Part shown: piece after piece, positions 1 through 64,000 of the stretch
Layout: each line of letters opens with the position of its first letter
Position numbering within the stretch: the first letter of the stretch is position 1
Assembly (NCBI RefSeq): GCF_032362555.1
Contig: NC_083506.1
Coordinates: forward strand, 12,199,501 to 12,263,500
From: Amyelois transitella
Lineage: Eukaryota > Arthropoda > Insecta > Lepidoptera > Pyralidae
Reading direction: 5' to 3'
DNA: 64,000 nt
Position numbers and translations under genes: made by a program
Notes under the pieces: generated by a model
What the model was told of the DNA's origin: nothing
Databases searched by the model: none
The model's input: the letters and a program-made list of their open reading frames with translations, nothing else

Positions 1-289
1 TATAATAGTTATGTATGCAAATTTTATAATCTATTGCATGCAAGTGAATTTTGAACGTAACTGAAATCGAACATAGCAACCGACACCCGAACGACAATAA
101 GCAGGCGCAAGCGCAAAGCGCACTTGTCGGCCATTTTAACCTCTAAAGGGTAAGTTTCAATTAATTTCAATTGTGCATCCTCATTAGCAGTTTATTGATA
201 CTTGTTACTGAAATAAACATTGTTGTTAGGCTGCAATACTAGTTGTGCATTGTGTTTTATTCATAATTTATTATCCATGCTAATAATAT

Positions 290-440
290 GAAAATGTGCT
301 TTCGTCCGTCTTTCACGTCAAAACCACCGAACCAATCTCCATGAAATTCTGCATACATATATTGTCAGGACGGAAAAGGATATATTTTTCACGCGGATGG
401 AGCGGCGGGCGAAATTCAATACAATAGAAATACATAACAA
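290..440 (+). mobile_element. Helitron-like relic
   Basis: TTTCGTCCGTCTTTCACGTC start, GAACCAATCTCCATGAAATT middle, and TCACGCGGATGGAGCGGCGG end: the layout of the other relics that end in a cGCGG...CGGGCG segment. Decayed. Confidence 0.3.
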
Positions 441-723
441 TTCAAATATGAGGGTTCCCTAACATGTAAAGCTCTTAACATTTTACAAAAAGTATAGTAG
501 CATTTTAATTTATTGTTTCTATTTCATTGGCTGTGACAAATATTTTCAGGTGTAGTTTCGTGTGCTTTCAATGACGGACGTCTGAACAATTTTTAGGTAA
601 TATAATTATGTCATGTATTAACTCAATAGTTATTTACTGTATAAAATTTTACTATGTTTTCAAATATTAAGTGTTTATCATTCTCGGTGTTTTCTGTGTA
701 CATAAATTTATTTATTTTAACTT

Positions 724-825
724 TATGCGCGTAAAATGTACAACAGGTGGACTAAATGCCACATGGTATTCTCTGCCAGTCGAACCTTTGGACCAAACTG
801 AGATGGATGTACGGCTGGTATAAAT
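724..825 (+). mobile_element. LINE 3' UTR relic
   Basis: ATGCGCGTAAAATGTACAAC, GGTGGACTAAATGCCACA, TTCTCTGCCAGTCGAACC and GATGGATGTACGGCTGG recur nearly unchanged at 13500-13605. The rest of 1-1480 shows no gene. Confidence 0.4.
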
Positions 826-1484
826 TTGTACATAAATAATAGCGTAGCGTATCTACGGTACAATAATTCTACATGGTAACTATATGTTTAAAAAATACCT
901 ATTTTGGTCAGTATAATAAACATTACAATAATTCTTATAGGACTTATCACTGAAAGCGATAGCAGTAAAAATCGGGCAACATATTTTTATTTGGGAGAAT
1001 TATAAAGAAAGCAAACAGTAGCAGGTGGTGCACAGACATGATAATATTACAATAAAATAATAAAGAGGTAGAAACGTGAATAAAAAAATAATTAAATAAC
1101 AAACGTGATAATGGTATTGAAGTCCGACTCGCACTTAGTTGTTTTTTTTATTAATATTTTGCCGCTGTTTTTAAGACTTGTCGCATTAAGTACATTAAGG
1201 TTAAAAATAAAAAAACTTAAGAACTTATCTCATTTTATCATCTTTGTCTAACATGTTAAGTCGAAACATGTCCAAAATGGTGATTTATAGTAAAATGCAC
1301 TTCGGAATCAAAGGAACCTTAATCTTCAGGATCCAGAAGGATGTTATGACTGTAGCAGCATAAAGCTTGTGAACTTAAACGTCGTATAATCCAAACTTCA
1401 TACCTGATATTTATTATATGTTCATAGAGTTGAAATTGCTGTGTTTTAAATGATAAATGCACGAGCCTGTGCAGAGCTTAGAAC

Positions 1485-1648
1485 GAATTCAGTTCCACTG
1501 CGGCCGCGGACAGACGCACACTGCTGCGTGACTACCGGACAATACCGCCGAAACATACCAAAAATCGCGAAGTGTTGTGAACTTTTTAATACTTGAATTG
1601 TGCATCAAATTAAACAAAACGTGCTCGACAGGATTCTGCCGAAGCCAG
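1485..1648 (+). promoter_or_regulatory. Candidate promoter and 5' UTR exon of shifted/WIF1-like gene
   Basis: A locally GC-rich stretch in AT-rich surroundings. An arthropod initiator-like TCAGT lies at 1489-1493, followed by about 155 bp with no useful ORF, ending in a good donor (CCAG|GTAGGT, exon end 1648). A plausible acceptor lies just before the start codon of the shifted-like gene (AG at 5195-5196 after a pyrimidine-rich run). I infer a non-coding first exon joined to 5197 onward. This rests on composition and splice signals only; no TATA box is obvious. Confidence 0.4.
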
Positions 1649-4600
1649 GTAGGTGATTGTTTTTATTTTTTAATTTATTCTTGTCGCGAATTTCGATCGG
1701 GATAACAGCTATCTGGAAATAAAGATCATTGATCCCACTTGCGAGTTAATTGTTTAATCGATACGAAATTAACTTCAATTAACCCGATTGTGTTATAATT
1801 TTGTGTACAATCAGTAAATCAACATAACTATATTACCCTTGGTTTAATAAATATATCATTCAATAAAGACAAACACGTTCATACTACCTTCACGAATCGA
1901 TCATCTAAATCAACAATACTTACCTTATAGTTTTAGTACATACATACATACTTAAAATCACGCCGGAGGGGCAGGCAAAGACTACATCTTTCCACTTGCC
2001 ACGATCTCTGCATACTTCTATTGCTACATCCACATTCATAACTCTTCATGCAAGCTCGGCGGTAAACAAAGAAAAAGCGTCAACAATTTAACTTTTGAGT
2101 CAGCTTGTAAAGTTCTTTTATTAGACAAAAAAAAAAGTTGAGATTAAAAGCGTGAATAATGTAAACAGTAGTATCTGGCGCATGTAAACATATCGGATGC
2201 GTTATTAATAGGGGCTTAGGGGCTCCAATGTGAGCATGTCAAGCACGGTATCACCGAGATCGGACAACGTTGTCCGTTTATGCTAAATCAGGTTCAAGGC
2301 GGCATGTGCAATTATAAAACCGGCTGAGTATCCTTGTCAGTTTTAGACCATTTTTAGCGAACGTTTATAAAAAAAAAATCTAGACTTGTACATATTGAAA
2401 CCAAGATGTATGGCATATTTATAATATGTGAAATGTGCTGTCAGACTAAATTCACAATTAAGATAAGCCGATGCAGTTTTGTCTAATAGGACGTTAATAA
2501 TCACGTGTCTGTAAGTTTGTAAAATGATCTGATGACAAACGACATGGGAGGAGTGGCGAGGCACAGGAGCGGCCGTGAGCGCCGGACATTATTTTTTTTT
2601 TACTTTTTACTCGGTTACCTGTTCCGAGCGGGTATCGTATGGGCAGGTTAGCTGAACAAGTGTAGCCAGGGGTACCCAACATTTCGTATTGTTTCCTTAG
2701 TCTAAACCGGAGATAAGCAGCTTTGCGATTTTTTAACGCTTTAATAAGTACCTCGAAATTAGATAATGGTGACGTTAACATTTATCATCGTGGTATTATA
2801 GGTCAGTTCTAGTTTTTATAGCTTGTTGGTGATTACACCCGATAATGTACGTAATATTCTATTGTGCCCTTTGCCCTAAAAGCAAGTAGTTACAATCTCA
2901 TCGGTACGATGCCAAAACTAGTCCGAAAATTCCCTGTAAAACATTCAAATGCAACTGCAGATTTTCAAACAATCTTATTTTGTATGCTACGGAACACGGG
3001 GTAGTCTTCATTTAAAATTTGCTGTAAATCCAATGGTTGAAAATCTAATGAGTATTGTGTCGTCTGCCCCGCCGTCTCGTACATCCTGCGGCCGCGATAA
3101 ACGGTCCGAGTGCGAATGACCGACTGCACTTTTGCAAAACCCATGCCTAATGTTGCATTTATTTTTAAGTAATTTATTTGACGTCAACCAAGTTGTTAAA
3201 CCATACGACAATTATTAAGCGATATAATAATATCCTATAATAATGAATAAAAATTTTGAATTTGAATTTGAATTTGCATCTTTTTATCTCGACCGCCTGG
3301 GCTGGAGACCGTTATAACCAGGCGCACACTACAGACCCAAATCGAAACAGGTCTAAGCCTTTAATTAAAACTGGTTGAATTATACCTAATCAAGTTGGTT
3401 TGGATAGTCGAAATGCCCTCAAAAGTTTTGTGATTCAGAATATATATTTTCAAAATTGGATACAAGGTATCACTTATTGACTTAACATCACTTAAATCTA
3501 ATTATGTCTCCTACCGCTTCCAAAGCGCAAGTGAAGAAGAAGCGGCGGAACAAACTATACTGCAACATTTTCACCAGATTATTCAAAAAGGAAAACCTCT
3601 AAAACATTTTAATTACCACATGGAAATACCACATACTTCTTAAACTTAAATGAGTACTATAAACTACACAGATTATTAAACCACATCGCCTATAAAACTA
3701 CTAAAACTTATACTAAATACCTACCTAAATTATATCTGTTATTTTGTAGCTACATTTGCACTGGTAATTAAATAATTACTTATAATGATTGATTTGAAAC
3801 ATCTGCACATTGATTACTCGTCGGTTTGATTGAGTTTCATCTGACTGTTGCTTTATCATATCTAACGTTAATTTGGGGTTATCGTCGCGCCAATGTTCAA
3901 TAAATAATTATAATATTAATATAGGATGTCTTGTTAAATGAGTTACATCTAAAGTTCCATGCATGAAATGGCTTTGCTATAATGAATACAAAATATATGT
4001 AGACTCATCTTATAATGAATAATGAATACAAAATATAGACTCATCTTAAGATGGATTCTTATATATTTTTAAATTTTCGTTCTATTTTCCAGTCTAGTTC
4101 AAGTCGTATTTCGAATCAAGCCGTAGGTTGAATCGGTTTACTTAATCCATATACATTATGAGATAAAAAAAAAAATTGGCGCCTGCATTTTTCTGATTAG
4201 GGTCTTGTATCAGCATGTAACAGCTACATTGACCTGTTGATTCGGCAATACAAATTATTCCTTAATTGGACGATAAGATAAAACTTCAAATAGAAAACAA
4301 GATTTTTTTCTTTATTTACGCAAATTTAATAACAAACGCGATTTCTTGTCATTTTCAAGGTTGCAACTATTGACATTATATTTTTTTGACCTATTTTATG
4401 AAACGTTAAAAATGAACACCTAAAATCTATATGTACCACTTCACATTAAAACTTACCAAAAAAATAATATATTATTATTTTTTAATCGGACGAAGCCCAC
4501 AATGCAGTGATCTATAATTTGTCTACAACTAAAAATAAAAATAAAAACGTAACTACTTACTCCAAACTGTTGAGAATCCCTACAAATAGAGGCGAGTAAT

Positions 4601-5197
4601 TTTTTTTGTTAACACCTTTTGTACGTTTAATTTGACATCGGGAGCGGGAAAAAAAGCTAGTAGACATTACTTTTGACAGGGGATATTTAATGAAGTTGTC
4701 CGTTTTTATAAGCTCCGGTCTTTTCTCACGATGATACCTGTGGAAGCACGTCCAAACGGCCCAATCAATTATGTTAACTGTGATAATTTTTGTTTTTTCT
4801 CCTCTTTTTTTTTTTTGAGCGACGACGGTCGAAACGCGTTTTGTATGGCATTCAAACAAATTATACGCCAGTTACACGGTTATTATTGTGTGTATTTTTC
4901 ACGGTGTTTAACTTAACCACATTTTGAAATCTTAACATTTTATCAACAGAGGTGTCGGCAAATACAATATTAAAGCTTATTTAGGGAACAACGAAAACTT
5001 AAAGCACTTTTGTAAAAAAAAATATCAATGATCAACTCTCTAACAAAATATTTTTACGTTGCCTACATTTCTTGTTTTGTCGCGATGCAAATATATTTTC
5101 CCAAGTCAACTTACTAATGCTGTTACCTACAGTTGTAATTCAAGATAATTAATTAATGAATTAACGATTCTTCCTTTCAACTTATTCTTTTGAAAGC
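1649..5197 (+). other. Putative shifted 5' intron with scattered repeats
   Basis: AT-rich. Contents: a reverse LINE tail with coding relic at 1941-2066; a LINE 3' end with GAATTT repeats at 3167-3285 (plus); a reverse LINE relic at 3449-3590 (matches 29742-29880); and a short duplication at 3978-4050 (AATGAATACAAAATATA twice). No gene recognised. It is an intron only if the candidate 5' exon is right. Confidence 0.4.
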
Positions 5198-8100
5198 ATG
5201 TGGCGGTCGGCGTCGACGGGCGGGCGGCTGGCGGCCGGCCTGGCGTTAGCGCTGTCGCTGGTGCTGGGGGCTGGCCGCCGCGTGCACAAGGAGCCCGAGC
5301 CGGACGCGCGGCACCACACCGACATCTCGCTGTGGATCGACGAGCGGCAAGTGCGGATGTTCAGCGGTAAGAACTAATTGTATAATTTTAGGACCAGTTG
5401 TATGACAGTGAGTAAAGATGGCTACAAGGAGCCCGAGCCCGAAGCCCGGCACCACACCGACATCTCGCTGTGGATCGACGAGCGGCAAGTGCGGATGTTC
5501 AGCGGTAAGAACTAATTGTATAATTTTAGGACCAGTTGTATGACAGTGAGTAAAGATGGCTACAAGGAGCCCGAGCCCGAAGCTCGGCACCACACCGACA
5601 TCTCGCTGTGGATCGACGAGCGGCAAGTGCGGATGTTCAGCGGTAAGAACTAATTGTATAATTTTAGGACAAGTTGTATGACAGTGAGTAAAGATGGCTA
5701 CAAGGAGCCCGAGCCCGAAGCTCGGCACCACACCGACATCTCGCTGTGGATCGACGAGCGGCAAGTGCGGATGTTCAGCGGTAAGGACCAGTCGATCGAA
5801 CAGAAAGAAAGAGAAATAATGTAACTATGAGGAGCGAAGAAATAATGGAAAATGCAGAATCGATTATCCATAATCTATACTAATATTATAATCTATACTA
5901 TACTAATATCATAAAGCTGAAGAGTTTGTTCGTTTGAACGCGCTAATCTCAGGAACTACTGGTTCGAATAGAAAAATTATTTTTGTGTTGAATAGACCAT
6001 TTATCGAGGAAGGCTTTAGGCTATATAACATCACGCTGCAACTATAAGGAGCAAAGAAATAATGGGAGAATTATTCATCATTGAGGGTTTCAATGATGGC
6101 CATAATAACTATTCCACGCGGACGAAGTCGCGGGCACAGCTAGTATTGTATAATTTAAGGACAAGTCGTACGATAGTAAGTGAAGGTGATAACAAGGGCC
6201 CCAATCCCGACGCCAGACTCCACATCTATACATACATACATACATAAATAAAATCACGCCTCTTTCCCGGAGGGGTAGGCAGAGACTACCTCTTTCCACA
6301 TCTATATCTACTCATATACGAGTACTACTCACTATGGATAGTGAAGCGCCAATGCGATGTTCAGCGATAAGACTTTCTGGTATATTTGTTTAGACATTTT
6401 TCTTTATTTGTAAGATCTTTTACCTGATTCTATTGATATCTGCAGTTGTTGTTGTTACTGGTTGACCCAGAACACGGCGATAAGCAGACTTGTCAAGTAT
6501 GGACAAACATCATTATGATTACTCAAAATAAAATCACGTCTACATATATCCCTTGCGGAGTAGACAGAGCAAACAGTCATCAAAAGACTGAAAAGCCACG
6601 TACAGCTTTTTGGCTTAATGATAGTATTACAAAAAAAAAAAAATTAATTTGTAATTGAATAAAAATCTAGCCGAATTCCTTATTATATTAAATCGATGTT
6701 ATTTGATCCTTACTAAATACATTCTTAAAATCAGTTTAACTTATTTGATTCTATATAAATTTCTTTTGCAGGTTTATCGATGAAAATATTCGCAATAATG
6801 GACGGCAATGTGCAATCTTACATCTTAGACCCGAACTTCTCTCTCAAACTGCCCGTAATACCATCTGAAGTGGGTTACGTCAACTTCACGTGGAAGTCCA
6901 AGAAGCGATACGAATACAACTTCGAAACTCTCTCTTCGTCAGATCTCAATATAATGAAGCCGCCAGTGCTTTCTATCAAAACGAGAGGGCGAGTGCCGAA
7001 AACCCCTAAAGGTAGTTAAAAAATATAATTTAATAATGAAAATTTTATCTCGTACCTACTAGAGACACTTCGCTTCGCACGGGTAACATTTGTAGGTAAA
7101 AAACTTCTTTAGAAAACCCTCTTTCCAACGTTTAAACGGGAACGAAATCCGTCGACTTTCCGAGATTAAGTTGCGCATGCATACAGACAGGGAAAATAGG
7201 TCGACTTTATAATATGAAGTGATGATTCTTTAAATAATATTTAAAAGTACATACATAAATCACGCCTCTTTCCCGGAGGGGTAGGCAGAGACCACATCTT
7301 TCCACTTGCCACGAACCCTGCGCACTTCTTTCGCTTCTATATCTAAAAGTCTAGGTACAAAGGGGATTTTCTCTGCCAGTCAATCGAGCGGGCGATATAG
7401 AGGGACTTAGAACTTAATTGATACCTACAAATTTGTATAATTAAGTAGTGTCTCAGACAACGTATCTATTAACACGAAGTTTGTCCCCAGAGTTCAGTAT
7501 ATCGCTGCCTTGCATGGGTAATGTTAGTGGGGTGGCGACATTCGGCATCAGCCTTGAGCTGAAGACCGTTCACAACAATATGTCTCTAAAAGGTACCCCC
7601 TTGAGGTTAAACCTAAAGAAGGAATGCGCACAGAGAGGTGTGTATTTAGAAAGGACAGGTATAGTATCGCCAAACGCATTTTTAACACTTACGCGCCTGT
7701 GTTTTTGTTTGTTTCAATTTAAAAAAAATAAAATTAAGAAAAACCACAGACACATTACATTACCATAAACACAGGTGGAGGTTGATTTATTATCTATAGG
7801 ACATTCATTGTCATAGATATACATATCTATTATTTTTTGTAACACCCCAAAATACCATCAATTGGGAGGAAATAAAAGAAAAATATATTGTTGTAAAAAT
7901 CTTTCCAACATATTTTACCATTCAGAAGTTTACATAACTCGTTTTAAAACTAACAATGAAACTTTCAAAAACACAGACACAACGCTTACTGATACATTTT
8001 TTAATGGAACACTGAACTGTGTATAAAATCATATATTGATGCCCAGCTTATTAATGTGATTCATGCTTTTCTGTTTCATACAAACGAATCCATACAACCG

Positions 8101-11100
8101 ACGAGCCGGGTCGGAACTAAAACATTGCATTTCATTTGTTTCCGTTGAGCTTTGCTACTAATAACCCATATCTGTGAACCGCCATGTCATACCATGTCAT
8201 TTAAAGAATACAAAAATTACTTTATATTGAGAAATACTAAGACAAAATCACAATATTTATCACATCTTATGTACTTAACTTTGTTTTTTGATAAATGAGT
8301 GCGTAATAAAATGCAACACAGCCGAAAATGACACACTTACCTGCGTATTAAATAGAGAACTATCTATACTATCTATACTAATATTATAAAGCTGAAGAGT
8401 TTGTTTGTTTGAACGCGCTAATCTCAGGAACTACTGGTTCGAATTGAAAAATTCGTTTCGTGTTGAATAGACCATTTATCAAGGAAGGCTTTAGGCTATA
8501 TTACATCATGCTGCAACTATGAGGAGCGAAGAAATAATGGAAAATGCAGAATCGATTCTCCATAATCTATACTTACTACTATTACTATTACTTACTATTA
8601 TAAAGCTGAAGAGTTTGTTTGTTTGAACGTGCTAATCTCAGGAACTACCGGTTCGAATTGAAAAATTCTTTTTGCGTTGAATAGACCATTATTGAGGAAG
8701 GCTTTAGGCTATATGACATCACGCTACAAGGAGCAAAGAAATAATGGAAAATGTGAAAAAAAAACAAGGAAAATTATTCATCCGGACAAAGTCGCAGGCA
8801 CAGCTAGTATACCAATATTGATGGTTGTGTTGCTTTAACAATACGTCATTCGGCCTTTATACATGCATTGTAATAAGGTTTATGAGTTAGACATAACATG
8901 GTCGTAAATAAGCTGCTCAATAGACTAGGGAATACCAACTGTAATACTTACTACTATGCTGTAGAAATCTTAAATGCTGGTAACATTAGATAAAGTAACA
9001 ATCCGTTATTTATATTATAAAGTCTGTCTGTCTGTTCCGCTGGACCGATTAGATTAAAATTTGGTATGCTCATAGTTGAAAATCCACGTTCTAACGTAGG
9101 ACGGCAACATTTTTAGAAATTCCCACAGGAACGGTTAATATTGGGAGTTAACGGGCGGAGCCGCGGGCGTTCGCTAGTTTGTAATATCGCACGTTCACAA
9201 AATTAAAGAGTTAAGTTGCACATCAATTTGCAGAGACTTATTGAAAAAACAATCGCGACCGTCATTTACTTTACACTCAGAGAATGACAAATAATGTGCA
9301 CAATGATTGACATACGTCAAATCGCTGAAACTAATAAATTATACAAGAAAAAAAATAGCTCACGCCAAACATACTTGCCAATTTGTACACGAAGCGAACG
9401 AACATTTGAAGCAAAATCGCATTATGAGCAGTAAGAGATCATTATGTGAAATACACGAGTTTTTAACAACCCATTCGACATTGACATGGGGTTCACAGCA
9501 CTTGTATGTTTGTATGTGCCGTGAAGCCTGGCTTTTAATTCAGGCGATTAACAATGCATTGTTTTTTCTGGGCTGCCCGAGCTCTGGCTGGCTGAAGTGC
9601 GGTGCCTCTGCTCACAGTATTTGTGTTTTAGGTTGGTACAACTGCTTGCTTTTTTCCAATCTTCTTAAGACTCCGTTGTAAGCTTAAGTTAAGTATACTA
9701 TAGCTATCCAAAATCAGTATAAAATCGGGTAACGGCCTCTGTGGCGCATCGGTAGTGCGCTTGTCTTGTGACGCCGGAGGTCCCGAGTTCGAATCCCGGC
9801 CAGGGTTTGATGAGAAACGAACTTTCCTTAACTGTCCTGGTATGTTTATCATAAAATAAAGTATCGTTGAGTTAGTATCTAGTAACAAAAGTCTTGAACT
9901 TTCTTCGAGGCTAACACAATCTGTCCCGTATATATTTATCTAAATATTTATAAAATATATGTACTTTCATTTTCAAATAATACATCGCATTCACATGCGT
10001 ATATCACGTAATCACTAACAAAATAAACTTCAGCATGGCTCATTGATGGCATTTTGATTCTATTAGTCAGGTTCCTAGCCCATCGCCTAAAAGAAGAATC
10101 TCAAGTTTATTACACTTTTACTCGATAAGACTTATACAATATATCCTTATATCAATACATTATTTGTTAAATCAAATATAAACACGAGGTAAAAATTTCC
10201 TGAAATAGTTTCCTTAAATCATATCAATATGTAGTTTACTTAAGTAAAACACACTTTACTCCACTTTGGTAATATTAAATCGTAAAAACTTTTAAAAATA
10301 AAATTACACTTGAAGCCTACAGGAAGACGTTAAAATCTTCAATGGCAATCTTAAAGCAATACTGATTTTCAATGACCATTTTGTCATAACATTGCCATTT
10401 TGTATTAATGGCGAGGCTTAATTGTTTTTTAAGTCATGTTAAAATTGCGTTTGTGTTTTTATTTGATCTTTTGCATGGTAAATTTTTTATTGAATTTGAA
10501 ATTAATTAAAGTACAAAAGTCTTTTTGATGAAACATTAAAATAAATCCTAATAAAAAGAAATAACTAAACGTTATCACATGAGTAACAATCGTCTGCCCC
10601 CGTAGCGCGTTACGCACGACGCCATCTTTAAAACTATCGCTGTTTCGCTTTTAACTATGACGTGAAACGGGACGGCGATAGGTTTTTCGCGCGAAAACAA
10701 CGGCTACGCTCCGTGCCACGCAATATTATCAGATTACTTAATTTTACCTTCAAATTTTTCAATCAATTTAACCAACTTTCAAAAACGAATTCCAGGACCC
10801 GATCCCGAGTGCGACAAGAAATGTGCGAACCAGGGTTGGTGCAATCACGAGAAGATTTGCCAATGCCCCGAAGGATATATGGGGCAGCATTGTAAGACGG
10901 CGCTGTGCTACCCGCAATGTATGAACGGCGGGAATTGTACCGCGCCGGGGGTGTGTTCGTGTCCGCCGGGTTACCAGGGCCGGAATTGCGAAGGGGGTAA
11001 GGTATTTTATTGATGTAAGTACACATAATAAGTTCACGTGGAATATCATTGTAAGACTGCGCTGTGCTAGACGTTACAAAATGAACAAGGTAATTGTTTT

Positions 11101-14100
11101 AATTGCGAATGAGGTAACGTGCCTATTTATGTATTTATATATTTTTTTTTAACATTCCCTTAGAATTAGAAGTTAAATATTATTGTCAGTCATCGTTTAA
11201 ATTTCTTACAACATTTTTATGATTAATTGGTTAAAATTAATCATAAAAATGTTGTCTCTCATCCAGATTTCTATTCTAACTTTGGATAGTTGTGAAGTTG
11301 ACGTTATTGAAGAAAATGCTGCATTGCAGTTTGTTACCGTTTCTTCTACACTGACGCTCTGGAAGCGGCAATAAACTTGAATGTTGTGAAACCAAAAGAT
11401 ATGACAATTATTACATAATAACGAATAATTTAGAATTTCAGTCCGCAGTGTACGATCTGTTTAAAAATTCACCCTTTTTTGACAGTTTTCTACATTAGTC
11501 TCACTACCTGGGATATATCTTAGTAGTAGTCTTAGACGAGATATAACAATGAGGAGGTAAAGTACATGAACGTTACACCAACCATTTCTGTAAGAAACGA
11601 AATCTAACTACATTTAAAAACAAACCAACGGAGAAATTGCAAAAAAAATACTATATTGTTCTAACTACGACTCATTAACTATATCTTCTTGGAGATTGCG
11701 ATGGCCACTTTACATCCGGCCTTGATTACTTCAGTCAGAGCTTTGTAAAATGGCGCCTGCTCAGCTCCGTGGTCTATCCCTGTAATAAGATATTTATACA
11801 TACATACATATAATCGGTAGGGTGCCCGTGTGGCTCCCGGCATCAATGCACTTTTTTGCATTGGTGCCAATAGGACCACTCCATGTCTTTCCCATGGATG
11901 TCGTAAAAGGCGACTAAGGGATAGGCTTACAAACTTGGGATTCTTTTTTAGGCGATGGATTAGCAACCTGTCACTATTTAATTCTCAATTCTATCATTAA
12001 GCCAAATAGCTGAGCGTGGTCATTCAGTATTTTCAAGACTGTTGGCTCTGTCTACCCCGCAAGGGATATATGTAGACGTGACCATATGTATGTATGCCCG
12101 GTTAAAACGCGTGTTGCACATAAAAGCACCGGTTGGAGTCCCACCTCGGCCATGTACCAAAAAATATTTTCGAAGTACATTAGTTTCATTACTAACCAAT
12201 GCTTATAATGAGAGAAAACATCGTGAGGAAACCTGCACATTCAGGCAACCATCATCCAATACGGGTTAGGTTCCCATGTAGAGGTCAAACGAGAGTGAAA
12301 ATAACCTGACGCAACCAATCCAGGATCCATGTCCAGGCTTAACCCCGGTCTTCTCTCCAGAGTGGTGAGGATGCAACCTATCCAGGGGAAAAGACTTATT
12401 AACTGTCAAATTTACCTGTATCGTGATGCTCCTGTTCCTCATCACGGAACTTGGTGATCGTCTTCAGTATCTCCTTACCCCGGCCTTCTCTCCAGAGTGG
12501 TGAGGATGCAACCGGGACTATCCAGGGGAAAAGACTTATCAATGTCAAATTTACCTGTATCGTGATGCTCCTGTTCCTCATCACGGAACTTGGTGATCGT
12601 CTTCAGTATCTCCTTATCCCGGCCTTCTCTCCAGAGTGGTGAGGATGCAACCGTGACTATCCAGGGGAAATAGACTTATTAATGTCAAATTTACCTGTAT
12701 CGTGATGCTCCTGTTCCCCATCACATCCCTTGGTGATCGTCTTCAGTATCTCCTTACCCCGGCCTTCTCTCCAGAGTGGTGAGAATGCAACCGTGACTAT
12801 CTAGGGGAAAAGACTTATTAATTGTCAAATTTACCTGTATCGTGATGCTCCTGTTCCTCATCACGGAACTTGGTGATCGTCTTCAGTATCTCCCTGTCCA
12901 CGTTGGGGTCCTCCATCAGGGTCCGCAGCTGGTCGTTGTAGTGGTCCACTATGACTGTCTCCACGGCTACGGTGCAGGCCATCGCCGCTTCTTTGCCTAG
13001 GAGTGCTGTGCCTGGAAATGAAGAACGGTGCTTATTATTTACTAGCTGTGCCCGCGACTTCGTCCGCGTGGTATAGTTATTTTGGGCATCATTGAAGCCT
13101 TCAAGTATGAATAATTTTCCCCGTTTTTTATTTCACATTTTCCATTATTTCTTCGCTCGTTATAGTTGCAGCGTGATTTTATATAGCCTAAAGCCTACCT
13201 CGGTAAGTGGTCTATTCAACACAAAATAATTTTTCAATTTGAACCAGTAGTTCCTGAGATTAGCGCGTTCAAACAAACAAATTTTGCTTTTAATCTGCGC
13301 TGCCTCTTTGACTTTGATTTTCCTTTTTATTTTGGTTGACTGGAAGAAATCCCGATTGGGATAAGTCCGCCATTGTACATATTCTTTTATATTCAATGAC
13401 TGTTCTGATTTTGTTATATTTATTTTTATGTGCAATAAAGAGTTTACAAACAAAAAAACAAACAAATTTTTCAGTTTTATAATTTTAGTATACATTTGAA
13501 TCTTTATGCCCGTAAAATGTACAATAGGTGGACTTAATGCCACAAGGATTCTCTGCCAGTCGAATCTTTGGACCAAATTAAGATGGATGTACGGGTGGTG
13601 CGATAACTGTAAGAGATAATAATAAAAATATGAAAAGGTTACTTAATACACTTACATATAATACATTTACATACATAAGTGTGACTAGAGATATATACTC
13701 CATACATATACATAAGTTGGATGATTGTGTAGAGCTCAAGAAAATTATCAAAAAGAAGATTATGGACTTGCTCCCCGAATGCAAATATTTTACTCAAAAA
13801 AGAATTTTGCCTCATCAAAACACACCCTTAGTTTGATAAGTTCATCTGTTTTTCTAACGAGAATCATAATCTTAGGACACTTCTCAGTAAAACTATATTT
13901 TTAAGGGTTTATGACCCTGATAAAAGCTCACCAGCGCCAAGCGCGAATCCGGCCACATTCCACAACGGCGTAAGCACCGTCGGCCTCACTCTATACTCGT
14001 TGATCAACTGCTCGAACCGCTCTCTATGCTTTATCTCCTGCTCCCACATGTGCTTGATTGTGGGGCCGTCCGCCGTGTTGCCCAGTACCGCCATCTGTCC

Positions 14101-17100
14101 GGCGTAAATGCGATCAGCGCCCAATTCGCCCGCGTGGTCCACTCGGATTATCTTGTCCAGCTGGAAAAATTAAATTTGTAGTTATTTGAAGCGCGTTAGA
14201 ACAGTGTGTGTGTAAACTTTTTTAACTGAATCACAGGATTATCCATACTAATCCACGCTAATAATAATGAGAAAAGATTTTTATGTTTGTAATGAATACA
14301 CTCAAAACTATTGGCACTCCGGGATAAAAAGTACCTAGCCTATATATTATTCTGGGTCTTCAGCTACCTACATACCAAATTTCGTAATCGGTTCAGTAGT
14401 TTTTGCGTGAAAGAGTAACAAACATCCACACTGACATACTCACAAACTTTCGCATTTATAATATTAGTTAGTAGGATATACAGATAATTAGTATTAACCT
14501 TTAAGTAAAGTTTATTTCTCGCGTTAAACCACAAAGATGTGGTAGAAATAGCAGATCTCTCTCTTTCTTTGCGTGTTCCCAGTTGCACCCTCGGACACTT
14601 GTTTTGAGGAGCCCAGGGTTCGCTTAAAAGAAAACGACGTTAATTACAAAAGTAGATATTATAAAAAAAAGCGGTGAAATATTTAATCTATAACAGTTGA
14701 TAAATGGGTAAAAAAATGCTGTCGAATTGAGACCCCCTTTTTTAAGACGGGTAAGAACTTAACTAATCTTTCGAATTCATATCTCAGAAACTCCCAAAAG
14801 GAAAAAAATTTTAACTGAGCCCGTCAGTATGTTATACTTACATGTGGATTCTTGTTCCAACTGGGCATTTTGTGTGCTTGCCTAACTTGACACAACAACG
14901 CTGGTCTTCGAATCATTTTGGGTTATTCTGTAACAAAAATAAGCAAACTTTATAAAAAAAACAACTTGAGAAAACTTTCGTTATAAATATTAATACAATT
15001 TCTCTTCTTTGACAAAACCATCAAAATTGATTTTCAGAAAGGTTACAAGTAGAATCACCAAATAAATTAATTTTGTTTTTGATACAAAATTTCTGTGAAT
15101 GTTTCTTAAATCATTACATAATAGTTGTAAAGCAATAAAAATAATCAAATTACGGACGTCCTGGCAAAGGGTCAAGTCAAGAGTACCCGAAACCGCCGAG
15201 CTTGCATGAAGAGAGTTATGAATGTGGATGAAGCGAAGGAAGTATGCAGTATGCTGTTACATACATATTTTTAACACAATAAAAAAGTGGTATATACCAA
15301 AACCTGAATGTCTTATTTTAGCCTATACCGCCCCACTGATGGGCCAGCCTGGCTGAATGTCTTCTTATTAATTCATTTTTGTTTCAGGTTTATGTTCTCA
15401 GAAGTGTCTGAATGGCGGGAAGTGCATTCAGAAGGACATGTGTCAGTGTACAAAGGGTTACTATGGGTTAAGGTGTGAATTTTGTAAGTATATTAGCGAA
15501 TTATCTGTTAGCTATATCTGTGAAGAGTAAATATTACGTAGGAGCCTGTGTAAAGTGAAATACATTAAATTGTAAAGTCGGGGCCACATAAACCTCCAAC
15601 TGACTGCGACATCTTTACGAACTTGAACAGTCGATCTCTTCTTATTGATTTGTGTGCCGTGTGGTTCCCGACGTAGGAAATTAGCGCCATTTCTGTTCAA
15701 CTCTCTCTAAGAATAAAGGACTTAATGTAAAGGCTAACGGTAGCTACACTTCGGGTTCGCTTTCGCGCAAATGTTTAAAGCGTTGTTGTGATATCTTACT
15801 GTATATAGGTAAAAGGCATCCCGTACCTCTCATTTATAAACGTCAAGCAGAATTGCCACCCACTCAAAAAGTTTTGGATTCCCCACCACCTATCTAGTGA
15901 AGTATATCTATAAGTATAAATTAATTTATTATTTCAGCAAAATGCGTGATCCCCTGCCTGAACGGGGGCCGCTGTAAAGGTATAAACAAATGCCGGTGCC
16001 CGCTTCGCTTCGCGGGGAACCACTGCGAGGTGGCGCTGCGGGGGGGCGAGTGTACTCGCACGTGCCGCCACGGCGTGTGCGCGGGCGGCGTGTGCGAGTG
16101 CGAGCCGGGCTGGCGGGGGAAGAACTGCAGGCGGCCTTACGGTAACACATACAGCTGTGCTGCTCTATACAGGGCGAGCGCTGCGAGTGGCGAGTGTACT
16201 CGCACGTGCCGCCACGGCGTGTGCGCGGGCGGCGTGTGCGAGTGCGAGCCGGGCTGGCGGGGGAAGAACTGCAGGCGGCCTTACGGTAACACATACAGCT
16301 GTGCTGCTCTATACAGGGCGAGCGCTGCGAGTGGCGAGTGTACTCGCACGTGCCGCCACGGCGTGTGCGCGGGCGGCGTGTGCGAGTGCGAGCCGGGCTG
16401 GCGGGGGAAGAACTGCAGGCGGCCTTACGGTAACACATACAGCTGTGCTGCTCTATACAGGGCGAGCGCTGCGAGTGGCGAGTGTACTCGCACGTGCCGC
16501 CACGGCGTGTGCGCGGGCGGCGTGTGCGAGTGCGAGCCGGGCTGGCGGGGGAAGAACTGCAGGCGGCCTTACGGTAACACATACAGCTGTGCTGCTCTAT
16601 ACAGGGCGAGCGCTGCGAGTGGCGAGTGTACTCGCACGTGGCGCCACGGCGTGTGCGCGGGCGGCGTGTGCGAGTGCGAGCCGGGCTGGCGGGGGAAGAA
16701 CTGCAGGCGGCCTTACGGTAACACATACAGCTGTGCTGCTCTATACAGGGCGAGCGCTGCGAGTGGCGAGTGTACTCGCACGTGCCGCCACGGCGTGTGC
16801 GCGGGCGGCGTGTGCGAGTGCGAGCCGGGCTGGCGGGGGAAGAACTGCAGGCGGCCTTACGGTAACACATACAGCTGTGCTGCTCTATACAGGGCGAGCG
16901 CTGCGAGTGGCGAGTGTACTCGCACGTGCCGCCACGGCGTGTGCGCGGGCGGCGTGTGCGAGTGCGAGCCGGGCTGGCGGGGGAAGAACTGCAGGCGGCC
17001 TTACGGTAACACATACAGCTGTGCTGCTCTATACAGGGCGAGCGCTGCGAGTGGCGAGTGTACTCGCACGTGCCGCCACGGCGTGTGCGCGGGCGGCGTG

Positions 17101-18796
17101 TGCGAGTGCGAGCCGGGCTGGCGGGGGAAGAACTGCAGGCGGCCTTACGGTAACACATACAGCTGTGCTGCTCTATACAGGGCGAGCGCTGCGAGTGGCG
17201 AGTGTACTCGCACGTGCCGCCACGGCGTGTGCGCGGGCGGCGTGTGCGAGTGCGAGCCGGGCTGGCGGGGGAAGAACTGCAGGCGGCCTTACGGTAACAC
17301 ATACAGCTGTGCTGCTCTATACAGGGCGAGCGCTGCGAGTGGCGAGTGTACTCGCACGTGCCGCCACGGCGTGTGCGCGGGCGGCGTGTGCGAGTGCGAG
17401 CCGGGCTGGCGGGGGAAGAACTGCAGGCGGCCTTACGGTAACACATACAGCTGTGCTGCTCTATACAGGGCGAGCGCTGCGAGTGGCGAGTGTACTCGCA
17501 CGTGCCGCCACGGCGTGTGCGCGGGCGGCGTGTGCGAGTGCGAGCCGGGCTGGCGGGGGAAGAACTGCAGGCGGCCTTACGGTAACACATACAGCTGTGC
17601 TGCTCTATACAGGGCGAGCGCTGCGAGTGGCGAGTGTACTCGCACGTGCCGCCACGGCGTGTGCGCGGGCGGCGTGTGCGAGTGCGAGCCGGGCTGGCGG
17701 GGGAAGAACTGCAGGCGGCCTTACGGTAACACATACAGCTGTGCTGCTCTATACAGGGCGAGCGCTGCGAGTGGCGAGTGTACTCGCACGTGCCGCCACG
17801 GCGTGTGCGCGGGCGGCGTGTGCGAGTGCGAGCCGGGCTGGCGGGGGAAGAACTGCAGGCGGCCTTACGGTAACACATACAGCTGTGCTGCTCTATACAG
17901 GGCGAGCGCTGCGAGTGGCGAGTGTACTCGCACGTGCCGCCACGGCGTGTGCGCGGGCGGCGTGTGCGAGTGCGAGCCGGGCTGGCGGGGGAAGAACTGC
18001 AGGCGGCCTTACGGTAACACATACAGCTGTGCTGCTCTATACAGGGCGAGCGCTGCGAGTGGCGAGTGTACTCGCACGTGCCGCCACGGCGTGTGCGCGG
18101 GCGGCGTGTGCGAGTGCGAGCCGGGCTGGCGGGGGAAGAACTGCAGGCGGCCTTACGGTAACACATACAGCTGTGCTGCTCTATACAGGGCGAGCGCTGC
18201 GAGTGGCGAGTGTACTCGCACGTGGCGCCACGGCGTGTGCGCGGGCGGCGTGTGCGAGTGCGAGCCGGGCTGGCGGGGGAAGAACTGCAGGCGGCCTTAC
18301 GGTAACACATACAGCTGTGCTGCTCTATACAGGGCGAGCGCTGCGAGTGGCGAGTGTACTCGCACGTGGCGCCACGGCGTGTGCGCGGGCGGCGTGTGCG
18401 AGTGCGAGCCGGGCTGGCGGGGGAAGAACTGCAGGCGGCCTTACGGTAACACATACAGCTGTGCTGCTCTATACAGGGCGAGCGCTGCGAGTGGCGAGTG
18501 TACTCGCACGTGCCGACACATGTGGAGTGTGACGTGTCAAAAGAGAGATATTATAGGCTAGGTTACAATTTAACACAATCCTGCATAAAATAACTTATCA
18601 CTATAATCAGGAACCTGCTGTAGAAGAAGTGGTGAAACTTTGTAATACTTTCATTTAATATTTATCTATCTAAAAGCTGACAGCTGGTTTACGAAACTTT
18701 AAATTTGTATATTTTAAATTTTTTTAAACCCAATTACATATGTTTATTTTGTTTCCAGCTTCATCTGAAGAATCCAGTGAACACAGAAGGTTTTGA
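5198..18796 (+). CDS. shf: Shifted / WIF1-like secreted protein (WIF domain plus EGF repeats)
   Basis: Secreted WIF1-family protein. Drosophila Shifted helps Hedgehog spread with heparan-sulfate proteoglycans; vertebrate WIF1 binds Wnt. Coding exons: 5198-5366, 6772-7011, 7491-7637, 10796-10996, 15388-15483, 15938-16141, 18759-18796. All introns are phase 1 and the sum is 1095 nt (364 residues). Residues 1-27 form a signal peptide with a Leu/Ala-rich core. The WIF domain spans roughly residues 40-183, from DISLWIDERQVRMF to its two cysteines in LPCMGN and KKECAQ. Five EGF modules follow, with CXNGG-type motifs (CMNGGNC, CLNGGKC, CLNGGRC). The last exon gives ASSEESSEHRRF then TGA. Exons 1 and 6 both have tandemly repeated 3' ends including the donor. 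If later exon-6 donors are used, the protein grows by 48 residues per unit up to about 1132. Intron 4 contains COQ7 on the other strand. Start chosen for the signal peptide. The family call is secure; the splice choice at exon 6 is not. Confidence 0.9.
5287..5784 (+). repeat. 138-bp tandem array (four copies) over shifted exon 1 end and donor
   Basis: Copies start at 5287, 5425, 5563 and 5701 (exact 138-bp steps); the fourth is partial. Each unit holds about 80 bp of exon 1 (KEPEP...RQVRMFS) followed by a GTAAG donor and about 58 bp of intron. Only copy 1 is continuous with the start codon; its donor is at 5367. Reading past it meets TAA (AAG AAC TAA), so copies 2-4 are not a coding extension. 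Each later copy is preceded by an acceptor-like ATTTTAG, but entry there in phase 1 gives an early TGA. Copy 1 differs at several bases (GCCGGACGCGCGG against GCCCGAAGCTCGG). Confidence 0.95.
5875..6155 (+). mobile_element. Helitron-like non-autonomous element (Lep1-type)
   Basis: Begins with TCTATACTAATAT...AAGCTGAAGAGTTTG and ends with GACGAAGTCGCGGGCACAGCTAGT. The same body recurs across the window in both orientations. No inverted termini or target duplication are evident, and copies end in CTAGT, which fits Helitron-like insertion. The resemblance to the lepidopteran Lep1 family is from memory. Confidence 0.6.
6226..6302 (-). mobile_element. LINE 3' tail fragment with ATGT microsatellite
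   Basis: Minus-strand copy of a recurrent tail: GTAGTCTCTGCCTACCCC, then GGGAAAGAGGCGTGATTTTA, then an ATGT run (CATA on plus). Longer copies at 23335 and 45000 carry reverse-transcriptase C-terminal coding relics before this tail. Confidence 0.5.
6520..6630 (-). mobile_element. SINE-like repeat fragment
   Basis: Reverse-oriented 3' part of the commonest repeat in the window: the CTGTCTACTCCGCAAGGGAT-like motif and GACTGTT box, followed in full copies by GACGTG and an ATGT tail. Decayed. Confidence 0.5.
7247..7400 (-). mobile_element. LINE 3' tail fragment
   Basis: Minus-strand copy of the GGGAAAGAGGCGTGATTTAT tail, followed by sequence shared with 724-822 and 13500-13600 (TCTCTGCCAGTC). 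It lies in shifted intron 2. Confidence 0.4.
8366..8815 (+). mobile_element. Two adjacent Helitron-like copies in the same orientation
   Basis: The first copy runs about 8366-8565 and lacks its 3' end; the second runs about 8568-8815 and ends in GGCACAGCTAGTAT. Both carry AAGCTGAAGAGTTTGTTTG and the AATAGACCATTTAT...GAAGGCTTTAGGCTATAT core. They lie in shifted intron 3. Confidence 0.6.
9005..9180 (+). mobile_element. Helitron-like relic, second sequence family
   Basis: AAAGTCTGTCTGTCTGTTCC start, GGACCGATTAGATTAAAATT middle and GGAGCCGCGGGCG...CGCTAGTTT end. The layout matches the other CTAGT-ending elements but the body differs. Confidence 0.4.
9727..9930 (+). mobile_element. tRNA-derived SINE
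   Basis: An internal Pol III A box (TGGCGCATCGGTAGTGCGC) and B box (GAGTTCGAATCCCGGCC) are correctly spaced. They are followed by a non-tRNA body (GATGAGAAACGAACTTTCC...GTTTATC) and a CTAACACAATCTGT tail. Related copies at 24316 and 36455. It is not a tRNA gene because no full cloverleaf can be drawn. Confidence 0.7.
11208..11255. repeat. Perfect 21-bp inverted repeat (hairpin)
   Basis: Arms 11208-11228 and 11235-11255 are exact reverse complements, separated by the 6-nt loop GGTTAA. AT-rich, within shifted intron 4 and downstream of COQ7. Shorter than a typical microRNA precursor. Confidence 0.85.
11679..14916 (-). CDS. COQ7: COQ7, 5-demethoxyubiquinone hydroxylase (mitochondrial)
   Basis: Hydroxylates 5-demethoxyubiquinone in coenzyme Q synthesis at the inner mitochondrial membrane (CLK-1/CAT5 family). 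Exons in transcript order: 14842-14916, 13932-14160, 12835-13011, 11679-11779. They total 582 nt (193 residues); phases 0, 1 and 1 join cleanly. The first 25 residues are basic (MIRRPALLCQVR), consistent with a mitochondrial presequence. Di-iron ligand motifs are present in order: DHAGELGADR, an EIKH ExxH, a Glu in AVET, and DEEQEHHD with GIDHGAE. Other landmarks are RVRPTVLTPLWNVAGFALGAG and the C-terminal GCKVAIAISKKI. The length fits the family. The gene lies entirely in intron 4 of the opposite-strand shifted gene. The end of exon 3 with its donor is repeated downstream in a four-copy array. The identification is very strong. Confidence 0.95.
11822..12098 (+). mobile_element. SINE-like repeat, near full length
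   Basis: Head GCCCGTGTGGCTCCCGGC; middle CCATGGATGTCGTAAAAGGC; then GGCGATGG, CTGTCACTATTT, and tail TACCCCGCAAGGGATATATG...CGTGACCATATGTATGTATG. It lies in the last intron of COQ7, antisense to it. Confidence 0.75.
12340..12893 (-). repeat. 139-140-bp tandem array (four copies) over COQ7 exon 3 end and donor
   Basis: The exon/intron junction (TTTACCTGTATCG on plus) recurs at 12411, 12550, 12690 and 12830. The copy at 12835 belongs to the real exon 3; the other three are downstream in transcript order. Each unit holds about 59 bp of exon end (EILKTITKFRDEEQEHHDT), the GTAAAT donor and about 80 bp of intron including CTCCAGAGTGGTGAG. Copies differ by small changes. The architecture matches the two arrays in shifted. 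Confidence 0.92.
13040..13285 (-). mobile_element. Helitron-like element (Lep1-type)
   Basis: Reverse copy starting ACTAGCTGTGCCCGCGACTT and running through TTGAACCAGTAGTTCCTGAG to AACAAACAAA. It lies in COQ7 intron 2. Confidence 0.6.
13290..13605 (+). mobile_element. LINE 3' UTR relics
   Basis: Two abutting pieces. The first has a CCGCCATTGTACATATTC...TGTGCAATAAAGAGTTTAC tail typical of a non-LTR 3' end. The second (13500-13605) matches 724-822: AAAATGTACAATAGGTGGAC, TTCTCTGCCAGTCGAA and GGATGTACGG. There is no intact ORF. Confidence 0.4.
14235..14482 (+). mobile_element. Helitron-like relic, third sequence family
   Basis: Contains ACCTACATACCAAATTTCGT, TCGGTTCAGTAGTTTTTGCG, AACAAACATCCACACTGACA and a TTTATAATATTAGTTAGTAG end. 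Shared with 30170-30372 and 37894-38105. It lies in COQ7 intron 1. Confidence 0.45.
15145..15255 (+). mobile_element. LINE reverse-transcriptase C-terminal relic
   Basis: ACGGACGTCCTGGCAAAGGG followed by codons for a CMKRVMNVDEAKEVCS-like stretch, homologous to 23386-23540 and to minus-strand copies at 45000 and 49340. Truncated at both ends. It lies just upstream of shifted exon 5. Confidence 0.5.
16045..18510 (+). repeat. 144-bp tandem array (17 full copies) over shifted exon 6 EGF module and donor
   Basis: GGCGAGTGTACTCGC recurs at 16045 and every 144 bp to 18349; a partial 18th unit at 18493 diverges after CGTGCCG. Each unit encodes one six-cysteine EGF module (ECTRTCRHGVCAGGVCEC then PGWRGKNC), a donor (TACG|GTAACA at 16142 + 144k) and about 47 bp that continue in frame as GNTYSCAALYRASAAS. 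With 48 codons and no stop, the array reads through on the plus frame to 18561; a second plus frame and a minus frame are also open. Copies 5, 16 and 17 have CGTGGCGC instead of CGTGCCGC, replacing the second EGF cysteine by tryptophan. Near-identity points to recent expansion or homogenisation; assembly copy number should be treated as approximate. Confidence 0.95.
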
Positions 18797-18971
18797 CAAA
18801 ATGATTTTCCAATGCAAGGGAAGTTGAAGACAAGCTTACTTAATAAGTGATAATGTGATTTCTTTAATTTTATTATACTTTTATGTATAATTTCTACTTC
18901 TTGTAAATGTAATATTAATAATTAGTCATTTCGATTGTAAGGATAGGTTAGACTTATAAAAAATGCAATAT

Positions 18972-18977
18972 AATAAA
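18972..18977 (+). terminator. Poly(A) signal of shifted-like gene
   Basis: AATAAA about 175 bp after the TGA at 18794-18796; the 3' UTR between is AT-rich and unique-looking. It is the first canonical hexamer after the stop. Confidence 0.5.
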
Positions 18978-19369
18978 AAAATACAGAGATCATACATGTT
19001 GTCCTTCATTCACCACCCTCAAAAAAGATCTGTCACTGGCATTGTAGCAGAAAAACGAATGGACTGATTTTGATGTATTTTCATTATTCAAAATCTTTAT
19101 TTTTAGGATAGTTCTTATCTCTTATCATCATTGGGCTTAAACCCTTGTTGCGTCTTTTCTGACAAGTATGGGTTTAGCCTATTTATATTATATACAAACA
19201 TACATAGCATATAAAAATGACAATATTCCAAGAATGTGCCCTGCATGTCCTTAACCTACACACTGAAGGACCTGTATGATGCTTCTGATAAAGCCATATT
19301 TGTGTTGACAGTCTGGTCTTAGCATATATGAGAGTCTACACCTGATGAATAAGGGTGAGTCAGTTTATT

Positions 19370-19535
19370 ACATACATATAGTCACGTCTATATCCCTTGC
19401 AGGGTAGACGGAGTCGTGGTCAGCTGTATGGCCTTGTGATGGAATTGATATTCAAATAGTGACAGGTTGCTAACCCATCGCCTATAAGAGGAATCCTAAC
19501 TTTGTAAGCCTATCCCTTAGTTCCCTTTACAGGTA
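19370..19535 (-). mobile_element. SINE-like repeat fragment
   Basis: Reverse copy with CATACATATAGTCACGTCTA, GACAGGTTGCTAACCCATCG and TTTGTAAGCCTATCCCTTAG. The rest of 19.0-20.6 kb is AT-rich with no gene signal that I can see. Confidence 0.6.
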
Positions 19536-20754
19536 ATTGCATCCTTTAATTGAAGTCAGATTACAAGTTTAGTTGTAATACAGGGCTGAACATGTAACTT
19601 GAACATCAAATTTCGACTTAATGATTTTTACAGGTCAAGTGGAAAGTCAAAATTTGAGGCTTACAATTTTTTCTTAGATACAATAACCTACAAATATTGA
19701 ATTAATTGGTAGGGTAGATGTATGTAGGTAAGTAAGCATTTTATGTTACTCAACAAAAATTTTCTTCCTCATCAGTGAAAAATTAATGGTTTCTGCTTTA
19801 ATAGTGGAATGCCTAGGTGAACTAGGGAGACAAAAAAGTTGCCGGGGAACTCCAAAGAAACAGAAAAGACAATATTTCTATATAGATAAATTAAGTGGTT
19901 TTATGGGAGAGAAACAGATAATAATTTCTAATGAAAAGGGGAAAGGAATGTTGCCTAAAAAATGAAGATAGAACATATTAGAATACATTTCAAAAATATA
20001 ATTTGGAATTCAACAACCAGGACTAAAGCAGGATGAACAATAGAATTCGGATAATTTTATCTTCGACAACCCAAACTCTACGTGACTGATACTAGATACA
20101 AATCTGATTTCAATAACTCAGCATTGTATACACTTCTCAAAACATTGTCCACTTTCACCAAAGGAAAACTTATTGACATTCCGATTAATATAGTAAAAAA
20201 TATCTGGAATCCAGCGATACAATTACTTTCAATGATTAAAAAATAACATTGATAAAAAAAAATAGATTGAAATAGAAATACCTAAAAGCAAGTTGTGCAT
20301 AAAGTTTGCTTCAAAGTTTTTATAATCATATGATGCATAAAACTTTACTTACGGAATAATATTTTAACACGGATTAACTTCTTATGTAAGTATATTATTG
20401 CACAATGTTATAAAATAGAAAGCATTAATATTTAGATGCACAAACAAATTTTATTTTCATCAACACAGAATGTTTACAAATTGTGAACTAAGAAAATGAC
20501 ATTTCTAATGTCAAAAGCTTCAGGAAAACTTCTGCAGATGACGCCACTGCATGACAAATTGATCAATGTTTTCGAAAATAAACTTGGAATTTTTCATGAA
20601 GGTGCGGGCTTAAAGAGTATAAATAATCCCCTTACATTATTAAATCCACACAGCGGTGAGTAAATTTAGAAAATATCACTAATTTGTAACTGAAAAATTA
20701 ATTCAACCCCCCCTCAGATAGAGGGGAGATTTCCCTTTCCTTGCGAAAAATCAC

Positions 20755-21002
20755 ACCGCGCAGACTCGGACAAAATGGCGACCCGAAAGTATGAAGTTTA
20801 TGCCGACCATGTACTCCGTTTGCCGATCGATAATAATGGAGGATTTGGATTTTTCGGGGTCCTTGGTGCACTCCGTGAATTTTGTGATTTCAGTGTCTGG
20901 ATAAGTGCTAAAGTCTTTAAAAGTGCTCTACTGGAGCGGTTACATCACCGCAAATTCAGAAGACTTCAATTTGGATCTCAAAATGTGTTTCAAATCACGC
21001 AG
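20755..21002 (+). promoter_or_regulatory. Candidate promoter / 5' UTR exon of erect wing (NRF1) gene
   Basis: A GC-richer patch with CGCGCAGACTCGG and an ATG in ACAAAATGGCG at 20775, ending in donor CGCAG|GTGCGT (21002). An acceptor at 22742 (TTCAACAG|ATAATTTTTCC) precedes the chosen NRF1 start. If 20775 is used, the reading frame reaches TGA soon after that splice, so I treat it as a 5' UTR with an upstream ORF. An alternative donor (AGCG|GTGAGT) lies near 20653. Inferred from composition and splice motifs only. Confidence 0.35.
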
Positions 21003-22363
21003 GTGCGTACGCAGCCGTAGTCTTTCTATTCTGTCTGGGCCTGCTCGAACGCGCGACTCCCCTTCATGATGGCCATTCATTTGGGCTTATCCTTTTACGC
21101 CGCCGCAAAAGAGTTTGCGTCATTCGTCTTCGATAGCGAGCCGCCGCAGTGAACCCCATGAAATGCATTCACACGGAGCATTCGATAAAAATGCGTCATA
21201 TATATTACGTGCAGCATCGATGCATTGTTTCAAATAAAGTGATTGCACTTGAATAATGGGGACATCATAGCATATTCTGATGGGGCAGCTTAGCTAGTGT
21301 TTCAAAGATTTCTAGGGCGAGCTATGGTTCGATTTTGGCTTTGTTGAGGGGTGATTGTGTGGGAAGCTAAAGTATTGATTTTTCTGAGTTAGCTGCCTAC
21401 ACAATAGAATAGGTAGCAGGGTTAATATCGACTATGTAAATTTAGTCGTAGTTCGAGGTGATTCAGCTATTATTCTAATCATAATGTTACTTCAAATTGG
21501 AATGAAATATAAATTACTAAAGATTGGAACACTCCATCTCCTATTTACGTGACTTCTTCATGTCTTACTAATATAACCAGCATTACTAGGGTCTTTTAAT
21601 ATACATAAGAAACATTTAACCAGATCCAGACACAAAAAATAAATGTATATCCAAACTCTAAGAGTGAAAGGTCCTCCCAACAAGAGCAATATGATATAAC
21701 ACCAACACTATTGATTTTACTATCAAGGACATCTTAGACTTAGCAACAAATTTATCTGCCTGATAATAGGAAAGATCAGTTTATTGACCTGTGTGTGAAA
21801 GTAAATTCCACAGTTGATTTGAATGAATGCTTTTATTTACTGAGCATAAGTAAGTACTAATATGTATAGTGACAGAAGAGACGATAAACATATGCTGTTT
21901 GTATTTTGGCATATAAACAATATTAGTTTTTACTATATTATGAGACGCACATCAAAATTGAAATAATTACTATTGTTAAAGAATGTCATAGGCCATTAAT
22001 TATGGTCTATGTCTAAACATCTTTCTTCTTACTCTCATAATCCATACAATAATCTCAAAACCAACATTTCTTAAGAGAATTAATAAACTTATGAAGAAAA
22101 AATAAAGATGAGAGTGATTATACATATAGTACCTTACACTACAGTAAAATAACTTACACATAAAATAAAATTGGCGACTCCCTGGGTACCAATGTGATCA
22201 TAGCACACAAATATAATAGTACATACTTACAATCTATATCAAGTCTTCTTGCTCCTGGCATGAGTCCCTGTTACATCCGCACCATTCTGGAAGAAGCTTA
22301 GCATTCACCATAGATCCTGGACGCAGGTTTTTTCACAAAGAAACTCTTATTTGACCTTTGCAT

Positions 22364-22515
22364 ACATACATACATATGGTCATGTTTATATCCCTTATGG
22401 AGTAGACAGAGCCAACAGTCTTCAAAAGATGGATAGGCCATGCTCAGCTATTTGGCTTAATGATAGCATTGAGATTCAAATAGTGACAGGTTGCTAGCCC
22501 ATCGCCTAAAAAAAT
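22364..22515 (-). mobile_element. SINE-like repeat fragment
   Basis: Reverse copy: CATACATACATATGGTCATG, TAGACAGAGCCAACAGTCTT, TTGGCTTAATGATAG, GACAGGTTGCTAGCCCATCG. Truncated after the GGCGATGG box. Confidence 0.65.
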
Positions 22516-22796
22516 TATTCATTCAGTTGTGTGAATACCTAGGTTTCCTCACAATATTTTCTCTCTCCGTAAGAGCATTGCTTAGAGCTCAAACTAATGT
22601 ACGTAACTCAGAAAAGAGTCATAGGACATGGCTGAGATGAATGTAGGATTTAAACCGGTGCCCCCTATGCATTACTAGGGCATCTTAATCATACCACTGC
22701 CTACTCCTTATTGTCAGTTACAATGATTTATTTTGTTCAACAGATAATTTTTCCTCGCTGAAAAGTTGGTAAAAAAACCTCCCTAGAGGTTCTCCA

Positions 22797-25700
22797 ATGG
22801 TCCTAGAGACTCTCATTCAGGACGAAGGTGACTCAGAATTTGACATCATGAATTCAGCCGTCAGCACTGAATCTATGGATATGACAGAGGAGGTAATAAA
22901 TTTACTTTTTTTCATATTAGGTGCTTAGCTTACACTACTCCCAACTTAATTCTGTTTAGGATAGGACTTTAAATTTCATAATAAACATAACAATGTTTGC
23001 TAAAAAGTATGAAGGGAAAATCCATATAAATTATTTAAAACTCACTATGCCCAGAGTGAATAAACAAAAATATGGAATAACTTTCACTAAGTCATCATAT
23101 CCATAAACACAATAATTAAGGTAGCTGCCATACATATAAAGTTCATGACGCAAACAAGAAACTAAGGAGTGACGTCAGTCTTAAGTAGCGTTTAGGACTC
23201 GTCCAAATAATGTGTTGTTACTTCGTATATCTCAGGTATTTTGTTGTTTATTGATGCCATTATTTTTACCAATGTTTCAAGTTGTTGTCAAACTAAATTA
23301 ACACAAAAACGAAAGAAAAATGTAAATGGATGAATGAAAACAGGTTGACTAAGCAGATATACAAGGAGAGTGTGGAGGAAACGGAGTGGGAAGACCTAGA
23401 CGAACGTATCTTGATCAAATTAAGGACGTCCTGGTAAGGGGTCACTTCAAAAGTGCCCGAGACCGCCGAGCTTGCACAAAGAGAGTTATGAATGTGGATG
23501 AACCGAAGGAAGTATGCAGAGATCCGGGAAAGAGGCGTGATTTTATGTATGTATGTACGAAAGAAATTATTGTAATCATGCCTGTTCCCAGGACATGTCT
23601 CAAGTGGACGGCTGCGGTCTCAGCGGCGCTTCGGACGACGACGAGGAGTGCGTGTCGTCCCCCACCGGCTCCAATTACGACGACAGCGCGGACATCATCA
23701 AGAACGCTATGAGCGATGAGGTCACCAAACAGCTGGCCGCTGCTGGTGTGTTTATATATATATCTATAGTGTACACACATGTGCCGTGTGGTTCTCGGCG
23801 CTACTAAAAAAAAGTATAGGAACTCTCCATCTCGATTCCATGGATGTCGTATAAGGCGAGTAAGGGATAGGTTTGTTTAATTGGGGTTCTTCTCTTAGGC
23901 GATGGGCCAGCAACATGTCACTATTTGAATCTCAATTCTGTCATTAAGCCAAATAGCTGAACGTGGCCATTCAGTCTTTTGGCTCTGTCTACCCCGCAAG
24001 GGATATAGACGTGACCATATGTATACATACATACATAAAATCACGCCTCTTTCCCGGAGGGGTAGGCAGAGACTACCTCTTTTCACTTGCCACCTTACAT
24101 ATGTATGTAGGTATGTATTGTGTCGTGTATGATGTTGGGTGCGTGACCGTGTCCAGGTCCGGTAGGCATGGCCGCGGCGGCCGCCATCGCCTCGTCAAAG
24201 AAGCGCAAGCGCCCGCACTCCTTCGAGACCAACCCATCGGTCAGGAAGCGGCATCAGAACAGGCTGCTGAGGAAATTGAGGGTGAGTTGTGACATTCACA
24301 TGTGTTAAATCAGTTTTGATGGCCTCTGTCTGTAGTGCACTTGTCTGTGACACCGGTGGTCCCGGGTTCGAATCTCGGTTTAGAATGAACTTTTGCTAAT
24401 TGGCCTGGGTCTTGCGATGTTTATCTATATTAAGTGTTTATTATCGAATACTCGTGTAGTATTGTTGAGTTAGTATCTCGTATCACAAGTTTCGAACTTA
24501 GTTCGTGGCTAACTCAATCTGTGTAATTTGACCTATCACCTAGGTCCATGGCCATCTCCTTTTTTGGAGTCAGTTTTAAAATGCTTACCTAAAATTAAAG
24601 GAGTATTTTAGTTTGTATTGAATAAACTCCACAACTTATTTGTGATCTCTTTCCATGATAGCAAACCATAGAGGAGTTCGCGACCCGCGTGGGCCAACAA
24701 GCTGTCGTTCTAGTGGCCACCCCGGGGAAGCCCAACACCTCGTACCGGGTGTTCGGCGCCAAGCCGCTGGAGGACGTGGTGAGGAACCTCCGCTGCATGA
24801 TCATGGAGGAACTGGAGAACGCGCTGGCTCAGCAGGTAAGCATGCTTCATTGAACCGAAGAGGGGGTAGTGGTAAAATGGGAATTTGCAATAGGTGCTTC
24901 CAAAGCCCTAATGCACGATGGTGCAACTGGATCTGTGCAAAAACTAGAGAGCGGGGGTAAAATAAGAACATGCGTTTTTTGAAGGGGGTTTAAGATTTAA
25001 AAATATTAGTCTGGCTTTGAGTTCTTTTGGATAAACTGTGGTGTCACTTCAATAAAAAAGCGTTTTGAGGCAACGCGACCTAAAATAGAAATGTATCTTT
25101 AGTTTTACAACAAACTCTAGATATTGATAGTTTACCATTTATTTCTTGTTATATTTGTATATTTTTTTTTACCTGCCTTTTATTATTGACACTGAAAATG
25201 GCAAACTGCTTTCGTAACGTCGTGAACGTCCCGTCACGCAGGAGGCAGTGTGTCATCTTGGAGTCTTAAGCTAATTTACTGAAAACAATAAGATTTAAGG
25301 CTTAATGGAAAATTATCAGTCTTCTCAAGACTGTTGTCTACCAGATAAGGGGATAAAGACGTGATTATATGTATGTATACACTAGCGAACTTTCACTTAA
25401 TATACTGACTTGTAAAGTGAGGGAATGTCTTGCCCCCTTGTCCCCCCCCCCTTGTCCCCCCCCCCTGTGCCGTGCGGAAATAATAACTGAGTCAGTTCGG
25501 GCTGGGCGGGCCGGCGCAGGCGCCGCCGCCGCCGCAGGACGACCCGTCGCTGTTCGAGCTGCCGCCGCTCATCATCGACGGCATCCCCACGCCCGTCGAG
25601 AAGATGACGCAGGCGCAGCTGCGCGCCTTCATCCCGCTCATGCTCAAGTACTCCATGGGTGAGTCGCGCTTTGTCTGTCTGTTTGTAAGCTCTTTATTGC

Positions 25701-28700
25701 ATATAAAAAAAATAACGAAACAGTCATTAGATTTTAAACAAAATGTACAATGGTGGACTTTAATTACTTTCAGTAAAACAAAAGAAAATGAAAATTCCAA
25801 TCCTCCATCCAATAGTAAAATAAAAATGTGTTTTTTTTTTGTTTGTAATCAATAAACTCAGTACAAAACTGATTTTAATGTCAGTCATCTTATATTATAG
25901 AATTTAGGTTAGCTTTTATATCCTGAAGTTTATCATAAAATTCTAATAAATATTATAATACATTGCCATGATTAATAATGTTTTGATGTTGCAGTTCGTG
26001 GTAAGCCGGGCTGGGGCCGGGAGTCCACGCGTCCGCCGTGGTGGCCCAAGGACCTGCCCTGGGCCAACGTCAGAATGGACGCCCGCTCAGAGGACGAGAA
26101 ACAGAAGGTATGTGATTTACATACATATACATATGGTCTATATCCCTTGCGGGGTAGACAGAGCCAACAGTCTTGAAAAGACTGAATGGCCACGATCAGC
26201 TATTTGGCTTAATGATAGGATTGAGATTCAAATAGTGACAGGTTGATAGCCCATCGCCTAAAGAAGAATCCAAAGTTTGTAAGCCTATCCCTTAGTCGCC
26301 TTTTACGACATCCATGGGAAAGAGATGGAGTGGTCCTTTTCTTTTTTGTATTGGTGCTGGGAACCACTCGGCACATGTGTTATTGTTGTTGTTGTATTAT
26401 ATGTGATTTATTTTTATTTTATTTATTTGGTCTACCATTGTTTGCTACATTGAAACATGATATACAATCTAATACACATGTTAATTTAATTGCTAAACGC
26501 GCAAACCATTGAAGGTAAACACCACATACTCAAATTCTTGTTGAAAACATTAATAATATTGAGTGAATTTCTAACAATTTTGAATATTATTTTTTTTTCA
26601 ATTAGCAATAAAAATATAAAATTTTGAAAATATTGTTAAACAGTTTATGTTATTTATGCTTCATTGTTATAATTACGAATTTGTTAAGTAGGCGGACTTA
26701 TTGATTGGTGATTTGAATCTCATGCCCGGACAGATGTCGTGGACGCACGCGTTACGTCAGATCGTGATCAACTGCTACAAGTACCACGGCCGGGAGGATC
26801 TGCTGCCCGCCTTCACCGAGGAGGACGATAAACCGCAGACACAACCCGTGAGTTACTTTTTATATACATATATGTATAGTTATGTCTGTCTGTCTGTATG
26901 TATGACTAACACATGAAATTTACATTTTGCTTAATATTGTTTTAAGAAAGGTTCTGTTAACTTACTAAATGATATAATCAGAATTCCTTTCTCAGTACTT
27001 CTTTAATAAATTACAATAATACATCTAATTATACTTCTTGTAGCTCGAGTTCCCTTTTTTTTCAATGCACCGAAAAACGCGGCTAAATCAAACGTCAAAA
27101 CGCCAAATCAGTATTGCCAACACATGACAATAAAATACTATTTTTTTTTAATGTTACCAGTTCACTTTGGGACTGAGGCAAAACTCAATGTGTGTTGTTA
27201 CATTGAGTTTTGGCAAGTGAATGAATTTGTCTATTTCTTAATTGTTAATAAGTAATAAGGTATAATGTGATTTTCGTTTTTTTTACACAGTAATACTATA
27301 GAAATTTAACTTAACATATTTATAATATTCCTTATACGTAATTTTTCATGTATGTTATTGACGAAATTTGTTAAGACTTTAGAAATTTAACTTAACATAT
27401 TTAGAATATTTTTTATACGTAATTTTTCATGTATGTTATTAACGAAATTTGTCAAGGAAAATTTTCCTTGAAATCGCTTTTAACTAACTACTGAATGTTA
27501 ACAAAAGTCTTTTTTTTTTTTGCTATAATTAACAATAAGTATCTTTACGATAAGTATCTAACTAATAAGTATCTTTAAGATAAGTATGTTTTGTACAAAA
27601 AGAATCTTGCCAACATGAACATAGAGTGTACTAACCCAACCCCGGCCATTCCGCACGCTGCCCGGACCGGTACCGTACCGCTACAGATATCGGCGTGCAT
27701 GCCCGGCGCCGGCGCGGGCCGCGCGCCCGCCGCGCTCGCCGCGCAGCAGGTCTGCATCGACCAGGTCACGCTGCAGGACGTCGATGTACGCACCCAGGCT
27801 ACTGCTGTCTTACAGCGGCCCGCTGTTTAACAGCCCACACTATTGACTTACAGCGGGCCGCTATTTAACAGCACCCCGTCTACTGCTTACTTACAGCGGG
27901 CCACTGTTTACCACCCCATACTACTGACTTACAGCGGGCTGCTGTTTACCAGCCCACACTGCTGAATTACAACGGGCCGCTATTTAACAGCCCACACTAC
28001 TGACTTACAGCGGGCCGCTATTTAACAGCCCACACTGCTGACTTACAGCGGGCCGCTCTTCACCACCCCACACTATTGACTTACAGCGGGCCGCTCTTTA
28101 CCAGCCCACACTGCTGACTTACAGCGGACGGCTCTTTACCAGCCCACACTATTGACTTACAGCGGGCCGCACTTTACCAACCCACACTATTGACTTACAG
28201 CGGACCGCTATTTACCAGCCCACACTGCTGAATTACAACGGGCCGCTATTTAACAGGCCACACTACTGACTTACAGCGGGCTGCTATTTACCAGCCCACA
28301 TTACTGTCTACCAGCGGGCCGCACTTTACCAGCCCACACTACTGACTTACAGCGGGCCGCACTTTACCAGCCCTCTTGTAGTGCCACCCGCGAACTACCG
28401 CTGTTTCGTTAAAAGGGACGGCGATAGTTTTTCGCGCGATGAAAAAAAGGCGCGTGCCGTGCTAGATCGGGTGAGTCAGGTGTTTACACGGAACGACTCA
28501 TGTTTGACCTTAATTCTAAAACCCATAGTGGATTATGGGTTAACTTTATAGTTGCCTGACGTATGTATAAGAGGATTTTTTGAGGGATTAATGCCTGTTT
28601 TACTCGATATAACGCGTCGAACAAGTAAACAGGAATTTGTATGGAATTGCTTTAGTACCATCGCGTACCATTACAGGAAGCTACTGCCGTCTGACCTCCG

Positions 28701-29708
28701 CAACATTTCCAGGAGAACCCAAATCATACTGGAATATGATTACACATCCAATTTTCTGACTTACGAATTATTAAACCATTATTATTATTCTTCCGCGGAC
28801 TTTACTTTCAAATTAACAACTGAAAATGAAACTAAGAAATTCAAGAAAGCGCTATGATGAAAGAAACTTTAATAATTATTTTTATTTTTATATGTAGGTA
28901 CTTTTAAAAAGACATAAACATTATCGTGGACTTTACTTTCAAATCAGCAACTGAAAATGAAACTAAGAAATTCGAGAATGCGCTATGATGAAAGAAACTT
29001 TAATAATTATTTTTATTTTTATACGTACCTAGGTATTTTTAAAAAGACATAAACATTAATCTACATTAATACAGATGTCGCAGTACGCCCCGGCAGTTCT
29101 CCAGACCATCACCAATCCGGACGGCACAGTGTCCCTCATACAAGTGGACCCCAACAACCCCATCATAACGCTGCCAGACGGCACTACGGCCCAAGTGGTG
29201 AGTCAGTTTGTGGCTTTTGATCATTATCACTACATAGTATAAAACAAAGTCGCTATTTTAGTCTGTTTGTCTGTATGCTTAAATCTTTAAAATTACGCAA
29301 CGGATTTTGATGCGGTTTTTTGTAACAGGTGGAGTGATTCAAGAGGAAGGTTTTTATGTATAATAACATTTATAATTTTGCACCCGTGCGAAGCCGGGGC
29401 GAGTCGCTAGTACATATATAAAATCACGCCTCTTTTCCTGGAGAGGTAGGCAGAGACTACCAGCCAAATAGCTGACTATTTGGCTAAATGATATGAGATT
29501 CAAATAGTGACAGGTTGCTAGCCCATCGCCTAAAGGAAGAATTCCAAGTTTATAAGCCTATCCCTTAGTCGCCTTTTACGACATCCATGGGAAAGACATG
29601 GAGTGATCCTATTCTTTTTTGTATTGGTGCCGGGAACCACACGGCACCAATACAAAAAAGACATACATACATACATATGTGTATATATATACACATATAC
29701 ATATATAT

Positions 29709-29740
<32 letters not shown>

Positions 29741-32700
29741 GCAGTGTAGTTTGTTCCGCCGCTTCTTCTACACATGTGCTTTGGAAGCGGTAGTAGTTAT
29801 AATTAGATTTAAGTGATGTGACGTCAATAAGTGATACCTTGTATCCAATTTTGAAAATAAATCTATTCTATTCTATTCTATATATATATACATACATACA
29901 TATATATACATATATATATATGTGTGCCATAGTGTCAGCTGGGCGTTGTTGCCAATGTACATGGTGGTTCGGTTCCAGATCCACAGCGGCGAGGGCGGCG
30001 CGGGCGTGGTGTCGGCGCTGGACGGCGAGGGCGCGGTGGCCGTGGACCTCAACGCGGTGGCCGAGGCCACGCTCAACCACGACGGCCAGATCATTCTCAC
30101 CGGCGAGGACGGCCACGGTACGGGGCTTACACACACACACACACACACGTATATATATATATATTATATACTAGAGGCCGCCGGCGACTTCGTCCGCGTG
30201 GTATCATTCCCGCGGGGACTCCGAGATAAAAAGTAGCCTATATGTTATTCTGGTTAGTCAGCTACCTACATACCAAATTTCATCCTAATCGGTTCAGTTA
30301 TTTATGCGTGAAAGAGGAACAAACATCCATACTGACATACAAACTTTCGCATTTATAATATTAGTAGGATATATTATATATATATATGTTGAATATTTAA
30401 ATTTTGGCGCCTCCCATTGCGAACAATATAGTCTGTGACTATGTGTCAATGTCATATATGTACATATGGCCACGGTAGGGGGGTCGTAATAGTTCATTCA
30501 GCCGGCATTGAAGCCAATCTCAATAAGCCATATAGCTGAATGTGGCCATTGTCTTCTCGAGACTGTTGGCTCTGTCTACCCCGCAAGGGATATAGACGTA
30601 GACCATATGTATGTATGTATGTGTATAGGTACTTTATAGCTGTGCCCACTGCGTCCGCGTGAAATTGTTAATTTGGGCGTCATTGAAGCCTTCGAGGATG
30701 ATTAATTTTCCCCGTTTTATTTTTTCACTTTTTACATTGATTTCTTTGCTCCTTTTAGTTGCAGCGTGATGTTTTAAGCCTTAAAGCCTTCCTCGATAAA
30801 TGGTCTATTCAACGCCAAAATATTTTTTAATTTATACCAGTAATAGTTCCTGAGATTAGTGCGTTCAAACAAACTCTTCAACTTTATAATATTAGTATAG
30901 ATATAAAATTCTCGTGTCACAATGTTCGTTCCCGTACTCATCTGAATCCGCTTGACAGATTCTCATCAAATTTTGTGAGCATATTAAGTAGGTCGGAGAA
31001 TCGGCCAACATCTATTTTTCATACCCCTTAGTGATGAGATTTGTCCACCCTTAACACTTTTTTTTACCAGAAATTACTTAAAAATTATTTATATGGCATA
31101 ACAACGTTTGCCGGGACAGCTAGTATATATGTATATAAAATGTGTTTTATAATAACTCTTGGATTATATGATGAACAGTAAAACTATAACCAGAATTGTG
31201 TTGCTCTGAAAAGAGGTTTATTACAAAAACAAATGTTTACAGTTTGACAAAACATTCTTTCATATTAATTAACCATTGACTTGCCTGAATAGAGAAACAA
31301 CATTTAAAGCTATTGTTTCACCAGTGCTTATTAATGATTAAAATAACAATTAAAGAATAAGTCTGCCTTGTTTTAAGATTTTAATTTTATAAAAATTGTG
31401 GCGCGGCATCATGTCAACGTGACAGTGACAGTCGTCATAGTAACAAAGATTATGCATCCAAATTGTTACGCGGTAAATTTAAACTAAACGCCGAATGTAG
31501 TGTCACGCACTTCGTTTACACACAAATATATAGCATCCATAAACAAATAACTCCCTGAGAAATAACGAAGGACATAAAACATTATTTGAGCGAGTCCAAA
31601 GCGCCTAAGCAAATTACAAAACGCTAATTGAAGTATGACGTCACACCTACACTACATTTTAAAATGGACTTTCCTATTTTATTTGTCGTAGGTATATATT
31701 TCGGACACTCAGATTAGTTTTTATTTTGTTTCTTTTATTATAATTCTCATTTTATTTATTTTAGGGTACCTACATTATTAAATAAGTCACTCACATACAT
31801 TTATTTGTGCAGTTTTCATTCCGTTTCTTTATTTTTCTCATCTCGTTGCAGGCTACCCGGTGTCGGTGTCGGGCGTGATCACGGTGCCGGTGTCGGCGTC
31901 GGTGTACCAGTCCATGGTGGCCAGCATGCAGCAGCAGGACGGCGTGTGCGTCGCGCCGCTCGTGCAGGTGCGCCGGCGCCGCCTCAAGCTCGACATTGTA
32001 TAGCTTTTCCGGGGGGCGTCGTGTCATAAGGGAGATTGCATAGCTTTTGTGACTGCGTGTCTCTTCGAACTATGGCATTGGCAGAATCAGAAGTTCGGTG
32101 GAAGTGATGATATAGAAAAGAAAGCTGAAATTGTATTTGACTAATTGAAGACGTGCAATAGTTTAGATTTTACAAATATTTCATGCCAAATGAAATATGT
32201 AAATAATGCAGAGATCGTGGCAAGTGGAAAGAGGTAGTCTCTGCCTACCCCTCCGGGAAAGAGGCGTGATTTTATGTATGTATGTATGAAATATGTTGGT
32301 GTTTGATGCTAGTTTCAAATTTAAATATGCAAAAGGAATTGTATGACTGATTGACGTTTGAACGAACAGCTCAATCCGCTGGGTCGGGAGACTTGAAATT
32401 TGACGTGTAGGTTCTTTATCGGTGCACTAAGGGAGTGTTTCCCGTAATTCCCGCGGGAACGGGTATTAGTATAATTGAAAATAATTCGCGTAAAAAAATA
32501 TTAGGTATATATTACGGTGATTTTTCTCTTTACGCGAGCGTCCTCTAGTAATAAAAGTTACTTTACGCCACGCCTTATAGGTGTTCAATTGGTTATTTAG
32601 CAATAGCATATTCTGCATATGAGTTAAAATCACTACTGCTACAGTACTGTCAAAGTCAAAAGATCCACCACGTCAAATGAAATGACATTGACAAAAAAAA

Positions 32701-35700
32701 ATATGTTTTTTTTTTGTAGACAATACTATCAAGTTACTACTTATTTCAATTTAAAATAAACAATATAAAAGTCTTTTCAATGAGTCGCATACCTAATAAG
32801 TACAAGTTACATTTGAAACGATCACTGGTCACACACACGCGCATTAGTTTTAAATGAATTGGATGAGTTCAGTCTACTAAAAGAAATTTTTTCCAATGAC
32901 ATGCAGTCTCGAACTTTTTTTTGAGGCTAACTCAATCTGTGTAATTTGTACCCTATAAGTAAGTGAATAAGTCCAGTGAATTGGATATTTCTGACAATTT
33001 TTTTTTTAATTTTGAGTAGGAATATGTACCGAGTGGCTTTGTAGATGAGACAAATCGTAGGGGTGGAAATTTACATGACAACTTAAATTATAAAAAAATA
33101 GGCATACAATATTGGCGTTAAATAACACATTTGAATATTAACTGACGGCAACATATCCGCCTTTTTGTACGTTGTTTTTGTGCAATAAAGTTTAAAATAA
33201 ATAAATAACTAAATGATAAACGTATAACGTTGTAGTTTATTAGAATGGATAGATCCGAATAAAAGGAATAGTTATGCTCAGCGATGGAAATAACGCATAG
33301 AAAAAAAATAATAATTCTGAGTCATAGACTAGATTTTAGTTATAAAAACCAAAATTTTTTAGAATAAGCGACAATATAATATTTGCTTTTGTCCTATGAC
33401 GTGTTCGATTAAGAAGTATATTGGGCCACATAGAAAAGTCATACCACCGTATTATTATGTATCGATATTCCTGTGGCCTACTGTACATAGCGGAGATGAT
33501 CGCGCCAGTGCAACGAATGTGATATTTTGTATTGTATAATAAATTATTGCAAAGATCTCGTTAACTCAAATGTTTCTATCGAAAAATGTCTGTCAAACGG
33601 TATTTCTATAGACATCGGAATAATACAATTCAAAAGAAATGTCATATTGAACTTTTTGTTTAAAATTATAATTGTGTCGACGTTTTGCATCGCACGTAGA
33701 TAACTGTGCAATCGTAAAACTGTCAAATAAATATCCGATTTTAGAAAAACCATGTGACGATCACCATTCATTATCACTTGCCACTTCTATAGTCTTATGA
33801 ATTCCGAATTCTATGCTCTTATTCATCTTACACATTTACGGACAGAGACCATAATTAATTAAATACTCTCAAACCTGATGTCAGATATTTTTTTGATAGA
33901 AACTTAATATAAATAAATTTTATTTACAAAATTAGTTTTAGCTTTTGTTTATTTGCTATGCTGCCAATGAACGCCGTATTAATTTACGTATATTTATACA
34001 ATAAATTCTGGACTGGTTTTTCTTTATACGACATTAGTGTTTTGGGTAAAACTCAAAGAATTTTCTTCGTAACTATTGTGTTATTCGTTAGCTTCTTAAA
34101 TAGAAAGTTGCATTCAGTTAAGAATCCATAGGCCGATGATTTGGAGCTCTCCTATACGGTGACGTGTATGGTGATTATCTGATAGATATATTGATGACAC
34201 ATTAAACTTTTAGATTTCGTCATTGCTATACAAAACATATGATACACTACACATTAATACAAAATTAAAATCACTGAAAAGTTTAAAAGAAATTCGATTC
34301 AAGTTGTCTACCCTTAGGTATCTTTAAATCTTCAAAACTGCACAACATTTTTTGCTGCTGAACCAGTAGTTGCTGAGATTAGCGCGTTTAAATAGTTTAT
34401 ATGTACTAAATGAGAACTAAAGAAGAGAGAAATAATCATATGTAAAGCACTGTAATAAATTTAAGGAAAACAAATTATAGAAATATTTTATACAATAAAA
34501 TTGAATTTGATATTTTCTTTTAACCAAACAATGTCATGACAAACGTTACTATGGCATACATATGCGTATGTATGCCATCTGGCTTTGCCCGTAAATATTT
34601 AAATAAACGTATTTATTAAATAATAAAATTAGGTTGCCTACACGTGACAACGGTATGCTGAAGCAAGTTGAAACCGTAACTCTGGAATCTATTTGCATTG
34701 AAAGAGTACGCGCTTTGTAAAGGGCTCATTATACACGTCAGTGGATGGCTCCAAAGTCCCCGTTTAAAATTGCAGCTATACGAAAAATTAGTCCAAGTCG
34801 CTGCTTGCTAGATTGCGAAAATGCATGTTTTTGCCATATTATGAAGCTGTGCACATAATTTTAGTTTTATTTTGCACATTGTTATTTTTGTCATATAATT
34901 ATTTTCTATGTTATGACTGTTATAGTATATTATGTGATGTTATTTAGATACTTATTTTTTTACTCTTTTTAGTTCAAAATATGTAGATAATTGTATAAGA
35001 GTTCCTAGCGATACCAAAAGTATTTTATTGAAATATGCATAATAATTGATATGATTGTCCGATTTAACCATGGAAATAATATATCATCTGTGCATCGTCC
35101 ATATTAAAAAAAAATGGAAATGATTTGATAAATGCTTAGTAAAAATTTTTTTTAATAGAAAATAATGTCTTTGACATGGATATTCAAATATTGGCAAATT
35201 TTAAGAGAAATAAAATCCGCCAACTTTCTTACGTGTTTGGTTAAAACACGCAAATATAAATATATAAATAAGCCAATTTTAAAATATTTATACTTGTTAC
35301 CAAATTATTTCATTTATGTTAGAGAGTTTTGTTTTGTTTGTGAAACGAAAAAAAAATAATGAACGTGTATTATTTTACAAAAAAGCATGTTGAATATAAT
35401 ACATTTGTTATTTTTTTTATCGTTTCAGTTATGTTTTCAGAGTTTATGCCGTTTTTTTGTTTTGCTAATTGCAATAAACATGTGAATGTGTAAATTTGTT
35501 TTTGTTTTATTGATTCGTAGTTTTAGTCTGTGTAAAAGCTTACAGTTTGTGATTTTTAATGTGTGTTTTTTTTTTTAGTTTTTGCCTTTTCAGCTTTTGC
35601 GTTACGTAATTCCGCATGAGGTGTGTATTATTTTGCTTGTAATTTTTTAACCTTACCTACATTATTTAGGCAACAATGATTCAATAATAATTTTTTATCT

Positions 35701-38396
35701 CCCTTTCTTTCAAATTTACATCAAGTGGTAAAGTAATAACATTACATTGTGCGTACAAAGTTGGATACATTAACCTAGTACATATTTGGTACTATTTAGA
35801 ACCTACAACAAATATATACCATCATGATATAAATACTAAGGAATCGAATTTGCTTAACACATTGTGAAACTATCGTTTAAACCTCTTTGATGTGCAATTG
35901 TTGTTTTATCTGATATGCTGTTTCAGTCTGAAATGCTGTAGTGAATTAACTTTATTCACATTAAAAATGTTATGTTTGTCATTGTTGCCTAATGTTGGTT
36001 GAGTGTATAATGTATTAGTTTTCAGTAGCTATTCTGTTTCAAACATATCACCGAGCTAACTAACTAACATTTTATTTTATTTTTTCATATATTTGTGTTC
36101 ACAAAATTATGTACGGGAGCATTTAACACAAGGTACTACTTATTTCAATAGAAATCTCTTCCAGTGAGAAGAGAGATGAATATTGAACCAGTATGGCGCG
36201 GCGTGTGCATAAATATTAATAACATTTAACATATTTAACTAAACATACATACTAATACGTACATAAATAAAAATGGAATTATACATTTAATAACTACGTA
36301 TCTGTTTGGATATAGAGTTTAGTTCGTTTTTCTTTCTTATTTGAGGCTAACTCAATGTCTGTTATTTGTCCCGTATATACTTATATATTAATTACTGAAT
36401 GATGGCTTGTGAGGTTCTCGTGTGGAGAGGAGACCACATACCAGAAAGCGTAGTGTAGGATGGAGGTAGTACGCTTGTCAGACACATAAGGTACCGGGTG
36501 CTAATCCCGGCCAGGGCAAGATGAGAAACGAACTTTGTCTGTTTGGCCTAGGTCTTGGATGTTTATCTATACCGTATATATCTCGTAACCAAAGTTTTGA
36601 ACACTTCTGAGGCTAACGCAATCCGTGTAATCTGTCCCGTATAGGTATATTTATTTATTAACTAGCTGTAGCCCGCGACTTCGTCCGCGTAAATTTCAAG
36701 TTGAATCTTGATCGTACAGTCAGATACAGACAAAAATGTAAAAAAAAATCTCTATCCATTTCAGTCAAAAATACTAAATGTACAGACAAAATATTTTTAC
36801 TGTTTTATTATTATGTATAGATGTTAAGTAGTCATTATGAATGTGATGTGTGTCCAGGTTGAACAGAACGGGGAGACATTGGAAGCGATTTCAATGGGAG
36901 GCGGCGTGGCGCAGGTGATGCTGCAGGGCGGGGGTGAGGCGCAAGTTCTCCAAGTTCTCAGTCTGAAGGACGCCAACGCGCTAACCAAGGCCATGGTAAG
37001 CTTACTTGTGAAACATTTGGTACATCTGTACAGTAAATTTATATATTGATTTATCTACACTAATATTATAAAGAGGAAAACTTTGTTTGTTTGGTTGTAA
37101 TGAATAGGCTCAAAAACTACTGGACCGATTTTAAAAATTCTTTCAACATTCGAAAGCTACATTATCCACGAGTAACATAGACTATATTTTATTTTGGAAA
37201 AAAATAGGGTTCCGTAATAATATATAAAAATAATTGGCAAAACAGCGTTTGCCGGGTCAGCTAGTTATTTATATTATGAGTTTAATTGATATTGTGAAGT
37301 TGACGTTGTTGAAGAAAATGCTGCAGTGCAGTTTGTTACCGCTTCTTCTGCACTGACGCCTTGGAAGCGGCAGTAAACTTAGTTTTTCAGTAATTTATTT
37401 GACGTCAACCAATGTTGTTAAACCATACATTTTGACAATTATTAAGCGATATGAAGTATCGTATAATAATGAATAAAAATTTTTGAACTTTGAATTTTTT
37501 TGAATTTTGAGTATACTAGAAAAGATCTTTGTTTATACAAATGAATGATTTTGATTGATTGATAGCGCCACCGTCGCGTATAGATGGCGTTTTCATCATG
37601 ACGTTGTCACAGTGTTACTCGCCTTGGTAACAGGTGGCGCTTTATTGTCTTGCGAAGTCGCGAGTTACAATTATATATTAACATTAACAAGCTGTCCCGG
37701 CAAACGTTTTGCTATATAAATATTTTTAAGTAAAGGGTGGGCAACCCTTTTACTAAGGGGAATGAACAATTGACGTTGGCCGACTCTCAGAACTACTCAA
37801 TATGGTCACAAAATTTCATGAGAATCGGTCAAGCCGTTTCGGAGGAGTACGGGAACGAACATTGTGACACGAGAATTTTATATATTAGATTATAATCCTG
37901 CTAATATTAATATAAATCCGAAAGTTTGAGAGTATATCAGGATGTCAGTATGGATGTTTGTTACTCTTTCACGCAAAAACTACTGAACCGATTACGATGA
38001 AATTTGGTATATAGGTAGCTGAAGACCCAGAATAACTTATATTTTTATCCCGGAGTTCCCGCGGGATTGATTCCACGCGGACGAAGTCGCGGGCGGCCCC
38101 TAGTATTTTATAAATTAAAACGATAATTATATTTAAATTAGCTTTCGCCCGCGGCTCTGCAGTAAAAAATTGCTGTCTCTTTCCATACTCCACACTAAAA
38201 TGCCAAATTTCCATGAAGATCTGTTCAGTGGTTGGCTATGAAGAAATCGTCAACATAATAAATATGGATAGATGGATGGATTAAAGTCCTAAAGTGGCGA
38301 ATTAAATTAAAAATATCAGTTCAAATATTAATCAACAATCGTTCCGTACAGCAACAAGTGAAAGCGGAGCGCGACGCAGTGGCGGCGGACTCCTAG
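22797..38396 (+). CDS. ewg: Erect wing / nuclear respiratory factor 1 transcription factor
   Basis: NRF1-family sequence-specific activator (Drosophila erect wing; vertebrate NRF1 binds TGCGCATGCGCA-type sites). Coding exons: 22797-22892, 23592-23745, 24157-24281, 24662-24835, 25496-25658, 25995-26107, 26734-26847, 27687-27785, 29075-29197, 29979-30117, 31852-31967, 36858-36995, 38352-38396. Total 1599 nt (532 residues); all phases join. Landmarks in order: an acidic N-terminus with DDSADI; AAGPVGMAAAAA; the basic KKRKRPHSFE and RKRHQNRLLRKLR; the DNA-binding/dimerisation core with FATRVGQQAVVLVATPGKPN and VFGAKPLEDVVR; MTQAQLRAFIPLMLKYS; RGKPGWGRES; WWPKDLPWANVR; and CYKYHGREDLLPAF. The activation region has LQTITNPDGTVSLIQVD, and the C-terminus ends QQVKAERDAVAADS. 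Exon 8 (27687-27785) has a weaker acceptor and may be a cassette exon. A possible 27-nt microexon lies at 35594. Identity is firm; minor exons are predictions. Confidence 0.93.
23335..23560 (+). mobile_element. LINE reverse-transcriptase C-terminal relic with ATGT tail
   Basis: Encodes GRPRRTYLDQIKDVLVRG, a short stretch, then RRACTKRVMNVDEPKEVC: the usual end of a non-LTR polymerase ORF. It is followed by GGGAAAGAGGCGTGATTTTA and TGTATGTATG. It ends about 30 bp before ewg exon 2. Not a host gene. Confidence 0.65.
23780..24037 (+). mobile_element. SINE-like repeat, near full length
   Basis: Head GTGCCGTGTGGTTCTCGGCG; CCATGGATGTCGTATAAGGC; CAACATGTCACTATTTGAAT; TACCCCGCAAGGGATATAGA; tail CCATATGTATACATACATAC. 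It abuts a minus-strand LINE tail at 24027-24095. Confidence 0.75.
24316..24545 (+). mobile_element. tRNA-derived SINE
   Basis: Decayed A box (CTCTGTCTGTAGTGCACTTG) and a clear B box (GGGTTCGAATCTCGG), then the same body as 9727: GATGTTTATCTAT, GAGTTAGTATCTCGTA, CTAACTCAATCTGTGTAATT. It lies in ewg intron 3. Confidence 0.65.
25680..25860 (-). mobile_element. LINE 3' end relic
   Basis: In reverse orientation this matches the 13.3-kb relic: GTCCACCATTGTACATTTTG and TGCAATAAAGAGCTTACAAA. It begins just after the exon 5 donor of ewg. Confidence 0.35.
26117..26385 (-). mobile_element. SINE-like repeat, near full length
   Basis: Reverse copy from CATACATATACATATGGTCT through TCCCTTGCGGGGTAGACAGA and CCTTTTACGACATCCATGGG to TTGGTGCTGGGAACCACTCG. 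It starts about 10 bp after the ewg exon 6 donor. Confidence 0.75.
27297..27462. repeat. Two-copy tandem repeat, about 83 bp
   Basis: The block AGAAATTTAACTTAACATAT...CGTAATTTTTCATGTATGTT with ACGAAATTTGT occurs at about 27299 and again at about 27382. AT-rich, within an ewg intron. Confidence 0.7.
27812..28380 (+). repeat. Minisatellite with repeated acceptor-like motifs
   Basis: About 14-15 degenerate units of roughly 38-40 bp, core ACTTACAGCGGGCCGCTATT with AACAGCCCACACT. It starts about 27 bp after the donor of ewg exon 8 (GAT|GTACGC at 27786). Many units contain GACTTACAG and TTTAACAG, both resembling 3' splice sites. Confidence 0.85.
28797..29063. repeat. Two-copy tandem duplication, about 131-135 bp
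   Basis: GGACTTTACTTTCAAAT...GCGCTATGATGAAAGAAACT...AAAAAGACATAAACATTA occurs twice, with starts near 28797 and 28928. The second copy ends about 11 bp before the acceptor of ewg exon 9 (29075). Small indels separate the copies. Confidence 0.8.
29240..29412 (+). mobile_element. Helitron-like relic
   Basis: GTCTGTTTGTCTGTATGC start, ACGCAACGGATTTTGATGCG middle, and CCGTGCGAAGCCGGGGCGAG then TCGCTAGTA end. It abuts a LINE tail and a reverse SINE-like copy. Confidence 0.4.
29412..29660 (-). mobile_element. LINE tail plus SINE-like repeat with inverted terminus
   Basis: 29412-29462 is a reverse LINE tail; 29463-29642 is a reverse SINE-like copy. At its end, 29614-29631 (CTTTTTTGTATTGGTGCC) and 29643-29660 are exact inverted repeats around an 11-nt loop. 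A CATA/ATGT run follows. Confidence 0.6.
29664..29938. repeat. TA/CATA microsatellites and LINE 3' relic
   Basis: Microsatellite 29664-29742; then 29742-29880 matches the reverse of 3449-3590 (CCGCTTCTTCTACA, GGAAGCGGTAGTAG, GTGATACCTTGTATCC) and ends in TCTATTCTAT repeats; then more TA/CATA to 29935. It lies directly upstream of ewg exon 10. Confidence 0.6.
30128..30375 (+). mobile_element. CA/TA microsatellite and Helitron-like relic
   Basis: CACA then TATA run at 30128-30172, 10 bp after the ewg exon 10 donor. Then a third-family relic with CGCCGGCGACTTCGTCCGCG, ACCTACATACCAAATTTCAT and AACAAACATCCATACTGACA. Confidence 0.5.
30520..30625 (+). mobile_element. SINE-like repeat, 5'-truncated
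   Basis: Begins in the middle of the unit (CAATAAGCCATATAGCTGAA), then GACTGTTGGCTCTGTCTACC, CGCAAGGGATATAGACG and TATGTATGTATG. Confidence 0.65.
30640..31130 (-). mobile_element. Helitron-like element plus adjoining related relic
   Basis: 30640-30902 is a Lep1-type copy (TAGCTGTGCCCACTGCGTCC ... CTTTATAATATTAGTATAG). 30903-31125 is a different family: AAAATTCTCGTGTCACAATG ... CAACGTTTGCCGGGACAGCT; its relatives lie at 37680-37890 and 37240-37265. Confidence 0.5.
35594..35620 (+). CDS. ewg: Candidate 27-nt microexon of ewg
   Basis: A strong pyrimidine tract and acceptor (TTTTTGCCTTTTCAG) are followed by nine in-frame codons giving LLRYVIPHE, then donor GAG|GTGTGT. Both flanking exons (ending 31967, starting 36858) are phase 0, so inclusion keeps the frame. 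The surrounding intron is very U-rich, as expected for ELAV/Hu-regulated splicing, which is known for Drosophila ewg. This is a prediction. Confidence 0.45.
36455..36640 (+). mobile_element. tRNA-derived SINE
   Basis: GGTAGTACGCTTGTCAGACAC and CCGGGTGCTAATCCCGGCC are degenerate A and B boxes. They are followed by AGATGAGAAACGAACTTTG, GATGTTTATCTATA and CTAACGCAATCCGTGTAATC. Confidence 0.6.
37050..37515 (+). mobile_element. Helitron-like relic then LINE 3' end
   Basis: 37050-37265: TCTACACTAATATTATAAAG start, GGACCGATTTTAAAAATTCT, and GTTTGCCGGGTCAGCTAGTT end. 37285-37515: GTGAAGTTGACGTTGTTGAA, CTTGGAAGCGGCAGTAAACT, GACGTCAACCAATGTTGTTA and a GAATTTT-type repeat tail, shared with 3167-3285 and 11295-11400. 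Both lie in the last ewg intron. Confidence 0.5.
37680..38105. mobile_element. Two abutting Helitron-like relics
   Basis: 37680-37890 reads AACAAGCTGTCCCGGCAAAC to TTGTGACACGAGAATTTTAT (reverse of 30903-31125). 37894-38105 contains GATGTTTGTTACTCTTTCAC and CGCGGACGAAGTCGCGGGCG, then GGCCCCTAGTA (third family). Confidence 0.5.
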
Positions 38397-38439
38397 CTGC
38401 TGACGCTCGTGGCGGCGTCGCCGGAGCCCGAGCCGGACC

Positions 38440-39120
38440 TGCTGCTCGAGCGAGCGTAGCCCCCACTCACACACACTAGCTAATGCACCGGTGATCTAGA
38501 CTGGGTCTCTCTACAGACAGTTATTGAACAAGACGCCTTCCTATTTTTGGACTTGCAGCCAGTTTTGTCAGATACAGATGTGTAGATTTTTTTTTTTGGT
38601 GGTAGTGATATGGTGCTCGAGCCAACGTAGACTCCACACTAGGTAATGTACCGGTGATCTAGACTGGGTCTCTCTACAGACAGTTATCTAACAAGACGCC
38701 TTCCTATTTTTGGACTTACAGCCAGTTTTGTCAAATAGTACGGATGTGTAGATTTTTTTTTTTGGTGGTGGCGATATGGTGCTCGAGCCAACGTAGACTC
38801 CACACTAGGTAATGAACCGGTGGTCCGGACTGGAATATTTTTTATTGAGATAGTTCAGTTTTCTCAAATGTTACGGTGAACTAAGATTTTTTGGTGGTGG
38901 CGTCCTGCTGATTCGAGCGAGCGTAGCCTCCACACTAGCTTATACCGGTGATATAGAGCGGGTTTCTTTACAGACAGTGATTGAACCAGACGCCATTCTT
39001 TTTATTTTCTCATACGCTGCTGACTCGTGGCGGTTAATGCCCGACCAGAAATGCTGCTCGAGCGTATTAGCTAAATGTATGGTGGTTTACACTGGGTGTC
39101 TTTGGAGTCAGTAATCGATA
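38440..39120 (+). repeat. Degenerate tandem repeats in ewg 3' UTR
   Basis: CTCGAGCGAGCGTAG or CTCGAGCCAACGTAG starts at about 38455, 38616, 38782, 38913 (TTCGAG) and 39057, giving unit lengths of 131-166 bp. Shared parts: CACACTAG, ACCGGTGATCTAGACTGGGT, ACAGACAGTTAT, GACGCCTTCCTATTTTTGGA and GGTGGTGGCG. It begins about 45 bp after the stop codon. Confidence 0.85.
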
Positions 39121-40530
39121 AATTTTTGATAGTTTATTTGGAGTTATGTACCTATATTGAATTTTATCGGCCAGCTTGGACAAACCCTTTGGCTTTTTAA
39201 ATTTAAACCTTTTAACTTATTATTCTTATGATATGAATGCCCAAAATTTAAATTCTACATTATTGGGAACTTTGAGAGCGAGTTGAACAACGCACTAGTC
39301 TTTGTAATACGTCCGTAAAACTCGTTTAAATTACTGACTCGAATTAAATTATATAAGTTAGGATAAATTATTTATTTGATAAAACTATTTGGTTTGCAAT
39401 TTTTATTTATTGAATCTATTTATTTATACAAATCTACAAGGAAACAGATTTGTGCAATATTTTTTACAATGACCATTTTATTTTACGTTGTTTTCGTGTG
39501 TAGTATGACAATTTTAATTGGAATAGAAAAACGCGGCACTAATGAAGTATTTATTATGATTATACATTCCTTAATTTTATTTATTTAAGTTTGTTGAGAT
39601 TGTTGTTTGTTTAATTTATTGCGTGTATTGTTTGTTATTTTTGCGTTTGCGTCAAAATCTAGTCAGCCACGCAAACTATTCTAGTCTTACTTATAGAAAC
39701 TGAGATACGAATTGTCGATTCACATTAACTGAGAATGTAAGTTTTGTAATATATATTTAACTAAATGAATTAATGTAATTAAATAGTCCACTTGTAATTG
39801 TATATTCTGATTGAAATGAGAATATATTTTGTGCGCAGGGTGACATATACATTATGGAGAAATTGTATCAATGTAACGTGTATAGATGTAACTTCAAATT
39901 ATAGTTGTTAAACTGAACCCGAGACCTAAAGGAGCTTTAGATGCAAATGCTTCTGCAGCCTACACGTCTATATTGTAACATAATCCGCAAAACTTAACTC
40001 ATAACTACATACAGAACTATATAGAACAACATACCAATTCAAAACGTATTATGTACCTACTTGTGATACGAATATGGTATTATGTTCTATGTGGGCCACT
40101 GTACAGTACAGGCGCTTCCAACGCAGCTAGGGTCTCATGTAATTGTGTACAAGTAAATATTTCTAGCTCGAATTATATGTCCCATTGGCATTTTTGGATT
40201 GAACATTCACCTTAAAAATTAAGATAAAATTTACTCGTTAACATAGTGTGGGACTAGTCGATAAGGTAGAAGTCATAGCAAAGTACAAAGTGAGGGAGTT
40301 ACTATTAGAAAGCTATTTATTTAACGAAAAGACAAAAGGTATTATTTATTAGTGTTTTTGTTCCTTTTTTTATTTTTATTTTCCTTACCAAAGATTTATT
40401 GTTTCATTTTCTTAGTATAAAGGTGTAAGCACAATTTTGTTGTAAGTACAATGATTTGTGATTGTAAATAATGTGGTATGAATGTGTGAATATTGCAATC
40501 ATTAAAGTATTTACGTAAGTATTGGATTTT
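39121..40530 (+). other. Probable ewg 3' UTR continuation and poly(A) region
   Basis: AT-rich and largely free of known repeats. It has no convincing ORF and several U-rich stretches; an ATTAAA at 40501-40506 is followed by T/G-rich sequence. The end of the transcript is inferred from this and from a SINE-like copy starting just beyond (40547). Any of several earlier AT-rich hexamers could be used instead. Confidence 0.3.
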
Positions 40531-40546
40531 ATTTTGATGTTTCTTC

Positions 40547-40650
40547 TTCAATTTTGAATCTCAATTTTATCATTAAGCCAAATAACTGAACGTGGCCTAT
40601 CAGACTTTTCAAGACTATTGGCTCTGTCTGGATTATATGTATGTATGTTT
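40547..40650 (+). mobile_element. SINE-like repeat, 5'-truncated
   Basis: TTGAATCTCAATTTTATCAT, TAAGCCAAATAACTGAACGT, TTTTCAAGACTATTGGCTCT, then GGATTATATGTATGTATG. Confidence 0.6.
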
Positions 40651-40939
40651 CTACTTCCAACTTGAGTGGAATTGAATGAAAACGCAATCATGGGCGTAGC
40701 GAGGAACACATGCATACAGTATACGGCTTCTGCCTTACGTCTCCAAAAAAATTGCTGTGCACAGCCCTAGTTATTAGTGTCACTAGTACCAGGGGACAAC
40801 TAGGACAAAATCGTCACTTGTCCTGTCATGGGACTAAATTAGTCCCAACGAGTCCAGGACGACTAGATTCTTAGGGATAGATGTATTTGTATTCACCAGT
40901 TCTTTAACAATATTTTTATAAAATATTTATAAAGAAAGC

Positions 40940-41090
40940 GCAGCATAGGATGAATTCCCACGAGAGAAGGACCGATGATCTGGTGAAGTTCATGGAGGAA
41001 CATTGGATGCAAGTCGTCTCCGACAGAGTGAGGTAGAAGTCATTGGGGGAAGCTTATGTTTGGCAGTGGACATCCTACGGCTGAAATGTC
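40940..41090 (+). pseudogene. LINE polymerase C-terminal relic
   Basis: One frame gives RTDDLVKFMEEHWMQVVSDR, then VR, a stop, and KSLGEAYVWQWTSYG, the familiar end of a non-LTR polymerase ORF. The in-frame TAG and truncation show it is dead. It sits between the convergent ewg and COX5A genes. Confidence 0.6.
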
Positions 41091-41364
41091 TTCTAAACTT
41101 TGGTCAGAATATATTTTTTTTAATTTGTTCAAAATATTCAAGTTATTTCAAATCAGATTGTGGTGAATTACAGTTTAAGGTATATAAAAATAAGGTAAAT
41201 AGCAAATAAAAGATTGTTTAATTCTCTAATGCTTTATACATTAGAAAGTGTTTGATTCAATTGATGGTACATTTAAAAGAAGGCTTGCTTCTCATTAAAT
41301 AAAAGTAAATTACAAATCAACATGAAGCTATCATACAAATTTCTACCAATACACAGCCACCACC

Positions 41365-42412
41365 TTACATCTCATAGACATTCTTTAAAGCTAATTCTGG
41401 TTTATCATATCCAAGTTCTTCTGGGGTCTCAATACCAAGGTCTGTTAGTGTTGGCTTGATCTCTTGAATGATGTATGGGTAGATTTCGTTTACTTTAGGC
41501 CCACACTTGTTCTTGCAAGCCTCGATGAACCTAACTGCTAGAGCGTAGTCATTCACCCTTCGGCATGCTTGCAGAGCAGACTTGATGATCTTCGGGTCGG
41601 GTACCAGGTCCATGCCGCAGAGGTCATTCATTCCCTTGCGGATTTCCCAGCCATCTATGTCGGGCCTGTTGAAGAATGCTTCATATCTGGAAATAAGATT
41701 GATATATACATATAGGATGGTAAAGTTAAAAGTTTGGTCATATTAAGCCTAACTTCACTGCACTAAACATTTTTAAAAATGTTTAACTATACATTAATAC
41801 TTTACCTAAACCCCTATCACAGGATTACTGAAAGGCCCGTCCTTGTCTAAATATTTATGTATTAATAATAAAATAAAGTTTATGTCATTAAAAAAATAAA
41901 AAAACTAAATTGTAGCACATGGGTGGCTAAATATTGTTGGCGTTTAAAATTGACTGAAAATTTAACAGCTGCAGCAGTCTGTAGTGTAATTCATCACGCT
42001 ACATGTTCAAATTGAAATTAGCCAACCAACAAAACTTGAGAGCCTCTCTTTGCTCTTTGCTTAACCATGTATGAGACTCATAGGAAACTTCAACCATACC
42101 CTAGAACGACAAATGATTTTCAGAAATGTCGTAATAAAAATAAGAGTCAAGATTCCCTGTATACTATTATCACACTAGTAAATAATGAAAAATAATAGAA
42201 CTTTCCTTGAAATACCAATAACATATCGATTTATCGGCATTTCAAGTTACATAACGTCAAAAAGTTTCGACTAACCTGCTATCGAATTCTTCATCAGATT
42301 CAACAGGGCCACCATGAGAAAGCCGTTTGGGAATAACGGCACCAACTCGGGCCGAGGGGATAAGAGTTTGTTTGAAAACTGTAACCAATTTGCCTGAAGC
42401 CGAGCGCAGCAT
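41365..42412 (-). CDS. COX5A: Cytochrome c oxidase subunit 5A
   Basis: Nuclear-encoded subunit Va of complex IV, on the matrix side of the inner mitochondrial membrane. Two exons: 42276-42412 and 41365-41686, joined in phase 2 (459 nt, 152 residues). The N-terminus ([17 protein letters not shown]) is a typical presequence. The mature start matches the family: [20 protein letters not shown], then [46 protein letters not shown] and [14 protein letters not shown]. The length is as expected. It lies in tandem downstream of JMJD6 and convergent to ewg. The strong match includes the splice junction. Confidence 0.96.
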
Positions 42413-42751
42413 TTTGTTTGATAATCTTCAGAACTTCACTTCAGGAAAAGATAACAAATGGCTACTGGAAAACCATAGACTAAAAAAAGTGTTGCCAGCC
42501 ACCAAATTTCTCTGACAGGAATTAGTGTTGTGTTTGTTTGATGATGATAATCTTAATCGAGCAAGTTTTGAGATGACCAGGGCGTCGGCGTTCATAGCTG
42601 TGGGGTAGGTACCAGCTATGGATCAAACTCGTTATGTAAATATTTACCGTAAAGAGGAGGTTTATTGCACAGCAATAATAAATATTAATGATAAAATATT
42701 TTAGGAACTCCTCACTTATATAAAATAAATAAAACTATTCAGGTGATATAT

Positions 42752-42757
42752 TTTATT
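42752..42757 (-). terminator. Poly(A) signal for JMJD6-like gene
   Basis: TTTATT on plus (AATAAA on minus), about 190 bp after the JMJD6 stop and about 340 bp before the COX5A start. Position and orientation fit. Confidence 0.45.
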
Positions 42758-42942
42758 CATAAAGAATTTAGTCAGTAACAAAAGAAATAATCATTGTCAT
42801 TTACTAAGATAGGTAACAACTATAAAAATTAAATTAGTTCATATGTCTAATAATACGAAGAGGCAGCATTACTGAATACACACAAATTATTTAGAATAAA
42901 AATAGAACTCATGATTTGTCTAAAACATAGAGCCATTCTTCC

Positions 42943-44677
42943 TCATATTTTCCTTCTCTTTTTTTTCTTGTGTGCAGAGATGCTTTCTTGTCCACTGTCA
43001 TCTTCACTAGAGCTATCTGAAGAACTGCTCTCACTGTCACTGCTGGACGAGCTACTGTTAGAGGAGCTGTCTGAAGCTACACCCGTTCCTTGGCTGAGAT
43101 CCATACTACTAGCTATTTTATACAAGTCTGGCTCTTTGGTTTCAAGGACTTTGATCCATTTTTTGGATAGCTTTGGCCGACCACGCACTGTTTTGTGCCA
43201 AACCACCGGGAAGTTAGTTCTGCTGCAGAAGTTCTGTGTCACTGCTACCGTATCGTCCATGTTGAGAACTACGTGCCACCAACCACCAGGAACAAATACT
43301 GTTTCACCAGGTTTTTGGAGTATTTCAACCTGAAAAGTTAAAACACAGCAGGTACATTAATGAACAACTTATGTTAACAATAAGGAAAAGTTCAAGAGAT
43401 TGCTCAATCCAAAATAAGTATAGTAAAAAAAAAAAAACAAGGAAGATAAAATTCTATTTGTGATCCAGAAACATACCGGTTTAAACTCCTTTGGCCAGGA
43501 ATCTAGTTGTGTTTTAGGATAAATAAGTTTGAACCAAGTGATAGCTTCATCCCTCTGCTTCCCGCCCATAGCGCCAGTCACTTTGATCAGTTCCCTCGGT
43601 GTCTGTGTAGGGAATAAGCACCACCTTTTGTGACCAAACACCAGAGCATTCCAGGCACTTGTACCCAGAGGGTCTATATGAATCCCGGTTCCTGACCTCT
43701 GCGGGCCCATCACAAACCAGCGATATGGAGGCCTCCTTTCCTCACCACAATACTTAAAGAGATCATCCCTAAAATATTTAGGAATCTCGTAATCTTCCAG
43801 AAGTTTCTTCCTTCTCAAATGCTCTCCAAAGCTACTATCAAAAATATAAAGGGGACTATCATCAGTCGTTGTCCGCATGTATTCTACGTAATACTTCATT
43901 TTCATCTTAACGCTATAACCCTCATTGTCCTCTCCGCATTTAAATTTTTGGTTACGATATTTTTTGGCTAGTCTATCTAAAGTCCACTTGTGGTTTGCTT
44001 TCCAGTTGGTCTGCACACTGGTTATTACTACTGGCTTGTATATTTTTTCATATTTCTCTATAAACTCCTGTGGAGACACCTCATTTTCACTTATCCTGTC
44101 TACATTGTCCTCACACTTTAGAAATTCTTCAAAGTTTCCAGAGTATCCTAAGGATGTCCATTGGTGTTTATCTGCTAATTCTGAAATTGAAAGGGTTGTA
44201 TAAAAAATAACTGCCAAATGAGCCCACCCTTGATACTGAAAGAATTTACCTCATTAAAAACTAAATTAATAAATTTCACAAACTTGTCATGATTTGGAAA
44301 GCTTTGATTTAAGTTAAAGAGTGAATTGTAATCTAATATAATATTATACTTTTGTTTGATTATTTGTTTCGTCACATTTATGTCGAGGTCGAACGTTCAA
44401 TGGACGCCACGCTCCATCGCGGAGTCTTCTAGAACTAGTGGCCGACCCCATTTCAGAGAAAATCACATATTAAACGCAACATAGAAAAGCCGGAACGAAA
44501 AACAATAAACAAAAGAAATAGCGACCAGGTGTACTGGTAATTGAGGTTTTAAACACGATCAATTTCTGATGCCGACTTACGATAGGTAAAGTTAGAGAAC
44601 TCACCAGGTCGGGCTTTTCTTTTGACTTCCTTGATACGTTTCTTTGCTTTGTGCGATAATTTGTAGTCGGTTTGCAT
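42943..44677 (-). CDS. JMJD6: JMJD6, JmjC-domain lysyl hydroxylase / arginine demethylase
   Basis: Fe(II)/2-oxoglutarate oxygenase of the nucleus; the family hydroxylates lysines in splicing factors such as U2AF65, and the arginine demethylase role is debated. Exons: 44605-44677, 43477-44180, 42943-43329; phases 1 and 0; 1164 nt, 387 residues. The N-terminus has [16 protein letters not shown] (nuclear-type basic). The JmjC core has [55 protein letters not shown] followed by [11 protein letters not shown], and [10 protein letters not shown]. The metal ligands are His and Asp of GIHIDP and the His of [30 protein letters not shown] follows, then a poly-Ser/acidic tail ending KKKKRRKI. The length is close to human JMJD6 without its extra tail. 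Divergent from the kinesin-13-like exon 1.8 kb away. Confidence 0.96.
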
Positions 44678-46442
44678 TTTTATGTGTTGTAAATATCAAA
44701 TTTATTGCAATTATTCACGTAAAACTAGAAATGCTAAAAAATGACAAGATGACAAACCGGAGAGAGTTCGTTCGTTCTAGGGATGTTCAATCAAAGACCA
44801 TCGATATTAAGCAACAAAATATCGAGTTATCAATATTGAAGATTATCAATTATAATTATATTTTGAATCAATTAAAATTATTTTAAAATAGTTATGTTTT
44901 TACTGCACGAAAGCTAAAAACATCTTTTTATGCTTTAGAGAAATGAAAACAACTTGTGTAGTTTTGATAAAGACAATCGAATGAGCAGTTTTTCATAGGA
45001 AATGTGTACATACATACATCATAAAAACACCCCCCCTTTTCCTGGAGGGGTAGGCAGAGACTACCTCTTTCCACTTGCCACGATCTCTGCACACTTCCTT
45101 CACTTCATCCACATTCATAACTCACTTCATGCAAGCTCGGTGGTTTCGGGTAATCTTGACCTGACCCTTTTACCAGGACGTCCTTAATTTGATCAACATA
45201 CGTTAGTTTTGTTTTCATAGTGCTTAATATTTTGTAGTATGTTCTTGGGAGGTTTTTATTAGTATCTTACTTACTTAACATGATTTGTCTATTGTATGTC
45301 ATGATTGAAATGGTAAACAAGCCATACATAATACATACATAATATAACACATACACACATAAGCCACAAAAACAGGCATACCATGTGTACCCTTCAACTC
45401 CGCTATTTTCAACAATTTTCCAAAAAATATTTGTTTGATAATTTTTTGTCAAAAAACAACTCAATCAGAAGGACATAATGCCGATAAAATTCATTGACCA
45501 ATTAGCTGAGTCCTTTTGGTCGCATCATGTTATTTTTTATTATTATAAACAACGTAATGTTATTTTTTGCGAAAAATAAAGGTTTTATTTTCTTTCTAAT
45601 TATCTATTTGTGTGAATACCATTTATTGTACCAGTTAAATAATATACTTTTTCAAGTACTCTAGTTGAAAAAGGATACGTATTATACTAAAATGAAAATA
45701 ATCAGATGTTTAAAAATCGATAAAATAATAATCGACAATTTTTTCTTATAGAATGTAAAAAAATAACGTTGTCTATGGAAGGATAGTGCATTTCATGATA
45801 AATTAAACTGAACCGAAAGTCGATTCACAATAAAAAAATAATATGTGTCCTTCATTTTTCAGCCTCAGCTTTTTGTATTTTTCTAACTTATTTTCCATAA
45901 ATTTAAACTCTTAATTAACTAAATACAATACACCTAAGAAATACTAAATATAATAGAATAGTAATAAATTTATAGATAATTTTTTATCGAAATTGCTTTT
46001 AAATCAAGTAAGAATATTATCTGTGACCTGTTCATTCATCAGCAATTTCACACCGCTGATATTGGCAACACAATAAAAAATTCGAGGCAGTATTCAGATT
46101 ATTTTACAATTTTCATGTTTTTAACCGAAAAATATTTAAAACTTAGCTGGTTTTTATAATTTTTTCTGTAATTATTTACATACAATAATCAAATCTATTG
46201 CTTTGGTTGGATTTTAGAAAGTAAAGTGATTGATTTGACTGTTGTGGTGAAACAAATTTCAAACGTTCCAGTCTGAAGTGTGTAGCTAGCTCGATATAAC
46301 TGTCAATCTGGAAGTAGAAATTTATTTTGTAATTTTCACCGGTTCTTATGTGTAATTTCTCAATGTGTTAGACACTATTCAATTACTCGTGTATAGCAAA
46401 ATAATGTTCTATAGTGTATGTGGTGTATAAACTTGTGCGAAA
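44678..46442. other. Divergent intergenic region between JMJD6 and kinesin-13-like gene
   Basis: AT-rich. It contains a reverse LINE relic (45000-45205: CATACATACATCATAAAAAC, CTACCTCTTTCCACTTGCCA, GTCCTTAATTTGATC) with reverse-transcriptase tail coding on the minus strand. Both promoters must lie here, but I see no TATA box or clear initiator. Confidence 0.5.
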
Positions 46443-46503
46443 ATGGATGACGGCACCGTGAAGATCCAATCCGGAATTAACATCAACATAAAACGAACAG
46501 ATG
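46443..46503 (+). CDS. First coding exon of probable kinesin-13 (KIF2/Klp10A-like)
   Basis: ATG at 46443 opens MDDGTVKIQSGININIKRTD and a split Gly codon at a strong donor (G|GTGAGT at 46504, phase 1). The pattern of hydrophobic residues then IKRTDG matches the start of kinesin-13 microtubule depolymerases (KIF2A IKRSDGR, Klp10A IKRTDGRVH), including an exon end within the Gly. Only 20 residues are available, so the motor domain cannot be checked. No second exon was recognised in the remaining 17.5 kb. Upstream 46380-46442 is presumably 5' UTR. Confidence 0.55.
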
Positions 46504-47934
46504 GTGAGTGCGATTGCTCTCTTTATCTTTATGTTTTGGCTTAGTTTCTGGTTGAAACATGCATTGGCCGCGATCACAACGATTGATTGCACGCACCATG
46601 AAGCTTGGTTACCTTCATGAAATGATTCATTCAGGTAGCAGTGTTCCAATTCATCTCCACTGTTATTCCATATTATGACAATCAACTCTCAGTCCATGGT
46701 AAAGACCTTTATTTCATGGCTTTCTTACTTAAAGAAGGTTTTCGAAATAATGTTGTACACAACAAAATAAGGTGATGAAGGTAGCCACTGGGTCCATCAG
46801 CTGTATTGTATAGGGTCATTACTGTAACTATCTAAGTACCTACTTCATAGAGGAGGTGGATGCCTCAGTAACATTTTCCAAAGAAATTAAGTGTTCTTTA
46901 TATATGTAGGATATTAGTAAATTTTTCTCGACAGTTTTGAAATTTATATTTTTTAGGTCTCAATTTTTGTCTAGGCATAAAGGAATCTTTCTGATAGTGC
47001 TTCTGTTGTCTCCGGCTGTAACAGTTGTTTGCCTTAAATATTTAATTGTTCATTAGATTCATTTAAAGTTATGAATCATTTTGGAAAAAAATTTAAATAA
47101 ATTGATATTTAAAAACACAAATTTAAAAAATATATATATCCCATTCAAAATGTATTGCAAAGCTCATTTTAAGAAATCCAGTGGTTTTGCTTACTTTTGA
47201 CCTGACCATTTGTCAGGACAACCTCAAAATTTAAAAATTTGAAGATGGAATGCTTTATAACCTAGCATATTAGAGTAGTTAATATAATGAACACCTAGAA
47301 TTAATAATAACTGAAAAAAGTATTATTCTACCAAGTAACAATTTTCATTAAAACATTATACTTTAACTGATTTTTGTTTTTTTTTATTACTGGCGAAAGT
47401 TTTGTAGAGTCAATTTTTTAAAACTATTTTATTGAAGTGAGTCCTGTTCTACCGTTGCAACTTTGCAAGGGAAATTGGCAATCATGATTTCTAATCATCA
47501 CTTTAGTGGCAACTGTCAAAAATTAATCTGATTTTTGTATTTACTTACTTAAAAAACTACCGTAAGTTTCAAACCTGGTACTTGACCACAAACCGTTGCC
47601 AGTATTTTAATGAATTTTGAATCACAATTAAATTAACATTGGCTCTGTTATGATTTATTATGACCAGACACGCGACATCCAGCACTTTAGAATTGGATCC
47701 CTCTATTTCCCTCCCATGCCATGGATCTCCTGAAATGTGACTATGGGAATACAAATATTCATATAGTGCCTCTTTTATCATTATTAAATATAGATAGATT
47801 CCCCTGCAAATATTGCGTAGATCACATGAGAGTCACTTCATGTTAAAACTTGACTTGCCCAGAGAGGTGAGGATGTAACCGGGTCGCCGATTTTATCGCG
47901 CGAAAAACTCGCTGTTTCGCCTTTTATTATAACA

Positions 47935-48300
47935 CTAGCTGTGCCCGTGACTTCGTCCACGTGTAATAGTTATTTTGGGCATCATTGAAGCACTCATGGC
48001 CGTGTGGTTCCCGGCACCAATACAAAAAAGAATAGGACCACTCCATCTCTTTCCCATGGATGTCGTAAAAGGCGACTAAGGGATAGGCTTACAAACTTGG
48101 GATTCTTTTTAGGCGATGGGCTAGCAACCTGTCACTAGTTGAATCTCAATTCTATCGTTGAGCCAAATAGCTGAACGTGGCCATTCAGTCTTTTCAAGAC
48201 TGTTGGCTCTGTCTACCCCGCAAGGGATATAGACGTGACGGTATGTATGTATGTATGTATGTTGAAGCACTCAAGGATGAATAATTTTCCCCGTTTAAGA
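47935..48300 (-). mobile_element. Helitron-like element interrupted by a SINE-like insertion
   Basis: The element starts CACTAGCTGTGCCCGTGACT at 47935 and is broken at 47996. It resumes at 48263 with GGATGAATAATTTTCCCCGT, then degrades. The break carries a target duplication TGAAGCACTCA (47986-47996 and 48263-48273). Confidence 0.7.
47997..48262 (+). mobile_element. SINE-like repeat, full-length reference copy
   Basis: Best copy in the window: GCCGTGTGGTTCCCGGCACC head, CCATGGATGTCGTAAAAGGC, GGCGATGGGCTAGCAACCTG, GCCAAATAGCTGAACGTGGC, TACCCCGCAAGGGATATAGA, and an ATGT tail. It is about 265 bp long and flanked by an 11-bp target duplication, so it moved by retrotransposition. No Pol III A and B boxes are obvious. 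Confidence 0.8.
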
Positions 48301-48301
48301 T

Positions 48302-48450
48302 ATTCTTTTAGGCTGGCAACCTTTCACTATTTGAATCTCTATTCCATCGTCAAGCCATGCAGTTGAACATGGCTTTAAGGTGTTTTCAATACTGTTGGCT
48401 CTGTCTACCCCGTGGGGGATTGAGACGTGATTGTATGTATGTACATTGGC
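48302..48450 (+). mobile_element. SINE-like repeat fragment, decayed
   Basis: TTTAGGCTGGCAACCTTTCA, CTATTCCATCGTCAAGCC, GTTGGCTCTGTCTACCCCGT and GTATGTATGTA: the 3' half of the unit with many substitutions. Confidence 0.55.
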
Positions 48451-49034
48451 TCAGTTACGACTTGCGACCAGCGTCAAGGAAGCTGGCCTTCGTCGCTCGA
48501 GCCATATACGGGTCGAGGCGCACGCGCCGCGCCGACCTCTGGCGGGTACCTACACTCTCGATTGTTATTCAACTATTTCTGAATCCATATAAATAATAAT
48601 TAATGCAAAAGTCTGTCTGTTCGTTACACTTTCACGGCTTAAAACACGGGAATGATTTTGATGAAAAATTTTTTTTATCCTCCTGATGACCACGGCTCTG
48701 GGTAATTCGGGTAACCGTCTGACCTTCCTTAACTTGCTAATGATTTTGAATCATGGCTGTACAGTGGTTCCTGGTGAAAATTCGAAATTTTCGCCTTTGT
48801 GTAATGATTTATTCATAGCTATATAAATAATTTTAATGATATCGTAAGATTTTTAAAGAAGATACGAGAAGCCTGTCTTGTATTAGCTTCATTAAATTTG
48901 GAATTATGTAGGTCCATTTATGGTGTTTAAAAAAAATTTCCAAAAAGTTTTCCATCATCCCGAAATTTTAAATGCCCGTCGCCGTCGTGTAAAATTTTAC
49001 TCTTGACATGTCATTTAGTTTTTAAGGTCTGATA

Positions 49035-49120
49035 CATTAATACATATACACCATCATGCCTGTTTCCCATTGGGGTAGGTAGAGACTGTGGATTTCCACT
49101 TGCTACGATCCTTACAAGTC
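49035..49120 (-). mobile_element. LINE 3' tail fragment
   Basis: Reverse copy of the tail: ATGCCTGTTTCCCATTGGGG then GTAGGTAGAGACTG and CCACTTGCTACGATCC. Degraded. Confidence 0.4.
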
Positions 49121-49324
49121 TGATAGTTTGTCATATGAATTCATCATCCAATGATGTATTGTATCAACCAACTATTTTACAATGTTACCGTACAAACCCT
49201 TCCGATTCCCTTGAACCGTCACAACCTTGGCTCTTTATATCCAGCATCGACGATATTAGCCGCTTCCTGAAATACGCTCCCTCCCATTTATATCATAATG
49301 ACCATCGTTTAATAAAAGTTGAAT

Positions 49325-49520
49325 GAGTTTTTTTTTATTGAAGATACATAAAAAACGTCTTTTCCCCGGACGGTTAGGCAGAGACTACATCTTTCCACTT
49401 GCCACGATCTCTGAATACTTCTTTCGGTTAAACCACATTCATAACTCTCTTCATGCAAGCTCGGCAGTTTCGGGTAGGTACTCTTGACCTGAACTTTTTC
49501 CAGGACGTCCTTAAAAAATC
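49325..49520 (-). mobile_element. LINE reverse-transcriptase C-terminal relic
   Basis: Minus strand: AAGGACGTCCTGGAAAAAGT ... CATGAAGAGAGTTATGAATG ... GGCAAGTGGAAAGATGTAGT ... ACGTTTTTTATGTATC. Same family as 23335 and 45000. Confidence 0.55.
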
Positions 49521-50252
49521 CCAGGAAAGTAGACAACAGTTTATTAAAAAATATATATGTATAAAAATTTGTAAATGAAATCCTTTGCCAAGACTGAACT
49601 TGCTTTGCTGATACGGGGAAGTCCTGGTGAAAATTCTAGTCAAGGGTAACATAAACGGAAAAGTAGTATAGGAATCGTCAATCATCGGTCACCTCATTTG
49701 TTTTCAGTTTTTTTTCTCTAATATAATTAAACCTTACCCCTCCGGGAAAGAGGCGTGATTTTATGTATGTATCTATGTATAATTAAATGGTAGTAGCATT
49801 AATTAATTCTGCTGAAATCGTGTTCTCAAACTTACTACAGTGACCGTGATTTTTAAAGGCTCAAGAAAATTATTTAAAATTAAAAAATTACATATATCAG
49901 CTGATTTCATAATAACCACGTGTAACAATAACCAAAATAACTCGGTCAGATATTATTATAATATAACGTGTAAAATGGCCGTTTCGTGTTGTAGTAAGTA
50001 CGTTCATACACTACTTCCTGGTGGCTATAGCGCGGCATCGCCCACCGACGACCTAGGTTGCGTCATCGACCAGGGCCTCTGTGCTTTTTGACAGGCGCCA
50101 AATGATTAAAAATTAGATTTAAAAAAAATAGTTGATATTGGCCTGGTATGTACTGTATGGCGAGCACCGAATCTTATGCCACGAAGCGCAACGGCAAAGG
50201 ATGAGAAAAAATGCAGTTTACAGAGAGAAGTAGATAATGTACAGTCTCCTAC

Positions 50253-50508
50253 GTACATACATATGGTCACGTCTTAATCCCTTGCGTGGTAGACAGAGCC
50301 AATAGTCTTGAAAAGACTGAATGGCCACGTTCAGCTATTTGGCTTAATGATAGAATTGAGACTCAAATAGTGACAGGTTGCTAACCCATCGCCCCTAAAA
50401 AGAATCCCAAGTTTGTAAGCCTATTCCCTTAGTCGCCTTTTACGACATCCATGGTAAAGAGATGGAGTGGTCCTATTCTATTTTGTATTGGTGCCGGGAA
50501 CCACACCA
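50253..50508 (-). mobile_element. SINE-like repeat, near full length
   Basis: Reverse copy from CATACATATGGTCACGTCTT through GTCTTGAAAAGACTGAATGG and CGCCTTTTACGACATCCATG to TATTGGTGCCGGGAACCACA. Confidence 0.75.
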
Positions 50509-51220
50509 AAATATTATTTCATATAATTTAGGTAACGTTCGTGTAGATAAAAGTGCAGTTCGTTAGTTACTCGTATGTATGATGGGAATGCCTCGGCCGG
50601 CGGCGGTGACTCATGCCCGCCACGCGTTCAAACGTTCACACCGCGCCGTTCACCGCGCCGCCGGTGTTTGTGGCACGCGATTTACTCTGAGCTGGTCTAT
50701 TTTATGCGTTGTCCATACAGTTGTTTTGTTTATTATTGATACCTACTAGCGACGTATAGGCCGTGGTATCTATCAGAATTACCTTTTTCGCTGAAAGACA
50801 ATTCCCATATATGTAGTATATACATTGCACATTCACTTTTGTTGTTATTGTTGATTATGAATGTAACCAATAAATGTAATTTGGTAGTTAATAAAGTTTT
50901 ATCTATCTATATATTTATCATATGATCTGTTAAAAACGATTATTTTCTAAAGGTTTTTAACCAAGTATGTATATCTTTTGGGTGTCTTTGGAAATGTTTT
51001 CGTACATTGATTTTGTGAGCGGTTGATCTGATTTTGTACTACATTACTCGTTACATACGTCTGTTTCTATTTTACAAAATTTTATATGAAAAGCGAGTCC
51101 AAATAAAAAAGTTTGGCTACAGAATGCTCAATTTATTTTATCGATAGAAGTGTGAATGTAAACATTAATTAATGTAACATTGTAATTATTGTGACGCGGC
51201 AGGTATCATGTGTATGAATA

Positions 51221-51515
51221 AACTAGCTATGCCCGCGATTTCGTCCGCGTGGTATAGTTATTTTGGACATCATTGAAGCCCTCAAGGTTGAATAATTTTT
51301 CCCGATTTTTTTCACATATTCCAATATTTCTTTGCTCCTTGTAGTTGCAGCGTGATGTTATATAGCCTAAAGCCTTCCTCGATAAATGGTCTATTCAACG
51401 CAAAAAGAATTTTTCAACTCGAACCTGTATTTCCTGAGATAAGCGCGTTCAAACAAACAAACAAATGAACAAACAAACAAACTCTTCACCTTTATAATAT
51501 TAGTATAGATATAGG
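51221..51515 (-). mobile_element. Helitron-like element (Lep1-type), near full length
   Basis: AACTAGCTATGCCCGCGATT, CATCATTGAAGCCCTCAAGG, TTGCAGCGTGATGTTATATA, GATAAATGGTCTATTCAACG and TTTATAATATTAGTATAGAT. Confidence 0.65.
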
Positions 51516-51796
51516 TTTGCCACATGTGGTGAAGATTGCAAACAAAACTTGTTTAGCAAACACAATCAGTTTGCGTCACGAATGTGGGCGACTTGACTTA
51601 ACATGCTGATACTGTGGTTCCTTTTGCTTGCTATCACAAGGTCTAGACAACACGATGGCGGTCAGCATTTTTTATGACGCCCCTCAAACACTGAGGTTAA
51701 CCAAAATGATCAAAAGAGATGGTAAGATAAATATGTACGTAGATGCCTTGTCAATGTTCATGAAAAGTTCCCTTGACCAGGTAGAAAGAGCTACAA

Positions 51797-51905
51797 ACAT
51801 ACAAACGTATAATCACGTTTATATCCCTTGCAAGTCCAACAGTCTTGAAAAGACTGATAGGCCACGTTCAGCTGTTTAGCTTGATAGAATTGGCATTCAA
51901 GAAGA
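51797..51905 (-). mobile_element. SINE-like repeat fragment
   Basis: CATACAAACGTATAATCACG, AACAGTCTTGAAAAGACTGA and GGCCACGTTCAGCTGTTTAG; an internal deletion removes part of the CCCCGCAAGGG box. Confidence 0.5.
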
Positions 51906-53877
51906 GCTACATCCCTATCCAAATTGCGCAAGATGGTCATCTTCTGACCAGAATGGATGGAGAGAGATTTGCTTGAAGAGTATATTTGTCTGTCATTTTT
52001 CTATGTTCCTGGTCGCACTGGGTCTTGGCCATCTTGTCCGATTTTCGACGTCTTCGTAAGTTTTCAGTCCATCTTTTGTCACCTCCAGTTAAAATTTCTT
52101 CGGCCTGCCCCTTCTACCTGGGTGCGAGTCAGTTTTTTCATAAGATCTTTAATCCCATTGTAAAATCCTTGTCTCCAAAGTCCAGCTACCTTCAGCAGTT
52201 TAGAAATAGTTGTTTGACAACCTTCTTATGAGGGCAAATTAACTTGTAAAAACAAGTAGCTTAGAAAATTACAGGGTGGCTGTCTACTTACTTGTAGGTA
52301 TGTGAAGTCGGACTTAGCTCCCCCCAATGAAAATTAACCAAATAAAAGAAATTATGCGCCTGCGCACCCCAGATTCGTCGACATTGACTTTCAACTTGTA
52401 ATTAAAACACGTTATCCGCGAATCTAGATCATACGTCTTCTTTGAAATGCCCAAACTGAGCCAAGTAAGCGGTCGGAATAAATTGTCTGTAGCTTACTAG
52501 GTCGAGAAGGTCATGGACGGATTTGGTCAGTGTGTTTTTAAAATCGGGTGAATTATGAATTTCCTCGTTGTTATATTAATAGTTGCTAGGCTAATTTACT
52601 AAGCTATGGGGTATATATATACCACCACATAATCAGACTTCAGCATTATTTTCAGTTTTGATTCCACTTACCCTTTTAAGACTAGCACATTATCAGATTT
52701 CAGCATTACTTTTAGTCCCATTTCTATTCATAATATTCCAAAATTTGTTAATATTTTCCGATCTTCGAAATAATTTTTCATCATAATTTTGTAAAACGTG
52801 TGTGAAACGTAAAAAAACGTAAACGGTGTGGTATTTTTATTTTAGCAACTATCATCACGCAAAAAATATATTCAAACTTTCGATTTTCGTTTCAACCCAT
52901 CATCTGGTCAAGTGGGCGGTGACAAAAAACGTTTCGGATCGATTCCTCCCGATCTCGGACACATTTGTTGGTAAAATAAACTATGATAAAAGTACTTAAT
53001 TTTTTATTTTGGCCTTATAAAGTCTGTAGTTGTGTTAGGTTAATTAATCCTGTGTTTAATCACAATTTGACCAAACATACAGACAGTGGCGAGGAGAACA
53101 TGTACGCTAATCTCGTGGAAATTTAGACTGTCCCGTTTTCTGAATATCAGCCACCAACGTCACAATTTTACCTCGGTAAACACTATGAACGTTAAGTCTT
53201 TTGTTGATTAGAAAGTAAGTTGTGCACTAGACGGCTTGAGCTTATAGCCTAAATGTTTTACTTTCTATTAGTTACTAGGAAATAACAATATTATTAAGCG
53301 GCTTATTTACCGTTAATGAGATTTTTAAAATTATTTATAATAGCAGTAAACTATTTTGCTCCATAGCTCGGTTCTCGTTTATTTGTTATTTGTCTATATT
53401 TTTGCTAATACCTAGCAGATTTTATATTTAACGAACAAAGTATCGATCCTAGCCACGTATTGTGGGCATGGATCTTTAAATTATAGATTAAATAGATTTT
53501 ACATGTAAAATTTGTTTGCGTTCAAATCTGTTCAGTCGTTTCGGAGTTTATCAATGACATCATCATGACACTAGATTTTTCTTAAATAGAATTTCAAGCT
53601 AGTGGTATCTCCTATCTTTGGCGCTCGGTCATTATACGGATAATAGCCTAAAATCGATTCGAATCCAGGCCATTCAGTTGACATAGTGTGTCACACAAAT
53701 GGTCTGAATTAACTTTGCCCCGTGTCCCTTTCAGTAATGCCGGATATTGGTTTACTTCGACGCATTATTTGGATTTGGTCATTAAAGGCAATGCTGGTGG
53801 ATGTGTTTAAAAGTGAACGGTTAAAGGATAACTTGTGTTTCAAAATTTCACCGATTTCGAATACTTATTACGGGAAA

Positions 53878-54138
53878 TACATACATATAGTCATGTTTAT
53901 ATCCCTTGCGGGGTAGACGTGCTAAAAGTCTTGAAAAGTCTGATAGGCCAAGTTCAGCTGCTGTTTGGCTTTATGATAGAATTGAGATTCAAATAGTGAC
54001 ATGTTGTAAGCACATCGCGTTAAAGAAGAATCCCAAGTTATAAGCGTTTCCCTAAGTCGCCTTTTACGACATCCACGGGAAAGAGATAGAGTGGTACTAT
54101 TCTTTTTTTTATTGGTGCCGGGAACCATACGGCACAAG
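53878..54138 (-). mobile_element. SINE-like repeat, near full length
   Basis: Reverse copy: CATACATATAGTCATGTTTA, TCCCTTGCGGGGTAGACGTG, TTTTACGACATCCACGGGAA and TTGGTGCCGGGAACCATACG. Confidence 0.7.
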
Positions 54139-54559
54139 GGAAATAAAAATTATTTTTACTTAAACAATGTATAATTGTGCATGAGCATGTCATGATAAAG
54201 ATACTGAATAATCAACATTATTGTTGTTACATCTGTTATAGAACTTTAACGATACAATATAACAATTGCACGAAAATTACTCGTTTGTCTTGTGAGAATT
54301 CACATGTTTGAAATGCCAATAAACAAAAGGTCTGATGATTCATTGTTCATTCGCTTTGGTTCAAAAACTTGATTACTTCGTTTGAGAAAGTTCATGTTCT
54401 CGCTATATTATTGTTTAATTTGATACTTGTTTGAGTATGGTCCGTGGTCTTAAAAAGTCTTACCATCCCCCAGAGGTACCGCGACCGGTACTAATAGGTA
54501 GTAGTAGTAGTATTGACCTAAGGGGTGAATAGGTGGATGCATTTAGTATGCTGTTAAAG

Positions 54560-54850
54560 GAATGTAAAAAATCACAAACTAAGAAGTGTGAGAGAAGAAA
54601 GAACTATTTTAAAAACGATAGAAAATAGGAGAGGGAAAATGATAGGCCATTTAATCCGACATGACGATTTTTTAAAATTATAGTATAGAAGGAACAATTA
54701 ATGGAAAGAGACGAAGAGGAAGACCAAGTTATTTTGATCAAATAAAGCAAAATGTAAACGTTAAAACATACCAACAAATAAAAAAAAATAAAAGAGATGA
54801 ACGGAGGACGCTCCACTTTTCTCCATCAACAAGGAGGAGATCAATAGTTA
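54560..54850 (+). pseudogene. LINE reverse-transcriptase C-terminal relic
   Basis: Frame-shifted and interrupted codons give IGHLIRHDDFLKIIVEGTIN, then GKRRRGRPSYFDQIKQNV and ERRTLHFSPS, a textbook non-LTR polymerase C-terminus with a stop inside. No target duplication seen. Confidence 0.65.
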
Positions 54851-56807
54851 TCTAGTCTTGAATCTAAAGTTAACAACGTCAATATTACGGATATGGACTC
54901 CAAAACCTATGATGAGGAACCTTGGCACGCCTACGATATCCAACCAATTACCTTGTGTTTATTGACGACAGTACCAAATTACCGGCCAATGAACATGGTA
55001 CTCGACACTAGTAAATCTTTGACATTGCTTCTTCTACAACCAGTAGTTTTCCTTGTTGATACTGTTTTTAAGTTATGGCTGAAATATTTTGGTGAGACTC
55101 CTGCTAACAATACTAACAAATTAATTTAGGAGTCAAGATGAATTTGGCTTTTCCATACTAATCAACAAAAAGCTAGCTAGCTGCTATCTTTTATAAATCT
55201 GATGCATGTGTAATATGAATGATAGATAGATAATGTGTATGAATCAAAAATCTTTCTAAGTTGATATAGTTTACGGAAGGGTGAGTGGGCGGGCTGAGCA
55301 CGTAGTTGGTTCTCTTGATAAAAGTCAGCACGTATCACTTGTTGTGTTACCAGTGATATAATAAAGCATTTGAATCACAACACGTTTGGAACGATCCACG
55401 ATTTATATTTGGAATTTTTAAATGTTGATGTCGAACTTGACATCATAAGATCTATAAATTAGACTACATTACTTATATGCTAGTAAAATATTCGTAAATA
55501 CTGTTCTTGGGAATAATATGATAACTAGTTCGAAAAAGATTTTGATTTTGACAACGATCCCTCCCTCTGGCGTTAGTCGAGGTTTTACAAGTTTCCTCAC
55601 AATGTAATTTATTGGAAGAGCGTCGGTAAGCTAAAATAATTTAGGTACATAAGGTAGAAGTCAAAGAAGAGCCATTAATGTTTCCTAGAATATCGGTGGT
55701 CGATTTCAGTTCATCGACACTGGTTTCTCAATTGGCAGAATCCGTTTGCAGGATCTATTATCGTGTTGTAACACGTCGTTTGTCGCCGTCTTTAGCGTGT
55801 GAATCACCGGTTGCCAACTTGTTAGTGAAATTAGTGCCGATGATCTTATTTGATTCTTGGAGATGGTTTATCATGAGAAAATTGTATTGACTTATCAGAC
55901 GTTAATTAATTATGATGGCATATGATAGAAAAGGAACCTTAGTATAATAGTAAGTAAAAAATGAAGACTTGTAGCTATTGAAAGATTTGATTCAGTCACA
56001 GAAGTAATACAAATAATTACTTCAAAACAAGATAAATAAACAGACTCAAATCCTACTATGACCTTGTTTCCAAATCATGGCGCCTTAATATGTCAAACTA
56101 GTACTATAATGAACCAATCACTGAACAGAAATTGGAAACCTTCGTCTGCCGGTTGCCACCTACGCCAAGATGTAATAGATTTTCCTTCGAGATTAGCGGA
56201 AGAATGTCACACCTTTCAGAATTATTTTCTGCTTTAATCCTCCTAGAACTAACTCACCGTATTGAAAAGTTATAACTTTTTGTGTAATTCATTGAACTAA
56301 GATGCAGTTCTTGAATACGGCGTGATGTTAGTTATTAAGAATGATAAACCTAATATAGACAATGATGGAAGATTAAAAAATTTTAAGTGAATTTTTAAGA
56401 TCAGATTATTAACAATCCGGTACAAATAAATAGAAAAGATGAAAATGCTATTAGCGTATTAAGTCAGTCATGAGCAGATAACCTAATGGAAAATCATATT
56501 TTGTCTCTTATTGAGCATATGTATGCCGCCTCAAAATAAGGTTGCGCATATATTACGTAGGTCACCTCGCTTTATATTAAAGCCTTTATTTAACTAGCTA
56601 TGTTGGTTTGATCGTAAAGTGTTTCTTTGTAGCTTTCTTTGAACCAAGATACATCTAACACTATAGGATATTTCATTATGTTATAGGATATTTCACTCTG
56701 TTCCTATTGAAATTTTAGTCTTCTTTCTTGCTTCTTCTCTGATACTTGTGGATTCTATTTATGAGGATCAGTATCACGCCAATTATAAGCGTTAACATCA
56801 TACAAAC

Positions 56808-57172
56808 ATAAATATACTCACGCCTTTTTCCCGGAGGGGTAGGCATAGACTACATCTTCCCACTTGCCACAATCTCTGCATACTTCCATATTTTACACTA
56901 GCTGTGCCCGCGACTTTGTCCGCGTGTAATACCTAGTTGTTTTGGGCATCATTGAAGCCCTCAAGGATGAATAATTTTCCCCGTTTTTTTTCACATTTTC
57001 CAATATTTCTTTGCTCCTTATATTTGCAGCGTGAAGTTATATAGGCTAAAGCCTTCCTCAATAAATGGTCTATTCAACGCAAAAAGAATTTTTCAAATAG
57101 AACCAGTAGTTCCTGAGATTAGAGCGTTCAAACAAACAAAAAAACTCTTCAGCTTGATAATATTAGTATAGA
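56808..57172 (-). mobile_element. LINE tail fragment and Helitron-like element
   Basis: 56808-56893 is a reverse LINE tail (CACGCCTTTTTCCCGGAGGG). 56896-57172 is a near-complete Lep1-type copy: CACTAGCTGTGCCCGCGACT, CATCATTGAAGCCCTCAAGG, GATAATATTAGTATAGATAT. Confidence 0.65.
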
Positions 57173-59039
57173 TATTGTTCACATCATCTGCAAAACTATA
57201 TACACAATCTGCTGTCCGCTTTCGCCAACTGTCCAACACTATGTCTTCTCCCGAGCTCGAAGGTTTAGCAAGGCTCTATGACCGTAGGCGTCGCGTGGGT
57301 GCCCCAGTGGTTCCGTCTGCTGATGTCATCAGACTCGGGCCCCGGCTGGCCAACGGTGCAATACGGTTTGAGATTATGACACGCATTTGGTCCTTGATGT
57401 TTCGTCATTGCAGTATGCATTTGATTTGCAATTGTCCCCGTGGGGGAAACTGATATGCTGACACGTATTAGAGAATATGGTTGGATTGAGGAGTGACGAC
57501 CTCGATCAATCCTGAGATCGGAACCTCATCGATAGTCATAAACTAACTAATGTAAAAAAATTCTTTCTAATCTTTTATTAAAGTTTCTGCTGAAAAAATA
57601 ACATTATTGAATGGAGAATCAATGTTGTGGATTTGAATTAAAATTAATTTTCTTTCTTTCTATTGATTTTTTTTTAATTCATGCCTGTTATTGTGAAATG
57701 ATCAAATACCATAAAACTATTAGAACGGATTCCGTAAAATGCATAGTATCGATAACGAATCAATGCGTTGCCGGGCCAGAGATTGATTTAGATTAGAGAG
57801 GCGTGCCGACTGCCAAGAAAGCGTAAGTAATACAATTAGCCAATGAAATACAACAGATACTGTTTCATTCCTTTGAGTTATTATGACCCTGCAAGTATTG
57901 GTATTCTTGGCACGGGAATTCTGAGAGTTCGTTATTCCAGTTTAATTGTTGGAATCTAGTAAAATGTGAAGTTTCAAGATGATTTGTTAGTAACGATTCA
58001 GAATCAGGAAACATCGTGAGTAGTTTGTTTCTCTTTGCGTTTGTTGGTTTGGTAAGATATCTAATTTCTCGCATTTCTAGAGGTAATATAAGAATTACTA
58101 CAAAATTCAATTTTTACTCTGTCGGAAATGACATAAACCAATACCACGTACAGATTTTAAATGTTTAAGTGTTAAATTTTTACGAAAGTATGATTTTCAA
58201 TTTACAGAATATTTGAGGCTTATGCTCGAATTAATTGTCTCATCTCATCCACGCGTATCTGTTTAATCTAAGCTGGCTGACATTAATGACCTAAGCACAA
58301 CTTATGACAGAGACTGCACGTTAGGTAAATATGGACGAATCGATATATGTTCACATTTTTTTTTTAAATTTGTTTCACAATATATATCAAAATTAAATAT
58401 ATCTAGTACATATAAAATAACACTGATAAAAACCACAGAGGTTTGTCCACAGTGTGAACATAAACGTCAGTATAAGATATTTTGTATTAATCATTCATGT
58501 TTTGAAGCAATCAGTCAAAATACCTTCAAGCACGTTGTTAAACTGTTATTATACGTTTGCGACATTAAATATTTATCATCAGTGACTTCTTTTATATAAA
58601 ATCTTTAAAATTAAGCCAAAATGTTAGCATATTTTACATAAACAAATAAATACGTAACAACTTTCTCATTTTTCCAGTTTAAATTTGAGTATTTCGGTAC
58701 ACCAGCCCAATTTTTGAACTGGCTCGCCTTGGTACAATTTTGCCAGCACACGGCAACACTGGCGACCGACAATGGCAACACAGCAATGCGCGGGCGCCGC
58801 TAGTCTAGCCGGTCTCAACCGGTTCGTTGCTGACTCACAGCGGCCTGCCTTGTCCAACTCCGAAAAGCCGTTGCCTATAAATAAATCCACACTGATTGTT
58901 ATTGATTTCTACGGACAACGGTCGGTTGGGTTCCCGTTTTGTTGATAATTTCGTGCTTAGCGCCTCATAATGTATGCTTTTCGGTTTCGTGGTTAATAGC
59001 ACCACTTTATACTACGCTTTTATTATCAAAATATTTTGT

Positions 59040-59195
59040 TATCTTATAAACTTGGTATTCTTCTTTTAGGCGATGGGCTAGCAACCTGTCACTATTTGAA
59101 TCTGAATTCTATCATTAGGTGAAAGTAGCCTATCAGTCTTTCAAGACTGCTGGCTGTGTCTTCCTCGCGAGGGATATAGACTTGATAATATAGAT
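59040..59195 (+). mobile_element. SINE-like repeat, 5'-truncated
   Basis: CTTTTAGGCGATGGGCTAGC, CAACCTGTCACTATTTGAAT, TCAAGACTGCTGGCTGTGTC and GAGGGATATAGACTTGATAA. Confidence 0.6.
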
Positions 59196-59937
59196 GGATG
59201 AATATTTTGTTAGTCTGAATTCACGACGCGGTGATATTAGAAATTGTGTCTATAGGATCAGCAGATCTATTAAACTGATGATCTGCGGTGTTGTAATTTT
59301 GTATATTATACTTATAAATAAGCAAGGCAGCATAAGGTTTATCATATTGGTATGATCTTCTGTAAATAAATAAAAATATGCTTTTTGATATTGTTTACTT
59401 TATGAAACAATAACGATTAATTTAATTAGAACACGAGCTACTGAACTAAGTAATTTTTATAACAATGAAGAACTCGTTCACCTTGGGTGTGTTAATTATT
59501 CTTAGTTCAAGTTAATGTGTTATTTTTTATTAATTTAAATGTAATAAATGTAATTTACCCGGAAACCAACTAATATTATAGTTATGAGTGACGGAATAAT
59601 GAGATCTTGATGATAATCTAGACTTCATAGCCTAGAGAATTCAAATTGAATCTTTCCACATCGCTTTAAAATAAACGCACCCAAATTAAAACATCTTAAC
59701 CCATTTACTTTTTCTATTTTGGCGCTCATTTTCACGCAGTGAAAGAAATATGTCAACAATCTTTAAGCGGGTGAACTTTCGAAAATATATTTTCTTATTG
59801 AATTTTACTCTGGGTCATCGTTAACAAAGAAGATTTAATAATCGAATATTACTCCCTGGCATGATTATATCAGTAGAAAATATCCAAAAAATCTTCAAGT
59901 TATTAAAATGCACGTAAGATGTAACAAAACAAAACAA

Positions 59938-60170
59938 AAAAGAATAGGACCACTCCAGCTCTTTCCCATTGATGATCGTAAAAGGCGACTAAGGGATATA
60001 GATAGATATAGTAGGCTTATAAACATGAGATTCTTTTTTTTGGCGATGGGCTAGCAACCTGTCACTATTTGAATCTCTATTCTATTATTAAGCCTAACAG
60101 CTGAAAGTGGTCTCTTAGTCTTTCAAGACTGCTGGCTCTGTCTTACCCCTCAAGTCGTGATTACATCGAT
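59938..60170 (+). mobile_element. SINE-like repeat, head-truncated
   Basis: AAAAAGAATAGGACCACTCC, TCGTAAAAGGCGACTAAGGG, GGCGATGGGCTAGCAACCTG, TCAAGACTGCTGGCTCTGTC and CAAGTCGTGATTACATCGAT. A small internal insertion (GATATAGATAGATATAG) lies near 60000. Confidence 0.6.
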
Positions 60171-63100
60171 GGATACAGTGAAAGCCGAAGGATAAGTATT
60201 GCCTTAATGCTTCTCCATCATAACATAGAATAGTATTGTTTCAAACAAGAAAGTAAATAATTACCGGTCTAGGGCAAACAGTGCCCTGCTCCCTTATTAT
60301 TTTCTCCTTAAGCGTCGTGATTGTTATCGCGAAAGTCAGACTACGGGCATTTGTACTAAATTGGCCCATACACTAGCAATGTGAACCTATAGGACGACCA
60401 TAATTGGCAGTAAACTACGGTTACAGAGAAAGCGATGCATTGACCCGAGGCGCCATTTCACGAATTCGACCTTAGAGCCCGGGATATACTATTGTAGGGT
60501 TCATGTTTGTTGAACGCAGATCTTGGTCAAACATGATAACAAAATTGTCGTTACTCTGCGTTGTCGTGTCGTATGCTGATCATATTCGCAAATAAGATTT
60601 GTAGCTGTTTCTCCAGCCCTGTTTGTTATTGCAGTAACAACAGTAAACTCACCATTTTTATTTAGATTTTCTAGGCGATCGAACTCAAGTGTTACAGGTT
60701 GTGGTGTACCAAAAAATTTTAATTTGTGTAGTTTCAAAATTCAATTTACTGTGATTAATCGATGACTAGTATAACATATTATTTTCAATATCAAACCCTA
60801 CAATGGACGAGATTTATCACTCCACACCAACTTGTTTCATGTAAGCTGATACAAAAAAGCTAACGGTACTGGTCAGGTTTACAGCTGACGAGCTAGATAG
60901 GGACAAACTGGAATCCGTGCTTGGATTACGCTGGCTGCCGTCATCGAAACCCAATGAAACACGAATGCGCTAATAATAAGTCGGTCATTAGCATCGGAGT
61001 TGAAGTGCGAATGACCATCAATGGCATTAATGTTTATCTTGATGACATTGATACTTATATTATCTTTACTACTGATGAGATGGTATTCAGCAATTAAGAT
61101 TATGTTAGGTAGGATAGCAACATGTAAGTTGTAGCTAGGGTAGGAAATTTAAAGTGTAATTTTTGGAACAAAAACGCGGCGATTAGTGTGAACCTCTGCC
61201 CTCAATTTCATTCTAGGTAGTTCCAAAAACTACCTATGAGTATCTCAGATGACTCTTTCAAAATTTCTTAAAGATGACAATGATACGATTACATATCCGG
61301 ATATCTCTAGAATTAGATCTCTGATCGCATCTTGAGATACCAACGTTAGGCGCGGGACGACGTGGCCAAGTGCCAAAGTGTTGTACCATGACACCAATGC
61401 GCTTTGATCTCTTTATATCAGGACTCGTTTTAGGCAAGGGATCGTAGTTGGCTGGTTGTAGTTTTATTCGGTCTTGAAATATGCACTGCGCGTGTCATTG
61501 ACCCGTTAACGCATTGCTTTAGGAGCTAATTTTAAAATATTTCCTCATGTAATAGTATTGTAAGTGACTGCAGGGGCTCCAAGTTTTTAGTAAAAGCTTG
61601 ATTATTAATCTGAAGTCTCCTGCAATCTTTGTTACCTTTTAAATACTAAGTTTCCTATTCATACGAATATTGCAATAGAAACGTATAACATTGTTCGCAT
61701 TTGAGTCATTAATAAAGATTTTACAAGGGTCTTTAATTTCTTCATTCGCTACGCTGTCGATACCTTTATTCTCGTATTAGCTAAGATTGAAATCAATGGA
61801 GCGATAAATATGAAGACTTGTTACAACGTTTTACAATTAATGGTTACAGCAAAAAAGTGATCGCATACTGCAAACGGTAATTAGCTTCGAGTAAAAGGAA
61901 AAGAAACCTGCGTCTTCTATTAGATTTCCCACGGTCAAGTTTATAGCATGGGAGAAAGAAACTCTGTAATTACACATTTAGAAGCAAAATAATATGTAAG
62001 TACGATTCCCCTGTCTTACATGAATCATAACTTTGGTACACAAATTTTCCGCCAGATGATACAGACTTAGGATCGCTTAAAAATGTAAATGATTTGTTTA
62101 TTAAATAAATATCCTTGTAACATCAATGAATACCTGAAGAGATTTAAACCTTAAATAAATCAATTGAATATCAATTGATTATTAAAAAGTTTTTATGTAT
62201 ATCAATTGTTGTTGGCATTTACTGTAATAAAAGTTTATTTATAACTTTTAAGGCACAGAATTATTAATAGTTGTATCAGGGTACGAAATTTGATATCTAG
62301 TCAGCAGCTTGATTAATAAATAGCCTTGTCAATTTCAAACAATCCGTTTTAACTACAGTTATAGTACTGGCTAATGAAATCATGAACAAGATAAGCAAAA
62401 CTGTTAACCAGCCTCGTGAACCGGTTGTGGCAAATTTGCCAAAAGTTATTTAAATTACCACACTGCCTACTGTTTGATTTGCATCGACTGTCACTGCTCA
62501 GAATTTGAAAGTTGTTGTTGAATCTGAAACCTCGGTGTCGGCGCTCCACATAACAGTTTTTCATTCGCTCTTATCGTCGACGAATAAACCAATTCTTTTG
62601 TGAACAACTCGTGCCAATAGATTTAGCCTTTTTATCGACGTTTTTTTGCGTATTTTTTCCGTAGTTTGTGCCACATTTTGTCACCTATATTTTGAGACGT
62701 CCATTTTTTATCTAACTTGAGTTAAAATACCAATTTAAGTGGCTAACTTTTATTCTTACTAGATCTAAATACAGCCGTTGTGATGATCGCCCTCATAATT
62801 CATACATAGTCTCATATATTCTATTTTCTGTTTAGTCTAATTTGAATATGTATATTATGTGGCTTCAAGGTTTTTGTTTGCAAGAGCTAAGAACCTTGCT
62901 TTGTTAACTTATTATTATATTTTACTTTACACCTATAACATAAGTTAGAGACATTTTATACTCATATTGTTATTAATACTTTTAAAACTTTAAGTGTTGC
63001 ATTTAACGTATTCGTAATTTATAGTAAGTTTGTTGAGTCGATTCAGAATAACTATTCCGGCTAGTTATTTCTGGATTATTGGTAAACATTTAGCAGTAGT

Positions 63101-64000
63101 CGGTACAAGAACGTCAACAGCCTATCAACGCAGAAGCCTATGAGTTTAACAATCTGCACGTCACTGATATATTTCCAATAACGGTTGTTTTTTGCTTCTG
63201 TTTCGGCATTTCGGTTTCGTTCCACTTTCGGCGAAGCACGGAGCGTAACCATAGCGACTGGTGTGTGTTCAATAAGTGGGCGCCAAGGAACTTATAAAAT
63301 ACTCATGTTAGCTTCAGATAGGAAAGATGACCTTGAAAGTTTTCCGTACCCATCTCTCTTGTCTAAAACGTATTTGCATCTAACTCTTATCTAATTACAC
63401 CAAAAAGAAAAATATGTACAAAAGAATGGAAATACATCTGCCTCTTTCTATTTTGTCTCTACTTCAAAAATATATCGGATATTTTTCGTTTTAAGATGAT
63501 ATTCCATTGGTTATATATCCATGTCCGGCGTTTTACGACTGGCGAATCTCGCTTTATGATTACTCTGACGGACTTGATCACCATTTTATTACACACTCAT
63601 AGCTTTAAAATGTGTCGTAAAATCTGCATCAATTGCGAAATCTGTGCGCTTTCAGATCGTGATGATTGTTGATAGCATTACATGTCTACAACATTTATTG
63701 GTCCATCTGGTGATGGCTCTTGATGGCGCAAATTGTTAGATAATATACATTATCCATACTAACTATTGCACTAGACTGTAGGTTTTGATTGGTCCATTGT
63801 AACTCATAGCTACTAATCTTTAAACTAAGGCTGGTATTTGATCCTCAGATACTATTTCTCCGAACTTTGTTTTACTGTATGTATTTTAAGTTCTATCATT
63901 CTCTTAGTTCTTACCATTAATTAATTGTGATTGGTTATGATTTACCGGAAACCTCTTCGGAAATATCCATTCATACATTTTTGTTTACATATTCTTTATT

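Follow-up and report, generated by a model that had tools for sequence, protein, structure and literature searches.

A 17-copy splice-donor array at exon 6 of the shifted/WIF1-like gene of Amyelois transitella is probably an exon-edge minisatellite with silent extra donors

The shifted/WIF1-like (shf) gene of Amyelois transitella carries, at the 3' end of its sixth coding exon, a long tandem array of a 144-bp unit that spans the exon tail, the splice donor and the start of the following intron. The array is real, and we consider it probable that it is a minisatellite of which the first donor is normally used and the extra copies are intron; on the gene model the main product is most probably the ordinary 364-residue Shifted/WIF1 protein with five EGF modules. 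The analysis centred on a 64,000-nt window of contig NC_083506.1 (positions 12,199,501 to 12,263,500), and tandem arrays with a period of at least 60 bp were sought using TRF in the window and in 100 kb of the same contig on each side, a sample of 264 kb. Coordinates are counted from the first letter of the window; negative numbers and numbers above 64,000 lie in the flanks.

The shf gene was modelled with seven coding exons on the forward strand. Exon 1 (5198..5366; frame, splice sites and Pfam WIF) encodes the signal peptide and the start of the WIF domain, which continues in exons 2 (6772..7011) and 3 (7491..7637). EGF modules I and II lie in exon 4 (10796..10996), module III in exon 5 (15388..15483), and modules IV and V in the 204-nt exon 6 (15938..16141), which stops in phase 1 at the first donor and connects to the last coding exon (18759..18796; ASSEESSEHRRF and the stop codon); for these last two exons the model is accompanied by the WIF1 alignment. 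The identification as a shifted/WIF1-like gene, made in the original prediction, is borne out by a full-length match of the product's N-terminus to the Pfam WIF domain (E 4.3e-38, profile 1-131 of 131) and by the alignment of the first-donor product, joined in silico, with 2ygq, which we take to be human WIF1. This alignment (E 3.2e-67, with a query that differed at one residue, A285 for S) covers query residues 43-362, runs through five EGF modules into the short C-terminal tail and has no insertion at the array junction. A complete Shifted/WIF1 protein, from the WIF domain to the C-terminus, therefore needs nothing from the array, and the suggestion that use of the first donor may be normal is one with which we agree. 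In the matched passages of PMC7565927, aphid and fly genes encode EGF I-II within a single exon, have conserved splice sites on the borders of III and keep IV-V together in another exon, and this protostome plan recurs in shf exons 4, 5 and 6. The moth gene thus shares with the WIF1/Shifted family, as described in those passages, the WIF domain, the five EGF modules and the EGF I-II and IV-V exons, and differs in having a donor array after EGF V.

TRF reported a single array at 16033-18519 (period 144, 17.3 copies, 99% matches), and alignment of the units delimited it at 16033..18515 on the forward strand with donors at 16142+144k; the copy number, period and donor positions originally proposed were thereby confirmed. 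The donor reads ACG|GTAACA in 17/17 copies, with zero differences among the units between 3 nt upstream and 5 nt downstream of the GT. The first unit departs from the others at the left edge alone, where the border at 16033 is imperfect (10 mismatches within 16033-16044), and on the right the final partial copy stops at 18515. The left edge apart, the sole variation among the 17 units is a TGC>TGG change in units 5, 16 and 17 (3/17), which replaces the second EGF cysteine by tryptophan, so that a disulfide cysteine is lost. The copies lie head to tail at a fixed period and include both exon tail and GT donor, which fits membership in donor-spanning minisatellites. The unit is 68% G+C and contains an inverted repeat, GCGAGT..ACTCGC (GCGAGTGTACTCGC), found at 16046-16059 and 18494-18507 near both array borders and recurring in each unit through the last partial copy; it is a possible hairpin seed for slippage. 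When the 327-Mb genome was searched with the unit, at least 18 matches were obtained (such counts are lower bounds), and a mobile element was ruled out as its identity because all 18 fall in the shf array. An intron-exon cassette was also considered, in which a cryptic 113-nt exon would run from an internal ..CTATACAG to the next donor. The GT..AG stretch inside each unit is only 31 nt, and the 175-nt intron of the cassette is possible by length; the cassette was dismissed since its phase is by arithmetic incompatible with the last exon.

The original prediction held that the unit is free of stops, that the array reads through from 15938 and that every donor would join in frame, so that donor choice could yield a series of longer proteins. 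The frame entering from the acceptor at 15938 is indeed open to 18558, with a stop codon at 18559-18561, and joining each of donors 1-17, all in phase 1, to 18759 in silico gave products of 364, 412 and so on to 1132 residues, in 48-residue steps and with the terminal stop only. The further step from an open frame to longer proteins was not supported. The unit is open in 3/6 frames, and 2000 mononucleotide shuffles of it had 0-6 open frames in 146, 465, 677, 525, 158, 27 and 2 cases respectively, about two on average (1-3 in 1667/2000). Within the 47-nt intron-derived part the coding frame stayed open in 51% of shuffles and, as a third of all periods are multiples of 3, an in-frame array is expected by chance about once in six. 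The open frame of the array therefore carries little weight as a sign of coding.

Under an alternative reading, splicing uses several of the in-frame donors, and the resulting proteins carry between 5 and about 21 EGF-like modules, growing by 48 residues at a time, which could alter heparan sulfate or Hedgehog binding; we regard this as unlikely. It can draw on the 17/17 stop-free joins and on Pfam EGF models, which matched three stretches of a test peptide made of EGF IV, EGF V, one intact and one tryptophan-bearing repeat, with the best match in the tryptophan-bearing unit. Against it, the sole variant of the array is the loss of a disulfide cysteine in units 5, 16 and 17. A coding EGF repeat would have six disulfide cysteines and none unpaired, whereas the linker GNTYSCAALYRASAAS, intron-derived and with an odd cysteine as originally described, puts a seventh cysteine in every unit. 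The donor lacks a G at +5 and looks weak on inspection, which makes leakage to later donors plausible, all such joins being in frame, and the intron that remains after the last (17th) donor is so short, at 313 nt, that pairing across it could favour that donor. Against such use stand the first-donor product, orthologous end to end on its own, the stops met by the sibling arrays described below, and the WIF1 literature, which in the matches listed (12/43 places) speaks of five EGF domains or of losses, with no gains.

Two sibling arrays with the same anatomy, absent from the original prediction, lie within 11 kb of the exon 6 array. The first (5286..5788, forward strand) repeats the tail of shf exon 1, its donor and the intron start in a 138-bp unit (about 80 nt of exon tail, the donor and about 58 nt of intron) with four donors, the last copy being partial; past the donor, an in-frame TAA follows after three codons. 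The second (12342..12899, reverse strand) belongs to COQ7, a gene nested in a shf intron, and repeats exon tail, donor and intron in a 140-bp unit, again with four donors. In both, an in-frame TAA comes within six codons of the donor, the reading frames ending in ..RMFSGKN (shf exon 1) and ..HHDTGKFDN (COQ7). The first-donor join of COQ7 aligned with 7ssp, presumably human COQ7, at E 5.8e-70 and gap-free at the array junction. Five clustered non-synonymous changes in COQ7 copy 2 (12695-12753, reverse strand), altering KFRDEE to KGCDGE, are as expected of an untranslated copy. Older copies are also present in shf introns on the forward strand: a diverged and interrupted copy of the exon 1 unit at 6145..6387 (6145-6224 at 76%, 6356-6387 at 78%), and a decayed copy of the exon 4 tail and donor in the next intron at 11034..11115 (23 nt at 96%, E 3.5e-6, the donor part by alignment). 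Since the shf exon 1 and COQ7 arrays have the same anatomy together with in-frame stops, the exon 6 array is one case of a local class, apparently a noncoding one, and not a special feature of EGF modules.

Further members were found in the flanks. The exon-tail array of Klp10A (kinesin-13; 92472-96240) has 24 donors spaced 150-166 bp apart, with (ACAT)n in its intron part; in 7/23 cases the spacing is not divisible by 3, and the 90 nt upstream of the donor are identical in 22/24 copies. Its first donor joined to 96305 gave a product that aligned to 3j2u, which we assume to be fly Klp10A, at E 1.1e-63 with no insertion at the junction; a few later donors (e.g. 2 and 3) are in frame, and their residues would enter a conserved motor segment. 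This array of about 4 kb is open in all three forward frames, even though the frame shifts between units, and is thus a second G+C-rich donor array that resembles a giant protein. The same gene has an acceptor-side array (87530-87803; 86-90 bp x 3, ccccag|GAAGCACTGATGAA), whose exon matched Klp10A 6b0i at E 1.1e-21. There the last copy is joined to the true exon and, by reading, the first acceptor would run into a stop, so that duplications which need the last site persist too.

An Ig-domain exon of a gene that we presume to be Neuroglian (Pfam I-set, E 2.8e-9) carries an exon-tail array with donors at -17526 to -16273, in units of 343-352 bp, again with in-frame stops past the donor. The stops in the shf exon 1, COQ7 and I-set arrays argue that the normal protein comes from the first donor only. 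The four I-set exon copies show six differences over their final 142 nt, and 6/6 are synonymous where a share of 28% is expected; a purely noncoding fate does not predict this and it tells against such a fate, exchange with the selected exon being one possible reason. Just upstream of these 142 nt, copies 3 and 4 have a non-synonymous GGC>GAC change. The idea that the exon part of the copies is conserved and the intron part free was rejected, as I-set units 2 and 3, whose introns match except for a single gap, differ in their exon parts.

In the 264-kb sample, 7/9 distinct TRF arrays lie on an exon edge, six at a donor (one of them unverified) and one at an acceptor. The donor-edge arrays are those of shf exon 1, COQ7, shf exon 6, the I-set exon, Klp10A and an ORF ending ..PTPADLFQ at -90323, a putative exon with no family match. 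The remaining two are an AT-rich array at 27291, away from known exons, and one at 38472 on the end of an apparent ewg/NRF1 coding segment; the NRF1 domain was confirmed in three exons of the ewg gene, not for this segment. With edge counts that were assumed, not taken from annotation, and with the unverified edge included, the binomial probability of 7/9 is 5.8e-4 for 400 edges per 264 kb and 0.008 for 600. For the 200 kb of flanks beyond the window, where 4/4 arrays lie on exon edges (one unverified), the values on the same assumptions are 0.0023 and 0.012. The excess of six donors over one acceptor (0.0625, one-sided) is not significant alone, and a strict class confined to donors is weakened by the Klp10A acceptor array.

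Several observations concern the ewg region. Units of 163-171 bp at 38438-39003 repeat the end of an apparent ewg coding segment with the sequence that follows; the copies have ACTAGGTAATG and the first unit ACTAGCTAATG. A 38-bp x 15 array (27801-28373) begins just past an apparent ewg/NRF1 exon. Self-BLAST also revealed an intronic head-to-tail pair at 28794-29058 that is absent from the TRF list.

In the samples from contig C5 (50 kb) and contig C12 (20 kb) no exon-edge array was present, and the two array regions of such size both appeared TE-like by eye; these stretches also looked poorer in coding ORFs. TRF found no array in a 3.3-kb stretch of kinesin exons on contig C30, but for 1/4 exons examined there a decayed 55-bp copy lies in the intron that follows (85%, E 1.4e-14). 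This copy (L036, 885-939 against 1458-1512) repeats part of a kinesin exon of a minus-strand gene on another chromosome. When exons were compared with their flanks by BLAST, 9/36 had a downstream and 3/36 an upstream match, a rate not clearly above that of random non-exon segments (22/150 and 13/150), whose background is taken to be TEs and simple repeats. Copies overlapping the exon itself numbered eight downstream and one upstream among the 36, a list of our own choosing that includes the known array exons, approximate ewg bounds (one of the eight, ewg12, is a putative exon) and a guessed COQ7_a. A genome-wide count of tandem exons through family matches fails, PF00225 giving one match for the 24-copy Klp10A array. 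A gene with a SAM/Pointed-like domain was seen twice (-84694 to -84372 and -54026 to -53701); a second copy of its last coding segment follows the stop codon, at a distance of 179-182 bp (80-82%).

From these patterns we infer the use of the donors, the mechanism of duplication and the filter of tolerance. The array would have grown from a tandem duplication that took in the exon 6 3' end, the adjoining 5' splice site and some 35-47 bp of intron. The first of the 17 identical donors would define exon 6 and join it to 18759, and the other 16 copies would be removed with the 2.6-kb intron. If equal tandem donors are resolved toward the first, the coding sequence would stay unchanged and duplications spanning a donor could persist, and their copies would then expand by unequal exchange, exchange sequence and decay as intron. 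Where two consensus donors compete, the first is predominantly used, and tandem acceptors have no order preference, according to Mikl et al. (2019; PMC6783452), a rule measured in human cells and not in moths. On this rule, the mRNA would stay as it was after a duplication across a donor, but would often change after one at an acceptor or within an exon. The first-donor joins made in silico restore conserved proteins in three genes (shf against 2ygq, COQ7 against 7ssp, Klp10A against 3j2u), and the model accounts for this orthology, for the stops in the sibling arrays, for the downstream bias and for the intronic fossils. That arrays apparently gather at donor edges, with decayed copies in the introns, suggests that tandem duplications which would otherwise disrupt genes are sheltered by first-donor splicing.

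That arrays begin at exons in the first place is not accounted for by the model alone. In this region exons have the look of G+C-rich islands and the shf unit contains an inverted repeat, which makes slippage-prone sequence a candidate cause; a bolder candidate is a mechanism coupled to transcription or splicing. In its widest form, the proposal would be that in this moth exon 3' ends and donors are preferentially copied into the downstream intron by a mechanism coupled to transcription, splicing or exon ends, leaving genome-wide donor minisatellites that first-donor splicing keeps mostly silent, with shf exon 6 a rare exception at which leaky choice of donor would add entire EGF-like modules in frame; we consider this possible but doubtful.

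Over-expansion by the assembler of a one- or two-copy duplication is very unlikely. The copies are nearly identical, as such an error would produce, but a discrete variant is placed in units 5, 16 and 17 and the neighbouring arrays have independent unit lengths and variants. The 2.5-kb array would, moreover, be small beside the long reads on which chromosome-scale assemblies usually rest, so that its length and the discrete variants make an assembly error less likely. A role of the identical donors at the RNA level is likewise very unlikely, for instance as a decoy that binds U1 or as a delay element, by which intron removal would be tuned or the long intron shielded from early polyadenylation: 17 intact donors, unchanged from -3 nt to +5 nt around the GT, and the recurrence of donor arrays in other genes speak for such a role, but youth or homogenisation explains the near-identity, and elsewhere the unit is just as constant save at one site, so that the donors are not singled out.

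With 17 to 24 identical natural donors in a row, every one preceded by the same exon tail, such arrays lend themselves to testing how the spliceosome chooses among equal 5' splice sites. They also carry a warning for annotation, as donor arrays can mimic giant repeat proteins in genomic ORFs. Since the functional exon itself belongs to the array, exchange could carry the cysteine-to-tryptophan change into a working EGF module. Exon-edge minisatellites were not recognised as a class among the matches listed in the open-access literature, and absence there is not absence from print.

Three known systems are close to these arrays. Intron gain by tandem genomic duplication (the AGGT model) makes a new intron inside an exon. 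The moth arrays likewise bring a second splice site into a gene, but they duplicate an existing exon edge, and the copies are apparently absorbed into an existing intron. In the kringle IV array of LPA, whole exon pairs are repeated in phase and translated; that VNTR and the shf array both multiply an extracellular disulfide module many times, almost unchanged, within one gene, whereas in shf part of one exon and the intron start are repeated, with an odd cysteine count. The tandem alternative 5' splice sites of PMC6783452 share with the moth arrays equal donors in a row on one pre-mRNA, for which the rule predicts the first, and that study mentions earlier conflicting evidence on the choice among equal donors. 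Two donors were tested there in a designed library of 147-162-nt segments, whereas the moth arrays offer 17 natural donors (24 in Klp10A), about 144-166 bp apart and each with a copy of the exon tail.
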